Shown in pieces: positions 1-64,000 of a stretch of 64,000 nucleotides of DNA. The stretch covers positions 1,163,054 to 1,227,053 of the forward strand of contig NZ_WJIE01000001.1 of assembly GCF_009649845.1 (NCBI RefSeq), in the 5' to 3' direction. Each line of letters starts with the position of its first letter. Position 1 is the first letter of the stretch. The stretch comes from Polyangium spumosum. GTDB lineage: Bacteria; Myxococcota_A; Polyangia; Polyangiales; Polyangiaceae. Both the position numbers and the translations under genes were made by a program. The notes under the pieces were generated by a model. That model was not told the origin of the DNA, made no database searches, and saw nothing but the letters and a program-made list of their open reading frames with translations.

Positions 1-1366
1 GGAGCCCCGGCCAGCGGGGCGAGGTCATGGCCGCGAGGGCGCGCTGCACGGCGCCGAGCAGGCTCGTCGACGTGGGTTTGTCGTACAGGAACCCCGTGCC
101 GGTCTCGAGGGCCGCGTCGCAGTCGACGATGGTGTCGAGCAGGCCGCCCGTCCGGTAGGCGACGGGCAAGGCGCCGTACCGCTGCGCGTAGAGCTGCACG
201 AGGCCGCAGGGCTCGTACCGCGAGGGGACGACGACGATGTCGGCGGCGGCGAAGAGGCGGTGCACCAGGGGTTCGGCGGCGTCGCCGAGGAGACGCGCGC
301 GCTCGGGCGCCTTCGCGACCGCCGCTTCGATCTTCGTGAGGATCGCGCGATCTCCCGCGCCTGCCACGACCACGCAGGCGTCACTCTTCAGGATCTTGGG
401 CAACGCGGTGGCGAGCAGATCGCCGCCCTTCTGCGGCGAAATGCGGCCAACCGAGACGACGAGCGGGCGCTCGATGTCGATCGGGAGCCCGAGCTCGGCG
501 AGCAACGCGCTCTTGCAGCGCGCCTTGTTCGTCGTGTCCTCGGCGTCGTACCGCGCGGGCAGCGCCGGATCGGTCATCGGGTTGTACACGGCGTAATCGA
601 TGCCGTTCACGATGCCGACGATCTCGTGCTCCTTCGCGCGCGTGGCCAGGACGCCGTCGAGCCGCTCGCCGTGCTCGGGCGTGAGGATCTCGCGCGCGTA
701 CGTCGGCGACACCGTGGTGATGGCGTCGGCGGCGAGCAGGCCCGCCTTGAGGAAGCTCACCTTGCCGTAAAACTCGAGGAGCGAGGGCTGGAAATGCTCG
801 TCGCCGAGGCCGATGAGCCGCAGCGCCTCGCGCGGGAAGAGGCCCTGGCGCGCGAGATCGTGGATCGTCAACACCGAGGCGGGGCGCGCGTCGCCCTCGC
901 GGTCGCGCAGGAGGTACGGGACCAGCGCCGAGGGCCAGTCGTGCGCGTGCACGACCTCGAACGGCGTGCCCGCGAGCGCGCGCTGGCGGACGAGCTCGAC
1001 GACGGAGAGCGCGAACACGCCGTACCGACGCGCGGCCGCGAGATCCCCCTCGTCCTCGTCGGCGAGGCGTGACGGGCCTTCGGCGAAGAGCCCCGGGACA
1101 TCGAAGAGCACGAGCTCCACGCCCGATCCGAGCCGCCCGTCGAAGACCGTGACCTCGACGCGCTCGCCGCCGATCGTCAGGACGAGCGGGGTCAGCCTCC
1201 GCGCGATCATGACGCCGGAAGCTTCGATCCCAGGGTAACGCGGCAGCGCGAGGGTGACCTTGTGCCCGAGGAGCCGGAGCGCCTTCGAGAGCGACGCGAC
1301 GACGTCGGCGAGGCCGGTGACCTTCACCATCGGCGCGATCTCGGAAGCGACGAAGAGGATGTCCAT
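1..1366 (-). CDS. glgA: Glycogen/starch synthase (GlgA), 3' end cut by window edge
   Basis: Transfers glucose from ADP-glucose (UDP-glucose in some relatives) to a growing alpha-1,4-glucan; GT5, cytoplasmic. The frame reads leftward from ATG 1366-1364 and stays open to base 1, about 455 codons, so only some 20-30 C-terminal residues are missing. The N-terminus has the GT5 start MDILFVASEIAPMVKVTGLA and the C-terminal domain has PSRYEPCGL and TGTGFLYD, which fix the family. The nucleotide-sugar binding motif K-x-G-G-L reads KVTGL here, with Thr for the first Gly. It is divergent from the pseudouridine synthase gene across 212 bases. A gene symbol is given because both family signatures are present. 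Confidence 0.9.
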   Translation of the reverse strand, partial: MDILFVASEIAPMVKVTGLADVVASLSKALRLLGHKVTLALPRYPGIEASGVMIARRLTPLVLTIGGERVEVTVFDGRLGSGVELVLFDVPGLFAEGPSRLADEDEGDLAAARRYGVFALSVVELVRQRALAGTPFEVVHAHDWPSALVPYLLRDREGDARPASVLTIHDLARQGLFPREALRLIGLGDEHFQPSLLEFYGKVSFLKAGLLAADAITTVSPTYAREILTPEHGERLDGVLATRAKEHEIVGIVNGIDYAVYNPMTDPALPARYDAEDTTNKARCKSALLAELGLPIDIERPLVVSVGRISPQKGGDLLATALPKILKSDACVVVAGAGDRAILTKIEAAVAKAPERARLLGDAAEPLVHRLFAAADIVVVPSRYEPCGLVQLYAQRYGALPVAYRTGGLLDTIVDCDAALETGTGFLYDKPTSTSLLGAVQRALAAMTSPRWPGL

Positions 1367-1578
1367 GCGCGGGCGGGTGTAGCACGAGTCTCGTCCCGAG
1401 GGGGACGCCTCGCGTCCGTGGTTTCCGCTCGAGGCTTCGCATGGACAAGCCATGCTTCGCCCCGAACCCCGTCGTCCAGGCAAAGCCCGGCCGATTCACC
1501 CCCTAGAGGCGAGCTCGCTGCGCGACCTCGCGGCCGGCTGCCGCGCGGGCGGTAGCCCCGAGCGGCAGGCAGGCTAGG

Positions 1579-2700
1579 ATGGCGACCATGACGCGCATCA
1601 GCGCGCGCGAGCTCGGCGCCACGGAAGGCCCCTTCGGCCGCGGGATGAAGGTCGTACGCCCGGCCGAGGTGCCCGAAGGGTCCGTCGTCTCCATCCTCCG
1701 CGTGCCCCCGGAGGCCAAGGGCATGCGGCTCGACCGCTTCGTGCAATCCCAGCTCAAGCGGACGAGCCGGACACGCGCCCAGAAGATCATCGCGCACGGC
1801 GCGTACGCCCCCGATGCGCGCCGCCTGCGCGGCAACGACCGCGTGCAGGCCGAGCAGCTCATCCTGCTCTGGCGCCCGCCCTGGGACGAGAAGGCGCCCG
1901 ACGTCACGCTGCGCATCCTGCACGAGGACGACCACCTGCTCGCGGTCGACAAACCCGCGGGGATCCCGGTGCACCCGACGGCGCGTTATCACCAGAGCAC
2001 GGTGGTGAAGCTGCTCGAGAACGCCCGCGACGGCGAGCGGCTCATGCTCTCGCATCGCCTCGACCGGGAGACCTCGGGCGTGCTCCTGCTCGCCCGGACG
2101 AGCCAGGCCGACAGGCACGTGAAATGGCAGTTCGCCCGCGGCGCGATGAAGCCCGGCGCAGAAGAGCGCACCGTGCACAAGGAGTACCTGGCGATCACCT
2201 GGGGCGCAGACGAGGAGGACACGTTCCGCGTGGACGCGCCGCTCGAGCTCGACCCGACGAGCCGCTACGGCGTGAAGATGCGCGTCGCCCGGCCCGGCGA
2301 GGGCCTGCCCTCGGCCACGCGTTGCGCCGTGATCGGGCGGCGGAGAAACCCCGCGACGGGGAACCTCTACGCCCTCGTACGATGCACCCTCGAGACGGGC
2401 CGGCAGCACCAGATCCGCGTGCACCTCGCGTCGCGCGGCACGCCCGTCGTCGGGGACAAACTCTACGGGCCGGACGACGAGCTCTTCGGCCGCGGCGCGG
2501 ACGGCCTGCTCACGGAGGAGGACCGCGTCGTGCTCGAGCTCGATCGGCACGCGCTGCACGCGGCGATGCTGGAGCTCGATCATCCGGCGGACGAAGGGCG
2601 CAGGCTCCGCGTGGAGGCGCCGCTGCCGCCGGATCTCGAGGACTTCTGGGCGAACCTGGAGGAAATCTCGCCTTCCCCTGCTGCAGAAGCGCCTCAGTAA
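1579..2700 (+). CDS. RluA-family 23S rRNA/tRNA pseudouridine synthase
   Basis: Isomerises uridine to pseudouridine in structured RNA. The 373-residue protein has an S4-type RNA-binding segment near residues 50-75 (GMRLDRFVQSQLK) and the catalytic loop HRLDRETSGVLLL, with the active-site Asp in HRLDRETSG. Near the C-terminus GRQHQIRVHL is the other RluA/RluD signature. A second ATG lies three codons downstream and either may be used. The stop overlaps the 3' end of the convergent membrane-protein gene by 7 bases. The sequence does not show which RNA position is modified (RluC, RluD or a paralogue). Confidence 0.92.
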   Translation: MATMTRISARELGATEGPFGRGMKVVRPAEVPEGSVVSILRVPPEAKGMRLDRFVQSQLKRTSRTRAQKIIAHGAYAPDARRLRGNDRVQAEQLILLWRPPWDEKAPDVTLRILHEDDHLLAVDKPAGIPVHPTARYHQSTVVKLLENARDGERLMLSHRLDRETSGVLLLARTSQADRHVKWQFARGAMKPGAEERTVHKEYLAITWGADEEDTFRVDAPLELDPTSRYGVKMRVARPGEGLPSATRCAVIGRRRNPATGNLYALVRCTLETGRQHQIRVHLASRGTPVVGDKLYGPDDELFGRGADGLLTEEDRVVLELDRHALHAAMLELDHPADEGRRLRVEAPLPPDLEDFWANLEEISPSPAAEAPQ

Positions 2701-3401
2701 AGCGGGACTTGATCACCCGCCGAGGACCGAGGTGAAGGAGGCAGCGCGCCGCCTCGACGACGCCCGACGGCGCCGAGCGCGCCGCCGAACGTCGCCGCGA
2801 GCAGCGAGATCACGGCGCCGCCGAAGCTGAACCACGCGGCGCGGATGGCCTCACCACGATCGAACCGGAACACCTGTCCAAACGGCTCGGTTGGTTGCGC
2901 GACCGTGAACGCAGGCTCGTAGCTCGTCGGGCGACCGAACTCCTGCGTGTCCCAGAACGGAGGCGCCCCGCTGCCCACGACGAACACGAGCAGCGCAAGC
3001 GAGACGGCCCAGGTGAGCACACCCGCGAGCGCGCCGTCGCCGCGGCGGATCGCCCCGCCGAGCTTGGCCGCCGCGTAGCCACCCACGAAGAGGGCGACGA
3101 GCGACGCGAAGGCCATCCACAGGCCCATGCCCGCCCCGAGGCGCTCGAGCGACGCGCGGCCGGCCGGCTCGAGGACGGTCACGCCCGTGGCGAAGCCGAG
3201 CAGCCCGAGGAGCACGAGCGTGCCCAGCGCGAGGAAGAGCCCCGCGAGCACGGAGCTCCACCGGACGCGCTGGAGGTCACGCTCCTCGAAGGCGTCGAGC
3301 ATCTTCCGCACGCCCGAAGGCGGCATCTGCTCGTCGATCGTTGCTGTCGCAGGGACCTCGCGGAGGTCCCTCGGAGGAGGTTCTATCGGCGCGTTCGACA
3401 T
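2694..3401 (-). CDS. Hypothetical four-helix membrane protein
   Basis: I do not recognise the family. The 235-residue product has a polar N-terminus of about 45 residues and then four hydrophobic segments at roughly 50-75, 90-115, 124-145 and 188-213. A polar loop at 146-187 lies between the third and fourth. The first helix pair is Gly-rich, as in small permease-like or YrzE-like proteins. The ATG at 3401 is preferred over one at 3419 because a weak GGAT lies just upstream of it and nothing resembling a ribosome site precedes the other. It is convergent with, and overlaps, the pseudouridine synthase gene. Confidence 0.75.
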   Translation of the reverse strand: MSNAPIEPPPRDLREVPATATIDEQMPPSGVRKMLDAFEERDLQRVRWSSVLAGLFLALGTLVLLGLLGFATGVTVLEPAGRASLERLGAGMGLWMAFASLVALFVGGYAAAKLGGAIRRGDGALAGVLTWAVSLALLVFVVGSGAPPFWDTQEFGRPTSYEPAFTVAQPTEPFGQVFRFDRGEAIRAAWFSFGGAVISLLAATFGGALGAVGRRRGGALPPSPRSSAGDQVPLY

Positions 3402-3438
3402 CGATCCGGCGCGGTGCAAGCGCCGCGCCGCGGACGGA

Positions 3439-3747
3439 TCAGAGCCCTTTCGGCACCTTTTCCAGATCGACCTGCTCGAGCGCGTGACGGATGAGCGCGC
3501 TGCGGTTCGCCTTCGTCAGGCCACGCGCCTTCAGGGCATCGACCATCTCGTCGAGGCGCTCGAGGTCATCCGTGTACATCGAGATGCAGATGACCTTGTA
3601 ATGCGTGGGGCGCTCGGCGGCGGGCTTCTGCGCTCGCGCGCTCGGTCTCCCGGCCGGCGTGTAGAACGCCCCGGAGAGGACCCCTTCGACCTCGTCTCGA
3701 TCGAGCAGCGCGTGCGCGGCATCCGAGAACTCGCCCTCGTGCTTCAT
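3439..3747 (-). CDS. Ribbon-helix-helix protein, likely DNA-binding partner of the adjacent ParA-like ATPase
   Basis: The 102-residue protein has a flexible N-terminal half. Its C-terminal half looks like a MetJ/Arc/CopG ribbon-helix-helix: a beta strand at YKVICISMYTDD, helix 1 at LERLDEMVDALKARG and helix 2 at NRSALIRHALEQ. It begins 10 bases after the stop of the ParA-like gene on the same strand, so the two are almost certainly co-transcribed. RHH proteins often serve as the centromere-binding or adaptor partner of orphan ParA/MinD ATPases. That role here is inferred from synteny, not from a specific motif. Confidence 0.85.
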   Translation of the reverse strand: MKHEGEFSDAAHALLDRDEVEGVLSGAFYTPAGRPSARAQKPAAERPTHYKVICISMYTDDLERLDEMVDALKARGLTKANRSALIRHALEQVDLEKVPKGL

Positions 3748-3757
3748 CGTCCTCTCC

Positions 3758-5131
3758 TCAAGCGGTCGCTGCCGCCGTGCGCGCGGGCTTCGTTTCCTTC
3801 GTGTCCTTCGCGCCCTTCGTCGTGCCCTCGCGGCTCTGGATGATGCGGTCCACGACCACGCCGTAGTCCTCCGCGGCGGGCGTGCCGGCGGCGTACTCGA
3901 AGATCGTCTGCCCCTGCGCCGGCGCTTCCTTCACCTTGATCGCCGCGCGCACCGGCGGCAGGCACCTCTCGCCGAAGTGTTGCTTCAGCGTGGTGACGGC
4001 CTCGCGGCAGATCTTCGCGCGCGAATCGAAGAACGTGGGGAGCACGCCCCAGATCTGGACCGGGTGGTGCAGCAGCGCGTTCACGTTCTTCACGGTCTTG
4101 ATGACCTGACGCACGCCGACGAGCGACAGGTAGTCGCAAGCGACGGGCACGAGCACGCTGTCGGCGAAGACGAGCGCGTTCTGGTTCATCAAGGACAGGC
4201 TCGGCGAGCAGTCGAGCACCACGTAGTCGTAACCCGCGGCGGCGGCGCTCAGGCGGTCGCAGAGCACGCGGTCGCGGTTCTGCCGGCCCGCGAGGTAGAG
4301 CTCCGCAGCGGCGAGCGTCTCGTTGGAGCCCAAAAGGTCCAGGTTCGGACGAACGACACGCGTCGCGTCCGAGACCCGCAGGCCCATCACGAGCACGTGA
4401 TAGAGCGAGCGCTCGACGTTCGCGCCGAGCGAGACGGACACGTTGCCCTGCGCGTCCGTGTCGACGAGCAGGACCTTCTTGCCACGCGAGGCGAGGCCGG
4501 CCGCGACGCTCACGGCCGTCGTCGTCTTGCCCGTGCCGCCCTTGTGGTTGAACACGGCGAGGTAACGCGGCACGGCCGCGTCCGCGGCTTGCTCTTTCGG
4601 CGCCTCGGGCGCGGCCTGCGGGGCCTGCGCGGTCGCGGCCGCCCGCTTGTTCGGGATCTGCGGCACCACGGGCACGGCCACGGCCGGCGAGGTCGCCGAG
4701 GAGCTCCGCTTCGAAGGCGCCGCGCTGCTCGCGGGCCCCGAAGCACGCGTCGCCGTGGTTCGCGGCGCCGTCTGCGGCGGCGGCGAGGGCGCGACGGAGG
4801 GCGGCGTGACCTCGGCGGCGATCTCGCCGAGCCGGACGCCGCTCGCCTCGCGCTGGAGCTGGGTCCGGCAAGGCATCGAGCACGCGTAGGTGCGACGGCC
4901 CTGGAGGTACATCACCTGCGAGGCGAGCTCGGGCTGGAACCGCTTCGCGCACGCGTCACACGTCGCGAGCTTGTCCCCCTGCCCTTCGCCGCCGAGCTGG
5001 CTCTTCTCGAGGCACTTCTGGGAGCAATAAAACGAGAACCCACCGTCCCGCTCCTCCATCTGGTAGCGGAACTGGACGTCGAACTCCGACCTGCAAACGC
5101 TGCACGACTCCCTGATCCCAGCCACCGCCAT
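3758..5131 (-). CDS. ParA/MinD-type ATPase with N-terminal zinc-finger module
   Basis: The protein has 457 residues in three parts. Residues 1-90 hold two Cys-rich fingers (CSVC with a later CSQKC, then CDAC with a later CSMPC). Residues about 95-185 are an Ala/Pro-rich linker. The rest is a deviant-Walker ATPase with FNHKGGTGKTT, LLVDTDAQGN and VLDCSPSL. The C-terminus ends in a short Lys/Thr-rich tail. Canonical ParA lacks the fingers. It lies in an operon with the RHH gene and is distinct from the chromosomal parA at 14390. It probably positions a protein cargo or replicon rather than the chromosome, which is inference; the fingers could bind DNA or a protein partner. Confidence 0.88.
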   Translation of the reverse strand: MAVAGIRESCSVCRSEFDVQFRYQMEERDGGFSFYCSQKCLEKSQLGGEGQGDKLATCDACAKRFQPELASQVMYLQGRRTYACSMPCRTQLQREASGVRLGEIAAEVTPPSVAPSPPPQTAPRTTATRASGPASSAAPSKRSSSATSPAVAVPVVPQIPNKRAAATAQAPQAAPEAPKEQAADAAVPRYLAVFNHKGGTGKTTTAVSVAAGLASRGKKVLLVDTDAQGNVSVSLGANVERSLYHVLVMGLRVSDATRVVRPNLDLLGSNETLAAAELYLAGRQNRDRVLCDRLSAAAAGYDYVVLDCSPSLSLMNQNALVFADSVLVPVACDYLSLVGVRQVIKTVKNVNALLHHPVQIWGVLPTFFDSRAKICREAVTTLKQHFGERCLPPVRAAIKVKEAPAQGQTIFEYAAGTPAAEDYGVVVDRIIQSREGTTKGAKDTKETKPARTAAATA

Positions 5132-5343
5132 GCTCCTTGAAGCTCGCCGCGGCGCCCCGCCGCGACGCTGTCAGCCACCAACAGCACAGCTAGATCGGGG
5201 TGGCCAAATTTTTTGTGCGCGTTTTTTTGCCAGGATCCGTGAGGCTGGATCCATCGGCGCGGCGGGAGGACGCCCCGAGGGGCGGAGGGCAGGGCGTTTG
5301 GCGAGGCGCGGGCGGCGCGGCCGTGAGCGCGGAGATGCCGCGA

Positions 5344-6924
5344 TCAGTGCCGGAAATGCCGGACGCCCGTGAAGATCATCGCCGCGCCGGCCTTGTCGGC
5401 GGCCGCGATCACGTCGGCGTCCTTCACGCTCCCGCCCGGCTGCACGAAGGCGGTCACGCCATGCTCGAGGGCGAGCTCGACGCCGTCGGGGAACGGGAAA
5501 AACGCGTCGGAGGCGAGCACGGCGCCCTTCGCCTCGTCCCCGGCCTTGCGGCAGGCGATACGCACGCTCTCGACGCGCGACATCTGCCCCGCGCCCACGC
5601 CCACCGTGCGGCCTTCGTGGGCGAGCACGATGGCGTTCGACTTCACGTGCTTGCAGACCTTCCACGCGAGATCGAGCGCGGCGAGCTCCGCCTCCGTGGG
5701 CGCGCGTTTCGTGACGATCCGCGCCTTCACGACCTCGTCGCCCCCGGTCGCGTCACGCCCCTGCACGACGAGCCCGCCGCCCACGCGTTTCCACGTGAGC
5801 TCGCCCTGCTCGGCCGGCAGGAGGACCCGCGTGGCGAGCAGGCGCAGGTTCTTCTTCGCGCGCAGGATCGGGAGCGCGTCGTCCGCGAACGAGGGCGCCA
5901 CGACGCACTCGAGGAACGTCTCGGCGAGGGCCGCGGCCGTCGCTTTGTCCACGGGACGGTTCAGCGCCACGATGCCGCCGAACGCGCTCAGCGCGTCGGC
6001 GTCCCGCGCGAGCCGATACGCGCGCTCGAGCGAATCCGCGACGGCCACGCCCGAGGGGTTCGCGTGTTTCACCACGACGGCCGCGGGCCGCTCGTGCTCG
6101 CGCACGGCCTCGAGCGCCGCGTCCACGTCGACGAGGTTGTTGAACGAGAGCTCCTTGCCGCCGGCGCCGAGCGAATCGGCGAGCGACAGCGAGCCCTCGG
6201 GCGCCACGCGCTCGCGGTAGAACGCGCCCGATTGATGCGGGTTCTCGCCGTACCGGAGGCCGTACGCCCGCTCGAACGTGAGCGTCAGGTACCGCGGATA
6301 CGCCTCCCGCATCGGCTGCGCCTTCTCCTCGGCCGGATCCGGATCCCCGAGCGACGACAGGTACGCCGACACCGCGCCGTCGTACGCGGCCGTATGCGCG
6401 AACGCCTTCGCCGCGAGCTTGCGTCGCGTCGCCGCCGACACCTCGCCGGAGCTCGCCTCGATCTCGGCGAGCACGGCCTCGTAATCCGCCGGATCACACA
6501 CGACGGCGACGCGCCCGTGGTTCTTCGCGGCGCTGCGCACCATCGCGGGCCCGCCGATGTCGATCTGCTCGATCACCTCGGCGAGCAGCACGCCCGGCTT
6601 CGCGACGGTCTGCGTGAAGGGATAGAGGTTCACGGCGACGAGGTCGATCGGCGCGCCGCCGAGGCGCTCGAGGTCGGCCTGATCGATGTCGCCGCGCATC
6701 AAGATGCCGCCGTGCACGCGCGGGTGCAGCGTCTTCACGCGCCCGCCCATGACCTCGGGCGAGCCCGTGAAGGACTCCACGCTGGTGACGGCAATCCCCG
6801 CGTCTGCGAGCGCTTTGAGCGTGCCGCCGGTCGAGAGGATTTTCACCCCCGCCTTCACGAGCGAACGCGCGAATGGGAGAAGGCCCGTCTTGTCGTAGAC
6901 CGAGATCAGCGCTTGTCGGATCAT
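5344..6924 (-). CDS. purH: Bifunctional AICAR transformylase/IMP cyclohydrolase
   Basis: Catalyses the last two steps of de novo IMP synthesis: formylation of AICAR using 10-formyl-THF, then ring closure. At 526 residues it has the normal family length. The N-terminal MGS-like cyclohydrolase domain starts ALISVYDKTGL and contains LSTGGT and KTLHPRVHGG. The AICAR formyltransferase domain shows RYGENPHQ, VVKHANPSGVA and KSNAIVLA, and ends GVRHFRH. It stands alone among unrelated genes. 57 bases separate its start from the upstream lon stop, so read-through from lon is possible. The downstream 212 bases to the parA-like gene contain A/T-rich patches but no clear terminator. Confidence 0.97.
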   Translation of the reverse strand: MIRQALISVYDKTGLLPFARSLVKAGVKILSTGGTLKALADAGIAVTSVESFTGSPEVMGGRVKTLHPRVHGGILMRGDIDQADLERLGGAPIDLVAVNLYPFTQTVAKPGVLLAEVIEQIDIGGPAMVRSAAKNHGRVAVVCDPADYEAVLAEIEASSGEVSAATRRKLAAKAFAHTAAYDGAVSAYLSSLGDPDPAEEKAQPMREAYPRYLTLTFERAYGLRYGENPHQSGAFYRERVAPEGSLSLADSLGAGGKELSFNNLVDVDAALEAVREHERPAAVVVKHANPSGVAVADSLERAYRLARDADALSAFGGIVALNRPVDKATAAALAETFLECVVAPSFADDALPILRAKKNLRLLATRVLLPAEQGELTWKRVGGGLVVQGRDATGGDEVVKARIVTKRAPTEAELAALDLAWKVCKHVKSNAIVLAHEGRTVGVGAGQMSRVESVRIACRKAGDEAKGAVLASDAFFPFPDGVELALEHGVTAFVQPGGSVKDADVIAAADKAGAAMIFTGVRHFRH

Positions 6925-6981
6925 GGCGGCGAGCGACTAGCGCGCCGCCGCGATGATTGCCAGGTGGGATACGAGAGACGC

Positions 6982-9474
<2,493 letters not shown>

Positions 9475-9579
9475 CCGACGTCTTTCTCGCCCCGGCGCGC
9501 GGCCGGGGCAAACGGGCCTACGGGTGATCGCTCGCTCGTGAAGACGAGGGAGGCGACGCGAGGAAGAGGAATGGCAGTG

Positions 9580-9599
9580 GGGGGAGGACCGCCTCCCCC
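9580..9599 (-). terminator. GC hairpin after clpX
   Basis: A perfect 8-bp stem (GGGGGAGG with CCTCCCCC, loop ACCG) lies 4 bases past the clpX stop, in the 129-base gap before lon. No T-run follows, so it may be a weak terminator or an mRNA-stabilising or processing hairpin. Confidence 0.5.
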
Positions 9600-9603
9600 G
9601 GCG

Positions 9604-10860
<1,257 letters not shown>

Positions 10861-11011
10861 TTCGCCTCTCGCCTCTCTCGCCTCGCCGTGGCCCCTTCGC
10901 CGTAGCTCCCGGGCCCTTTCCTTCGAGCGCTCCCAGTGTCCCACCGGAGCGCGCTCGACGACGAAAACGATGCTGAAAATCCGCGTTTTTCCAGCGTATC
11001 GCCGTGAGCGG

Positions 11012-11040
11012 ATTCTAGTCCCCTACCCTGTGACCCGCAA
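11012..11040 (-). promoter_or_regulatory. Sigma-70-type promoter for clpX
   Basis: On the minus strand TTGCGG (11040-11035) is followed, after exactly 17 bases, by TAGAAT (11017-11012). The -10 matches TATAAT at 5 of 6 positions. Transcription would start near 11005, giving a leader of about 145 nt before the clpX GTG. It is read directly from sequence; use in vivo is inferred. Confidence 0.65.
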
Positions 11041-11252
11041 GTTAACGCTCGTGCTTCGCGCGCTCGGTCGCCGCCCGTCCCTACGGCTCGGGTCGGCGCG
11101 AGGCGTGCAATTCATGCACCTCGGGGCGCATGCATCTGACCGCAAGTCCTACCCGCGGCGGCGCGGGACGCGTAGGGACGGATTGGTTTCGTCCAAGGCG
11201 CGTCCACATCCACGAGCCCCCAGAACAGCCCGGGCCGCGTGCTCCCAGCCCG

Positions 11253-11279
11253 GGCGCCCGCCAAACGTCGACGGGCGCC
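11253..11279 (-). terminator. Hairpin downstream of clpP
   Basis: Perfect 8-bp inverted repeat (GGCGCCCG with CGGGCGCC, 11-base loop), 11 bases past the clpP stop codon. It lacks a T-run, so it may only partly terminate or may act as a 3' stabiliser. Confidence 0.5.
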
Positions 11280-11290
11280 TTCCCCCTGCT

Positions 11291-12004
11291 TCACAGCGCC
11301 TGGGGCGTGCCCTTGATGCGCTTCGGCAGCACCTCGTCGATCAGGCCGTACTCCTTGGCCTGCGGCGCGCTGAGGTAGAAGTCGCGCTCGATGTCCTTGG
11401 CGAGCTCCTCGCGATTCTTGCTCGTCGCGTCGGCGAGGATGTCGATCAAGGTCTCTTTCATCTTCTTGATCTCGCGCGCCTGAATCTCGATGTCCGTCGC
11501 CTGGCCACGCGCGCCGCCGAGGGGCTGATGGATCATCATGCGCGCGTGCGGCAGCGCGTAACGACGGCCCTTGTGGCCCGCCGCGAGAAGCACCGCGCCC
11601 ATCGACGCCGCCTGGCCGATGCACATCGTCGACACCGGGCAACGGACGTACTGCATCGTGTCGTACATCGCGAGGCCGCTCGTCACGATGCCGCCAGGGC
11701 TGTTGATGTAGACCTGGATGTCCTTGTCCGGATCCTCGCTCTCGAGGAAGAGGAACTGCGCGATGACGGCGTTCGCCACGAAGTCGTCGATCTCGGTCCC
11801 GATGAAGACGATCCGGTCCTTCAGCAAGCGGCTGAAGATGTTCCACTCGCGCTCGCCGCGGTGGGTCACCTCCGTGACCGTGGGCAGGACGTAGCCCTGC
11901 TCCCGAAGCGTGGTGAGGCCCGACGCCCGGTCGCGTTCCACGGCATCGTGGTCCCGCTCGAGAAACTCCATCGCCTGCTTACGTGTCTCGACTCGTCGGA
12001 TCAT
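11291..12004 (-). CDS. clpP: ClpP proteolytic subunit with extended N-terminus
   Basis: Serine protease tetradecamer working with ClpX. The catalytic triad is visible: Ser134 in GQAASMGA, His159 in ARMMIHQP and Asp208 in DIERDFY. INSPGG of the oxyanion/substrate site is also present. Residues 41-50 ([10 protein letters not shown]) align with the usual mature N-terminus, so about 40 residues precede the normal start. The ATG at 12004 is supported by CGGAG placed 6-7 bases upstream. The extra segment may be a propeptide removed after assembly, as in several ClpPs, or could reflect a downstream non-ATG start. A terminator separates it from tig, so it has its own promoter in the 12005-12210 gap. 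Confidence 0.95.
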
Positions 12005-12210
12005 CCAGGGCTCCGCTGTGGTTCGGCAAAAGGGTGCCGGGAGGCCCTAGTCGTGAGCCAGAAGCCTGCCGTTCGCAAGCCCGAACCGAGGTGCGCGTGT
12101 GAAGAAATGCGCCGGCCGAGCGTGACGCGTTTTCGCGCTTCGCAGCGGGAATTTCGTTCGTGTTGCGAGAGCGCGGCGAGCCTGGAGAAAGGCCGCCGGA
12201 CGTGAAGACG

Positions 12211-12243
12211 AAAACGGGCGCGCTGGTGACACCAGCACGCCCG
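12211..12243 (-). terminator. Rho-independent terminator of tig
   Basis: On the minus strand a 12-bp stem with one mismatch (CGGGCG/CGCCCG outside, GCTGGT/ACCAGC inside, loop GTC) is followed directly by TTTTCGTCTT. It starts 32 bases past the tig stop codon. Confidence 0.85.
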
Positions 12244-12275
12244 CTCGTGAACCCGCAGATCGCGCGCGGAGGCCG

Positions 12276-13541
12276 TCAGGCTTCCGTGATCTTCGAGGCC
12301 GCCTCGATGAGGTCGAGGATCTTGTCCTCCAGGATCATGCCGATCAGCATCTCCTGCTTCTTCGGATCACGATACTCGGCCTTGACCTTGGCGACGTTCT
12401 TGCCCGTCTGCTCGGCGAGCTCCTCGTAACCCTTCTCGATGTCCTGCGGCGTGACCTGCACGGTCTTCGCCTTCGCGATCTCGGCCATGATCAGGCCCGC
12501 GCGGACCTTGGTCTCGGCGTCGGCGTGCACGCGGGCGCGGAGCTCGGGCGTCATCTCGAGGCGCTGGCCCTGGCGGCGCGCAGCCGTGACGAGCTCACGC
12601 TCCGTGAGCTGCGCCTGCTGCTCGACGAGCGACGGAGGCACCGGGATCGGGTTCGCCTTGCAGAGCTCGAAGACGAGCTTCTCCGCGACGGAGTCCGTCG
12701 CCTTCTGCTTGAGCTCCTTCTCGATCTTCGCCGAGAGCGCGGCGCGCATGGCCTCGAGGTTCTCGTGGCCCACGTCCTTCGCGAACTCGTCGTCGACCTC
12801 GGGGAAGTTCCGCTCGCGGACCTCCTTCAGCGTGACGTGGAACGTGCCCGTCTTGCCGCGCAGCACCTCGTTCGTGTGGCGCTCGGAGAACTCGACCGTG
12901 GCGTCCTTGGTCTCGCCGACGTTCATGCCGGTGAGGACGTCCTCGATCTCCTTGAAGACCTGGCCGCTGCCGATCTCGGTCTCGATCTCCTGCGGCTTGT
13001 CCTCACGGACCTTGCCGTCGACGTCGAGGGTGAAGGCGATACGCGCGAGGTCGCCGGCCTTCGCCGGACGCTCGGGCTCGGGCGCCGAGAGCGTCGCGTG
13101 CTCGCGGCGGAGGCGCGCCACCTCGGCGTCGATCATGTCGGCCGTGACCTCGGTCTTCGGCCGCGTGACCTCGAAGCCCTCCCACTTCACCTCGGCGATG
13201 TCGGGGCGAACCTCGAAGCGCGCCTTGTAGGAGAACGACTCCTCCGGGCGGAGCTCGACGGGGGCGATGTCGGGCTGCGAGAGGGGCTGGACCTGCTGCG
13301 ACGCGAGGGCGCGGTTCAGCGTGGTGTCGACCAGACGGCGAGCGACGTCCGCGTGGATGCTGCCCGAATAAAGATGGGCGAGCACGTGGCGCGGCGCCTT
13401 ACCCTGGCGGAAACCCCTGACGCGAGCGGAGCGCTGGAGGTTGGCGTAGGCCTTGTCCACCTCGGTGCGGACCTGCTCGGCAGGGATCTCGACCTTGAGC
13501 TCGACGAGGACCGGAGAAAGCTTTTCGACGGTGACTTGCAT
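12276..13541 (-). CDS. tig: Trigger factor, ribosome-associated chaperone/prolyl isomerase
   Basis: Binds L23 at the ribosome exit tunnel and shields nascent chains. The N-terminal domain carries the ribosome-docking signature RGFRQGKAPRHVL. A FKBP-type PPIase domain follows at about 150-245 (PAKAGDLARIAFTLDVDGK), and then a long helical C-terminal arm. The total is 421 residues, close to the 430 usual for the family. ATG 13541 is chosen because the protein starts MQVTVEKLSPVLVEL, as in other trigger factors; an upstream ATG adds 11 unlike residues. Minus-strand TTGACC near 13593-13588 may be a -35 box but the matching -10 is poor. tig, clpP and clpX lie in the usual order, each separated by a terminator-like hairpin. 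Confidence 0.96.
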   Translation of the reverse strand: MQVTVEKLSPVLVELKVEIPAEQVRTEVDKAYANLQRSARVRGFRQGKAPRHVLAHLYSGSIHADVARRLVDTTLNRALASQQVQPLSQPDIAPVELRPEESFSYKARFEVRPDIAEVKWEGFEVTRPKTEVTADMIDAEVARLRREHATLSAPEPERPAKAGDLARIAFTLDVDGKVREDKPQEIETEIGSGQVFKEIEDVLTGMNVGETKDATVEFSERHTNEVLRGKTGTFHVTLKEVRERNFPEVDDEFAKDVGHENLEAMRAALSAKIEKELKQKATDSVAEKLVFELCKANPIPVPPSLVEQQAQLTERELVTAARRQGQRLEMTPELRARVHADAETKVRAGLIMAEIAKAKTVQVTPQDIEKGYEELAEQTGKNVAKVKAEYRDPKKQEMLIGMILEDKILDLIEAASKITEA

Positions 13542-13613
13542 GGGCGTCCGTTGGAAGGAACGGCGCCATGCCACGCACGGCGAGAGGGGTCAAGCGAGGG
13601 CGGGTTTGGAGGC

Positions 13614-13650
13614 AAAAAAAGAGCCCCGACGGAGAGGCGCCGTCGAGGCT
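13614..13650 (-). terminator. Strong rho-independent terminator upstream of tig
   Basis: On the minus strand AGCC-t-CGACGG pairs with CCGTCG-g-GGCT around a 7-base loop (one mismatch) and is followed by seven T. It ends transcription arriving from the small gene at 13779-13949 before tig begins. Confidence 0.85.
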
Positions 13651-13699
13651 CGGTCGAGGTCGAGCACCCAGGAGGTCCTGGCGAGACGTAGGGCTCGGC

Positions 13700-13747
13700 C
13701 CCCCGAAACGTCCGATGCCACGAGGCGCGGTTCGGGCGTTTCGGGGG
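13700..13747. repeat. Inverted repeat with 11-bp arms
   Basis: CCCCCGAAACG (13700-13710) and CGTTTCGGGGG (13737-13747) are perfect inverted arms around a 26-base spacer. It lies between the small acidic-protein gene and its terminator. It could be a long-loop hairpin in that mRNA's 3' region or a protein-binding dyad. Confidence 0.6.
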
Positions 13748-13752
13748 ACGGA

Positions 13753-13771
13753 GGCCCGCTCGCGGCGGGCC
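13753..13771 (-). terminator. GC hairpin just after the small acidic-protein gene
   Basis: GGCCCGC and GCGGGCC form a perfect 7-bp stem with loop TCGCG, 7 bases beyond the stop codon at 13779. No T-run; the real stop signal is probably the terminator at 13614-13650. Confidence 0.45.
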
Positions 13772-13778
13772 CCCGGCC

Positions 13779-13949
13779 TCAGAAGTCGCGCATGGAAGCG
13801 AAGGGATCGTCGTCCTGGTCGAGCTCGATCTCCTCCTCGAAGGAGGTGTCCTCGACGATGTCCTCGAGGCTCAGGTTGACGCGGGTGCCCGCGCGGATGA
13901 TCTCGCGCTCGAACTCGGCGAAGTTCTGGAAGCTCTTCGGCAGCGGCAT
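13779..13949 (-). CDS. Small acidic hypothetical protein, 56 aa
   Basis: Too short for many gene callers but well supported. The ATG at 13949 has GGAGAG 5 bases upstream, the third positions are G/C-rich, and a terminator set follows. The product starts MPLPKSFQNFAEFEREIIR, followed by a second amphipathic stretch LSLEDIVEDTSF. It ends in a strongly acidic tail EEEIELDQDDDPFASMRDF. I recognise no family. The acidic tail would suit a protein-protein adaptor or a DNA-mimic-like role, but that is speculation. It is divergent from parA. Confidence 0.7.
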   Translation of the reverse strand: MPLPKSFQNFAEFEREIIRAGTRVNLSLEDIVEDTSFEEEIELDQDDDPFASMRDF

Positions 13950-14389
13950 GGCTCTCTCCACTCGGCACGCGCAGGTCGATCGGCGACCCGCGCGAAACGG
14001 ATCCGGCTCAGGTCGTTCGGCGGTCGGGGTTCGGGAACAGGACGAGGACACGCGCAGACGCGGACGGGCTCGGCGCAGCCCAGAAGGACCGGGCGAGCAC
14101 GCGATCACACGCGGAAGGCTCGTGGTGGGTGGCGAGGGCGCTCGCGAGCGACAGCCCGCGCCCCCGGGCGCTCCTTCGGTTCCCCCGGAGCGCTTTTGTC
14201 CTACATGCACCCACAACGAGCGACATGTGCGCCACTGTAACGACCAGTGAGTCAAGGGCCAAAAAAACGTGAACGACGCGCCCTCGACGGGGGGGCGAGG
14301 GTCGTGTAAGCAGCCGCTACCCACGGGATCGTCCCCCGGGACGGACGACCCACACCGCGCCTCCGGGCGCGGCGTTCCCGGCAGATTTC
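13950..14389. other. Divergent control region between the small acidic-protein gene and parA
   Basis: 440 bases without a credible gene. It contains the inverted repeat CACTG-N7-CAGTG at 14233-14249. Next to it is TTGACT on the minus strand (14255-14250), a possible -35 without a convincing -10. A tract of seven A follows at 14262-14268 and a seven-G run lies near 14290. No ParB-binding parS palindrome of the TGTTnCACGTGnAACA type is visible. No good Shine-Dalgarno precedes the parA ATG. Confidence 0.5.
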
Positions 14390-15187
14390 ATGGCCCCTTC
14401 GCCCCTCATCTATGCCGTCGCCAACCAGAAGGGCGGCGTCGGCAAAACGACGACCTCGGTGAACCTGGCCGCGAGCCTCGCCGCCGCGGAGAAGCGGACG
14501 CTGCTCGTCGACTGCGATCCGCAAGGCAACGCCTCGAGCGGGGTCGGCGTGCGCCGGCCCAACATCGAGCGCTCGCTCTACGACGTGCTCATCGGCCGCT
14601 CGACCCTGCGCGAGACGGTGATCTCGACGTCGGTGCCCAGGCTCGACGTGGTGCCGGCGACGCAGGACCTCGTGGCCGCAGAGATCGAGCTCGTCGACGC
14701 GCCCGACCGCGCGACGAAGCTGCGTGACGCGATCCGGCCACACGCATCGGACTACGAGTACGTGATCCTCGACTGCCCGCCGAGCCTGGGGCTGCTCACG
14801 CTGAACGCGCTCGTGGCCGCGCACCGGGTGCTCGTGCCGCTGCAGTGCGAGTACTACGCGCTGGAGGGGCTGACGTACCTGATGGCGACGATCGACCGCG
14901 TGAAGGGCGCCTTCAACCCGGAGCTCGGCGTCGAGGGGATCGTGCTGACGATGTACGACGGGAGGACCTCGCTGACGCACCAGGTCGCCGACGAGGTGAA
15001 GGGTCACTTCAAGGTCTTCGACTCGATCATCCCGCGCAACGTGAAGCTCTCCGAGGCGCCGTCGCACGGCAAGCCCGTGCTGCTCTACGACATCTCCTCG
15101 AAGGGCGCGCAGGGTTACCTGAGCCTGGCGCGCGAGATCCTCGAGGTGAACCGGCCGAAAGGCAAAGCCGCGAGGCCGAGGCCATGA
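14390..15187 (+). CDS. parA: Chromosome-partitioning ATPase ParA (Soj)
   Basis: DNA-bound ATPase that pulls ParB-parS complexes apart during chromosome segregation. 265 residues, the usual chromosomal length without an N-terminal HTH. It has the deviant Walker A NQKGGVGKTTTSVNLA, Walker A' LLVDCDPQGN and Walker B VILDCPPSLGLLT, and the late motif EAPSHGKPVLLYD. Its stop overlaps the parB start by 4 bases (ATGA), so the two are translationally coupled. Usual neighbours such as gidA/gidB are absent from this window. This enzyme is distinct from the zinc-finger ParA-like protein at 3758-5131. Confidence 0.96.
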   Translation: MAPSPLIYAVANQKGGVGKTTTSVNLAASLAAAEKRTLLVDCDPQGNASSGVGVRRPNIERSLYDVLIGRSTLRETVISTSVPRLDVVPATQDLVAAEIELVDAPDRATKLRDAIRPHASDYEYVILDCPPSLGLLTLNALVAAHRVLVPLQCEYYALEGLTYLMATIDRVKGAFNPELGVEGIVLTMYDGRTSLTHQVADEVKGHFKVFDSIIPRNVKLSEAPSHGKPVLLYDISSKGAQGYLSLAREILEVNRPKGKAARPRP

Positions 15188-16092
15188 GCACGGACCCGAA
15201 GAACGCGCCGCGCCGCGCCCTCGGCCGCGGGCTCGACGCGCTCCTGCCCGCCGCCGCGCCCCCGTCGCCGTCCGGCGCGTCGTACGGCGACAAGAGCGTG
15301 TTCACCTGTCCGATCGAGCGCATCGGCCCGCAGCCGGGTCAGCCGCGGCAGCACTTCGACGACGAGGCGCTCGAGGAGCTCGCCGCGTCGATCCGCGAGC
15401 ACGGGATCCTCGAGCCGATCGTGGTCCGCCGCGCGCAGGCGGGCGCCGACAAGTACGAGATCATCGCCGGCGAGCGGAGGTGGCGCGCGGCGCAACGCGC
15501 GGGCCTGAAGGACGTGCTCGTCGTGGTGAAGGACGTCTCGCCGAAGGACGCGTTCGAGCTCGCGCTCGTGGAGAACGTGCAGCGCGAGGACCTGAACCCC
15601 ATCGAGCTCGCCGAGGCCTTCGACCGGCTCTTGCGGGAGCACGGCTACACGCAGGAGTCGCTCGCGGAGCGCGTGGGCAAGAACCGCACGACGGTGACGA
15701 ACAGCCTGCGGCTCCTGAAGCTGCCGGCGCGTGTACGGTCGATGGTGATCGGCGGCGATCTCAGCGAGGGCCACGCGCGCGCGTTGCTCGGCGCGCCGGA
15801 CGACAAGGCGATGGAGGAGATCGCCGACAAGGCGGTGCGCGGTCGGCTGCCGGTGCGCAAGGTCGAGGAGCTCGTGCGGAGCACGCGCGGCCCGAAGGAC
15901 GGCGGCGGCAAGGGTCCGAAGGCCGAGGGGCCCGCGGCGAAGTCGCCGGGGCTCAAGGACCTCGAGGCGCGGCTCATGCGCAAGCTCGGCGCGAAGGTCG
16001 AGGTGCGCGACAAGGACGGCAAGGGCGAGATCGTGGTCGCCTACGGCTCGCTCGACGAGCTCGATCGGATCCTCGCGCAGCTCGGCGCGTGA
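15184..16092 (+). CDS. parB: Chromosome-partitioning protein ParB (Spo0J)
   Basis: Binds parS and slides as a CTP-dependent clamp; partner of ParA. The 302-residue product begins with a ParA-stimulating Arg-rich peptide (RRALGRGLDALLP). It has the CTP-binding box GERRWRAAQRAG at about 90-101 and the motif ENVQREDLNPIE. A helix-turn-helix follows at TQESLAERVGKNRTTVTNSL, and a Gly/Lys-rich linker leads to a C-terminal dimerisation domain. The start is fixed by the ATGA overlap with parA. The long linker (GPKDGGGKGPKAEGPAAKSP) is typical of myxobacterial ParB. Confidence 0.96.
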   Translation: MSTDPKNAPRRALGRGLDALLPAAAPPSPSGASYGDKSVFTCPIERIGPQPGQPRQHFDDEALEELAASIREHGILEPIVVRRAQAGADKYEIIAGERRWRAAQRAGLKDVLVVVKDVSPKDAFELALVENVQREDLNPIELAEAFDRLLREHGYTQESLAERVGKNRTTVTNSLRLLKLPARVRSMVIGGDLSEGHARALLGAPDDKAMEEIADKAVRGRLPVRKVEELVRSTRGPKDGGGKGPKAEGPAAKSPGLKDLEARLMRKLGAKVEVRDKDGKGEIVVAYGSLDELDRILAQLGA

Positions 16093-16148
16093 CACACGCG
16101 TAAGGTCGACCGCTTGCGGCGCCTGCCCGGTCGCCGCACGATGCCTCT

Positions 16149-16664
16149 GTGCCGAACGTCGTGCCCGCGCTCGCGATGTTCTTTGGGCTGGTGGTGCTCG
16201 CGGGCTTCGTGCCGCAGCCGCTCACGCCGGCGACGCTGCTCGCCGCGAAGACGGCCCCGCCGTGGTCGCTCGCGCTCGTCGCGGCCGCGGCGGCGGCGCT
16301 CGCCGCGCTTCTGGATCACCGGCTCGTTCGCACGACGTTCCAGATCCGGAAGCTCGCGGAGCTCCGGCAAAAGCCGATCTTTCAGCGCGCGGAGGGGTAC
16401 GCGAAGGTCGCCCCGTTCCTGACGACGGCGGCCTTCGCGGCGCTGCCGCTGCCCTTCATCATCGTGCGGATCTTGATGCCGCTCACGGGCTACTCGGCGC
16501 TGCGGTACGCCGCGGCCGTGGGGCTCGGGCGGGCGCCGCGCATCTACGTGATCGCGGTGGTGGGCAAGGAGTTCGACATCCCGACGGAGCTGCTCGTCGG
16601 GGCGATCGTGCTCGGCGCGATCGTCTCGCTCGCCGCGTACGTGCAGCAGCGGCGCCGCGCGTGA
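16149..16664 (+). CDS. Small VTT/DedA-like membrane protein
   Basis: The 171-residue protein starts at GTG 16149. It has an N-terminal hydrophobic pair (about 5-25 and 38-58), an amphipathic region RTTFQIRKLAELRQ, then a core with PFLTTAAFAALPLPFIIVRI and AVGLGRAPRIYVIAV, and a last helix. The re-entrant-looking core with conserved Pro/Gly and a G-x-x-P-R segment resembles the VTT (SNARE-associated/DedA) fold. DedA proteins are linked to lipid flipping and membrane potential; this one is shorter than most. It follows parB by 56 bases and could be co-transcribed. It ends back to back with the TPR lipoprotein gene (stop codons adjacent). Confidence 0.75.
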   Translation: MPNVVPALAMFFGLVVLAGFVPQPLTPATLLAAKTAPPWSLALVAAAAAALAALLDHRLVRTTFQIRKLAELRQKPIFQRAEGYAKVAPFLTTAAFAALPLPFIIVRILMPLTGYSALRYAAAVGLGRAPRIYVIAVVGKEFDIPTELLVGAIVLGAIVSLAAYVQQRRRA

Positions 16665-17672
16665 TCAGCGCTTGTTCGTCGACTTGAGCTCGCGGAGTTT
16701 GTCCTTCGCGGCCTTGCCGATCGGCGTGTCCTTGCCGAACTCCGCGGCCTTGCCCATGGAAAACTCCGCGCTCTGCGGCTTCTTCAGCGCGAGCTGCGCG
16801 AGGCCCATGTAGTAGTAGCCCGCGGCATAGTCGGGCTTCACCTTGGTGGACTCCTGGTAGTCCGCGAGCGCGCCCGCCTCGTCGCCGAGCTCGTGCTTGC
16901 AGGTGCCGCGACGGACGAACCACTCGGGATCTTTGGCTTCGAGCTCGAGCGCGCGGTCGAACGCGGCCACGCAGTCGCCGAACGCCTTGCCGTAGCCGAG
17001 CATGCGGCCGACCGTCACGAGCATCGCGGGGTCGTCCTTCGTGCCTTCGAGGACCTTCTTCAGGTGCGGCACGGCCTTCTCGTGTTGCTTCGCCTCCGCG
17101 AGCATCGCGGCGTACTCGAAGCGCACCTCGACCGAGTCGCCCTTCGTGATGGCCGTCTCGTAGGCCTTCGACGCGCCCTCGACGTCGCCCTTCAGGCCGA
17201 GCGCATAACCGAGGTTCCGCAGCATGCCGACGTCGCCGGGCGTCTTCTCGAGCGCCGCGCGCAGGTGCTTGATGGCGTCGTCGGTGCGCGGAGGGCTCGT
17301 CGAGAGGTAGATCGCCGCGAGGTTCTGCGCGGCGGCGGCGAGGCCCGGCTTGCGCTCGAGCGCGGCGAGGTAGGACTTCTCGGCGCCGGCGAGGTCGTTC
17401 TCCTTCTCCAGCACGAGGCCCATGTACGCGTGCGCCTCGGCGTTGTCCGGCGACGCCTCGAGCGCGCGCTTCAGGTGGACCTTTCCGGCCGCGTATTGCT
17501 CCTTCTCGATGAACGCGACGGCGCGCTGGAAGTCGGTCTGCGCGGCGCCCCCGGTCATGCCTTCCGTGCCGCCGAGCGGCGGATCGGCGACGAGGTCGGG
17601 ATCCTTCGGGGGCGGCGTGCTGCCACACGCGGCGAGCACGAGCGCCGTGATGCAAGGGAGGAGAGCTCTCAT
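16665..17672 (-). CDS. TPR-repeat lipoprotein
   Basis: The 335-residue protein has signal peptide MRALLPCITALVLAACGS, with lipobox LAAC and Cys16. About seven tetratricopeptide-like helix pairs follow (for example AEAHAYMGLVLEKENDLAGA and AAGYYYMGLAQLALKK). ATG 17672 is chosen because it overlaps the glnD stop as ATGA, indicating coupled translation; an ATG 33 bases upstream would place the start inside glnD. TPR lipoproteins usually act as assembly scaffolds at the inner leaflet of the outer membrane or in the periplasm. No specific partner can be read from sequence. Confidence 0.87.
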   Translation of the reverse strand: MRALLPCITALVLAACGSTPPPKDPDLVADPPLGGTEGMTGGAAQTDFQRAVAFIEKEQYAAGKVHLKRALEASPDNAEAHAYMGLVLEKENDLAGAEKSYLAALERKPGLAAAAQNLAAIYLSTSPPRTDDAIKHLRAALEKTPGDVGMLRNLGYALGLKGDVEGASKAYETAITKGDSVEVRFEYAAMLAEAKQHEKAVPHLKKVLEGTKDDPAMLVTVGRMLGYGKAFGDCVAAFDRALELEAKDPEWFVRRGTCKHELGDEAGALADYQESTKVKPDYAAGYYYMGLAQLALKKPQSAEFSMGKAAEFGKDTPIGKAAKDKLRELKSTNKR

Positions 17673-20455
17673 CGCTCTGCGCGAGGAGGAGGGTAAGAAG
17701 AGCATGGCCCGCTGTTTCCTTCTTGTTCGAGCGACTCGAGCACCGACTCGATTCGTTGCCGCACCTCGGCCGCGCGTTTGCCCGGCGCCACTTTAGCGCC
17801 GTCCGCCTCGCTGACGTAGAACACGTCGGCGGCGCGCATGCCTTCGGTGTTGATCTTGGCCACGGCGATGCTGAGGCCGAGGCGGTAGAGCGCGTCGGAG
17901 ATGGCATGCAAGAGGCCCGGCCGATCCCGGGTCATGACCTCGATGACGGTGTGCCGCGGCGAGGCGCGGTCGTCGATCGAGACCTGGGTGCGCACGCGCG
18001 GCGTGGCGCGGCCCGGAAGCGCGCTCTTGCCGCGCTTGCTCGCGAGTTCGGCCGTGGTCGTGTGGCCTTCGAGCACGGCGTCGAGGTCCCGCACGAGGCC
18101 CGGGAGCGCCCGCGCGACGCCCTCCACGCCCTCGGCGCGATCACGCACCCAGAAGAGGTCGACGGCCTCGACCGTACCGTCCGGCAGGTGGCGCGAGTGG
18201 ATCTGCGCGGCGTGCACCTCGAGGCGCGAGGCCGCGAGCGCCGCGGTGATCGACGCGAGCAGGCCCGGACGATCGGAGGCGATGACGCAGATCTCCGCGG
18301 CCTGCGGGTGCCGCGACGGGACGAGCGCGACGCTGACCGTCCGGCCCCCGTGCTTGCGCGCGAGCTCGGCGTGCGAGGCGATCGCCGCGGGTGCGTTCGA
18401 GAGCAGGTAACGCTCCGGCATCGACGCGAGGTACGTCGGGACGAACGCCTCCCGCGCCGCCCGCTCCTCCTCCGAGGACACGAGCAGCGCGCGCGCGGCC
18501 TCGAGCACGGCCGACTGGGCGCGCGCGAGGCGCTCGTCCTCGCCGGGGTTGCCCGCGAGCGCGCGATCGGCGGCGAGGTAGAGCTCGTCGAGCATACGCG
18601 CCTTCCACGAGGTCATCGACGTCGGGCTCGTCGTGGAGAGGTCGGCGACGGTGAGCAGGTAGAGCTCGGAGAGCGAGTCCCGGTCGGGGATCACGCGCAA
18701 GAACTCCTCGATCGTCGCGGGATCGTCGAGGTCCCTTCGCGTCGCGACGTGGTACATGACGAGGTGCTGGCGCACGAGGTGGCACGCGGCCGCGACGTCT
18801 TCGGGCGGGAAGCCGAGGCGCTTCAGGATGACGTCGGCCATGTCGGCGCCGCGCACGCTGTGATCCTTGCCGCCGATCGCCTTGCCCACGTCGTGCAAGA
18901 GCGTCGCGAAGAACAGCATCGTCTTGCGCGTCGCCTCGGCGGCGAGGCGGCACGCGAGCGGGTGCTCGGCCGTGAGCTCGCCGCGCACGAGCGCCGCGAG
19001 CCTGTCGACGGCGGCCACCGAGTGAACGTCGACCGTGTACACGTGGTAAACGTCGTGGTGCACGCGCCCGACGACGGGCAAGAACTCGGGGATCATCGCG
19101 AGCAAGAGCCCGAGGTCGTGCATCTCCGCGAGCGTGGATCCGCGCTTGAGCCGGGTCTCCTCGGTGGTCGAGACGAGCGCGCAGAAGAGGCGCGCGGCCT
19201 CGGGGCTCTCGCGCAGGCTCTCGGTCCAGGAAGGATCCGCGGCGGCCCGCGCGATGGCGTCGCGCGCCCACGGGAGCAGCGGCGCGCGGCGCTCGACGGC
19301 CGCCGAGAGCATCCGCAGCGCGAGCGCGGGCTCCTTCGTGACGAGCTCGAGCTCGCTCATCGTCACGCAGCCGTCGAACATGCGCACGCCGCCGCCGAGG
19401 TCCTCCTCGCGGGGCTTCTTCTTGCCGAGGAGCGGCGCCGCGCGCGAGAGCATGGTCTCCCGCGCGCTCGAGATGATGCGCGCGCTGCGGTAGTACGCGC
19501 TCATCATCTTCTCGACGGCCTCGCCGCCCTCGCCGTAGCCGAGCAGCGACGCGATCGACTCCTGCTCGTCGAACGTGAGCCTGTCGCTGCGCCTCCCCGC
19601 GTGCGCGTGGAGGAGGTTCCGGATGCGGAAGAGCAGCTCGCGCGCGGCGGCGATGTCCGCCGACTCGCGCTGCAGGAGCGCGCCCACGCGCACGAGATCG
19701 TCGAGCTCGTGCACGCCGAAGCGCGCCTTGCCCGCCCAGCCTGCGATGTCGAGGTCGCGCAGGCCGCCCGCGCCGTTCTTCACGTCGGGCTCGAGCAGGT
19801 AGACCGATCCGCCGAAGCGCGCGTGCCGCACGCGCACCTCGTCCTCGAGCTGCGCGAGGAACCGAGGCAGCTCCGCGTGCGCGAAGAGGCCCGCGTCGCA
19901 CCGCGTCTTCAGCTCGTCCGAGAGCGCGCGGTTGCCCGTGATGTGCCGGTAGTCGAGCAGGCTCGTCGCCGTCGGCAGGTCCGCGCGGGCCGCCTCCACG
20001 AGCGCCTCGACCTTGCCGACCTGATGGCCGATCGGGACGCCCATGTCCCAGAGCGGGTAGAGCAGCGCCTCGGCCACGGCCGCGGCCGCGCCGAGGTCCC
20101 GCGCGAGCAGGCGCACGTCGAGGTCGCTGCCGAGCGCGAGCGCGCCGCGCCCGTATCCACCGACGCCGCCGAGCGCGACCTCCTCGAACGCCTCGGCGAC
20201 CTCCTTCGGCAAGAGCTCGCCGCCGGGCAAACGCAGGCGCCCCTCGCGCGCCTCGCTCCGCAGGAGCTCGAAGAGCCGCGCGAGCAGGTCGTCGCAGAGG
20301 CGCGCGTGCCGCCTCCCGAGCGCGAGCCCGCACCCGTCGAGCGGCGCGGGCCTGCTCTGCGAGGGCACGAGCGCCTCGAGCTCGGCGCGTCGCGCGGACC
20401 ATTCGCGGCGAAGATCCACGAGCGCGCCCGTCGGATCTTTCACCTCGGTGGTCAT
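17669..20455 (-). CDS. glnD: PII uridylyltransferase/uridylyl-removing enzyme GlnD
   Basis: Senses glutamine and modifies or demodifies PII proteins. 928 residues with the full GlnD layout: a nucleotidyltransferase domain (GGYGRGALALGSDLDVRLL, with metal-binding GSDLD), a linker, an HD hydrolase domain (FFATLLHDVGKAIGGKDHS), and two C-terminal ACT domains (ICVIASDRPGLLASIT and VMTRDRPGLLHAISDAL). ATG 20455 overlaps the cheR stop as ATGA, and the glnD stop overlaps the TPR lipoprotein start, so three genes form one coupled unit. No glnB, amtB or glnA lies in the window. Confidence 0.95.
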   Translation of the reverse strand: MTTEVKDPTGALVDLRREWSARRAELEALVPSQSRPAPLDGCGLALGRRHARLCDDLLARLFELLRSEAREGRLRLPGGELLPKEVAEAFEEVALGGVGGYGRGALALGSDLDVRLLARDLGAAAAVAEALLYPLWDMGVPIGHQVGKVEALVEAARADLPTATSLLDYRHITGNRALSDELKTRCDAGLFAHAELPRFLAQLEDEVRVRHARFGGSVYLLEPDVKNGAGGLRDLDIAGWAGKARFGVHELDDLVRVGALLQRESADIAAARELLFRIRNLLHAHAGRRSDRLTFDEQESIASLLGYGEGGEAVEKMMSAYYRSARIISSARETMLSRAAPLLGKKKPREEDLGGGVRMFDGCVTMSELELVTKEPALALRMLSAAVERRAPLLPWARDAIARAAADPSWTESLRESPEAARLFCALVSTTEETRLKRGSTLAEMHDLGLLLAMIPEFLPVVGRVHHDVYHVYTVDVHSVAAVDRLAALVRGELTAEHPLACRLAAEATRKTMLFFATLLHDVGKAIGGKDHSVRGADMADVILKRLGFPPEDVAAACHLVRQHLVMYHVATRRDLDDPATIEEFLRVIPDRDSLSELYLLTVADLSTTSPTSMTSWKARMLDELYLAADRALAGNPGEDERLARAQSAVLEAARALLVSSEEERAAREAFVPTYLASMPERYLLSNAPAAIASHAELARKHGGRTVSVALVPSRHPQAAEICVIASDRPGLLASITAALAASRLEVHAAQIHSRHLPDGTVEAVDLFWVRDRAEGVEGVARALPGLVRDLDAVLEGHTTTAELASKRGKSALPGRATPRVRTQVSIDDRASPRHTVIEVMTRDRPGLLHAISDALYRLGLSIAVAKINTEGMRAADVFYVSEADGAKVAPGKRAAEVRQRIESVLESLEQEGNSGPCSSYPPPRAER

Positions 20456-21264
20456 GGGCGACGCTTCGCGGGGCGGAACGCGGTGACGGACGGGGTCAGC
20501 CGGACGGTCTCGAGGCCCATGCTGCGCAGGCGCAAGACCTCGCTCGCGGCCGAGAAGAGCACGCCTCCGTCCTCGAGCTCGTTCGCGAGCCGCGTGGCGA
20601 CCTGCTCGCCGGCCTGCGGCGTCAGGTAGAGCAGCACGTTCTTGAACAGGATGAGGTGAAACGGCCCCTGCGGCACGCGTTTGACGAGGTCGTACTCCTC
20701 GAACTCGACCGCGTTGCGCACGAGCAGGCCGACACGCAGCCGCCCGTTCTGCTCGTCGCAGAACCGCTCGACCCACGCGGGCGGGATGTCGCGCGCCGCC
20801 TCGCGCCCGTACGTCGCCTCGCGCGCGACCGCGATCGCCTCGGCGGAGCGATCGACGCCGAGCACGCGGAAGCGCCGCCGCGCCGCCGTGAGCAACATGC
20901 CCATCGTGTAGGCCTCTTCGCCCGTGCTGCAGCCGGCCGAGAGGACCTGGAGCTCCACGTCCGCGGGGAAGAGCTTCTCGAGGTGACGCTCGATCGCCTC
21001 CCACTGCGCGCCGTCGCGGTAGAACCGCGTCTCGCCGACGCGCAGCGAGGTGACGATCCGCTCGACCGCGGCCTTGTCCTTGATGAGCTCCCGCGCGACC
21101 TCGTTCATCGTGAAGCCGCTCTTGTACGACTGATGCTCCAGGTAGCGGCGCACGCGATCACGCACCCAGCCGGGCGTGGCGCCGCTGGAGCCGAAGCCGA
21201 AGAGCTCCTCGGCGAGCTTCAGCGCGACGTCGACGGCGCGATCGCCCGAGTCAGGTCCAGACAC
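20452..21264 (-). CDS. cheR: CheR-type chemoreceptor glutamate methyltransferase
   Basis: SAM-dependent methylation of receptor glutamates. 270 residues from GTG 21264, which has a G-rich GGGGGG about 7 bases upstream; the longer open frame upstream is Arg/Gly-rich leader and not CheR-like. The N-terminal helical domain (YKSGFTMNEVARELI) and RVGETRFYRD precede the SAM domain. That domain carries LSAGCSTGEEAYTMGMLL and the late motif PFHLILFKNVLLYLTPQAGEQV, where most CheR proteins read F-x-R-N-V-L-I-Y-F. The Arg of FCRN/FxRN is Lys here. No other che gene is nearby. Confidence 0.88.
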   Translation of the reverse strand: MSGPDSGDRAVDVALKLAEELFGFGSSGATPGWVRDRVRRYLEHQSYKSGFTMNEVARELIKDKAAVERIVTSLRVGETRFYRDGAQWEAIERHLEKLFPADVELQVLSAGCSTGEEAYTMGMLLTAARRRFRVLGVDRSAEAIAVAREATYGREAARDIPPAWVERFCDEQNGRLRVGLLVRNAVEFEEYDLVKRVPQGPFHLILFKNVLLYLTPQAGEQVATRLANELEDGGVLFSAASEVLRLRSMGLETVRLTPSVTAFRPAKRRP

Positions 21265-21573
21265 GGATGTGCCCCCCGCGCGTGGCGTGAAGAGGAAGAA
21301 GAAGACCGATCTCGCCGCCGAGAAGCACACACCACGCGTGCCACGACGCATGCCCTCCTCGGCGCGCGCCGTCCTCGTGGCGCGCGTAGTGCATGTCGCC
21401 GGTCGACTGGCTTCCCGCTTCCATCGCGCCGCCAATTTATCACCAAGGCCCGGCCATCCAGGCCAAACATTCACCTTTCCGACCCACCCGGGCGTGAACC
21501 CACGTCCACGCCCCCGCTCGCCCGGCGCGATACACTGCCCGCGAAGGACACGACCGGTCCCCCGAGGTCCCAC
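21265..21573. other. Divergent intergenic region cheR / Pro-rich exported protein
   Basis: 309 bases without a gene. On the minus strand TTGGCC (21466-21461) and TGATAA (21442-21437), 18 bases apart, form a possible cheR promoter. The CACCTTTCC-type purine/pyrimidine patches nearby are not recognisable sites. An open frame in this stretch is only an upstream extension of the exported-protein frame. Confidence 0.35.
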
Positions 21574-21574
21574 G

Positions 21575-22552
21575 ATGCAACCACGGAAAGCACGGATGGC
21601 TTGGAACTTGCTCCCTACCTGCCTCGCCATGCGCAAGACGATGTCCTCCTCGGCCGCGGCGCTCGCTTGTTTCCTCGCCGCCGGGGCCGCCTCTGCCCAG
21701 GTGCCCCCCCCGCCGCTCGAGCCGCTTCCGCCCGGAGCGCCCCTCCCGCCGAACATCGTCCAGCACCCCGACGGCCGAACGACCGTCACACGCACGCCCG
21801 AGCAAGGCGTCGACGTCCACGCGCAGACGCCCGACGGCGCGGTCCACGCCTACGGCTGCGGGCGCGTCGACGTCGACCCCCGCGCGACGCCCCCGTCCCC
21901 CTCCGCGGCCCAGCGCGGCCCGTGCCCCCTCCCCCACGCTTCCCCGTACCCCTACGCGCCGCCGCCCACGTACGTCTATCCGCCGCCTCCTCCGCCGCCC
22001 CCGGCCGCGCCGGGGCTGCCCGGTTTGCGCAAGCAGAAGCCCAAATACGCGCCCGATCCGGGCCGCAAGGGCGCGCTCATCGCGTCGAGCATCATCTTCG
22101 GCCTCGGCACGGCCACCACCGGCGCCGCGTACATCATCTCGCTCGGGGCGAGCGCGGCCTGCGACGCCTCCGAGGCCTGCAACGTCGAGCCCTCGAAATC
22201 GGCGCTCTACGCGATGGGCGCGATCCTGACGATCACGCCGAGCGTCCCGCGCCTCGTCGTGGGCGACTGGGGCAAGGGGCTCCTGTTCACGGCGCTGCGC
22301 GGCGGCTCGTTCGCCGCGGGCACGATGATCGACTGGGACGACAAGAGCCACCTCGTCCCCGTCACGTTCGCGTTCCTCGCGCCGCTCACCCTCGGCATCG
22401 TGGACCTCGCGACGACGCCGCACCGCGAGCAACTCGAAGCGAAGAAGCAACGAGCCGCAGGCGGCTTCGAACTCCACGGCCTCGGCCCCACGGTCTCGTA
22501 CGATCTCCGCGGCAACACGATCCCGGCCGTCGGCGCGATCGGCACGTTCTGA
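21575..22552 (+). CDS. Pro-rich exported/membrane hypothetical protein
   Basis: 325 residues from ATG 21575, chosen for GAGG 7 bases upstream; in-frame ATGs at 21596 and 21629 are alternatives. The stretch MRKTMSSSAAALACFLAAG ends in an AxA cleavage site before QVPPPP, so the product is probably exported. The mature N-terminal half is Pro-rich and contains a polyproline run (PPPPPPPP) near the middle. The C-terminal half has three hydrophobic segments, starting GALIASSIIFGLGTATTGAA. I recognise no named family. Similar Pro-rich plus membrane-helix proteins are common in myxobacteria. It converges on the acyltransferase gene with a 6-base gap. Confidence 0.75.
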   Translation: MQPRKARMAWNLLPTCLAMRKTMSSSAAALACFLAAGAASAQVPPPPLEPLPPGAPLPPNIVQHPDGRTTVTRTPEQGVDVHAQTPDGAVHAYGCGRVDVDPRATPPSPSAAQRGPCPLPHASPYPYAPPPTYVYPPPPPPPPAAPGLPGLRKQKPKYAPDPGRKGALIASSIIFGLGTATTGAAYIISLGASAACDASEACNVEPSKSALYAMGAILTITPSVPRLVVGDWGKGLLFTALRGGSFAAGTMIDWDDKSHLVPVTFAFLAPLTLGIVDLATTPHREQLEAKKQRAAGGFELHGLGPTVSYDLRGNTIPAVGAIGTF

Positions 22553-22558
22553 CGCCGA

Positions 22559-23452
22559 TCAGGATCGTCGCCGCTTCTCCCTCGAAAGACCCTTCCACCG
22601 CCGGTGCAACCACAACCACTGCGCTGGGTTTTCCTTGACGAACTCCGCGAGCGCGTCCGTGATCCGCGCCGCCACGCGCACGACGTCGGCCCGCGAGGCG
22701 AGCGCCTCCGGCTCGATCAGATCGAAGGCGTCGAGCTCGTGCAGCCCATCGTCCCGGCGGCGCCCGAAGGCCACGACGATCGGCGCACGCGCGCGCGACG
22801 CGAGCAGGACGGGCGCGAGGTCACACCACGCAGGCGCGCCGAGGAACGGGAGCTCCGCCACGCCCGCCGCGCGCTCGGGGGCTTGATCGATCATCATCGC
22901 GACCACGTCGCCACGCGCGAGCGCCTCACGAACCCGCGCCGATGCGCCGCGGGCGTCGACGAGCAGGACACCACGCTCGGCCCGCAAGCGCTGCCACGTA
23001 CGATCGAGCGCGCGCCAGGACAAACGCTTCGTGATCACGTGCAGCGAAGGCGCGCGCCCCTCGCTCCCCACGCGCCCGCGGAGCCACGCCGCCGCCGCGC
23101 AGGCCGCGAGATCCCAGTTGCCCGTGTGCGCCGTCGCGACCACCACGCCGCGCCCCCGCGAGAGCGCCCGCTCGAAGAGCTCGGCTGCCCGCGCAGACAC
23201 CACGAGCCGCGCGTCGAGCGGCTCGGCCGGCCTGCCCGCTGTCCACAAGAGCTCGAACAACCCCGCGCCGAGCGAGCGGTACATCCCGGCCGCCGCGCGA
23301 CGAGGCGCGTCCACGCCCGCGCGTGTCATCGCGGCCTCGACGTGGCGACGACGCACCCGCAAGAGCCCGCCGACGAGCGCGCCCAGCGCCGCGCCGAACG
23401 AGCGGAGCGCGTGGTACGGCAAGAGGCCGACGAGGCGCGCCACGAGCCACAT
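22559..23452 (-). CDS. Lipid A biosynthesis-type (LpxL/HtrB) lysophospholipid acyltransferase
   Basis: Membrane-anchored transferase that adds a secondary acyl chain to lipid A or a related lipid. 297 residues: an N-terminal hydrophobic anchor (WLVARLVGLLPYHALRSFG), then the catalytic motif H-T-G-N-W-D in VVATAHTGNWDLAAC, and MMIDQAPERAAGVAELPFLG for the second conserved block. It ends with the LABLAT-like WLWLHRRWK. ATG 23452 is used; GTG 23476 with GAGG upstream is an alternative. It lies 89 bases after a small hypothetical gene on the same strand. Confidence 0.88.
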   Translation of the reverse strand: MWLVARLVGLLPYHALRSFGAALGALVGGLLRVRRRHVEAAMTRAGVDAPRRAAAGMYRSLGAGLFELLWTAGRPAEPLDARLVVSARAAELFERALSRGRGVVVATAHTGNWDLAACAAAAWLRGRVGSEGRAPSLHVITKRLSWRALDRTWQRLRAERGVLLVDARGASARVREALARGDVVAMMIDQAPERAAGVAELPFLGAPAWCDLAPVLLASRARAPIVVAFGRRRDDGLHELDAFDLIEPEALASRADVVRVAARITDALAEFVKENPAQWLWLHRRWKGLSREKRRRS

Positions 23453-23541
23453 CCACAGCGGACCTCTCGGCCCCACTGCGAGCGCCTCGGGCGCGCCCTC
23501 CGCGCGAGCGCCGAGCGAGTCGTCCGCTCGGCCTCGCGCGT

Positions 23542-23829
23542 TCAACCCAAGAAGCCCGCCTTGCGGCCCGCGGCGACGCTCGTGCCGCCGTCGAGGCTCA
23601 GGGCGAAGAGATCCTCGCGCGCCACGAAAAACGTCTCGCCTTTGCTCGAGCGCGCCCGGATGACGCCGTGGACCATCCGCAAACACTCGACCTTCGCGAT
23701 GTTGAGCGCCACGCCGTCGTGCGAGGCGTACAGCGTCATGAGCTGGCCCTCCGGCAGGCGGAGCCAGCCCTCCTTGTCGGTCGTGACGCCAACGGTGTCG
23801 AGCACGGTGCGGAACATGTCCTCGGTCAT
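23542..23829 (-). CDS. Small hypothetical protein
   Basis: 95 residues starting MTEDMFRTVLDTVGVTTD. It has a beta-rich pattern (WLRLPEGQLMTLYASHDGVA, then IAKVECLRMVHGVIRARSS) and a short Gly-rich tail. There is no signal peptide or known catalytic motif. Codon use matches its neighbours. It precedes the acyltransferase gene on the same strand and may be co-transcribed. It is divergent from the mlaF-like gene by 82 bases. I do not recognise a family. Confidence 0.65.
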   Translation of the reverse strand: MTEDMFRTVLDTVGVTTDKEGWLRLPEGQLMTLYASHDGVALNIAKVECLRMVHGVIRARSSKGETFFVAREDLFALSLDGGTSVAAGRKAGFLG

Positions 23830-23911
23830 GCGGCACATTTCCCGCCGGGAGCCCCACGCGTCAAGCGCGAGAGGCCCCTCGGACGAGACCGCGTGGTAGC
23901 CTCGGCGCGCG

Positions 23912-24772
23912 ATGTCCGCCGGAGCCGCGCGCCAAGCACCTCGGATCCCGCCGGAGGATCACGTCTTCGTCGACGACGTGAAAAAATCGTTCGGGACGAC
24001 GCAGGTCCTGAAGGGCGTAACGATGCACCTCCGCCGCAAGGAGACGGCGGTGATCATCGGCGGCTCGGGCGCGGGCAAGACGACGCTGCTCCGGCTGCTC
24101 ATCGGCCTGGAGAAACCCACGAGTGGCCACATCTGGGTCGACGGCGAGGACATCGGCCCGCTCGGCGAGCGGCCGATGAACCGCGTTCGCCAGAAGTTCG
24201 GCATGGTCTTCCAGTACGCGGCGCTGCTCGACTCGCTGAACATCTTCGACAACGTCGCGTTCCCCTTGCGCGAGCACCGCAAGCACATGTCCGAGAAGGA
24301 CATCCGCGACAAGGTCGTGAGCATGCTCAACCTGCTCGGGCTCGAGAACAAAGAGAAGCGCATGCCGAGCGAGCTCTCGGGTGGCCAACGCAAGCGCGTG
24401 GGCCTCGCGCGAGCGCTCATGCTCGAGCCGAAGATCCTGATCTACGACGAGCCCACGAGCGGCCTCGATCCGCAGACGAGCCGCATGGTCGACGATCTCA
24501 TCGAGGAGACGCGCGACAGGTTCGGCGTGACGAGCGTGGTGATCTCGCACGACATGGCGAGCACCTTCCGCATCGCGCACCAGGCGTTCCTCGTGATCCA
24601 GGGCCAGGTCGTCGCCTCGGGCACGCCCGACGAGCTCGCGTACGGCGAGAGCGAGATCGCGCGCGAGTTCATCGCGGCCTCCGGCGTCGCGCCCGATCGC
24701 GTGGGCCGCGTCGAGAACTTCAAGCAGGCGCCCGAGGGCGGCGCCGCCGTGCGATATCACCCTTCGAGCTAG
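23912..24772 (+). CDS. MlaF-type ABC transporter ATP-binding protein
   Basis: ATPase of the MlaFEDB phospholipid transport type (Ttg2A/MkL family). 286 residues with Walker A GGSGAGKTTLLRLL, Q-loop MVFQYAALLDSLN, the ABC signature LSGGQRKRVGLARAL and Walker B ILIYDEPTSGLDP. The phrase FQYAALLDSLNIFDNVAFPL after Walker A is characteristic of MlaF. The MlaE permease and MlaD MCE genes that normally accompany it are absent from this window, so the partner permease must be elsewhere. The last 4 bases overlap the convergent deacetylase gene. Confidence 0.9.
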   Translation: MSAGAARQAPRIPPEDHVFVDDVKKSFGTTQVLKGVTMHLRRKETAVIIGGSGAGKTTLLRLLIGLEKPTSGHIWVDGEDIGPLGERPMNRVRQKFGMVFQYAALLDSLNIFDNVAFPLREHRKHMSEKDIRDKVVSMLNLLGLENKEKRMPSELSGGQRKRVGLARALMLEPKILIYDEPTSGLDPQTSRMVDDLIEETRDRFGVTSVVISHDMASTFRIAHQAFLVIQGQVVASGTPDELAYGESEIAREFIAASGVAPDRVGRVENFKQAPEGGAAVRYHPSS

Positions 24773-25704
24773 GCGAACTCGTTCGCCGCTTCCTCGAGCG
24801 TGACGAAGCGCGCGCCACGCCTCGCGAGCACCTCGAGGGCCACGGAGAGCGCGTCGAGCCTCCGCCCGAGCGGGATGCGGAGCTCGCGCTGGTACGGGAC
24901 GAGGTGCGCGAGGCCGTCCGCCGCGTCGAGGAAATCGATGCCGTGCAGCTCGAGGTTCACGAGCGGCTCGTCCGCGCATTGCTCGGCGAGCGCGCGCGCT
25001 ACGCGAGGCCCGCCGAGCGCGATCGAGGTGCCGATGAAGGGCAGGCGCAGGCCCTTCGTGACCTGGACCGGGAGCTCGACGAGGGCGCGGCTCCCTCGGC
25101 GGAACCAGGGTTTGCCCGGGCGATACGGGCGTGTCGGCGCGGCGAGCACGCGCGGCGTGTCGAGCACCGAGGCGCTCGTGCGGCCGCGCATGCGCATGGC
25201 CCCCATCACGATCGCCTTCGCGCCGTAATACGCGGGGCACGGGAAGACCGACGAGTCGAAGCGCACGCCGAGCGCCTCGAGCGCGTCGAAGACGGCGTCG
25301 GTGACGGTGTACCCCGGCGCGCGAAAGCCCGCGGGGCGGCGGCCCGTGGCGCGCTCGATGGCCTCCTGCCCGGCCGCGATGTCGCGCTCGATCTCCTCGG
25401 CGGAGGCGCGCGTGAGGTCGTAGCGGTGCGAGAACGAGTGGTTCTCGACGACGTGGCCTCGTCGGGACAAACCCGCGAGCGTCGCGGCGCTCTCGGGACG
25501 GGCGAGGTCCGCGCCGATGGCGAAGAGGGTCAGGGGCAGGTCGTGCGCCCGCGCGAAATCCGCCATGCGGGCGAGGGCGACGTCGTAGACGGCATGGAGG
25601 GCCACGGCCCCGTCCGCGAGCGGAGCGAGGCCGTGGATGTGGTGGTAGTGCGAGATGCCGTCGAGGTCGACGGAGACGGCCGCGAGCAGCGGCCTCTCAG
25701 CCAC
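24769..25704 (-). CDS. Polysaccharide deacetylase (NodB homology) family protein
   Basis: Probable CE4-type zinc-dependent deacetylase of a cell-surface or storage polysaccharide. 311 residues. The N-terminal strand AAVSVDLDG carries the first catalytic Asp, followed by GHVVENHSFSHRYDL with the His-x-x-x-His metal ligands, then GFRAPGY. No signal peptide is evident. I use GTG 25704: it overlaps the end of tsf by 8 bases, and the longer frame starts only at a TTG. It may therefore be read as the third gene of the rpsB-tsf operon. The substrate is unknown. Confidence 0.85.
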   Translation of the reverse strand: MAERPLLAAVSVDLDGISHYHHIHGLAPLADGAVALHAVYDVALARMADFARAHDLPLTLFAIGADLARPESAATLAGLSRRGHVVENHSFSHRYDLTRASAEEIERDIAAGQEAIERATGRRPAGFRAPGYTVTDAVFDALEALGVRFDSSVFPCPAYYGAKAIVMGAMRMRGRTSASVLDTPRVLAAPTRPYRPGKPWFRRGSRALVELPVQVTKGLRLPFIGTSIALGGPRVARALAEQCADEPLVNLELHGIDFLDAADGLAHLVPYQRELRIPLGRRLDALSVALEVLARRGARFVTLEEAANEFA

Positions 25705-26635
25705 CGGCCATCTTCGCAACTTCCGAAGCGAAGTCGGGGCCCTGCGGCTTCTCGATGCCCTCGCCGCGCTCGAAGCGCACGAAGCGCACGATCTTCACGC
25801 TGCCGCCCGCGGCCTTCTCGGCGGCCTGGCGGAGCTTGTCGATCGTGTTGCCGGGGACCACGACCGACTCCTGCTCGGTCAGCGTGACCTCGCTGAACCA
25901 CTTGTTGAACTTGCCCTCGATGATCTTAGGCCACGCGCTCTCGGGCTTCGGCTTCGGGTCCTCGCGGAGCTGGCCCTCGAAGATCTCCTTCTGCTTGGCC
26001 TTCGCCTCGTCGCTGATGTCCTCGCGGACGAGCGCGACGGGGTTCATCGCCGCGATCTGCATCGCCGTCTCGTCGGCGAACTTCAGGACCTCGGCGTGCT
26101 GCGCGACCGCGTCGTTCTCGGTCTCGAGCGCGAGCACGACGCCGATCTTGCCGCCGAGGTGCACGTACGCGTGCGCGAGGCCCGACTTGCCAGCGGGGAC
26201 CTCGGCGCGATCCCAGCGGCGAATGTCGACCTTCTCGCCGATACGCGCGGTGAGGTCGACGATCACGTCGCTCACCTTCTTGCCGCGCAGCTCGCTGTTC
26301 TTGAGGTCGGCGCCGAGGGGCGCGGCCTCGGCGAGGCAGAGCACGTCGCCGACGAAGTTCTTGAACTCGTCGCTGCGGGCGGAGAAGTCCGTCTGGATGT
26401 TGACCTCGACGAGCGTGGCGGCGCGCTTGTCCGGCGAGACGGAGGCGCGGACCTCGCCCTCGCTGGCGACCGCGCCGGCCCGCTTGGCGCTCTTCGCGAG
26501 GCCCTTCTTCAGGATGATCTCGACGGCCTTTTCCATGTCGCCGTCGGCCTCGACGAGGGCGTTCTTGCAGTCGCTCATGCCCGCCTGCGTACGCTCGCGG
26601 AGCTCCTTGATCGCCTGCGGATTGATGCCGGCCAT
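25697..26635 (-). CDS. tsf: Elongation factor Ts
   Basis: Nucleotide exchange factor for EF-Tu. 312 residues from ATG 26635, with GGAGGA 9 bases upstream. The N-terminal UBA-like module starts INPQAIKELRERTQAGMSDC and is followed by the EF-Tu-interacting TDFSARSDEFKNF. Two dimerisation/core repeats complete it. The length is near the usual 280-300. It is the second gene of the rpsB-tsf operon; 160 bases separate the two, with a structured segment at 26719-26763. Confidence 0.97.
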   Translation of the reverse strand: MAGINPQAIKELRERTQAGMSDCKNALVEADGDMEKAVEIILKKGLAKSAKRAGAVASEGEVRASVSPDKRAATLVEVNIQTDFSARSDEFKNFVGDVLCLAEAAPLGADLKNSELRGKKVSDVIVDLTARIGEKVDIRRWDRAEVPAGKSGLAHAYVHLGGKIGVVLALETENDAVAQHAEVLKFADETAMQIAAMNPVALVREDISDEAKAKQKEIFEGQLREDPKPKPESAWPKIIEGKFNKWFSEVTLTEQESVVVPGNTIDKLRQAAEKAAGGSVKIVRFVRFERGEGIEKPQGPDFASEVAKMAGG

Positions 26636-26718
26636 GGCTCGTATTCCTCCAGAAAGTGGGATCGTTGTGCTTGTGTGAAATCGGGAGTTTGCCCGGACGG
26701 GGCTTCGGGGAAGCAAGG

Positions 26719-26763
26719 AGGGCGCCCGCGCGAGGCAGCACGCCTCGAGCGCAGCGGCGCCCT
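26719..26763 (-). promoter_or_regulatory. Nested hairpin in the rpsB-tsf spacer
   Basis: Outer arms AGGGCGCC (26719-26726) and GGCGCCCT (26756-26763) enclose an inner hairpin CGAGGC (26731-26736)/GCCTCG (26742-26747). It lies 30 bases past the rpsB stop in the 160-base spacer before tsf. No T-run follows, so it may be a pause, partial attenuator or RNase stop that tunes tsf relative to rpsB. Function is inference. Confidence 0.5.
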
Positions 26764-26795
26764 CTCGACCGGAGCCCGCAGGCCGGGCGCGTGAT

Positions 26796-27692
26796 TTACT
26801 GCTGGGGCTGATCGCCGCCGCCGCGACCACCACGGCCGCCGCGACCACCACGGCCGCCCTGGTACACGTTGATCTCGTCGCGACGGCCGCCACCCTGCTG
26901 CGGGCCACCCTGCTGCGGACGGTCCTGCTCGCGCTCCACGTCCTTGCGGCGCTGCGAGCCCTCGAGCGCGGCGTCGGCGATACGCGCCGTGATGAGGCGG
27001 ATCGACCGGATCGCGTCGTCGTTGCCCGGGATCACGTAGTCGATGAGGTCCGGATCGCAGTTCGTGTCCGTGATCGCGATGACCTGGACGCCGAGCTTGC
27101 GCGCCTCGTTCACCGCGATCGACTCCTGGTGGGGGTCGATAACGAAGATCGCCGCCGGGACCCCGCCCATGCCCTTCAGGCCGCCGAGGTACTTCTCCAG
27201 GCGATCGCGCTCTTTCTCCATGCGCGCGACCTCCTTCTTGACGAACTGCTCGTACGTCCCGTCCTCCTTCATGCGCTCGAGCGTGCGGAGGCGGTCGAGG
27301 CCCTGCTTGATCGTGCGGAAGTTCGTCAACGTGCCGCCGAGCCAGCGGTTCGTGACGAAGTACATCCCGGAGCGGCGGGCCTCTTCCTGGACGATGTCCT
27401 GGGCCTGGCGCTTCGTCCCCACGAACAGGATGCTGCCGCCGCGGCCGACCGCGTCGACGACGAAGTCGTACGCGCGCTTGAAGAGGCGCACCGTCTGGTC
27501 GAGATCGACGATGTGAATGCCGTTGCGCGCGCCGTAGATGAACGGGCGCATCTTCGGGTTCCAGCGCTTCGTCTGGTGGCCGAAGTGCACGCCCGCGTCG
27601 AGCAGCGAGCGAAGGGGCAGCGGGAACTCACCGGGCGCCGGGGGCACGAAGGCGCCGGCGGACTCGGCGGTGGACATCGAAACGTCGGTCAT
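26796..27692 (-). CDS. rpsB: 30S ribosomal protein S2 with Arg-Gly-Gly tail
   Basis: 298 residues from ATG 27692 (AAGGAA 9 bases upstream). The core has [32 protein letters not shown] and [14 protein letters not shown], all typical of S2. The core is followed by a Gln/Gly-rich segment and a C-terminal run of about four RGG units ([15 protein letters not shown]), beyond where most bacterial S2 proteins stop. The tail is encoded by an 18-bp tandem unit near 26817-26865. It heads the rpsB-tsf operon with a promoter at 27867-27895. Confidence 0.97.
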
Positions 27693-27747
27693 GGCACGTA
27701 TTCCTTCTCGGGTTCGGTTGGACCTCCGCTCCCCATCCCGCGAACAA

Positions 27748-27775
27748 CCCCCCGGGATCCGAGGATCCCTGGGGG
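27748..27775 (-). promoter_or_regulatory. Hairpin in the rpsB leader
   Basis: CCCCC-c-GGGATC pairs with GATCCC-t-GGGGG (11 pairs, one mismatch, 4-base loop). It is in the leader, with its near edge about 55 bases before the S2 start codon. A candidate S2 autoregulatory leader element; there is no close match to a known class that I can identify by eye. Confidence 0.45.
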
Positions 27776-27828
27776 CACCGGTCGCAGGTCCCACCTTCTG
27801 GGCGTGTGCCGGGGGAGCGTGTGGATTC

Positions 27829-27858
27829 CGTTTGCCTCGCCAAAAGCAGGGGCAAACG
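27829..27858 (-). repeat. Inverted repeat at the 5' end of the rpsB transcript
   Basis: CGTTTGCC (27829-27836) and GGCAAACG (27851-27858) are perfect arms with a 14-base loop. They begin at the predicted transcription start of rpsB, so they would form a 5'-terminal hairpin or an operator dyad. Confidence 0.5.
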
Positions 27859-27866
27859 GGGCGCGC

Positions 27867-27895
27867 ATCCTGCCCCGCGATCCGGGGCTTGTCAA
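27867..27895 (-). promoter_or_regulatory. Sigma-70 promoter of rpsB-tsf
   Basis: On the minus strand a perfect TTGACA (27895-27890), a 17-base spacer and CAGGAT (27872-27867). The spacer holds an inverted repeat (GCCCC and GGGGC, the second G-run next to the -10), which could be an operator. The start would be near 27860. This is the best -35 in the window, fitting a highly expressed ribosomal operon. Confidence 0.75.
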
Positions 27896-28005
27896 CGGAA
27901 GGAGCGGGCCTTTCGTTCGGTCCGTCGCAGTGAGGCGACGCACTCGCTCGCAGCGCCGGGAAAACCGCGACGGCGGACGGACCTCCGGCATCCGAGGGGC
28001 ACGCC

Positions 28006-29445
28006 ATGAAACAGGATGACGCCGAGCGACCCAACCTCGACCGGATCCCCACGGGGATCGCAGGTCTCGACACCGTCCTCGGCGGAGGTTTCCTGGCCGG
28101 CAGCGTCCACCTCGTCGTCGGCCCTCCTGGCAGCGGCAAGACGATCCTCGCCAACCAGATCACCTTCCGCCGCGCAGCGACGGGCCAGACGGCCGTGTAC
28201 GTAACGCTGCTCGCCGAGGCGCACGCCCGCATGCTCGCGCACCTCGGGGGCTTCGAGTTCTTCGACCCGAGCTTCGTGCCGCACCGGATCGTCTACATGA
28301 GCGGCTACGGCGTGCTCGAGCAGAGCGGGCTCGACGGCCTGCTCGAGCTGCTCGGCCGCACGATCCGCGAGCACGGCGCGATGTTCCTGGTGCTCGACGG
28401 GCTCGGCACGGCGGAGGAGTTCGCCCCGACGACGAGCGTGTTCAAGCGGTTCTTGCTGACGCTCTCGACCTCGGCGAGCTTGACCGGCTGCACGATGCTC
28501 CTGCTCGCCACGCGGAGCGCGTCGGACGCGCCTCGGCCCGAGCAGGCGACGGTGGACGGGCTCCTCACGCTCGACAAACGCCGCGTCGGCGCGCGCTCGG
28601 TGCGCGAGCTCGTGGTCGAGAAGATGCGGGCCACCAAGTACGCGCTCGGCGCGCACGCGATCGACATCGACGAGAAGGGCATCCACGTCTACCCGCGGCT
28701 CGAGGCGTGGCCCTTCCCGCAGCCGGCCCCGGCGGCCCCGAAGCGGCGGCTCGGCTTCGGCGTGCAGGGGCTCGACGCCATGCTCGGCGGCGGCGTGCTC
28801 GGAGGATCGTCCACGGTGATCCTGGGGGGCCCCGGGACGGGCAAGACGCTGCTCGGGATGAGCTTCCTCCTCGAGGGCGTGCGGCGAGGCGAGCGCGGGA
28901 TCTACCTCGGCTTCGGGGAGGGGCCCGAGCGTATCGTCCAGGCCGCAAGCGGCATCGGGCTCGACGCCCAGGGCGCGCTCGATCGCACGGAGCTGACGAT
29001 GCTATGGTATCCGCCTACCGAGGGTACGGCGGACGCGGTCGCGTGGCGCCTGCTCGAGGAGGTCAGCGAGGAGGGGCAGAAGCGCGTGTTCATCGACGAG
29101 CTCCGCGGCTTCCGCAACATGACGACGGACGTCGAGCGCCTCGATCGCTTCCACGCGGCGCTCTGGGCCGCGCTCGCGAGGCGCGGCGCGACGACGATCC
29201 TCACGGAGACCGTCTCCACGTGGGAGCACGCGAGGACCACGAGCGTGGTGTCGCAGCCCGCGTTCGTCGACAATGTGATCGTCCTCGAGGAAGAAGAGAG
29301 GGGTCGAAGGCTGCGCCGGTACGTCGCGACACGAAAGGTCGCGGGGGGCAAGCACGATCCCTCGCTGCGGAGGCTCCGCATCTCGAGCAAGGGCATCGAG
29401 GTGGAGCAGCCAGGCGTGCGCAGTCGCCTCCGGGGGAGCGCGTGA
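28006..29445 (+). CDS. KaiC-like double-domain ATPase
   Basis: 479 residues made of two RecA/KaiC-fold ATPase domains. The first Walker A is GPPGSGKT at 39-46, followed by a Walker B-like LVLDGLG at 128-134. The second is GGPGTGKT at 274-281, with FGEGPE carrying a KaiC-type catalytic Glu and VFIDELRGF as Walker B. Both domains start with the KaiC phrase G-x-x-G-L-D-x-x-L-G-G-G. No kaiA or kaiB is nearby. The GTGA overlap with the receiver gene makes a coupled pair. KaiC-like proteins outside cyanobacteria act in stress and signalling switches as well as clocks; the output here is unknown. Confidence 0.9.
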
Positions 29446-29825
29446 AGACGATCCTCGTCGTGGACGACGAACTCGATATCGTCGACGTGCTGAGCGACCT
29501 CCTGACCGCGGAGGGCTACCGCGTGATCACGGCCTCGAACGGGCGCGAAGGGCTCACGCGGCTCGCCGAATCGCGGCCGGATCTGGTGCTGCTCGACCGG
29601 ATGATGCCGGTCGTGGACGGGGCCGAGATGCTGCGGCTGATGCGCGAGGACGCGTCGCTCGGCGGGATCCCGGTCGTCATGATGAGCGCGGCCGAGGGGC
29701 GGAGGCTCTCGCAGGAGCTCGGCTGCGCGGCGTTCCTCAAGAAGCCGTTCGACCTCGGTACGTTGCTCGACACGGTCGCGCGGCTCGCTGGTAGGGGCGA
29801 TCGCGAAGAGGTCGCGCGGAGCTAG
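29442..29825 (+). CDS. Single-domain response regulator (receiver only)
   Basis: 127 residues from GTG 29442, overlapping the KaiC-like stop by 4 bases (GTGA), with GGGGGAG upstream. It has the receiver hallmarks: acidic pair in ILVVDDELD, phosphoacceptor Asp in LVLLDRMMPVVDG, the Ser of VVMMSA, and Lys in FLKKPF. There is no output domain. Being coupled to a KaiC-like ATPase, it probably binds it or a histidine kinase that acts with it. No kinase gene is adjacent. Confidence 0.93.
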   Translation: MKTILVVDDELDIVDVLSDLLTAEGYRVITASNGREGLTRLAESRPDLVLLDRMMPVVDGAEMLRLMREDASLGGIPVVMMSAAEGRRLSQELGCAAFLKKPFDLGTLLDTVARLAGRGDREEVARS

Positions 29826-29913
29826 CGGGCGTTCGCCTCGGGCGGTCGGGCCTTGTCACGAGCGGCGCTCCCGCGGGAAGATGACCGCCCAAGGAGCGCG
29901 CCGAGGTACGCCC

Positions 29914-30342
29914 ATGAGCAACCAAGATCGTGAAGAAGAAGGACCGCTCTCCGAGGGCCCCCTGTCGGGCCCCGCGTCCGATCGCCGAACTGCGCTGCGA
30001 CACTCGGCCGTCTTCCCCGCCCACGTCGACACGGGCAACGGCAACAAGCGCACCGCCGTGATCCGCGACCTCAGCGTGTCGGGCGCCCTCTTGCTCACCC
30101 GCGCGCGCGTGAAGATCGGCGACGAGGTCACGCTCTCGCTCTACCTCACGGGGGATCCGAACCAGGCTCAGGAGGTGAAGGGGCGCGTCGTTCGGGACGA
30201 GCGGCGCAGCGTCGAGGTCTCGGACATCTGGCCTTACGCCGTCGCCATCCGGTTCAACGAGCCCTTCGAGGCCATCGAGCCGGACGTGAAGGCGCTCGCC
30301 GAGAAGCAAGCGAACCTCGGGCTCACCCCCAAGGAAACCTGA
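29914..30342 (+). CDS. PilZ-domain protein (c-di-GMP receptor candidate)
   Basis: 142 residues from ATG 29914 (GAGG 7 bases upstream). An acidic N-terminal tail precedes the PilZ signature: RRTALRHSAVF gives the RxxxR box and VIRDLSVSGALL the D/N-x-S-x-x-G box. Both c-di-GMP-binding motifs are therefore intact. It follows the KaiC/receiver pair by 88 bases on the same strand. PilZ single-domain proteins in myxobacteria affect motility and exopolysaccharide. The link to the KaiC pair is by position only. Confidence 0.88.
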   Translation: MSNQDREEEGPLSEGPLSGPASDRRTALRHSAVFPAHVDTGNGNKRTAVIRDLSVSGALLLTRARVKIGDEVTLSLYLTGDPNQAQEVKGRVVRDERRSVEVSDIWPYAVAIRFNEPFEAIEPDVKALAEKQANLGLTPKET

Positions 30343-30390
30343 GCGCGAGCCTGCTCGCCCGTACCCTCCTGCATCGCGTACACTCGGCGT

Positions 30391-32502
30391 GTGCGTGATC
30401 GAGAAGCCAGCCCGACGAAGCTCGCCCTGCGCGGCTTTTTGCTGTTCGCGCTGACGGCCTCCGCCTGCATCGCCGGCGCGCCCGAGGGCATCCGCCGACA
30501 AACCGACGGCGACGACGGGGAAGAGCCGCTCATCAACTTCGACGGCGGCACCTTGCCGCCCATCGACGCCGCGCCCGACATCGCGGCCCTGGATCCCTAC
30601 GCCGTGGTCGGCGCCGATCCCACGCACGGACCTTTCACCGGCGGCCAGCGCGTGCTCATCCGCGGCAACGGCTTCGCCGCCGCGACGCGCGTCTGGTTCG
30701 GCGAGATCGAGGCCGACGCGTCGACGATGGTGCCGATCGATCCGACGCGCCTGCAGATCACCGCGCCGAAGGGCACGGCCGGCGCGGTCACGCTCACCGT
30801 GCAGAAGGGCGACGATGAATCCACGCGCCGCTCGCTCCCCGGCGGATACGCCTACGACGCGCTCTACGCGGCCCCCTCGAGCGGGCCCGTCGCCGGAGGC
30901 ACGGTCATCGAGATCATCGGCGACGGCACGAGCTGGACGTCCTCCGCGATCGCCAGGATCGGCGGCAAACCCTGCACGACGCAGACCATCAACGGGCCGA
31001 CCTCGATCACGTGCACGGTCCCCAAGGGCACGCCCGGCGCGAAGCCCGTCTCGGTCGACGCGGGCGACGGTCAGCCGATCGTCGTGCTCGACGCGTACAC
31101 CTACGAGGACAGCACGAACGGCTTCAAGGGAGGCCTCTCCGGCGCGCCGCTCGCAGGCAAGCTCAAGGTGCTCGTCTACAACAACTTCACCGGCGATCCG
31201 ATCGCCGGCGCGCACGTGATCGTGGGCAACGCTCTGCCGTCGGCGCTCGTGAAGCAGGTCGACGCGACGGGCGTGACGCTCTTCGACGATCCTTCGCTCG
31301 ACGGCCCGCGCACCGTGACCATCGCGGCCAAGTGCCATAGCCCGATCACCTTCGTCGACGTCCCCGTCGACACCGCCACCGTCTACCTCGACCCCGTCCT
31401 CAGCCCCGCGTGCGCGGCCGACGGCGATCCTCCGCCCGTCGGCGGCAAACCCGGCGCGGGCGGCGGCATCCGCGGCGAGCTCGTCTGGCAGGGCAACGTC
31501 GAGTTCAAGAAGTCCCCCTGGATCAACGTGCCCGCGCCGGCGCCGGGCGAACGGCAGGTCGCGTACGTCTTCCACGCGTCGCAGGATCCGACCGGTACCT
31601 TCCAGCTCCCGCACCCCTCGACCGCGATCCTGCCCGACACGCCCGGGGAGATCGGCTACCAGTTCCAGCTCGGCAGCAGCGCCGGCAACCGCGCCCTCTA
31701 CGCGCTCGCCGGCGTCGAGACCACCACGCCGCCGGTAAAGTTCACCGCGTACGCGATGGGCATGGTGCAAGGCGTGAGCGTGCTGCCGGGCCAGTTCACC
31801 GAGCAGGTCTACCTCGTGATGGATCGGACGCTCGATCAAGCCCTCACGATGGACGTCACGCCGCCCGCGCCGGGGCCCAAAGGGCCGGACCGCGTGCGCG
31901 CCACGGTCTCCGTCATGCTCGGCAACGACGGCTACGCGCTCCTGCCCGCCGGCGTGAAGACGCCGCTCTTGCCGCTCGCCGGGCCCATCCCGTTCGTTGG
32001 CCTGCCCGCGCTCGATGGCTCGCTGCTCGGCGCGACGTACGTCTCCACGGCCCGCGCGGTCACCGGTCCGCAGGCCTCGGCGCCGATGTCCGTCGTCGGC
32101 CGGCTGCTCTCCACGAGCACCGCCGAGGGCCTCGCCGTGGACGGCTTCGTCGGCGTACCGACGCTGACCACGCCGGCGAGCGGCGCGGCCTGGGACGGCC
32201 GTCACCTCGCCACCACGTTCGGCGCCGGCGGCTCGGCGATCGATCTTTCGGTCTACGACGTCACGAGCGGCGGCGGCCTCATCCGCTGGACCGTGGTCGT
32301 GCCCAAGGGCTCCCACGCCGTCGAGGTGCCCGATCTCTCGGTCTTCCCCTTCCCCGAAGGCGGGCTGCCGAGCGGACCCATCACGATCGGCGTGTACGGC
32401 GCGCGGGTGGACAAGTTCGATTACGGCGCGCTCCGCTACCGGGACATCCGGCCGAGCGGGATGAGCGCCTACGCCCTCGATTATTTCAACGCGTTCCTCT
32501 GA
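30391..32502 (+). CDS. IPT/TIG-domain surface lipoprotein
   Basis: 703 residues from GTG 30391. The N-terminus has a positively charged stretch, a hydrophobic core (LRGFLLFALTASACIAG) and a lipobox-like ASAC, so it is probably lipid-anchored. Two consecutive IPT/TIG immunoglobulin-like modules follow at about 70-150 and 155-240 (ADPTHGPFTGGQRVLIRGNG and SGPVAGGTVIEIIGDGTSW). Next come a carboxypeptidase-like segment near KLKVLVYNNFTGDPIAGAHV and a long beta-rich C-terminal half. There is no catalytic motif I can name. It is followed in 12 bases by the IgGFc-like gene and is probably co-transcribed with it. Confidence 0.8.
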   Translation: MRDREASPTKLALRGFLLFALTASACIAGAPEGIRRQTDGDDGEEPLINFDGGTLPPIDAAPDIAALDPYAVVGADPTHGPFTGGQRVLIRGNGFAAATRVWFGEIEADASTMVPIDPTRLQITAPKGTAGAVTLTVQKGDDESTRRSLPGGYAYDALYAAPSSGPVAGGTVIEIIGDGTSWTSSAIARIGGKPCTTQTINGPTSITCTVPKGTPGAKPVSVDAGDGQPIVVLDAYTYEDSTNGFKGGLSGAPLAGKLKVLVYNNFTGDPIAGAHVIVGNALPSALVKQVDATGVTLFDDPSLDGPRTVTIAAKCHSPITFVDVPVDTATVYLDPVLSPACAADGDPPPVGGKPGAGGGIRGELVWQGNVEFKKSPWINVPAPAPGERQVAYVFHASQDPTGTFQLPHPSTAILPDTPGEIGYQFQLGSSAGNRALYALAGVETTTPPVKFTAYAMGMVQGVSVLPGQFTEQVYLVMDRTLDQALTMDVTPPAPGPKGPDRVRATVSVMLGNDGYALLPAGVKTPLLPLAGPIPFVGLPALDGSLLGATYVSTARAVTGPQASAPMSVVGRLLSTSTAEGLAVDGFVGVPTLTTPASGAAWDGRHLATTFGAGGSAIDLSVYDVTSGGGLIRWTVVVPKGSHAVEVPDLSVFPFPEGGLPSGPITIGVYGARVDKFDYGALRYRDIRPSGMSAYALDYFNAFL

Positions 32503-32514
32503 ACGGAGACACGC

Positions 32515-34524
32515 ATGAACGAGCGAAGAAGGGGCCCGAAGCGCCTCGGCCGCGGCGCCCTCGTGTTCCTCGCGGCGGCCCTGCTCGCCAGTTGCTTCGA
32601 CAAATCGACCCGCTGGGAGCTCGTCGAGGTCGAGCCCACGCCTCCGCCGCCGCCCGTGTGCGAGGTCGGCCTCGAGCGATGCACGACCGCGCTCGAGCGC
32701 TGCACCGACACGGCCGACGGCCCCGCGTGGACCCTCGTCGAGGACTGCGCGGCCGAGGGCCTCGTCTGCGCGCCGACCTTGCTCCGCTGCACGCCGTGCG
32801 TCCCGAAGACCGGGAGCTGCAAGGGACAGGACGCCTATAGCTGCAACGAAGACGGCACCGTCGAGAACTTCGTCGCCACGTGCGACATGTCGAAGGGCAT
32901 CGCTTGCCGCCGCGGGAGCTGCGTGGACCTCTGCGGGCGCGCGATCGTCGAGAAGAGCAACGTCGGCTGCGAATACTGGGCCGTCGACCTCGACAACGCG
33001 AGGATCGACGCGACGAGCAACGCGGCCGCGCAGCAGTTCGCCGTCGTCGTTTCGAACCCGCACCCGGACGTCCCCGTCTCCGTGCGAATCGCGCAGGACG
33101 ACGGCCTGCCGGGCTCCGCGCCTGCGCCGTACGACATCGCGACCGCGGTCATCGCGCCGTTGAACCTCCAGGTGTTCAAGCTCGGCCCGCGTGAGGTCGA
33201 CGGCAGCCCCGAGGGCGAATACGACACCGGCTCGCACACGGCGCTCACGCGGCACGCGTACCGCATCCGCTCGGATTTCCCGGTCGTCGCGTATCAGTTC
33301 AACCCGCTCGAGAACGTGAACGTCTTCTCGAACGACGCGTCGCTGCTCAAGCCGACCGAGGCGCTCTCGTTCGGCGTCGAGGACAGCCTCATCACGTCGT
33401 ACGTCGTGGTCGGCTGGCCGCAGACGATCGCCACGACCGACGATCCGGACACGAACTTCAACCCGAATGACCCGATCCACCTCCGCTCGTTCCTCACGGT
33501 CGTGGGCACGCAGCCGGAGACCACCGTTCGCGTCAAGACGAAGGCGAAGGTCGTGGGGGGCGGGCCCGTGGCCGAGACGCCCGCGAACGGCGTCATCGAG
33601 GCGCGCCTCGACGCCTTCGACGTGCTGAACCTGGAGACGGGCGATTTCAACGCCGACTTCACGGGCACCACCATCGAGTCGAACGGGCCCATCGCGGTCT
33701 TCACGGGCGGCGAGGCCTCGGACGCGCCCCATTTCCCGACCCTCGCGTATCGCCGCTGCTGCGCCGATCACCTGGAGGACCAGCTCGATCCGGTCCGCAC
33801 GGCGGGCAAATCGTTCGCCGTCGCCCACACGCCGAGCCGGACGCGGATGGTCAGGCAGGCGGGCGCGCTCATCGAGGAGGTCCCCGAGCCCGATTATGTG
33901 CGGTTCGTCGCGGCCTCGAAGGCCGGCGCGACGATCACCACGACGCTGCCGCCGCCCTACGACGAGATCCACCTCGGGTGGCTCGGCGACTCGGCCGAGG
34001 TCACGGCGTACCGCGATTTCATGGCCGAGAGCACGGAGCCCATCATCGTGGCCCAGGTCATGGGCAGCCAGGACGCGGCCGGCGTGCGGCGCGGCCTGCC
34101 GGGCGGGGATCCGAGCCTGCTCATCGTCCCGCCGATCGAGCAGGCCCGGCCCGATTACGTCTTCCTCACGCCCGACAAATACGCATTCGATTACGCCTCG
34201 ATCGTCGCGCCCGCGGGCCAGGGTGTGCTGCTCGACGAGCAGCTCCTCGGCCCCGATCTCTGCGAGGTCACCGCGGCCGACGGCCTCACGGACGAGGAGC
34301 GCGGGGGCCCGCCGGCGTGGATCGCGTATCGATGCCAGCTCAGCTTCCCGTTCATCGATTCGCTCGGGAATTTCGTGTACGTCTTTCCGGGCAAACAGAA
34401 TGACGGCGTCCACCGGGTCGTCGCCGGCGTGCCGGTCGTCGTGACGGTGGGCGGGTTCGATTCGTACGTGAGTTATTCGTACGCGGCGGGCACGGAGCTG
34501 CGGGCGATCGCGCTGCCGGAGTGA
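32515..34524 (+). CDS. IgGFc-binding-like N-terminal domain lipoprotein (copy 1)
   Basis: 669 residues from ATG 32515, with GGAG 6 bases upstream. The signal peptide ends in lipobox LLASC. A Cys-rich spacer (residues about 50-140, many C-x3-7-C pairs) precedes the large domain, which starts GCEYWAVDLDN and contains VVAYQFNPLENVNVFSND. It ends with VSYSYAAGTELRAI. This is the FcgBP N-terminal-like family frequent in myxobacterial genomes, of unknown function; the name reflects similarity to a mucus protein, not shown antibody binding. Its paralogue is at 45228-47033. It converges with the EutBC gene, with 4 bases between. Confidence 0.82.
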   Translation: MNERRRGPKRLGRGALVFLAAALLASCFDKSTRWELVEVEPTPPPPPVCEVGLERCTTALERCTDTADGPAWTLVEDCAAEGLVCAPTLLRCTPCVPKTGSCKGQDAYSCNEDGTVENFVATCDMSKGIACRRGSCVDLCGRAIVEKSNVGCEYWAVDLDNARIDATSNAAAQQFAVVVSNPHPDVPVSVRIAQDDGLPGSAPAPYDIATAVIAPLNLQVFKLGPREVDGSPEGEYDTGSHTALTRHAYRIRSDFPVVAYQFNPLENVNVFSNDASLLKPTEALSFGVEDSLITSYVVVGWPQTIATTDDPDTNFNPNDPIHLRSFLTVVGTQPETTVRVKTKAKVVGGGPVAETPANGVIEARLDAFDVLNLETGDFNADFTGTTIESNGPIAVFTGGEASDAPHFPTLAYRRCCADHLEDQLDPVRTAGKSFAVAHTPSRTRMVRQAGALIEEVPEPDYVRFVAASKAGATITTTLPPPYDEIHLGWLGDSAEVTAYRDFMAESTEPIIVAQVMGSQDAAGVRRGLPGGDPSLLIVPPIEQARPDYVFLTPDKYAFDYASIVAPAGQGVLLDEQLLGPDLCEVTAADGLTDEERGGPPAWIAYRCQLSFPFIDSLGNFVYVFPGKQNDGVHRVVAGVPVVVTVGGFDSYVSYSYAAGTELRAIALPE

Positions 34525-34528
34525 GCGC

Positions 34529-36973
34529 TCAGGGGAGCGGCTTCGCCTTGAGGTTGTCGAGCTGCGTCACGACCTGATTCGCGGACGCGCTCGCCATCCC
34601 GAGGACGTACGTCGTGTCGGCGAGGCCGGCGACGACGCTCGTCACGTCGTGATCGACCTTGCCCGCCTGGGCCCAGTACGCGACCGTCGGTATCGTCATG
34701 TACACCGAGAACGCGCGGTGCTCGCTGCCGGGCCGCTCGCCGATGATGTGCACGATGGCGCGCCGGCTCTGCGCGTCGGCGAGCTTTCCGTAAAGGACCT
34801 CGCCGACGTGATACCCCGCGCGCACGCGGCCCGAGGTGCACACGATGTTCTCGGGCGCGACCTTGTAGCCCGCATTCTCGAGCGCCGTGCGGAGCGCCGG
34901 GAGGAACACGTCCACGTGCCCCGCATCCGAGATCGAATAGGCGTTCAGGCCCTCCGAGATCATGATCTGCACGTCATACTGGCCCGCGTGCGCGTCCCGG
35001 AGCTTCTCGAGCTCGGGGATCGCGTCGGCCTTGATCTGCTCGCCCGTCGGCGGGTGCAGGATGTAATCGTCGCGGTCCTTCGATCCCGTCCAGACCTTCA
35101 CCGCGCTCGGGATCGTCGCGACGAACGCCGGATCGAGCTCGGCGATGATGCTCTTCTTGCCGTCGTCGACGAGGTCGCGGATGTACTGGTCGAGGTCGGG
35201 GTTCAGGTCCCACGGCTTCGCCCCGCGGCCCTCGGCGATGAACACGCCGCGCTTCTTCACGGCGTCGAGCTCGGTCTGCGTCTCCGACGCCGCCATGATC
35301 TGCTCGATCGTGCGCGGATCCGCCGGGTTCTTCGCCTTCATGTACTTGGCGTAGACGTACTTCACGTTGCCGAAGTACTGCGTGGGCTGCCCCTGCGCGT
35401 CGATGACGCCGAGCTCCTGGAAAAACGCCCACATCTTGTCCTCGACCTTGTAGCCGAACTTGTCGCGGATCCGGACGTGGTCCTGGAACGCGGTCGTCAG
35501 GTACGACAGCATCGGGTCGTTCTTCGTGGGCAGGGCCATGAGGTAAGCCGGGTTGGCCGGCATGATCTGGTCGATGCACCAGTCGAGATCGTCGAGGCCG
35601 ACCGACATGTGCAACGTCGAGCAGATATCGAGGCCGATCGGCAGGCCGTGCAGCTTGCCCATCACGATGTCCTCCAGGCAGCAGCGGACGAGCTGCTCCT
35701 TCGTGCGGAAGACCTCGGGGCCGATGAAGCCCGCCACGTCGTTCAGGTGCACCCACGGCGCCTCGGTGTTGCCCGCGGCCTTCTGCGCCTCGGCGACCTT
35801 GTGCGTGAGGGCCCGCGCGAAGCCGTACTTGCGCGCCTCGTGCACGACCATGTCGAAGCCCGCGCCGTGGCCGTTCGTCGCGTCCGCGCCCTGCCCCGTC
35901 TCGAAATAGAGGCCATACTTGCCGGGCCGCGCGGCCGCGTGGTTCAGCATCTTCTCCACCGTGACGTCGAACGTCGCGTTCGCGTCCACGGTGCTGCCGA
36001 GGCTCTGGAACCAGAGCGCCGTCGAGCCCGGGAACTGCTTCTCGACCTCGGCCTGCACGTCGATGTGCGCGAGGCAGCAGTGCGGCAGCGTGTCCTCGAG
36101 CTTGAACGTCACGAGGATGTCCTTCAGCACCTCCTCGATCTTGTGTACGCTCGCGACCTCGCTCGAGACCGGGTTGTTGCCGAGCACGACGTCGCCGACC
36201 GCGAAGGCGAAGCCGTTCATGACCTGCCAGAGGATGTCGGTCGGGTCGTCCGTGGGCGAGTTCGGCTGGATACGCGCGCCCATGTAGCCCTTCGCGCCGA
36301 TGTTCGAGCCCGGCAGGGGGTTGAACACGGTCTGTCCCACCTTCGTGAGCTCGTCGTTGTTCATGAGCTTCACGACCATGCCGATGATGTCGCTCGGGAG
36401 GCCGACCATGACGGCCTTGATCTCGGCCTCGGTCTTTTCGAGCAAGAATGCCTTGAGCTCCGACATCTTCCAGCCGCGCACGGACTCGAGCGCGGCCGCG
36501 TCCGTCGTCTTCATGACGAGGTCGTAGACGGCGTCCTCGAGCATCGGGCGCTCCGCGAGATCGCCGATCTTCGTGTTGCCGAGCAGCGTGCGCGCGTTCT
36601 GCCGCGTCGTTTCGTCCTTGGCCGCGACGCCGAGGGCCTCGTCGCCCTCCTTGTATTCGTTCGCGAAGCCGATCACGGCCTTGTAGAACTCGTGGTCGTA
36701 CTGGCCCTTGACGCGGGTGACGTAGGTGATGACGTCCTCCCCCTCGCAAATGTCGTCGATCCCGACGTTGCAAGACCGCGGCGTCGGCGGCTGCTCCGGC
36801 AGATCCGGCGTGCACCCGACCGCCGTGAGCGCCCCGATGCCGCCGAGGAGCCCCATCATGAAGGAGCGGCGGCGCAGCGCGAGCGAGGCCGGGCTCGCCG
36901 CTGCGGACAGCGGCGCCGCCGCGGGAATCTGCCGAGGTCTACGCGGACGATCCAGCTCGTTTGCCTTCTTCAT
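34529..36973 (-). CDS. Single-chain EutB-EutC ethanolamine ammonia-lyase with Tat/lipoprotein signal
   Basis: Adenosylcobalamin enzyme type that converts ethanolamine to acetaldehyde and ammonia. 814 residues from ATG 36973 (GGGAG 7 bases upstream). Residues 1-54 form an export signal: a long n-region, twin-arginine motif RRRSFMMG (34-41), a hydrophobic core, and lipobox AVGC with Cys54. A EutB-like region spans about 70-560. The E. coli active-site residues Arg160, Gln162, Asn193, Glu287 and Asp362 align with Arg234 and Gln236 (ARIQPN), Asn267 (GNNPV), Glu358 (YFETGQG) and Asp449 (IGLDIC). A EutC-like region follows at about 610-800 (DVQIMISEGLNAYSI, SGRVRAGYHVGEVL, IGERPGSEHRAFSVYM). No eutA reactivase, shell or aldehyde dehydrogenase gene is in the window. 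Fusion and export are both unusual for this family. Confidence 0.88.
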   Translation of the reverse strand: MKKANELDRPRRPRQIPAAAPLSAAASPASLALRRRSFMMGLLGGIGALTAVGCTPDLPEQPPTPRSCNVGIDDICEGEDVITYVTRVKGQYDHEFYKAVIGFANEYKEGDEALGVAAKDETTRQNARTLLGNTKIGDLAERPMLEDAVYDLVMKTTDAAALESVRGWKMSELKAFLLEKTEAEIKAVMVGLPSDIIGMVVKLMNNDELTKVGQTVFNPLPGSNIGAKGYMGARIQPNSPTDDPTDILWQVMNGFAFAVGDVVLGNNPVSSEVASVHKIEEVLKDILVTFKLEDTLPHCCLAHIDVQAEVEKQFPGSTALWFQSLGSTVDANATFDVTVEKMLNHAAARPGKYGLYFETGQGADATNGHGAGFDMVVHEARKYGFARALTHKVAEAQKAAGNTEAPWVHLNDVAGFIGPEVFRTKEQLVRCCLEDIVMGKLHGLPIGLDICSTLHMSVGLDDLDWCIDQIMPANPAYLMALPTKNDPMLSYLTTAFQDHVRIRDKFGYKVEDKMWAFFQELGVIDAQGQPTQYFGNVKYVYAKYMKAKNPADPRTIEQIMAASETQTELDAVKKRGVFIAEGRGAKPWDLNPDLDQYIRDLVDDGKKSIIAELDPAFVATIPSAVKVWTGSKDRDDYILHPPTGEQIKADAIPELEKLRDAHAGQYDVQIMISEGLNAYSISDAGHVDVFLPALRTALENAGYKVAPENIVCTSGRVRAGYHVGEVLYGKLADAQSRRAIVHIIGERPGSEHRAFSVYMTIPTVAYWAQAGKVDHDVTSVVAGLADTTYVLGMASASANQVVTQLDNLKAKPLP

Positions 36974-37165
36974 GCTCGTGCTCCCAAGCAACCATCCAAG
37001 GAGTGCATCTCCCGCATCACGGCGAGGCGCTGCACGCCGCCCACCGCCCACGGAGGGAGCCCTTCGAATAAAGGCGCCCCGGATCGATTGTAGGCCGAAG
37101 GAACTCGCTCTGGCAACGCACTCGTCGCGAGATCGGGTAGGGTGATCCCTCAACCGAGGAGAGAC

Positions 37166-38209
37166 ATGAACGGCCGTAAGTGGACCTTCCCATTCGCGGG
37201 GCTCGTCGCGCTCGTGGGCGGCTGCCAGATCATTGGCAGCCTCGAGCCCGAGCTCGTCCTTTCGTCCGGGGACGAAGTCTGCGGCGACGGGCTCGACGAC
37301 GACGAAGACGGCCTCGCCGATTGCGCCGACCCCGATTGCGCCACGAGCACCTGCGTCTCGGGCGCACCTCCCGGCTGGGAAGGGCCCTTCTGGGTGTGGC
37401 GCTCTGCCTGGGACGGCGCGTCGGGGCCTTCATGCCCCCTCGGCCTCGAGGCCTCCGCCCATTACATGACCCCCACGCCGGCGGCGTGTACGCCGTGCGC
37501 GTGCGGCGGCGTCGAGGGCGGCGCCTGCGGCACGCCGAGGCTCCGTTGCTGGGCGTCCAAGAGCTGCTCCGGCGAAGCCGTCAACGCGACGATCGACGAC
37601 GTGGGGCAATGCGGCAATCCCTTCGGCTTCCTGGGGAGCCCGTCGACCGCGAGCTGCCGGATCATCGCGCCGGGCAACATGCAATCGAACGGCACGTGCG
37701 CGCCGCCGAGCGGCGGGGGGCTCGCGGACGCGAAGCCGTTCCAGGAGATGCTCTCGGCCTGCGAGCTGCGCGAGGCCGGGTGCGAGGAGGGCTCGTCCTG
37801 CGCGCCGCCGCTCGAAGACGGAGCGAAGCTCTGCATCCGGAAGAGCGGCGACGACGCCTGCCCGAGCGGATGGACCGCCGATACGATGGACGCGTATTCG
37901 AGCGGGCAGGACGCGCGGGCCTGCGAGGCTTGCACCTGCCAGCTCCAGGGCGCCGCTTGCGAGGGTGGCGTCTACCGGGCCTTCGATCTGCAGGGCTGCA
38001 AGGAGGACGCGGAGCCCGGGTCGGTCGTGGACCCGCCGATCGACATCACGGGGGACGCCTGCTTCGACCTCACGATGCTCTCCGATCTGAACACCTTTTC
38101 GGTGCGCGCCATTTCGACCAGCGTCGTCACGGGCGCCTGCCAGGCGAGCGGCGGCGCGCCGAGCGGCTCGGTCCTGCTCGAGGGACCCGTCAAATACTGC
38201 TGTCGTTGA
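37166..38209 (+). CDS. Cys-rich lipoprotein of unknown function
   Basis: 347 residues from ATG 37166 (GAGGAG 5 bases upstream). The signal peptide ends GLVALVGGC with a lipobox Cys, giving a lipoprotein. An Asp-rich stretch (CGDGLDDDEDGLADCADPDC) is a MopE/Slr-type calcium-binding or MYXO-CTERM-like Cys/Asp repeat seen in myxobacterial surface proteins. The rest has more than 20 Cys residues in pairs, suggesting a disulfide-bonded extracellular fold. It is divergent from the EutBC gene across 192 bases, so the two may share control. Confidence 0.75.
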   Translation: MNGRKWTFPFAGLVALVGGCQIIGSLEPELVLSSGDEVCGDGLDDDEDGLADCADPDCATSTCVSGAPPGWEGPFWVWRSAWDGASGPSCPLGLEASAHYMTPTPAACTPCACGGVEGGACGTPRLRCWASKSCSGEAVNATIDDVGQCGNPFGFLGSPSTASCRIIAPGNMQSNGTCAPPSGGGLADAKPFQEMLSACELREAGCEEGSSCAPPLEDGAKLCIRKSGDDACPSGWTADTMDAYSSGQDARACEACTCQLQGAACEGGVYRAFDLQGCKEDAEPGSVVDPPIDITGDACFDLTMLSDLNTFSVRAISTSVVTGACQASGGAPSGSVLLEGPVKYCCR

Positions 38210-38237
38210 TTATTTCGCGTAAAATAGTGATTTCGCC

Positions 38238-38268
38238 AAAAAAAATCGCGCCGCGCCTCGAAGCGAGG
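38238..38268 (-). terminator. Terminator-like hairpin plus T-run after the helical hypothetical gene
   Basis: On the minus strand CCTCG/CGAGG with a 3-base loop is followed, about 10 bases on, by eight T. It lies 20-50 bases beyond the stop of the 38288-38653 gene. The gap between stem and T-run is longer than usual. Confidence 0.5.
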
Positions 38269-38287
38269 AGAGGCGGCGGGCAGAAAA

Positions 38288-38653
38288 TCACGAAAACAAA
38301 GTCGGCAGGAACTGCTGCATTTGCTTGGCCTGGGCCTCGGCGCGTGCTCGGCAGGCCTCGAGGCGTGCGCGCAGGGGGCCGTCGGCGTCCCGGGCGCCTC
38401 GGCGAAAGACCTCGGCCGCGCGCTCGTGGGTGAGCTTGAGCAAGGGCGCGAGGCTCTTCTGATCGACCCGCATCGGGGCATCGAGGAGCACGATACACGC
38501 CTCGGCCGCATCCCGGAGATCACACGCGTCGAGGGCGTCGGCGACGGGGAGAAGCTCGACGAGCGACTGCCGGAGTGTGTCTCGCCCGCCTCTGGGTATC
38601 ACGCTGGACATGAGGATGAGGTCCAGGATAGCGGAGGAATTCCTTTCGGCCAT
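38288..38653 (-). CDS. Helical hypothetical protein
   Basis: 121 residues from ATG 38653; ATG 38611 (MSSVIPRGG) is an alternative and neither has a clear ribosome site. The sequence is mostly alpha-helical with regular heptad-like spacing (LVELLPVADALDACDLRDAA, then LKLTHERAAEVFRRGA). It ends in QMQQFLPTLFS. It has no motif I know. Support comes from codon use, amino-acid composition and the terminator that follows. Confidence 0.55.
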   Translation of the reverse strand: MAERNSSAILDLILMSSVIPRGGRDTLRQSLVELLPVADALDACDLRDAAEACIVLLDAPMRVDQKSLAPLLKLTHERAAEVFRRGARDADGPLRARLEACRARAEAQAKQMQQFLPTLFS

Positions 38654-38978
38654 CCGGGGCGTTATTTGTCGCGTCGCGGCATGCGCGTCGGACGGCCTTC
38701 GCGCGCCTCTGCGCCAAGATCCTGCCGCGTTGAACTGCAACCAGGACGTGTCGCTTTCGGCAAAGCTGGCTCCTCGGGGGTCCCAGGACGAGGGTGTCCC
38801 GACAAACGGAAAACGAGCGAGAGGCACGTGTGGACGCGCCCCTCGCTCGCGAGAGCAGCAGCGTCCCCCCCGAGCCGCCGCCTGCTCTCCTGCCCGATCC
38901 TACCCCGCGCGCGCCGAAAGTCCCCACGTCCGAGGAGCAATCGACTGTGGGGATGTCGGTTTTGGGGCAGACAAAAGC
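38654..38978. other. Gap between helical hypothetical gene and membrane spermidine-synthase-like gene
   Basis: 325 bases without a credible gene; the overlapping frames are Arg/Ala/Ser-rich shadows. It holds the terminator at 38810-38849. I cannot point to a convincing promoter for the 38653 start. Confidence 0.45.
38810..38849 (-). terminator. Rho-independent terminator of the membrane spermidine-synthase-like gene
   Basis: On the minus strand CGAGCGAG-GGGC pairs with GCCT-CTCGCTCG (about 12 pairs, one G-T) around a 12-base loop and is followed by TTTT. It lies about 130 bases past the stop at 38979. Confidence 0.6.
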
Positions 38979-41498
38979 TCAACCAGAATGGGCGGATGTG
39001 TCCGGCGGGGGTTCGGGGGCGGAGCTCGGCTCGTCCGAGCGGAGCCCCTGAGCGTAGACCGGAAGCTCTTCGTACGACAGCTCGATCTCCGGCACGGTCG
39101 GGCGTTCGCTGATCGGCGTGACGCGGTCGAACGGCAGGGGCTCCGGGCGAGGCTCCGCGAGCCGGGTCGGATGCCTCGCCGCAGGGACGAACGCAGCCGC
39201 GAGGAGAACGGAGATTCCTCCGCAGAGCACGGCGGCGCTGTAGCCGATCTGGAGCGCGAGCAGGGCGCCTCCGAAGAGCGCGAACGCGGCGAACGAGCCC
39301 GCGACGGCCATCGCCAGCGGGAGCGCGCGATCCGCGAGGGACGACGCGATCCGCACGCCGAGCGCGAGGAGCGCGCCGAGGCCCACGCCGACGGCGCCGA
39401 GGATCACCGCGGCGACGCCGAGCCGCGCAGGCAACGTGAGCCCGAGGGCCGCGCCGAGCGCCGGCTCGAGCCCCATCACGAGGGGCGCGAGGACGAAGAC
39501 GAGGGCGAGCGACCAGCGCTGCGCGGCGCCACGCGCGCCCACGTCGCGCGGGCGATGCCCGACCCCGAAGCCCACGCCGAGCGCGAGCAACAAGACGAGC
39601 GGCAGCACGAGGGCCACGAGATCCGTCCTGCCGACGACCAGGGCGAGCCGCGGCGCGAGCGCGGCGCCGAGGAGCGAGACGCCCGCCGCCGAGAAGCCAA
39701 GCGCGAGCGCGGCGCGCAGGACCGACCCGCGCGTCGCCCCCTCGAGCGCCCGCCGCGACACGAGGAGCGCGCCGAGGAGCGCGACGAACGCCGCGAGCGC
39801 CGTCACCACGAGGCCGGCCGCGATCGTCAAGAGCCCGCGGTGCTTCTCCTTCAGCGCGCGCACGTCGAGCAGCGTCTTCTTCAGGTGGCCCGGCGCGACC
39901 GTGGAGAACCAGAAGGGACGATCGTCCGTCGTCGGCGTCAGATCCGCGCCCTGCTCGGCCGTGAGCTCGGCCGGATCGGCGCCCTCGACGAGCAACCGGC
40001 GGACGTTGTTTTTGGGCGCCTCCGCCATGAGGAGCTCGGCGAACCTGTGCCTTCGGCAGTACGAGCGGAGGTTCGTGATCTCCTCGGCGCGGAGGGGCGT
40101 GCGCTTGACGAGCAGGGTCGAGATCTTGTCCTTCGTGCAGCCGAAGAGGTGCTTCGCCGGCGCCTCGGCGCCCGTCTCGCGGAGCGCGCGGGTCGCGAGC
40201 GCGACGAGCCGATCCGCATCCGCCTCGGGCCGCGTGAGCGTCACCGTGCCCTCGGGCACGACCGTGAGGAGCATCTCGCGCACCGCCTGCGTCGTGAAGA
40301 GCGGGCTCGGCGTGGCGGCCACGGCGCCCGTCGGCGTAGGCGCGAGGGAGTCGACGTACGCGACGACCACGTGGCGATACGGCGAAGGCGGGCGGCGGAT
40401 GAAGCTGCGGGGCCCCTCGACCACGAGCCGGATCTCGGGTTTGTCGTAGAGCTCGCCGCTGAAGGCGTACGACTGGCTGCGCATCACCTCGTGCACGACG
40501 GTCGGCTCCGCCTCGACCGCGTGGATCTCCTTCACGTTCTGCCGCAGCGCGACCCGGAGCTCGCGCCCGCCCGCCGACCCCACGACGAGCGCGGGCCCCT
40601 GGTCCTTGTGGAGGACGTACCCGAGCTCGCCCGGCGAGGCCGGCGGCAACTGCTTCGCCTCGTAGATCGGCGTGCCGAACGTGCCGTCCGTGCGCAACCA
40701 GGCCGCGCCGGCCGAGGGTTTGTCCACGGTGAGCAGGCCGCGGTTCGTCCAGCGCTGGAAGGCGACCCGCTCGATCTGGATCCACCGGATGGCCGCGAGC
40801 TTGAGGTACGGCGCGCCGATCTCCCCGGCGAGGAGCACGGAGCAGCCGAGCACGAACGTCGCGATGATCCCGAGGTGCACCCGCGGAGGCTCGGCCTCCG
40901 AAGGTGAACCCGCGCCCCCGGCCTCGCCGAGCTCGTGCCGCCCGGCGATCGCGAAGAGCGCCGCCGCGAGGCTCACCGCGATCGCCGCGCCGAGCCCCAC
41001 CCGCGCAGGCCCGAAGCGCAGGACGAACGCCGCCACGACGACGCCGCAAGCCGCGCCGAGCAGGCCGCTCTTCCCCACGTCGGCCACGCGCCGCCGCGCC
41101 ACGCCGAGGACACCCGTGATCGTCACGCCGCCGAGCAAAAAAGGCAGGAGCGAGGTGCCGAGGTAGATCGCGAGCTGACCGAGCGCCGCGCGATCGAAGG
41201 TGTCGACCGAACGCGCGCGCACGCCGACCACGACCGAGACGGCCACCGCGCCCGCGGAGAGCGCGGCCAGATGCGCGACCGGCGCGATGCTGCGTGGCGC
41301 CTTGCCGATGCCCCGCACCCCCGCGCCGAGCAGCGCACCGAGGCCGAGCCCGAGCGGCAGGAGCGCGAGCCACACGAGCTCGAAGTGCGCCCCGAGCGAG
41401 GCGGAAAACAGCCGCACGAGCGCGATCGAGAGCACCACGAACGCGGCGAGGTAAAGCGCGATCCCCCCGGCGAGGGCCCTCGACTGGCTGACCGACAT
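38979..41498 (-). CDS. Membrane-embedded spermidine-synthase-like protein
   Basis: 839 residues from ATG 41498. It has about seven hydrophobic helices in the first 260 residues, then a soluble part that resembles a spermidine synthase/SAM Rossmann unit (ALVVGSAGGRELRVAL, then EIHAVEAEPTVVHEVM). A second block of about seven helices and a Pro-rich tail follow. The soluble unit has the nucleotide-binding glycine loop but I do not find the catalytic Asp-Ala-Arg of true spermidine synthases. It may be a degenerate or differently specific member of this membrane-fused family. The last codons coincide with a dispersed palindrome (39007-39048). Confidence 0.75.
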   Translation of the reverse strand: MSVSQSRALAGGIALYLAAFVVLSIALVRLFSASLGAHFELVWLALLPLGLGLGALLGAGVRGIGKAPRSIAPVAHLAALSAGAVAVSVVVGVRARSVDTFDRAALGQLAIYLGTSLLPFLLGGVTITGVLGVARRRVADVGKSGLLGAACGVVVAAFVLRFGPARVGLGAAIAVSLAAALFAIAGRHELGEAGGAGSPSEAEPPRVHLGIIATFVLGCSVLLAGEIGAPYLKLAAIRWIQIERVAFQRWTNRGLLTVDKPSAGAAWLRTDGTFGTPIYEAKQLPPASPGELGYVLHKDQGPALVVGSAGGRELRVALRQNVKEIHAVEAEPTVVHEVMRSQSYAFSGELYDKPEIRLVVEGPRSFIRRPPSPYRHVVVAYVDSLAPTPTGAVAATPSPLFTTQAVREMLLTVVPEGTVTLTRPEADADRLVALATRALRETGAEAPAKHLFGCTKDKISTLLVKRTPLRAEEITNLRSYCRRHRFAELLMAEAPKNNVRRLLVEGADPAELTAEQGADLTPTTDDRPFWFSTVAPGHLKKTLLDVRALKEKHRGLLTIAAGLVVTALAAFVALLGALLVSRRALEGATRGSVLRAALALGFSAAGVSLLGAALAPRLALVVGRTDLVALVLPLVLLLALGVGFGVGHRPRDVGARGAAQRWSLALVFVLAPLVMGLEPALGAALGLTLPARLGVAAVILGAVGVGLGALLALGVRIASSLADRALPLAMAVAGSFAAFALFGGALLALQIGYSAAVLCGGISVLLAAAFVPAARHPTRLAEPRPEPLPFDRVTPISERPTVPEIELSYEELPVYAQGLRSDEPSSAPEPPPDTSAHSG
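39007..39048. repeat. Dispersed palindromic repeat, copy A
   Basis: 42 bases beginning GGGGGTTCGGGGGC and ending in GAGCCCC. It folds as GGGGC + GCTCGG, loop CTCGT, CCGAGC + GCCCC, with a small internal loop. A near-identical copy is at 48868-48909. Here it forms part of the C-terminal coding region of the membrane spermidine-synthase-like gene. Confidence 0.75.
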
Positions 41499-41572
41499 GC
41501 GAGGCACATCGTCTAGCACGGCTCCGCGCGCGTTGACCCGCGGAAGTGCGCGCGACCGGCAGGTCGGGAGGC

Positions 41573-43432
41573 TCAGCGCTCTTTGCCGAGCGGAGCGAGC
41601 GGCCACGGGCGCAGCAGGGGCACGGCCGCGGCGGGCCCGCTCTGACGGAGCGCGCGCGCGCACTCGTCGACGAGCAGGCGCCGCGGCCCGAACGCCGTGC
41701 CGTTGGCGGCGTCGGCGTCCATGAGCCGCGTGGGCGTGTCGCGGCCGAAGTCGTCGGGGTGGCCTGGATCGTCGAGCAGCACGTGCCCGAGCTCGTGCGC
41801 GAGGGCGAAGCTCGCGCGGTCGGCCCGGAGCGCGGCGCGATCCGTGATGAGCACGTTGCGCACCGCGCCGCCGTCGGCGCCGATGAAGCTCTCGCCGATC
41901 CGGCCGCTGCCGGCGAAGCTCGGGATCACGAACACCTCGATGGTCGATGGATCCCCGTCATCGAAGGCCTTGATGAGCGCGCGCTCCTCCACGGTCCCCG
42001 CGATCGCGTCGATGTCGTTGAAGTGCGAGAGCCCGTCCTCGAGCTCGACGCGCCCGATACACGCCGTGAGAAGCGCGTCGGAGCTCAGCGGCCCCGACGC
42101 GGGCGGCTCCACGAGCGCGAGCTCGCCGCTCTTGCGCCGCACGAGCACGTCCGAGCTGCCACGCGCGCCCGCCGCGATCGACGCGTTGTCCGAGACCCGC
42201 GCCGAAAAACCCGCCGAGGTGATCGCCGCCGAGAGCACCCGCGCCGCGCCCGCGGGGGTCGTGCCTTTTTCGATCGTCACCACGATCTCGCGCCCGTCCA
42301 CGCGCACGCGTAGCTTGCCGCCGCCCGCCGCGGGCAAGCCGTGATCACAGCCGAGCGCCACGAGGTGCGGGCGCGGCGGATCCACGATCGTGATCGTCGT
42401 CTCCGCGGGTGGCCCGAAGCTCACCCCACACGCGCCCCAGAGCGCGCTCGCCTGCGCGACGTCCGCGCGCGCCCGCGCGATCGCGCCCGCGTCGTCCCCG
42501 CCCACGGGCGGCGGCCCGCCCGGCCGCGGGCGCACCAGAAAGACCCGCAAGGCGCCTCGATACCGCACGAGCGGCCCGAGCGGCGAGGCGCGTGGGCCCG
42601 CGACGCGCAAGCCTCCGAGCTTGCGCGCCTCGCTGAGCAGCGCGATCTCCACGGCGCCGCCGAGCTCCGCGCGCACCGATCGATCTCGCACCGTGGGGTG
42701 GTTCCGATCGATCTCGTCCGGCACCACGCGGATCGGCGCGGTCGAGCCACACGCGAGGGGCGCGCTCACGCCATCCGGGCAAGGGACCGAGCCGAGGATC
42801 ACGGGCTCCAGCCGATCGACGAGCGCGCCCGACGGCGCGCGGCCCGTCACGCGCACGACGGGCGGCAGATCGTCGGGCAGGGCCACCACGACGAACCGCA
42901 GCGCGTCGGGGTTGCTGCTGTTCGCATACGGATCGACGGGCAGACGCTCCGGCGGCGTACGCTCGAGCGAGGCGTGCGAGCGCGCCGGATCCACGAGTCT
43001 TCCCTGCCCGTCGACCGGCCGCACGTCGATCGCCGTGATCGTACGCGTTCGTCCGAACGCCTTCACCTCACCTCGCCCCGGCCGCACCGCCTGCAGCGCG
43101 GCGCGCTTCGCGCCCGCGGGCACGACCGTCCCCGCGAACGGGCGCCCGTCCACGAGCAGGCGCGCCACGTCGCCGCGGACCTCGATCGTTCGATCCTTGC
43201 CTTTGGGGATCACGAGATCGAAGAGGTCCGTCGACGGCGCGACGACGTCTTGCTCCGCGTCGGGCCGACCATCGACGTCGTCGTCGTCGCGATCGACGCC
43301 GAGCACGATCCGATCGTCGGCCTCTGCGGCGGGGATGTCCTGCGTGCTCCCCTGCCCCGCGGCGGCGAGGACGACCCCGAGGGCGAGCGCGCGCCCCAGG
43401 GGCCTTCCGCGCCCGCCCCCGGAGACGATCAC
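41573..43432 (-). CDS. Putative secreted zinc metalloprotease
   Basis: 619 residues; the start ATG overlaps the OmpA stop as ATGA. A short signal-like N-terminus (LGRALALGVVLAAAGQGS) leads into a long beta-rich region. The C-terminal part has the zinc motif ALAHELGHVLLDDPGHPDD: HELGH provides two His and the catalytic Glu. The later His in GHPDD could be a third ligand, as in metzincins, though its spacing (two residues more than HExxHxxGxxH) is not standard. Substrate unknown. The pair with OmpA suggests it acts on, or is anchored at, the outer membrane. I see no other HExxH. Confidence 0.72.
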   Translation of the reverse strand: MIVSGGGRGRPLGRALALGVVLAAAGQGSTQDIPAAEADDRIVLGVDRDDDDVDGRPDAEQDVVAPSTDLFDLVIPKGKDRTIEVRGDVARLLVDGRPFAGTVVPAGAKRAALQAVRPGRGEVKAFGRTRTITAIDVRPVDGQGRLVDPARSHASLERTPPERLPVDPYANSSNPDALRFVVVALPDDLPPVVRVTGRAPSGALVDRLEPVILGSVPCPDGVSAPLACGSTAPIRVVPDEIDRNHPTVRDRSVRAELGGAVEIALLSEARKLGGLRVAGPRASPLGPLVRYRGALRVFLVRPRPGGPPPVGGDDAGAIARARADVAQASALWGACGVSFGPPAETTITIVDPPRPHLVALGCDHGLPAAGGGKLRVRVDGREIVVTIEKGTTPAGAARVLSAAITSAGFSARVSDNASIAAGARGSSDVLVRRKSGELALVEPPASGPLSSDALLTACIGRVELEDGLSHFNDIDAIAGTVEERALIKAFDDGDPSTIEVFVIPSFAGSGRIGESFIGADGGAVRNVLITDRAALRADRASFALAHELGHVLLDDPGHPDDFGRDTPTRLMDADAANGTAFGPRRLLVDECARALRQSGPAAAVPLLRPWPLAPLGKER

Positions 43433-45141
43433 CGACCCTCGATCGCCTGCGTGACGATGTGGAACTCGACGCGGCGGTTGCGCGCCTGCCCCTCGGGTGT
43501 CGTGTTGGGCGCGATCGGCTTGCGCGCGCCGAAGCCCTTCGACTCGAGGCGATTCGCCGCGATGCCACCCTTGTTGATCAGGTAATCACGCACGGCCGCG
43601 GCGCGGGCCGCCGAGAGCTTGTCGTTGTACTCGGGTTTGCCGACGTCGTCGGTGTGGCCCTCGACGCTGACGAGCTTGATCTCGGGGTTCGCCCTGAGCA
43701 GGCGCACGACCTCGTCGAGGATCGGGTAGCTCTTCGGCAGGATCACGTTGCTGTCGAACTCGAACTCGACCTGCTTCGTGATCTGAATCTCGCTCGATCC
43801 CGTGATGCGTCGGACGAACTGCGGACAACCTTCCTTCTCGGGATCGTCGCCGCGCATGCCCGGCTCCTTCGGGCACTTGTCCTCGGCGTCGGGGACGGTG
43901 TCCTGATCGGCGTCGTCCTCGGGGCAGCCGTCGCGATCGTCGATGCCGTCCTTGTCCTCGGGGACGTCGGGGCACTTGTCGACGTTGTCGGGGATGCCGT
44001 CGCGGTCCCGATCGGCCATCGTCGGGCAGCCGTCGTCCGGGTTCGGCGGGGCCTTGTCTTCCTTGTCGACGGGGCACATGTCGACGAGGTCGGGGAAGCC
44101 GTCCTTGTCCGTGTCGACGTCGTCGCGGAACTGGTAACGCGCTGCGCCCGCGCCGACCTCGGTGTCCTTGAGCCCGAAGGCGCCGCCGACGACGGCCACG
44201 ATGCGCAGATCGGGCGCGTATCCGCCCGTCAGGCGCGAGCCGACCGAGAGGCCCGCCCACGAGACTTTTTTCGCGTCGAGCGACATCCGACCCGAGACCG
44301 ACCACTCGAGCGGCGCAGCGTCGAGCTCGCCGAGCGTCTCGGGGAGCATGCCGACGGAGCCGAAGATTTCGGCCCCGATCCGGAGGCGATCCTGCATGAG
44401 GGGCACGTAGCCGCCGAGGCCGTAGGTGAGCTCGCGGCCGACCGTGAGCTCGTGCAGCTTCGCCGTGGGCCGGATGGAGAAGCCCGCGTTCAGCGCCACG
44501 ACGAACTTCTTCGCGTCGTACTCGGTGGCGATGCCGATGTTGGCCCACGTCTCCTTGTCACCCGCGAACGAGAACTCGTCGCCGGTCGGCAGGAAGACCG
44601 AGCCGCGGACGCCGAGCTTGAAGGATCGATCCTCGGTGCGGAACACGAGGAAGCGACCGTCGAGCCGGAGATCCATCGGCGCGAAGGCCTGCATGTTGAC
44701 GTTCTGGTCGAGCCCGACGGCCGCGTTCCCGGTGGGGTTGCCGCCCTGGTAGAGCGCGAGCGGGAGGGAGACCTGGACCGCGCCGCGCTCGAGGATCTCC
44801 GCGCCCGCCGTGAGGTAACCCGTGAGCTGGCTGGCGACGGGCGGGCCTTGCAGGCGATCGGCCTTGTCGAGGTTGTCGACGTGGTTGTCGACGCGCAGCG
44901 GGTTCAGCGAGAAGCCGAGGCCGAACTGACCGTAGAGGCGCGTCTGGCCGATCTCGGGGCGCCAGACGCCGAGCCCGTCCGCGGGCGCGCCGCCGATCTG
45001 CAGCCTGTCGAGGTAAAACGTCTTGTCCTGCGCGCGCGCATACGCGGGCAGGAGCAAGGTCGAAGCGAGCGTAGCCCCGGGCAGGAGAGTCTTGGCCGCC
45101 CGCTTTGCCCACCTCGCGGGTCCCGAAGTTCGTCGAACCAT
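43429..45141 (-). CDS. OmpA-family outer-membrane protein with thrombospondin type-3 repeats
   Basis: 570 residues from ATG 45141 (AGAGG 9 bases upstream; GTG one codon before is possible). The signal peptide ends in AYARA before QDK. A beta-barrel-like region spans about 40-340. Three or four Asp-rich TSP3 calcium repeats (DTDKDGFPDLVDMCP, DRDRDGIPDNVDKCP and relatives) lead to the C-terminal OmpA peptidoglycan-binding domain. That domain carries the motif SVEGHTDDVG and ends NRRVEFHIV. It probably tethers the outer membrane to the wall. It is translationally coupled to the metalloprotease gene. Confidence 0.9.
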   Translation of the reverse strand: MVRRTSGPARWAKRAAKTLLPGATLASTLLLPAYARAQDKTFYLDRLQIGGAPADGLGVWRPEIGQTRLYGQFGLGFSLNPLRVDNHVDNLDKADRLQGPPVASQLTGYLTAGAEILERGAVQVSLPLALYQGGNPTGNAAVGLDQNVNMQAFAPMDLRLDGRFLVFRTEDRSFKLGVRGSVFLPTGDEFSFAGDKETWANIGIATEYDAKKFVVALNAGFSIRPTAKLHELTVGRELTYGLGGYVPLMQDRLRIGAEIFGSVGMLPETLGELDAAPLEWSVSGRMSLDAKKVSWAGLSVGSRLTGGYAPDLRIVAVVGGAFGLKDTEVGAGAARYQFRDDVDTDKDGFPDLVDMCPVDKEDKAPPNPDDGCPTMADRDRDGIPDNVDKCPDVPEDKDGIDDRDGCPEDDADQDTVPDAEDKCPKEPGMRGDDPEKEGCPQFVRRITGSSEIQITKQVEFEFDSNVILPKSYPILDEVVRLLRANPEIKLVSVEGHTDDVGKPEYNDKLSAARAAAVRDYLINKGGIAANRLESKGFGARKPIAPNTTPEGQARNRRVEFHIVTQAIEGR

Positions 45142-45227
45142 CACGCGTGTCCTCTGTACCACTGTCCCGGCCAGACCGGGTGGCCGACGCGCACCCTTGC
45201 GCGTCACGGCCACCCGTCATGGGACGC

Positions 45228-47033
45228 TCACTTCGGCGTCGGCGGAACGACGATCTCGTTGATCGGCAAGAATCCGGCGCCGGCCGGATAGGCGTACGAG
45301 ACGCGGAGCGTCTGCTGCGTCGTGCCCCAGCCCCACACGGTGGCGCCGAAGGGCTGCGTGCTCGACATCTCCTGAGGGCCGTTCGTGCAGCCGTCGACGC
45401 CCTGGAAATCGCCCTTCACGAGGTCCACGCGGGTGAACTCGTAGTCGCCGACGGCCTGCCAGCCGCCGAGCTCGCCCTTGCATTTGAGGGTGACGGGGGC
45501 AAACTCGCCGGTCGTCTTCGATTTCACGCGCACCACGACGAGGCTCGTCTCGGGGTACGTCGGGTCCGTGAAGAGCACGTAACGCTTCAGGAACTGCTGG
45601 GGCGGGACCACGTTCACCCAGTCCGGATCCCCCACGTTGGCGAAGGGCGCGCCGCCCGTCATGTAGGCGCCGAGGTAAAACGGGTGCTGCGCGTCCTGGC
45701 TGCGCACCACGAAGGGCCCCGGATCCTCGAACTCGAGCACCTGGCCCTGGCCGATCGTCGTGGGCGCGCCCGCGGGCTTCGTGGGACTCCAGGTGAGGGT
45801 CGTCCCGTCCACGGCGCCGACGAGGCGCCACCGCGACGACTCCTCCTCCCCCGCAGACCGGCTCTTGTACCGCACGGCCACGTATTCGTTGCCGAGCGCC
45901 CGCACCGGCGCGAGCTGCTGCTGCCCCGAATCACAATCGTCCTGCATGGACGGCACGTTCATGCATTTCGACGCGCCGAAGACGGCGATGGGTTTGTCCG
46001 AGGCGATCGGGCTGCCCGTGAGCTCGTCCGCCTGCGTGATCTGCAGGAACTGGCCCGCGTTCAGCATGTAGTCGACGGGCTTGTTCACCTCGGAGGCCGG
46101 GACGCCGCCGCCGCCCACGATCGCCTGGTTCGGCAAGAGCGTGACCTTCGTGTTGTCCTGGTGCGCGAGGATCGCCAAGGACGGCCAGGCGTCGGCGAAG
46201 ACGTCGCTCGCCTTGTACGCGTTGATCGCGAGGTAGTTGGTGTCCCAAGCGCTCGTCGGCAAGAGCAACGTGGCGGACGAGACCGACGCCTGACCGCCAC
46301 CGTACGGCACGATCTGGTAAGCCACCACCGGGTAGTCGGTCGTGATGTGGAAGGCGTCGCCGATGCCCGTGTCGACCACGCCGGTCTCGAGGTCGAGCGC
46401 CGCGGGCTCCGGGCAGTCGACGACGTTCCCTCCTTGCGACCTGCGCGACAGGAACAGGATCGCCACCTGCCCCACGTCGATGCCCTTCGCCGGGTCGTAA
46501 GGGGTGTACTGGATCGCGCCGTTCGCGCCGATGCTCGGGATGTACGCGAACGTGGCCGGATTGAGCGTCGAGCCCTTCCGCGAGACCTCGAGGTGCACCG
46601 GCAGCGCCCAGGTATTCGCCACGAATGCAGCGAAGCACGCGCCGTCGGCCTGCGGGCGGAGCGCCGTCTTCAGCGCCCAGTAATCGCAGCCGTACGAGCT
46701 CCTCGACTCCTCGGCGGCCTGGCACGGGTTGTTGATGCACTTCGCATTCGCGCAACCCTCCGTCGGCTCGCATTGGTCGACGATCTGACCATAACAATCG
46801 ACGACCGCCGTGAGGTCGTTCGAGCACGTATCGTCGCAGCCGACACCGCTGTCGGTGTCGATGATGACGCCGCCGGAGCCGCCGTCGCCCCCGCCACCCG
46901 GCCCTCCGGGCCCCGTGCCGGCGCCCGACGCCTCCGGGTCCCGGTACGAATCGGTGCACGCGGCGTACGCGGTGGCGGCGAGGAGCGCCGAGATCGCGAG
47001 CGAGAAGCTCGAAGCCCAGCTGGACTTTTTCAC
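45228..47033 (-). CDS. IgGFc-binding-like N-terminal domain lipoprotein (copy 2)
   Basis: 601 residues from GTG 47033, with GGGAGG 6 bases upstream (the best ribosome site in this cluster). The lipobox is YAAC. A Gly-rich linker and a Cys-rich spacer precede the domain that begins GCDYWALKTALR, as in the gene at 32515. Shared features with that copy include VVAYQ, the YVLFT/YVFLT phrase and the end SYAYPAGAGFLPINE. The two are clearly paralogues but diverged outside these blocks. It lies upstream of OmpA, with 86 bases between. Confidence 0.82.
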   Translation of the reverse strand: MKKSSWASSFSLAISALLAATAYAACTDSYRDPEASGAGTGPGGPGGGGDGGSGGVIIDTDSGVGCDDTCSNDLTAVVDCYGQIVDQCEPTEGCANAKCINNPCQAAEESRSSYGCDYWALKTALRPQADGACFAAFVANTWALPVHLEVSRKGSTLNPATFAYIPSIGANGAIQYTPYDPAKGIDVGQVAILFLSRRSQGGNVVDCPEPAALDLETGVVDTGIGDAFHITTDYPVVAYQIVPYGGGQASVSSATLLLPTSAWDTNYLAINAYKASDVFADAWPSLAILAHQDNTKVTLLPNQAIVGGGGVPASEVNKPVDYMLNAGQFLQITQADELTGSPIASDKPIAVFGASKCMNVPSMQDDCDSGQQQLAPVRALGNEYVAVRYKSRSAGEEESSRWRLVGAVDGTTLTWSPTKPAGAPTTIGQGQVLEFEDPGPFVVRSQDAQHPFYLGAYMTGGAPFANVGDPDWVNVVPPQQFLKRYVLFTDPTYPETSLVVVRVKSKTTGEFAPVTLKCKGELGGWQAVGDYEFTRVDLVKGDFQGVDGCTNGPQEMSSTQPFGATVWGWGTTQQTLRVSYAYPAGAGFLPINEIVVPPTPK

Positions 47034-47441
47034 GCAAACCTCCCTTTCCGGCAATCGGTCACGAGGGTACCACGAGCAGCACGATCCGGTACGGGGACAA
47101 ACCACGACTTCTTCCGCGTCTTCCCGGACGAACGGGCATGCGCCACGAACCTCCGATCAGAACACGCGCAACCAGGCCGGATCGATACGTCCATTCGAAT
47201 GCGCCCGTTCCCTTCCGTTTCACGGCCCGCTTCAAGGGGCCGCCTGCCCGCTCGACGAACGTCCAGCCTCGGCTGGACCTTCTCCGGCAGCGCCGACGAA
47301 ACACGTCGGTCAGCGTATCCTCTACAACCTTTTTGATGGTAAGAAACGAGCCCATCCTAGCCGACGCGCGAAAGGGGCGTCAAGCTCCGCCTCGCCGCCA
47401 CCTCGCCGGGATCCTGCCGGCATGGAGGCGCAAATCGGTGG
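47034..47441. other. Gap upstream of the second IgGFc-like gene
   Basis: 408 bases between the lipoprotein start and the rubredoxin stop. It contains an 18-bp dyad, GTCCAGCC-TC-GGCTGGAC at 47261-47278, and an A/T-rich stretch near 47318-47345 that is the likely promoter zone. A 98-codon frame here has random third-position composition and is not called. Confidence 0.5.
47261..47278. repeat. 18-bp dyad upstream of the second IgGFc-like gene
   Basis: GTCCAGCC and GGCTGGAC are perfect arms around TC. It lies 228 bases upstream of the GTG start of the lipoprotein gene. It could be a repressor site or a hairpin in the rubredoxin mRNA tail. Confidence 0.5.
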
Positions 47442-47618
47442 TCAATCAGCCATCGCCTCGAAATCGGCCTTCGACGCGCCACATTCGGGGCAATACCAGT
47501 CGTCGGGGATGTCCTCGAACGCCGTGCCGGGCGCGATGCCGGTGTCTGGATCCCCGATCGCCGGGTCGTAGACGTGCGCGCACACGAGGCACCGGTATTT
47601 CTTATTCATGCTCGCCAT
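47442..47618 (-). CDS. Rubredoxin
   Basis: Small one-iron electron carrier. 58 residues starting [20 protein letters not shown]. The four iron ligands are in two CxxC pairs: CLVC and CPEC (in [10 protein letters not shown]). The aromatic/Pro positions typical of rubredoxin ([14 protein letters not shown]) are conserved. ATG 47618 is chosen for GAGGGAG just upstream; ATG 47609 is an alternative. No rubrerythrin, alkane hydroxylase or rubredoxin reductase is adjacent, so the partner is not evident. Confidence 0.93.
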
Positions 47619-47679
47619 GGCTCCCTCGGAAGGGCGCCCTTATAACCTCGACCCGAGGCGAAGGGTAGCCCCGTGACGT

Positions 47680-48858
47680 CTACGGACGTGCCTCGTTCAC
47701 CCCCGGAAAAACTTCCCCGAGCGACGCCTCGAGCGCCGCGCACACCTCGTCGACCTGCGCCTCCGTCATGCGCGGGTAGAGCGGGAGCGTGAGCTCGCGC
47801 GGGGCGAGCGCGTCCGTGCGGTCGAGGTCGCTCCGGCGCACGCGGTTGGTGGCTCCGTGGAACGAGAAGGCGTGGATCGGCGGGTAATGCACGCTCGTCT
47901 GGATCCCGCGCGCCTTCATCGCGGCCATCACGGCCTCGCGCGGCGCGCCCTCGGGCAGGAGCACGGGCATGATGTGGTACGCGCTCTCCCCCACCCCACG
48001 AGCCTCGAAGTCGCGGAACGGGATCCCCACGCGGCCGATCGCGGCGAGCCGCTCGCGATACCGCGAGACCACCACGCGTCGCATGCGGTTGCCCTCCGCG
48101 AGGCGCCCGAGCTGCACGAGGCCGATCGCGCTGCGGATCTCGTCGATGCGGTAGTTCTGCCCCGCGAGGACCACGTCGTAGGAGAACGCGTGCCCCTTGT
48201 GGCGATCGAGCGTCAGCGTGGTCATGCCGTGTGATCGCATGAGCTTGAGGCGCTGCCGGAGCTCGTCCGTGCGCGCGGCGATCGCGCCGCCTTCGCCCGT
48301 CGAGAGGTTCTTGTTCGAGAAGAAGCTGTAGCAGCCGACGTCGCCGATCGTGCCGAGCGCGCGGCCCTTCCACGTGGCGAGCGGCGCGTGCGCCGCGTCC
48401 TCGATCACCGCGATCCCGTGCCGCTCGGCGATCGCGAGGATCGCGTCCATGTCGCACGGGTAGCCGGCGTAATGCACGACCGTGATCGCCTTCGTGCGTG
48501 GCGTGATCTTCCGCTCGACGTCCGCCGGATCGATCGTGAGATCGTCCGGCCCCGTGACGTCGGCGAGCACCACGTCCGCGCCCGTCGTGAGCGCGGCGTT
48601 CGCGGTCGCCACGAAGGTCAGGCTCGGGCAGATCACCTCGTCGCCGGGGCCCACGCCCACGGCGAGGTACGCGAGGTGCAGCGCCGCCGTGCAGTTCGTC
48701 ATGGCGAGCACGCCCGTCGTGCCGAACGCCTCGCCGAGCGCGCGCTCGAAGGCCTGCGTGCGTTCGCCCATCGTGAGCCAGCCGGAGGCGACGACGCGCG
48801 CCGCGGCTTCGGTCTCTTCAGGGCCGAAATGAAGGTCGCAGAGGGGGATCTTCCACAT
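47680..48858 (-). CDS. DegT/DnrJ/EryC1/StrS family PLP aminotransferase (sugar)
   Basis: Transfers an amino group to a 4-keto (or 3-keto) nucleotide sugar. 392 residues from ATG 48858 (MWKIPLCDLHFGPEE). It has the PLP lysine in SFFSNKNLSTGEGG, the Gly-rich SGWLTMGERTQAFE start, and VIEDAAHAPLA with the PLP-ring Asp. The dehydratase gene directly upstream would supply the keto-sugar, a standard pairing for amino-sugar synthesis in LPS or exopolysaccharide. The exact sugar cannot be read from sequence. Confidence 0.9.
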   Translation of the reverse strand: MWKIPLCDLHFGPEETEAAARVVASGWLTMGERTQAFERALGEAFGTTGVLAMTNCTAALHLAYLAVGVGPGDEVICPSLTFVATANAALTTGADVVLADVTGPDDLTIDPADVERKITPRTKAITVVHYAGYPCDMDAILAIAERHGIAVIEDAAHAPLATWKGRALGTIGDVGCYSFFSNKNLSTGEGGAIAARTDELRQRLKLMRSHGMTTLTLDRHKGHAFSYDVVLAGQNYRIDEIRSAIGLVQLGRLAEGNRMRRVVVSRYRERLAAIGRVGIPFRDFEARGVGESAYHIMPVLLPEGAPREAVMAAMKARGIQTSVHYPPIHAFSFHGATNRVRRSDLDRTDALAPRELTLPLYPRMTEAQVDEVCAALEASLGEVFPGVNEARP

Positions 48859-48867
48859 GAGCAGACC

Positions 48868-48909
48868 GGGGGTTCGGGGGCAGAGCTCGGCTCCGCCGAG
48901 CGAGCCCCC
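48868..48909. repeat. Dispersed palindromic repeat, copy B
   Basis: 42 bases nearly identical to 39007-39048 (three or four differences, mainly in the loop and internal bulge). The hairpin arms GGGGC + GCTCGG and CCGAGC + GCCCC are kept. It lies 5 bases past the dehydratase stop and just before the aminotransferase start, so it could act as an intercistronic hairpin. Confidence 0.75.
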
Positions 48910-48914
48910 AAGCG

Positions 48915-49916
48915 TCAAATCGCGTACTCGTCGGGGCGGTAGTCGGCGATGCGCTCGAGGACGTACGCCCACGTCCTCGCGAGCCCTTCTTCGAGGGTCA
49001 CGCGCGGCTCGTATCCGACGAGCTCCTTGGCCTTGCGGCCATCGGCGAGCAGGAGCTCGACCTCGCTCGCGTCGGGCCGCACGCGCGCGTCGTCCGTCTC
49101 GAGGCGCGCAGGTTTGCCCGAGATCGTGAAGATCAGCTCGGCGAGCTCCCCCATGGAGATCGTCCGGCCGCTGCCCACGTTGATCACCTGGCCGAGGGCC
49201 CGATCACTCGCGCCGACGGCGAGGAAACCAGCCACGGTGTCGTCCACGAAGTTGAGGTCGCGCTTCGGCCGCGTGCTGCCCACCCGCACGACCTCGCGAC
49301 CGGCCGCGAGCTGCTTCATCACGCTCGGGATGAACGCGCGCGACGACTGGCGCGGGCCGTACGTGTTGAAGGGGCGGATCGTCGCGACGGGCGTGCCGAA
49401 CGAGAGGAAATAACTCTCGGCGAGTTTGTCCGCGGCGATCTTCGTCGCCGAGTAGGGCGACTGCCCCGTGAGCGGGTGCGCCTCGTCGATCGGCGCGTAC
49501 CGCGCCGATCCGTACGTCTCGCTCGTGGACGTGTGCACCACGCGAGCGCCGTATTCGCGCGCCGCCTCGAGCACGTTCAAGGTCCCCGAGATGTTCGTCG
49601 CGACGTACTGGTGCGGGGCGACGTACGAGTAGGGGATCCCGATCAGCGCGGCGAGGTGGAAGACCACGTCCGCGCCCCGCACGAGCTTGCGCACGCACGC
49701 GGCGTCCTCGACGTTGCCGAGGACGATCTCCACGTGCCCGAGCACGCCCTGCGGGACGCGATCGAGGTGGCCGCGCTGCGAGCTCGACGTGTAGCGGACG
49801 AGCGCGCGGACGTTCGCCCCCTCGCGCACGAGCGCCTCCACGAGGTGGCTGCCGATGAAGCCACCCGCGCCGGTCACGACGACGCGCTTGCCTGCGTAAA
49901 CCGAGCTCGCATCCAT
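48915..49916 (-). CDS. NAD-dependent nucleotide-sugar 4,6-dehydratase/epimerase (extended SDR)
   Basis: 333 residues from ATG 49916 (AGGA 7 bases upstream). Rossmann motif TGAGGFIGSHL, then VVFHLAALIGIPYSY, and the active-site triad Thr/Ser in TSTSETYG with YSATK. The run NTYGPRQSSRAFIPSV and DLNFVDDTVAGF resemble the LegB-type (TIGR04180-like) UDP- or GDP-sugar dehydratases. With the aminotransferase it would make a 4-amino-6-deoxy sugar. The next gene upstream is an unrelated lipoprotein, 19 bases away. Confidence 0.88.
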   Translation of the reverse strand: MDASSVYAGKRVVVTGAGGFIGSHLVEALVREGANVRALVRYTSSSQRGHLDRVPQGVLGHVEIVLGNVEDAACVRKLVRGADVVFHLAALIGIPYSYVAPHQYVATNISGTLNVLEAAREYGARVVHTSTSETYGSARYAPIDEAHPLTGQSPYSATKIAADKLAESYFLSFGTPVATIRPFNTYGPRQSSRAFIPSVMKQLAAGREVVRVGSTRPKRDLNFVDDTVAGFLAVGASDRALGQVINVGSGRTISMGELAELIFTISGKPARLETDDARVRPDASEVELLLADGRKAKELVGYEPRVTLEEGLARTWAYVLERIADYRPDEYAI

Positions 49917-49935
49917 CACGGGATCCTGACGTCCG

Positions 49936-50319
49936 TCACTTGACGATGATGTCGCCGGCCGGCGCGCCCGCGCCCTCGGTCGTGCCCTTCTCGCGGTGCA
50001 CGCAGAGGCCCTGCTTGCAGTAACTCTCGGGCGTCGGCGAGGCACACTTGGTCTGGGGCTCCTCGCACTGGCCCTTCTTGTAGTTGTCGGCCATCGGCTT
50101 GATCGTATCGAGCGTCTGACCGTTCACGGGCTTCGCGCAGCCGGGCCACTCGCTCTGCTTGCAGTCGGCGTCCGTGTTGCAGTGCTGCGCCTTGTTGAGG
50201 AGGTCGAACGCCTCCCCGCGGATCTTGTCGCACTCCTTCGGGTCCATCTTGCTCGAGCACCCGAGCGACGAGAACAGGGCCAAGAAGGCCAGGGCTCCCA
50301 GGGTCACGACGCGTTTCAT
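49936..50319 (-). CDS. Small Cys-containing lipoprotein
   Basis: 127 residues with a clear signal peptide and lipobox (LALFSSLGCSSK). The mature part has eight further Cys (CDKIRGE, CNTDADCK, CAKP, CEEPQTKCASP, YCKQGLC), a pattern seen in small disulfide-rich myxobacterial lipoproteins. No known function. It is on the same strand as the sugar genes and 19 bases before the dehydratase start, so it may be transcribed with them. Confidence 0.8.
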   Translation of the reverse strand: MKRVVTLGALAFLALFSSLGCSSKMDPKECDKIRGEAFDLLNKAQHCNTDADCKQSEWPGCAKPVNGQTLDTIKPMADNYKKGQCEEPQTKCASPTPESYCKQGLCVHREKGTTEGAGAPAGDIIVK

Positions 50320-50490
50320 CGCCTCCGTCCTTTCCGTTCCGACGCCTTGCTACCACGGCTCGGCGCGCACGTCTCGGTCGGCCACGGAGTCCCGAGCCCG
50401 CGCGCGCGCCCCGAGTCCGAAAAAATTTCGCCGTCCGATGCCCCCCGGCCGCTCGCCTGAGCCGCCATCGTGGCGTAGCCCGAGAGGCGC

Positions 50491-51315
50491 ATGGAACGGC
50501 TCCGCGTCCTCACCCTCAACATCTGGAACAAAAAGGGCCCCTGGGAGCGGCGGCTCGAGCTCATCCGCGACGCGATCCAGCGCCTCTCGCCGGACGTCAT
50601 CGGGCTGCAAGAGGTCATCCTCGACAACGAGCGCACGCAGGCCGACGAGATCCGCGAGGGGCTCGGCTACGACGCCGCCTTCGGCATGGCCCACGAGCTC
50701 GGCGAGGGCATGCACTTCGGCAACGCCGTCCTCTCGCGCTTCCCGATCGAGCGGCGCTCGGTGTTCCCGCTGCCGACGGCGGGCGACGAGGAGCGACGCG
50801 CGCTCCTCCACGCACGGATCCGCACGCCCGCAGGGGCGCTGCCGTTTTTCGTGACGCACCTCAACTGGAAGTTCCACGACGGCGTGGCCCGCGAGGCGCA
50901 GGTCGTCTCCATCGCCGAGCACGTGATGCGCGAGGCCCCGATCGGCGCGGACCTGCCCGCCGTGCTCGTCGGCGACTTCAACGCGGTGGCGCACTCGGCC
51001 GAGATGCGTTTCCTCCTCGGCCTCCAGTCGCTCGACGGCAAGAGCGTGCACTTCACCGACTGCTTCGAGCACCTCGGGGAGCCGCCGGGCCACACGTTCG
51101 ACTCGGTGGAGAACCCGTACGCCGCGCTGACGCACGAGTTCCCGCGCCGCATCGACTACATCCTCGTGCGCGGGCCCGAGCTCGGCACGGGCCGCGGCAA
51201 GCCGCTCTCCGCCAGCGTCGTCCTGACCGAGATCGTGGACGGCGTCGCGCCCTCCGATCACTACGGCGTCTTCGCGGAGATCAACGTCCGCGAGATCGGC
51301 AAGCGCCTCTCGTGA
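50491..51315 (+). CDS. Endonuclease/exonuclease/phosphatase (EEP) family protein
   Basis: Metal-dependent phosphodiesterase fold. 274 residues with the family motifs: LNIWNKKGPWERR with the first Asn, VIGLQEVI with the metal-binding Glu, the phosphate-binding His in FVTHLNWK, VLVGDFNA with Asp and Asn, and SDHYGVFAEI with the final Asp-His. There is no signal peptide. Substrates in this family range from DNA to lipids and inositol phosphates, so a specific activity cannot be assigned. It ends 24 bases before the stop of the convergent crotonase gene. Confidence 0.88.
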   Translation: MERLRVLTLNIWNKKGPWERRLELIRDAIQRLSPDVIGLQEVILDNERTQADEIREGLGYDAAFGMAHELGEGMHFGNAVLSRFPIERRSVFPLPTAGDEERRALLHARIRTPAGALPFFVTHLNWKFHDGVAREAQVVSIAEHVMREAPIGADLPAVLVGDFNAVAHSAEMRFLLGLQSLDGKSVHFTDCFEHLGEPPGHTFDSVENPYAALTHEFPRRIDYILVRGPELGTGRGKPLSASVVLTEIVDGVAPSDHYGVFAEINVREIGKRLS

Positions 51316-51339
51316 GCGCCGCGCGGGCCTCGGCTCCGA

Positions 51340-52125
51340 TCATTTGCCCTGAAACGAAGGCTCGCGCTTCTCCATCCAGGCCATCACGCCCTCCATGCAG
51401 TCGGCCGACTGCAGGAGCTTCACCTGCCCGGCCTTCTCGCGATCGAGCGCCTCGTCGATGGTGCTGCCGAGGCTCTTGCGGACGGCGCGCTTGATCTCGG
51501 CGTACGCGAGCGGCGGGCCCTTCGCGAGGCGCCCGGCGAGCTTCATCGTCTCGGCGCGGAGCTCGGCCGCAGCGAGCACGTGGTTGGCGAGGCCGAGCGA
51601 GAGGGCGCGATCGGCCGTGATGCGATCCCCCGTCAGCATGATCTCCATCGCCCGCCCGAGCCCCACGAGGCGCGGCAGCCAGAAGGATCCGCCGCCGTCG
51701 GGCATCAGCCCGATCTTCACGAAGCGCTCCTCCATGTAGGCGTCCTGGCCGAGCATCCGCAGATCGCAGGCCAGCGCGAGATCACAACCGAAGCCCACCG
51801 CGGGGCCCTCGACCATCGCGATGAAGGGCTTCGGCGCGTCGACGATCGCGCGGATGATCCCGTGGTACCGATCCATGATCGCCTCGAAGCCGCCCGCGGC
51901 CTGCAGGCTGCCCATGGCGCTCTTGAGATCCGCGCCCGCGCAAAACGCGCCGCCCGCGCCCGTGAGCACCACCGAGCGCACCGACGCGTCCGCGCCGAGC
52001 CGCGGCAAGGTCTCGAGCAGCGCGCCGAGGAGCTCGGCGTCGAGCGCGTTCTTCGCCCGGGGCCTGTTCAACGTGACGACGGCGACGGGGCCTTCGTGCT
52101 CGACCAAAAGGACCTGTTCGGACAT
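51340..52125 (-). CDS. Enoyl-CoA hydratase/isomerase family protein, PaaG-like
   Basis: 261 residues with the crotonase signature GGAFCAGADLKSAMG and the oxyanion hole segment EGPAVGFGCDLALACDLRM. The later active-site block IGLMPDGGGSFWLPRLVG has Asp where true hydratases have Glu, as in the PaaG isomerase of phenylacetate degradation. An isomerase or ring-fatty-acyl role is therefore more likely than classical hydration, but no other paa gene is nearby. It lies 6 bases after mazG on the same strand. Confidence 0.87.
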   Translation of the reverse strand: MSEQVLLVEHEGPVAVVTLNRPRAKNALDAELLGALLETLPRLGADASVRSVVLTGAGGAFCAGADLKSAMGSLQAAGGFEAIMDRYHGIIRAIVDAPKPFIAMVEGPAVGFGCDLALACDLRMLGQDAYMEERFVKIGLMPDGGGSFWLPRLVGLGRAMEIMLTGDRITADRALSLGLANHVLAAAELRAETMKLAGRLAKGPPLAYAEIKRAVRKSLGSTIDEALDREKAGQVKLLQSADCMEGVMAWMEKREPSFQGK

Positions 52126-52131
52126 GCCGCT

Positions 52132-52977
52132 CTACCTACCCGATTTCTTGGATTCCTCCCAGTAGACGTCGAGCTCCTCCAGCGTGAGGTGATCCTCCCC
52201 GCCGGGATCGGGCCAGCCGCCGTGGCGCTCGCGGACGCGGGCCTCGACGTGGTCGAAGCGGCGCGTGAACTTGTCGATCGTGCGGCGCAGCGCGCTCTCG
52301 GCGTCGACGTTCACGTGCCGCGCGAGGTTCACCAGCGCGAAGAGCGCGTCGCCGAGCTCCGCCTCGATCGCCGCCGTGTCGCCTGTCGCGATCGCCTCGT
52401 CGAGCTCGCCGATCTCCTCGGCCACCTTGGCCCGCGATCCCGCGACGTCCGGCCAGTCGAAGCCCACGCGCGCCACCTTCTCGCCGATCCGCTGCGCCCG
52501 CACGAGCGCCGGCAGGCTGCGCGGAACACCCGAGAGGATGCCCTGCTTCGGCTTGCCTTCGCGCTCCTTCGCCTTGATGAGCTCCCAGTTGCGCAGCACC
52601 TCGTCCGCGCCCTCCACGGTCATGTCCGCGAAGACGTGCGGGTGACGCCGCACGAGCTTCTCGCAGATCGCCGCGACCACGTCGTCCGGCCCGAACGCCC
52701 CCTCCGCGCGCCCGAGCTCCGCCTGGAACACGACCTGCAAAAGCAGGTCCCCGAGCTCGCCGCGGAGCTCCTGGCGATCACCCGCGTCGATCGCGTCGAT
52801 CACCTCGCACGCCTCCTCGAGCACGTACTTGCGCAGCGTCTCGAACGACTGCTTTCTGTCCCAGGGGCAGCCGTCCGGCGCGAGCAAACGTTGCATGAGC
52901 TCGACGAGGCGGGGGAAGGTCTGACCGCGCTGCTCCTCGAGCGGCGGGACGACGACGGGATCAAAAGGCCGGGCCAT
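52132..52977 (-). CDS. mazG: Nucleoside triphosphate pyrophosphohydrolase MazG
   Basis: Hydrolyses NTPs to NMP and pyrophosphate, linked to nucleotide-pool sanitation and ppGpp control. 281 residues with two MazG repeats: the first (EEACEVIDAIDAGD...ELGDLLLQVVFQ) and the second (EEIGELDEAIATGD...ELGDALFALVN), each with E-E-x-x-E and E-x-x-D metal motifs. The N-terminal LLAPDGCPWDRKQSFETLR is typical of full-length MazG. It forms a two-gene operon with the crotonase and is divergent from the propeller gene with only about 15 bases between starts. Confidence 0.95.
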   Translation of the reverse strand: MARPFDPVVVPPLEEQRGQTFPRLVELMQRLLAPDGCPWDRKQSFETLRKYVLEEACEVIDAIDAGDRQELRGELGDLLLQVVFQAELGRAEGAFGPDDVVAAICEKLVRRHPHVFADMTVEGADEVLRNWELIKAKEREGKPKQGILSGVPRSLPALVRAQRIGEKVARVGFDWPDVAGSRAKVAEEIGELDEAIATGDTAAIEAELGDALFALVNLARHVNVDAESALRRTIDKFTRRFDHVEARVRERHGGWPDPGGEDHLTLEELDVYWEESKKSGR

Positions 52978-52991
52978 GACGGATGCCTAGC

Positions 52992-54179
52992 ATGCCGGTT
53001 AGCATGCCGCGCGTGAACGCCTCGCAACGACTCCCGCCTGCGCCGACGCGCCTGTGGCGCTGGGCCGTCCTCGCCGTCGTCGTCGCCGGCCAGGCCGCGT
53101 TTCTCTTCTACCGATCGAGCAAGGAGGAAGCGCGCGCTCGTGCCATGCTCGACGCGGCGAAGACACCCGCCGATCTTCAGCCCATCGAGGACGCGGCCCC
53201 GCGCGGCGATCACGCGCCGTCGCGGCCCGGCGAGCTCGTCCTCTGGCGCGGCGAGAACCACGTCTCGGCCCTCGCGACCGACGGCGAACGTGTCTACTTC
53301 GGACAAACGTACGGCAAGCGCGTCCTCTCGGTGCCCGTCACGGGTGGTGCCGAGGTGATCCTCGGCGAGGCCTCGTTTCCGCTCGACCTCGCGCTCGGCA
53401 AGGACGCGCTCTTCGTCCTCGACAAAGGGGATTCGATGCGCGAAGGGCTCGGCGCGATCCTCGCGCTCCCGAAGGAGCCGGGCGCGGAGGCGCGCACCCT
53501 CGCGACGAAGATCGTCTGGGCCGGCGCGCTCGCGGCCTCCGACACGCACGTCTACTGGCTCGATCACGGGAGCCTCGATCGCGACTACGCGGACGGGCTC
53601 GTCGCGCGGGCGCCCGTGGGAGGTGGCCCCTCCACGCTCCTCGCGGCGGGCGAGCGCATGCCCACGGCGATCACGCTCGACGCGACGCACGTGTACTGGG
53701 GGAGAAACCTGCGCCAGGGCATGGGCGAGCTCGTACGCATGCCGCTCGCCGGGGGCCGCGTCGAGGTGCTCTCGCCGGGCCAGGGGAACATCCGGCGGAT
53801 CATCGTCGTGGGGCAGGAGGTCTACTGGGTCTCCGCGCGCGATTTCATCGGCAACGGCGCCGTGATCCGCAAGGCGCCCGTGACCGGGGGCCCCGGGCTC
53901 GACGTGCTCGAAGCGAAACACGGCATCTGCGACATGGCCCTCGACGAGGAGGCGATCTACTGGAGCGATCCTCATGGGACCGGGTCGGCGCCCTCCTCGC
54001 GCGGCCGTATCGTGAAGACCTCGCGCAAGGAGGGCGCGAGCGTCGTCCTCGCGCGTGAGCTGTCGACGCCGTGCCGCATCGCGATCGACGCGACGAGCGT
54101 CTACTTCGAGACGAGGGACGAGGCGCGCTTGAGGAAGGTGCCGAAGAGCCCTCCGGCGCCGCTGCCTTTCGAGGAGTGA
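52992..54179 (+). CDS. Membrane-anchored beta-propeller-like protein
   Basis: 395 residues from ATG 52992 (GGAT 7 bases upstream); ATGs at 52983 and 53004 are in frame. One N-terminal helix (WAVLAVVVAGQAAFLFY) anchors the protein, followed by six or so repeats built on V-Y/W-x-x-x-x-x-x-G. Examples are VYFGQTYGKRVLSVPVTGGA, VYWLDHGSLDR and VYWGRNLRQGMGELVRMPL. This is a DUF5050-like propeller pattern common in myxobacteria. No catalytic residues are apparent. The promoter must lie inside mazG, because the two genes are divergent and nearly abut. Confidence 0.75.
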   Translation: MPVSMPRVNASQRLPPAPTRLWRWAVLAVVVAGQAAFLFYRSSKEEARARAMLDAAKTPADLQPIEDAAPRGDHAPSRPGELVLWRGENHVSALATDGERVYFGQTYGKRVLSVPVTGGAEVILGEASFPLDLALGKDALFVLDKGDSMREGLGAILALPKEPGAEARTLATKIVWAGALAASDTHVYWLDHGSLDRDYADGLVARAPVGGGPSTLLAAGERMPTAITLDATHVYWGRNLRQGMGELVRMPLAGGRVEVLSPGQGNIRRIIVVGQEVYWVSARDFIGNGAVIRKAPVTGGPGLDVLEAKHGICDMALDEEAIYWSDPHGTGSAPSSRGRIVKTSRKEGASVVLARELSTPCRIAIDATSVYFETRDEARLRKVPKSPPAPLPFEE

Positions 54180-54198
54180 CGCCGGTCTCGGGATCGGC

Positions 54199-54837
54199 TC
54201 AGAGCGTCTTGGCGAGCTCGGCCGCCTTGATCACGGCCGCGTCGAGCGCCTCTTTCGCGACCTGCGGGCCCGCGAGGCCCATCGGCTCGGCGATGACCTC
54301 GTGGAACGGCCCGAGGCCCATGAGCCCGAGGATCGTCTTCAGGTAGGGCACCTGGAAATCCCAGGCCGCCGTGGGAGACCCCGGCGGATACGCGCCATCA
54401 CGCGAGACGAGCAGGACGACCGGGCGCCCGCCGAGCAGGCCCTTGAACTCGCCCTTGCTGAGCTCGAACGTGAGGCGCGCCTGCACGACGGCGTCGATCC
54501 ACCGCTTCATTTGCCAGGGGATCGACAGGTTCCACATGGGCGTGGAGATCACGACGAGGTTCGCCTGGTGGAGCTGATCGGTCCACCGGCTGAGCGCGTT
54601 CCAGCGCGCGGCCATCTCCTCGTCGAGGTTGCCCTCGCCGTAGAGCATCTCGAACTTGGTCTGGACGTCCCACTCGTCCCAGGCCGGCAGCTTCTCCGCG
54701 TCTCGCACGAGATCGACCTCGATGCGGGACGCGTCGGGGTTCTTCTCGAGATATGCGCTGAAAAACGCGTTACGAAGCTTGCGCGTCCGCGAGCGCTCGG
54801 CCCGCGGAAGCGCGAACAAGTCCAGCACGATCCCCAT
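54199..54837 (-). CDS. FMN-dependent NADH:quinone oxidoreductase/azoreductase (AzoR-like)
   Basis: 212 residues with a flavodoxin-like fold. STPMWNLSIPWQMKRWID is the FMN-phosphate/ring block of AzoR, and LVSRDGAYPPGSPTAAWDF and LGLMGLGPFHEV are the later conserved parts. The N-terminus (MGIVLDLFALPRAERSRTRKLRNAF) keeps the S-x-T/S-R-x-L pattern of the FMN loop. It reduces quinones and azo compounds with NADH, usually as detoxification. Gene 54880-55485 follows on the same strand, 42 bases upstream of this start. Confidence 0.88.
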   Translation of the reverse strand: MGIVLDLFALPRAERSRTRKLRNAFFSAYLEKNPDASRIEVDLVRDAEKLPAWDEWDVQTKFEMLYGEGNLDEEMAARWNALSRWTDQLHQANLVVISTPMWNLSIPWQMKRWIDAVVQARLTFELSKGEFKGLLGGRPVVLLVSRDGAYPPGSPTAAWDFQVPYLKTILGLMGLGPFHEVIAEPMGLAGPQVAKEALDAAVIKAAELAKTL

Positions 54838-54879
54838 GACGTTTTTCTCTTCCCCTTGTTCGCGACCCGAGCCCGACGT

Positions 54880-55485
54880 TCAGGCGACGGCTGCCCACTC
54901 GACGTCGAACTCGAGCTGCGATCCCTGCGCCCCCGAAGTGCTGCGGAGCCCTCGCGCGAGGTTGCGGACGCCGGCGAGCAGCGGCTCGTTCGACGTCGAC
55001 AGCCACGCGCCCCCGATCGCGACCTGACCATCGATGTGCACGCGGAAGCTCACCTTCTCGCGCGCGGCCGAGATCTCGAACGTCCCGGCGCCGCGCGTGA
55101 GCGCGAAGCGGGCCAGGTCCGAGACGGCCGACTGCAAGAGCATCCCCCGGTTCCACTCCATCCCGAGGTAGACGCAGAGGTAGCGGACGTAGTTGCGCAG
55201 CGTGATCACCGAGATGTCGTCCTTCACGACGATCGTCTTCATCGGCTTGGGCACCGCGCCCATCTCGCGGAGCAGCTTGCGCTCGAGCTCGGTGGCCTCT
55301 TCCACGCTGAGCTCCCGGAGGTTACGCACGAGGAAGCTGATCAGGCTCGCCTTGCCTTCGGAATCCAGCGCGTCGACGTCCTTGTCGGCACGCGCTCCCA
55401 GTACCTCCACCGCGGCATCGAGGGACGAACCATCGACGTACTTCGTCGCTACTCGCCGCGCCGCCTGGGAAAAGCTCACACCCAT
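54880..55485 (-). CDS. RsbT-like degenerate histidine-kinase-fold protein
   Basis: 201 residues. The first 90 residues are helical and unrecognised. The second half, from DDISVITLRNYVRYLC on, follows the RsbT/SpoIIAB-type HATPase_c_2 pattern: a long helix, then SAVSDLARFALTRGAGT, which aligns with the N-box SELARNALKYAGGG, and strands to the end. The invariant Asn of the N-box is Phe here and I see no clear G1 glycine box, so ATP binding may be lost. It may be a scaffold or anti-sigma/anti-anti-sigma network component. Fold assignment is by pattern and moderately sure. Confidence 0.6.
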   Translation of the reverse strand: MGVSFSQAARRVATKYVDGSSLDAAVEVLGARADKDVDALDSEGKASLISFLVRNLRELSVEEATELERKLLREMGAVPKPMKTIVVKDDISVITLRNYVRYLCVYLGMEWNRGMLLQSAVSDLARFALTRGAGTFEISAAREKVSFRVHIDGQVAIGGAWLSTSNEPLLAGVRNLARGLRSTSGAQGSQLEFDVEWAAVA

Positions 55486-55680
55486 GGTGCACTCCCTAGG
55501 TCCGTTCTATTCGGGATTCATCGACGTTACGACACTTTCCACCGACCGTAAAGCAAACGGCCCCGTGGGTCCGTCGTGGCCGTTTCGGCGGCCGATCCAG
55601 GGCCTTCGACGATGTCCTGACGGCATCTCTTGTTCGCTCCCTTGCCGCTACGTCTCGCGCGCACTAACCACGTCGGCATC

Positions 55681-56868
<1,188 letters not shown>

Positions 56869-56916
56869 TTTCCGGCTCTTGACGTCCCGCGACGACACGC
56901 GCACATCGCTGGGACC

Positions 56917-58311
56917 GTGTTCGACAAGATCCTCATCGCCAACCGCGGCGAGATCGCCTGCCGCATCGCCCGCACCTGCAAACGCCTCGGGATCCCCGTC
57001 GTCGCCGTCTACTCGGACGCCGACGCGAACGCCCCGCACGTCCGCATGGCCGACGAGGCCGTGCGGATCGGGCCGCCGCCCGTCAAGGACAGCTACCTCG
57101 TGATGGACGCGATCATCGCGGCGGCCAGGCAGACCGGCGCGCGCGCGATCCACCCGGGATACGGCCTGCTCAGCGAGAAGGAGGCGTTTTGCCGCGCGGT
57201 GAACGACGCCGGTATCGTCTTCATCGGCCCGCGCCCCGAGGCGCTCGACGCCTTCGGCGACAAGATCAAGGCGCGCGAGGTGGCCAAGCGCGCCTCTGTC
57301 TCGCCACCCCCCGGCACCGACGGGCCCATCACGGCCGACGACGTCGAGCTCGCCACGCGCGAGGCCGAGCGGATCGGCCTGCCGATCCTGGTGAAGGCCG
57401 CGGGCGGCGGCGGCGGCATCGGCATGCAGATCGTCGAGGATCTGGCGAAGCTGCCGCGCGCGCTCCAGGCATGCTCGGATCGTGGCAAGAGCGCGTTCGG
57501 CGACGCGCGCGTCTACCTCGAGCGGTACCTGCGCGCGCCCAAGCACATCGAGGTGCAGGTCCTGGCCGACACGCACGGCAACGTGGTCGCGCTCGGCGAG
57601 CGCGAGTGCAGCGTGCAGCGCCGCCACCAGAAGATCGTCGAGGAGAGCCCATCGCCGGCCCCGTTTTTCCAGGGCGAAGCGGGCGAGGCCAAGCGGAGGG
57701 ACCTCTTCGAGCAAGCCAAGCGCATCGTGCAGAGCGTGGGCTACGTCGGCGCCGGCACGGTCGAGTTCGTCGCCTCGGGCGACGGCGACATCTTCTTCCT
57801 CGAGGTCAACGCGCGGCTCCAGGTCGAGCACTGCGTGACCGAGATGGTGTGGGGGATCGACCTCGTGGAGCAGCAGATCCGCGTCGCCGCGGGCGAGCGA
57901 CTCGCGCCCGAGGTGCTCGCGGCCGAGCCGCGTGGTCATTCGATCGAGGCCCGCGTCTACGCCGAGGATCCCGCGAAGAAGTTCGCCCCGCAGCCCGGCC
58001 GCATCGAGAAGCTCGTCTGGGCCCCGTCGGGCGGGGATCTGCGGATCGAGACCGGGGTCGAGCAGGGCTCGGAGGTCACGCCCTTCTACGATCCGATGAT
58101 CGCGAAGGTCGTCGCGTCCGGGCGCAGCCGCGCCGAGGCGATCGCGAGGCTCGACGAGGCGCTCGCCCTGACCCAGCTCGAGCTCGTGGGGCCCGCCGGT
58201 CCGGCCGCGACCAACCTGCCCTTCCTGCGCCGGGTCCTCGCCGCCGAGGCCTTCGAGAGTGGACGGTACGACACGCTCTTCGCGGAGGCGCTCGCGAAAG
58301 AGAAGCGGTGA
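56917..58311 (+). CDS. accC: Biotin carboxylase (acetyl-/propionyl-CoA carboxylase subunit)
   Basis: Carboxylates the biotin of BCCP using ATP and bicarbonate. 464 residues from GTG 56917 (MFDKILIANRGEIACRIART). It has the ATP-grasp glycine loop KAAGGGGGIGM, the metal-binding ECSVQRRHQKIVEE, and EVNARLQVEHCVTEMV. The last block has EVNA where most AccC have EMNT. No biotin-carrier gene is adjacent. It may serve acetyl-CoA or propionyl-CoA carboxylase; the symbol reflects the enzyme family. The next gene starts 16 bases downstream, so the pair is probably co-transcribed. Confidence 0.93.
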   Translation: MFDKILIANRGEIACRIARTCKRLGIPVVAVYSDADANAPHVRMADEAVRIGPPPVKDSYLVMDAIIAAARQTGARAIHPGYGLLSEKEAFCRAVNDAGIVFIGPRPEALDAFGDKIKAREVAKRASVSPPPGTDGPITADDVELATREAERIGLPILVKAAGGGGGIGMQIVEDLAKLPRALQACSDRGKSAFGDARVYLERYLRAPKHIEVQVLADTHGNVVALGERECSVQRRHQKIVEESPSPAPFFQGEAGEAKRRDLFEQAKRIVQSVGYVGAGTVEFVASGDGDIFFLEVNARLQVEHCVTEMVWGIDLVEQQIRVAAGERLAPEVLAAEPRGHSIEARVYAEDPAKKFAPQPGRIEKLVWAPSGGDLRIETGVEQGSEVTPFYDPMIAKVVASGRSRAEAIARLDEALALTQLELVGPAGPAATNLPFLRRVLAAEAFESGRYDTLFAEALAKEKR

Positions 58312-58327
58312 TACAACTCCGGTCACG

Positions 58328-60130
58328 ATGACCGACCTCCTCGAACGCGCGAAGCGCTGGCTCGAAGCCGACCCCGATCCCGACACCCGCAAAGAGCTCG
58401 GCCGCCTCCTCGATCTCGCCTCGTCCGACGAGGATCCGTCGCAGCAGGCGAGGGCGCTGGGTGAGCTCGGCGAGCGCTTCGCGGGCCCGCTCGAGTTCGG
58501 CACCGCGGGGCTGCGAGGCGTCATCGGCGCGGGCGAGACCCGCATGAACCGCGCGGTCGTCTTGCGCACGACGATCGGGCTCGCGCGTTACCTCCTCTCG
58601 ACCGACGAGGCTTCCGCGCGCGCGCGGGGCGTGGTGATCGGCTACGACGGCCGACGGATGAGCCGCGCCTTCGCCGAGGACACCGCGTGCGTGCTCGCCG
58701 CGGCCGGCGTCCGGGCGATCCTCTCGCCGGTCCCCTGCCCCACGCCCGTCACGGCGTACGCGGTGAAGGAGCTCGGCGCGGTCGCGGGCGTCATGATCAC
58801 GGCCAGCCACAACCCGCCCGAGTACAACGGCTACAAGGTCTACTGGGGCAACGGCGCGCAGATCATCCCGCCGCACGACAAGGGCATCGCGGCCGCGATC
58901 GACGCCTCGCCGGCGGCGAAAGACGTGCCGCGGATGGACCTCGACGCGGCGCGCGGAAAGGACCTCGTTCGTTCGTTCCCGAACGATCTCGACGAAAAAT
59001 ACCTCGCCGCGATCGCCGCGCTCTCCGTGCGAGGTGACGGCGATCGTTCCCTCTCGATCGTGTACACGCCGCTGCACGGCGTGGGGAACCGGCACGTGCG
59101 GGCGGCGCTCGCGGCCGCGGGGTTCTCCCGGGTCACGAGCGTGCCCGAGCAAGCCGAGCCGGACGGCGCGTTCCCGACCGTCGCCTTCCCGAACCCCGAG
59201 GAGAAGGGCGCGATGGATCTCTCCTTCGCGCTCGCCGAACGCGAGGCCGCGTCGCTCATCCTCGCCAACGATCCCGACGTCGACAGACTCGCCGTCGCGT
59301 TGCGCCGCCCCGAGGGCGGTTACGTGCAGCTCACGGGCAACCAGGTGGGCACGCTGCTCGGCCATTACCTGCTCACGCGCACGCCGGCCTGCCTTTCCGA
59401 GGACGTCCCCGTCGAGGACGCGGGGAAAAAACTCGTGATCGCGTCGATCGTCTCGTCGCCGATGCTCGGCGCGATCGCGCGCGCTCTCGGGGTCCGGTAC
59501 GAGGAGACGCTGACGGGCTTCAAGTGGATCGCCAACCGCGCGATGGATCTCGAGCGCGCCGAGGGCCTCTCGTTCGTCTTCGGGTACGAGGAGGCGCTCG
59601 GGTACACCGTCGGCACGCTCGTGCGCGACAAGGACGGCATCGGCGCGGCCCTGCTCTTCGCCGAGCTCGCGAGCGTGCTCGCGGCCGGCGGCAAGAGCGT
59701 GCTCGACGAGCTCGAGGCCCTCTCGCGTCGGTATGGCCTCTACGCGAGCGGCCAGCGCTCGGTGACCTTGCCCGGCACCGAGGGGCTCGCGCAGATCCAG
59801 GCCGCGATGGATCGGCTGCGCGCGTCGCGGCCTTCACGCATCGGCGCGCTCTCCGTGCTCGCACAATCGGATTTCCAGGCGCAGGTCCGGACATACCCGG
59901 ACGGCCGCGCCGAGCCGCTCACGCTCCCGAAGAGCAACATGATCGCGCTCGATCTCGAGGGCGGCAGCCGCATCATCGCGCGGCCGAGCGGGACGGAGCC
60001 GAAGATCAAGTTCTACTTCGACATCCGCGAGCCCATCACGCCGGGCGAGGCCGTCTCGGCGGCCGAGGCGCGGGCGAAGGCGCGTTTGGCCGAGCTCGAA
60101 GAAGCGCTCTCCGCAGTCGTCGGGGTTTGA
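58328..60130 (+). CDS. Phosphoglucomutase/phosphomannomutase (alpha-D-phosphohexomutase)
   Basis: 600 residues from ATG 58328. The active-site Ser is in ITASHNPPEYNGYK, the metal-binding loop is DPDVDRLAVA, the sugar-binding loop is GYEEALGYT, and the phosphate-binding loop is ARPSGTEPKIKFYF. At 600 residues it matches the longer PGM2/PgcA-like branch rather than the 450-residue AlgC type. It provides glucose-1-phosphate or mannose-1-phosphate for glycogen and surface sugars. A palindrome at 60143-60160 separates it from the convergent regulator gene. Confidence 0.93.
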   Translation: MTDLLERAKRWLEADPDPDTRKELGRLLDLASSDEDPSQQARALGELGERFAGPLEFGTAGLRGVIGAGETRMNRAVVLRTTIGLARYLLSTDEASARARGVVIGYDGRRMSRAFAEDTACVLAAAGVRAILSPVPCPTPVTAYAVKELGAVAGVMITASHNPPEYNGYKVYWGNGAQIIPPHDKGIAAAIDASPAAKDVPRMDLDAARGKDLVRSFPNDLDEKYLAAIAALSVRGDGDRSLSIVYTPLHGVGNRHVRAALAAAGFSRVTSVPEQAEPDGAFPTVAFPNPEEKGAMDLSFALAEREAASLILANDPDVDRLAVALRRPEGGYVQLTGNQVGTLLGHYLLTRTPACLSEDVPVEDAGKKLVIASIVSSPMLGAIARALGVRYEETLTGFKWIANRAMDLERAEGLSFVFGYEEALGYTVGTLVRDKDGIGAALLFAELASVLAAGGKSVLDELEALSRRYGLYASGQRSVTLPGTEGLAQIQAAMDRLRASRPSRIGALSVLAQSDFQAQVRTYPDGRAEPLTLPKSNMIALDLEGGSRIIARPSGTEPKIKFYFDIREPITPGEAVSAAEARAKARLAELEEALSAVVGV

Positions 60131-60142
60131 CGCACTTCAGGA

Positions 60143-60160
60143 AGCGCTTCACGAAGCGCT
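60143..60160. terminator. Bidirectional hairpin between phosphohexomutase and RamB-like regulator
   Basis: AGCGCTT (60143-60149) and AAGCGCT (60154-60160) with loop CACG form a perfect 7-bp stem in the 34-base gap between two convergent genes. It probably ends transcripts from both sides. Confidence 0.65.
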
Positions 60161-60164
60161 CCCC

Positions 60165-61595
60165 TCACCGCTTCGGCGTGGGCCCGAAGAAGCTCACGCC
60201 GCGCATGTTCTCATCGATCCGGAGCGGGTGCTGCATCGGCGGGAAGACGCGCTGCTCGCAGTCGTGGTGCTCGCAGAGCCTGCACGTCACGCCCACGGGG
60301 ACGAGCGCCTCGTTGCTCTCCACGTCCACGCCGTCCGAGTAGACGAGCTCTCTCGCGAACCTCGCCTCGCAGCCGATGCTCACCGAGAGCATCGAGTGCG
60401 GCGCGTGGTATCCGCCGCGATCGTTGCGCACGGTCCGCGCGACGCAGAAATACCTGGTCCCGTCGGTCATGCGGGAGAGCTGCACCCGGATCATCCCCGG
60501 CGTCAGGAACGCCGTGTGCACGGCCCAGCGCGGGCAGGCGCCGTTGAAGCGCGCGAAGCGGATCCCCGAGCCGCTGAAGCGCTTGGAGATGTTGCCGGCG
60601 ATGTCGATCCGCAAAAAATGGAACGGCACGCCCTCGGCGCCGGGCCGGCGCAGCGTCGTGAGGCGGTGACAGACCTGCTCGAAGCTCGTGCCGAAGCGGT
60701 GCGCCAGGAGCTCGATGTCGTACCGCTCGGCGCGGGCGGCCTCGAAAAAAGGCCCGTACGGCATGAGCAGCGCGGCGGCGAAATAGTTCGCCATCGCCAC
60801 GCGGGCGAGCGCGCGCGACTCCGGCGTGGACAGGCCGCTCTCGCCTTCGAGCAGCCTGTCGATCGTGTCGCTCGCCGAGAGCAGGCCGATCTGGTGGGCG
60901 AGCTGGAAGCGCCGGCTGCGCGGGGGTAAGAGCTCCGACAGGCTGAGGCGCCGCGCCTCGCGATCGTAGCGGCGCATCGCCTTGCGTTCGTCGGCGACGT
61001 GGAGCAGCCGCACCTCGACCCCGTGCTCCTTTTCGAGGTATCGGACGAGCGATCGGTAGACGTCGTCCGTGTCGAGCCTGCCGCCGGCGCGCACCTCGTC
61101 GGCCGCGTCCTCGAGCGTGGGGAAGTGGTTCATGTGCCGCTGGATGAGGTCGCTGACCTCCTCGGTCGGCAAGCGCGTGGCCTCCACGCCGCCTCCGCCC
61201 TCGAGCCGCTCCGACAATGTCTCGGCCGACTCTCGGGTGTCGCGATAGGCGCGATAAAGCGCGAGGACGGCCTTCGCGAGCACGGGTGAGCTCGCGGCGA
61301 GCTCCTTCAGATCACCCGTCGTCACGCCGTGGTTGTCGAAGAGCGGATCGCCGAAGGCCTCGCGCAGATCCGAGACGATCGAGGCGTCTCCGCCGGTGCC
61401 GAACGTGGACAGATCCAGCTCGAAGAGCTGCGCCAGCTTGATGAGCATCGGCGCCGTGAGCGGGCGCCGGTTGTTCTCGATCAGGTTGAGGTAGCTCGGG
61501 GAGATCCCCAGCCGCTCGGCGAGTTGCCCTTGCGTCATGCTTTCGCGTCGACGCAGCGCCCTCACCTTTCCACCCAGCATTGTATTTTCAGCCAT
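60165..61595 (-). CDS. RamB/ScfR-type XRE regulator (HTH + ImmA/IrrE-like + DUF2083)
   Basis: 476 residues from ATG 61595 (MAENTMLGGKVRALRRRES); ATG 61580 is an alternative. An N-terminal XRE helix-turn-helix (LAERLGISPSYLNLIENNRR) is followed by a long middle domain and an IrrE-like region lacking its zinc motif (FQLAHQIGLL, where HExxH would be). The C-terminal DUF2083 part contains CRLCEHHDCEQRVFPP. This is the architecture of regulators of acetate/short-chain acyl-CoA metabolism such as RamB and ScfR. It is divergent from aceB, and overlapping repeats in the shared region make autoregulation and aceBA control likely. Confidence 0.88.
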   Translation of the reverse strand: MAENTMLGGKVRALRRRESMTQGQLAERLGISPSYLNLIENNRRPLTAPMLIKLAQLFELDLSTFGTGGDASIVSDLREAFGDPLFDNHGVTTGDLKELAASSPVLAKAVLALYRAYRDTRESAETLSERLEGGGGVEATRLPTEEVSDLIQRHMNHFPTLEDAADEVRAGGRLDTDDVYRSLVRYLEKEHGVEVRLLHVADERKAMRRYDREARRLSLSELLPPRSRRFQLAHQIGLLSASDTIDRLLEGESGLSTPESRALARVAMANYFAAALLMPYGPFFEAARAERYDIELLAHRFGTSFEQVCHRLTTLRRPGAEGVPFHFLRIDIAGNISKRFSGSGIRFARFNGACPRWAVHTAFLTPGMIRVQLSRMTDGTRYFCVARTVRNDRGGYHAPHSMLSVSIGCEARFARELVYSDGVDVESNEALVPVGVTCRLCEHHDCEQRVFPPMQHPLRIDENMRGVSFFGPTPKR

Positions 61596-61632
61596 GGCGC
61601 AAAGCAGCGGAGCTCTTGCGGTTGGTTTGGTG

Positions 61633-61666
61633 ACCGTCAACGGTAGTTTACAATCTTTACAACCGT
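61633..61666. promoter_or_regulatory. Repeat-rich operator candidate between the RamB-like gene and aceB
   Basis: ACCGT-CA-ACGGT (61633-61644) is followed by TTTACAA-TC-TTTACAA (61647-61662), an exact direct repeat, and by ACCGT (61662-61666), which closes a second inverted ACGGT...ACCGT pair. The TTTACAA half-sites resemble the TTTGCAAA-type sites of RamB/ScfR regulators. They overlap a possible minus-strand -10 (TGTAAA, 61652-61647) with TTGCAG (61674-61669) 16 bases upstream, which would let the protein repress its own gene. Binding itself is inferred. Confidence 0.6.
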
Positions 61667-61724
61667 GACTGCAAGTCAAACGTGGCGACCACACATACGT
61701 AACACCATGAATTTCTTTCGTTCA

Positions 61725-61753
61725 TTGACGACCGGCGGCAAACCCCAAATAGT
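61725..61753 (+). promoter_or_regulatory. Sigma-70-type promoter for aceB
   Basis: TTGACG (61725-61730), 17 bases, AATAGT (61748-61753; 4 of 6 match to TATAAT). Transcription would start near 61760, about 35 bases before the aceB ATG. It lies downstream of the RamB-like operator candidate, so a bound regulator would sit upstream of the -35. Confidence 0.6.
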
Positions 61754-61795
61754 TCGGATGTCACGACGCGTAGCGTTGGACGCGGAGCGTTGACC

Positions 61796-63439
61796 ATGCA
61801 CGGAATGTCGTCTCCCGTTGCCATCCTCGGTTCCAGGACCCCCTCGCAGAGCGACGTGCTCACGCCCGAAGCGCTCCAGTTCGTGGCCGATCTCACGCGC
61901 GCTTTTCGAGGGCGCATCGACGCGCTGCTCGCCCGGCGCAGGGAGCGGAGCGCTCGTTTTCTGGCAGGCGAGCGCCCCGATTTCCTCGAGGAGACGGCCG
62001 AGCTCCGCAATGACGATTGGTCCGTCGCGGCCATCCCCGACGACATCCAGGACCGGCGCGTGGAGATCACCGGGCCCGTCGACCGGAAGATGATCATCAA
62101 CGCGCTGAACTCCGGCGCGAACGTGTTCATGGCCGACTTCGAGGACGCGACGTCGCCGACGTTCGCAAACCTCGTCGAAGGGCAAAAAAATCTCGCGGAC
62201 GCGGCGCGTGGATCGATCGGCTACGTCGATCCCACGTCGGGCAAGTCGTACACGCTCGGCGAGCGCACGGCCGTGCTCTTCGTTCGCCCGCGTGGCCTGC
62301 ACCTGCCGGAGAGACACGTGCTCGTGGACGGAGAGCCCGTCCCCGGCTCGCTCTTCGATTTCGGCCTCTACTTCTTCCACAACGCCCGCGCCCTCGTGGA
62401 GCGCGGCAAGCGCCCCTATTTCTACCTGCCGAAGCTCGAGAGCCACCTCGAGGCGCGCCTCTGGAACGACGTCTTCCTGCGCGCGCAGGCCGAGCTGGAT
62501 CTGCCGCCCGGCACCATCCGCGCCACCGTGCTCGTCGAGACGCTGCCCGCCGCGTTCGAGATGGACGAGATCCTCTACGAGCTACGCGAGCACTCGGCCG
62601 GCCTGAACTGCGGGCGCTGGGACTACATCTTCAGCTTCATCAAGAAGCTCGGCGCCGACCCCGCGTTCATCCTGCCCGACCGCGGCCTGATCACGATGGA
62701 TCGGCCGTTCTTGAAGGCCTACACGGACCTCGTCGTGAAGACCTGCCACCGCCGAGGCGCGCACGCGATGGGCGGAATGGCGGCGCAGATCCCGATCAAG
62801 GGCGACGAGGAGCGGAGCCGCGCCGCCCTGGACAAGGTGCGGGCGGACAAACTCCGCGAAGTGCACGCAGGCCACGATGGCACGTGGGTCGCACACCCGG
62901 GGCTCGTGCCGATCGCGCGCGCCATGTTCGACGCACACATGGACGGCCCGAACCAGCTCCACGTGAAGCGCGAGGACGTGGACGTACACGCGGGGGATCT
63001 CCTGCGTGTCCCCGACGGCCCGCGCACCGAGGCGGGCCTGCGGCACAACATCAAGGTCGGCATCCTCTACATCGAGGCCTGGCTGCGCGGCGTCGGCTGC
63101 GTGCCGCTCTACGACCTCATGGAGGACGCCGCGACGGCCGAGATCTGCCGCGCGCAGGTCTGGCAGTGGCAACACCACGGCGTGTCCGTCGAGGGCGCGC
63201 CGCTCGATCCCAAGCGGCTCGTCCGGACGATCGAGGAGACGATGGAAGAGCTCGCGAAAGAGCGCGGCGCCGAGGCGTTCGCCCACGGGCGCTTCGACGA
63301 GGCGCGCGAGCTCTTCACCACGCTCGCCACGTCGGACGAGCTCGAGGAGTTCCTCACGTTGCCTGCGTACGAACGTCTCCTCGCCCTTTCATCCACGTCG
63401 GCGGGGGACACCAAGAAGGCGCCCGAAGCCGCCGCATGA
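61796..63439 (+). CDS. aceB: Malate synthase A
   Basis: Condenses glyoxylate and acetyl-CoA to malate, the second glyoxylate-shunt enzyme. 547 residues from ATG 61796 (GGAG 8 bases upstream; the frame opens further up only at TTG). It has the malate-synthase signature NCGRWDYIFSFIKKLG and the catalytic/metal block VLVETLPAAFEMDEILYELR. ANVFMADFEDATSPTF and YLPKLESHLEARLWND are further class-A marks. aceA follows 21 bases downstream. The upstream regulator is of the RamB/ScfR class. Confidence 0.97.
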   Translation: MHGMSSPVAILGSRTPSQSDVLTPEALQFVADLTRAFRGRIDALLARRRERSARFLAGERPDFLEETAELRNDDWSVAAIPDDIQDRRVEITGPVDRKMIINALNSGANVFMADFEDATSPTFANLVEGQKNLADAARGSIGYVDPTSGKSYTLGERTAVLFVRPRGLHLPERHVLVDGEPVPGSLFDFGLYFFHNARALVERGKRPYFYLPKLESHLEARLWNDVFLRAQAELDLPPGTIRATVLVETLPAAFEMDEILYELREHSAGLNCGRWDYIFSFIKKLGADPAFILPDRGLITMDRPFLKAYTDLVVKTCHRRGAHAMGGMAAQIPIKGDEERSRAALDKVRADKLREVHAGHDGTWVAHPGLVPIARAMFDAHMDGPNQLHVKREDVDVHAGDLLRVPDGPRTEAGLRHNIKVGILYIEAWLRGVGCVPLYDLMEDAATAEICRAQVWQWQHHGVSVEGAPLDPKRLVRTIEETMEELAKERGAEAFAHGRFDEARELFTTLATSDELEEFLTLPAYERLLALSSTSAGDTKKAPEAAA

Positions 63440-63460
63440 ACCTCTGAAGGAGTGAGTCCC

Positions 63461-64000
63461 ATGTCCGTCGCGTATCCGCTGCCCATTCGCCCGTCTGCCG
63501 CCGAAGGAAACGGCCTCGTGCCGAACCGCTGGCAAGGCATCGTCCGCCCCTACACGGAGGCCGACGTCGAGCGCCTGCGCGGCTCGTTCCACATCGAGCA
63601 CACGATCGCGAAGCTCGGCGCGCAGCGGCTCTGGGAGCTCTTGCACACCGAGGACTACGTCGCGGCGCTCGGCGCCCTGACGGGCAACCAGGCGATGCAG
63701 CAGGTGCGCGCGGGCCTGAAGGCGATCTACCTGAGCGGCTGGCAGGTCGCGGCCGACGCGAACCTCGCGGGCGAGATGTACCCGGATCAGAGCCTCTACC
63801 CGGCGAACAGCGTCCCGATGGTGGTGCGCCGGATCAACCAGGCGCTCCTGCGCGCCGACCAGATCGAGCACGCCGAGGGCAAACGGGAGCGGCACTGGCT
63901 CGCGCCGATCATGGCCGACGCCGAGGCCGGCTTCGGCGGACCGCTGAACGCCTTCGAGCTGATGAAGGCGATGATCGAGGCCGGCGCCTCGGGCGTGCAC
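63461..64000 (+). CDS. aceA: Isocitrate lyase, 3' end cut by window edge
   Basis: Splits isocitrate into succinate and glyoxylate, the first glyoxylate-shunt step. 180 codons are present from ATG 63461 (AAGGAG 7-12 bases upstream), about 40 percent of the usual length. Diagnostic stretches include [21 protein letters not shown] with WQVAADAN next, [13 protein letters not shown], and [13 protein letters not shown] with the Mg-binding Asp. The active-site Cys motif KKCGH would lie beyond the window. Only 21 bases separate it from aceB, so the two form an operon. Confidence 0.96.

Follow-up and report, generated by a model that had tools for sequence, protein, structure and literature searches.

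The window analysed here, 64,000 nucleotides of Polyangium spumosum DNA, carries on its minus strand an open reading frame of 814 residues (34529..36973; ATG at 36973, stop codon ending at 34529), in which an earlier reading made from the letters alone (the sequence-only reading) had recognized the EutB and EutC parts of ethanolamine ammonia-lyase (EAL) joined in one chain. The Pfam matches bear this out: a EutB domain spans residues 95-532 (35378..36691; E 1.2e-134, score 449.9 against a cut-off of 25) and a EutC domain residues 607-801 (34571..35155; E 2.2e-24, score 86.5 against a cut-off of 25.8), while residues 533-606 (35156..35377) form a linker together with a divergent start of EutC. 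The protein passes the NCBIfam EutB model (588.7; cut-off 554) and misses the cut-off of the NCBIfam EutC equivalog (67.4; cut-off 230). By these scores its EutC part is a divergent EutC, and we therefore speak of an EAL-type enzyme and not of a proven EAL equivalog. The nearest solved structures are EAL heavy chains (2qez, E 1e-61; 3abo, E 7.7e-54). An AlphaFold2 model built from five close sequences was unusable (mean pLDDT 37.9, pTM 0.27), which we count against the explanation favored below. The plus-strand frame over 34529-36973 is also open; we read it as the shadow of a high-GC gene.

Upstream of the EutB domain lies an N-terminal signal region (residues 1-54; 36812..36973, minus strand). 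It contains the twin-arginine motif RRRSFMM (residues 34-40; 36854..36874), with R34-R35-R36-S-F exactly where the sequence-only reading had placed it, and ends in the lipobox A51-V-G-C54 (36812..36823), likewise present as claimed and judged by a PROSITE-type rule. The earlier reading had itself raised the possibility that a reannotated start might remove the signal. A possible ribosome-binding site, GGGAG, is positioned 7 nt 5' of the ATG (36981..36985, minus strand), and the N-terminus is kept from residue 1 onwards (MKK..NEL.RPRRPRQ) in 6/6 sequences of the genus Polyangium; the signal is therefore no artefact of a wrong start.

The eutBC gene stands alone in the window. On the opposite (plus) strand, genes for a TIG-domain protein (30391-32502; Pfam) and an IgGFc-binding-family protein (32515-34524; Pfam) form a tandem pair, and we found counterparts at all five of the other Polyangium-genus loci compared; an open reading frame lacking a Pfam match is found at 37169-38209 (plus strand), and a protein with two KaiC-type ATPase stretches is encoded at 28006-29445 (plus strand). 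The window yielded 0 Rfam riboswitch matches at gathering score. That no reactivase is encoded nearby, as had been noticed before, holds: a genome-wide search for the reactivase EutA matched contigs C4 and C9, not contig C1, to which the window belongs. For the aldehyde dehydrogenase, likewise said to be missing nearby, Pfam found none among seven neighbouring open reading frames.

A signal-bearing EutBC subfamily in two phyla

The finding reaches further than the sequence-only reading had it. The signal-bearing form was found in 6/6 genomes of the genus Polyangium examined, the five other proteins being 83-85% identical to that of the window. We searched Myxococcota genomes, the phylum of Polyangium, and a plasmid collection. 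Seven signal-bearing sequences, used together as the query, gave full-length matches in 7/183 genomes of the order and in 9/377 genomes drawn from the phylum (1085-1808 bits; the next match scored 255 bits). Beyond Polyangium, the carriers represent four Myxococcota genera (G048; G474; G453 and G406; G418), and fragments were present in two further genomes of the 377, an N-terminus in G447 and only a C-terminal piece in G225 (L104). Among the 72,556 records of the plasmid collection, 148 gave a match to the protein, and in 30 of these a single place accounted for 80% coverage or more; the 30 include ordinary split eutB-eutC pairs (e.g., of Clostridioides) and a signal-less Methylocystis fusion. 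The best 20 rows are megaplasmids of Sinorhizobium/Ensifer, which include root-nodule symbionts (52.8-54.9% identity), among them pSymA of S. meliloti. Rows at about 27-33% identity, within the best 60 of the 148, were set aside as ordinary or signal-less by identity and annotation, the Methylocystis sequence being examined individually. The role in predation that the sequence-only reading had envisaged finds no specific support, since these Sinorhizobium megaplasmids also carry the gene.

A quickly built EutB tree with 68 rows (14 signal-bearing, seven signal-less fused, and 47 others including E. coli; the Methylocystis fusion L114 was left out) unites the 14 signal-bearing sequences in one branch (SH-aLRT 100) on a long stem of 2.51 changes per column. 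Judged by these sequences, the signal-bearing EutBC proteins are a distinct and sharply separated subfamily. A contig-edge fragment from genome G445 (L103:1-972) was rejected as a member; there the C-terminus of EutB runs straight into a EutC with the ordinary GRAG motif, and it represents either a third type of EutB-EutC fusion or a sequencing error.

We assigned a Tat signal where an N-terminus combined a twin arginine with a hydrophobic stretch. A scan of 69 EutB open reading frames, from which segments below 300 amino acids, matches with E >1e-20, duplicates and rows matching only late in the model had been removed beforehand, found this combination in 14/14 members of the subfamily and in 1/54 other frames; a cut copy of the window's own gene (L091), also among the 69, was not counted. 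The single outside match (L020) is false, since it is located 5' of the likely ATG, and the 14/14 against 1/54 rules out a twin arginine arising by chance. Three additional N-termini (L102, L112, L113) carry the signal as well, so that the total is 17/17. The frame of L113 stops at 697 residues and its match falls into two pieces, probably because of a frameshift. In an alignment of 11 sequences, R35 and R36 are invariant (11/11 rows), and no other residue in the signal region is.

The lipobox follows a different pattern. The rule fits 7/11 Myxococcota sequences, including 6/6 from Polyangium and hence the protein of the window; in four of the five Myxococcota sequences outside Polyangium the Cys is present and the sequence departs from the rule. 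By the same test, the Cys is absent from 3/3 Sinorhizobium sequences, and no Cys occurs in the N-terminal stretches read from L102, L112 and L113. With the signal kept in 17/17 sequences and the lipobox variable, Tat targeting is the predicted conserved trait and lipid anchoring would be specific to lineages. The twin arginine stays invariant in both phyla as the remaining signal diverges, which upholds the earlier proposal that a fused enzyme of the EAL type is addressed to Tat; the proposed lipid anchor is retained for Polyangium and dropped for Sinorhizobium.

Could the protein be a cytoplasmic enzyme whose N-terminus merely resembles a Tat signal? A TatC gene was found in the P. spumosum genome, yet its presence is not specific, and the hydrophobic stretch is low in L008 (KD 0.61) and modest in L093-L095 and L066 (0.84-1.04), all of which would be compatible with a cytoplasmic location. 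However, the twin arginine occurs in all 17 N-termini read from the subfamily, in two phyla and with or without a lipobox, and the signal is missing from the other EutB proteins save for the one false match in 54; we consider a cytoplasmic location very improbable.

Polyangium genomes share the genes that flank the signal-bearing eutBC. G453 and G406 likewise have flanking genes in common, as do the fragments of G418 and G225, and the S. meliloti and S. terangae flanks agree in part. No linked neighbour was found across genera in flanks of unequal length, several of them on short contigs; the sole cross-genus similarity (G453 versus Polyangium) is generic (38-39% over 103-109 residues) and distant, and was not counted as linkage. 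In G453, a gene for a LysR-type regulator is positioned directly upstream of eutBC on the same strand (L097:7572-8525, plus strand), with a counterpart in G406; this regulator is a lead to an inducer. On S. meliloti pSymA, genes for a glycosyl transferase and a glucoamylase-family protein precede eutBC (L093:2588-7824, plus strand), and the S. terangae locus contains a 62% counterpart of the glycosyl transferase.

Catalytic residues and cofactor supply

As the sequence-only reading had stated, R234, Q236, N267, E358 and D449 of the P. spumosum protein align with R160, Q162, N193, E287 and D362 of E. coli EutB. We take R160, Q162, N193 and D362 to be substrate/catalytic positions; for E287, such a role is described in PMC4413051. 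The equivalents of all five are kept in 14/14 signal-bearing sequences and belong to a set of 74 near-invariant EutB positions conserved throughout these 14. A further 57 EutB positions are near-invariant in the 47 other EutB proteins, and none of the 14 carries the ordinary residue at any of them (four are gaps).

A similar mixture is seen in EutC, for which duplicate loci were left out of the counts. R206, the stretch G227-G231 (GERPG, including E228, R229 and P230) and Y241 are kept in 14/14 sequences, and R206 and E228 presumably contact cobalamin. In the same 14 sequences, D211 is replaced by Tyr and R141 by Glu, and the T74/G81/G84/R86 motif, present in 37-39/39 other EutC proteins, finds no aligned counterpart, to which an alignment limit may contribute because the aligned pieces began late. 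A divergent R-G-V...G-x-G stretch lies about where this motif would be.

We read these proteins as working adenosylcobalamin (AdoCbl) lyases with an uncertain substrate range: the 57 changed EutB positions and the unrecognisable N-terminal motif of EutC leave the fit to substrate and cofactor uncertain. Both the 57 changed positions and the long stem of the branch are what one would expect if the exported enzyme were catalytic but used neither ethanolamine nor a close analogue of it as substrate. The retention of the five substrate/catalytic positions, amid 74 near-invariant ones, speaks against such a change, and we regard this alternative as unlikely.

A second alternative, already entertained in the sequence-only reading as a non-catalytic ethanolamine sensor, is that the exported protein merely binds a cobamide or ethanolamine as a scavenger or sensor. 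A partly divergent EutC and a lack of metabolic genes linked across genera would accord with it, but the catalytic residues, the E287 equivalent included, are kept in 14/14 sequences, an invariance that disfavors a dead sensor. Moreover, mean dN, estimated by NG86 on high-GC genes and used solely as a contrast between parts of the protein, is smaller for EutB (0.044) than for the spacer (0.318), with values of 0.121 for the signal, 0.104 for the linker and 0.082 for EutC. A non-catalytic binder thus appears quite improbable to us, and a catalytic EAL-type protein remains the favored reading.

How such an enzyme could be kept active is a separate matter. ATP-driven reactivation is not to be expected outside the cytoplasm, and we count this against an exported enzyme. 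EutA adjoins, by adjacent coordinates in 6/6 Polyangium-genus genomes, not the signal-bearing gene but a second fused EutBC that had gone unmentioned in the sequence-only reading; in P. spumosum, this signal-less fusion is located on contig C4 (L002:1384-3588). It sits on a tree branch separate from that of the signal-bearing form, and the same type of fusion without a signal exists in Methylocystis (L114:1396-3591). Both the Polyangium and the Methylocystis protein unite EutB and EutC in one chain, as the signal-bearing form does, and differ from it by the missing signal and by an Ala at the position of Asp362. We take Asp362 to be substrate-binding; the signal-less fusion perhaps acts, therefore, on another substrate.

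Outside Polyangium, genome G048 (99% complete, 780 contigs) has the signal-bearing form as its sole EutB, and a search of this genome gave no EutA above the cut-off, the best hit being a partial match of 24.4 bits. The same search found no EutA match in G474, G418 and G225. In G406, G453 and G447, partial matches of 28-35 bits just exceeded the cut-off and covered 45-50 of 475 positions; we read these as generic ATPase-fold matches and not as true EutA. A second, ordinary EutB is encoded in each of G474, G453 and G406. For the cofactor itself, a member of the cobalamin adenosyltransferase family (PF01923) is present in the P. spumosum genome and in 6/7 non-Polyangium genomes tested, the exception being G418 (77% complete). 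The missing reactivase need not be fatal, because the EAL of Acinetobacter baumannii is reported to be active without EutA and without a microcompartment (PMC9426561).

Proposed export and comparison with known enzymes

The fusion, the signal, the conserved catalytic positions and the distinct subfamily are features of the sequences themselves, and from them we infer real export and loading with AdoCbl beforehand. The single-chain EAL-type enzyme would fold in the cytoplasm around its cobamide, cross the inner membrane in the folded state by Tat, and act outside the cytoplasm, where it would be lipid-anchored in Polyangium and a soluble periplasmic protein in Sinorhizobium. There its substrate, ethanolamine or a closely similar amino alcohol, would be split to yield ammonia and an aldehyde; since the aldehyde could diffuse into the cell, the charged amino alcohol would need no import. 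We consider it probable that the protein is such a Tat-exported single-chain EAL-type enzyme, cofactor-loaded, exported folded, and catalytic outside the cytoplasm.

We know of no enzyme of the B12 ethanolamine-lyase kind outside the cytoplasm. A literature search, weak in that most subscription papers lay outside its scope, linked ethanolamine ammonia-lyase to no twin-arginine or Tat signal, and a second one of the same weakness linked ethanolamine and EutB to no lipoprotein signal. We lean, with some reserve, toward the view that these cofactor-loaded, reactivase-free single-chain EALs of Myxococcota and Sinorhizobium megaplasmids, exported folded by Tat, could be the first family of AdoCbl radical enzymes outside the cytoplasm. 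If so, B12 radical chemistry would not be confined to the cytoplasm, a costly, light-sensitive and self-inactivating cofactor would be spent beyond the reach of an ATP-driven reactivase, and phospholipid ethanolamine could be used without a transporter.

Among known enzymes, the signal-bearing proteins resemble E. coli EAL EutB/EutC (PDB 3abo) and the 2qez heavy chain in their domains, catalytic positions, EutC Arg206 and GERPG. Unlike E. coli EAL, they form one chain, possess a signal peptide, stand alone, and are changed at 57 EutB positions and in parts of EutC. Reductive dehalogenases are corrinoid enzymes exported by Tat; they combine the corrinoid with iron-sulfur and perform no AdoCbl radical chemistry. 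We liken the signal-bearing EutBC to them as a putative Tat-exported corrinoid enzyme and claim no sequence relation. The A. baumannii EAL, free of EutA and of microcompartments, was reportedly seen at the cell membrane, and consists of two subunits of 50.6 and 30.1 kDa, unlike the single-chain form; the main text of that paper has 0 matches to the word periplasm (PMC9426561).

The presence of the gene in Sinorhizobium makes the question of export directly testable. Three S. meliloti records, among the matches listed, annotate it simply as EutB, and the signal may therefore have been overlooked in this species.
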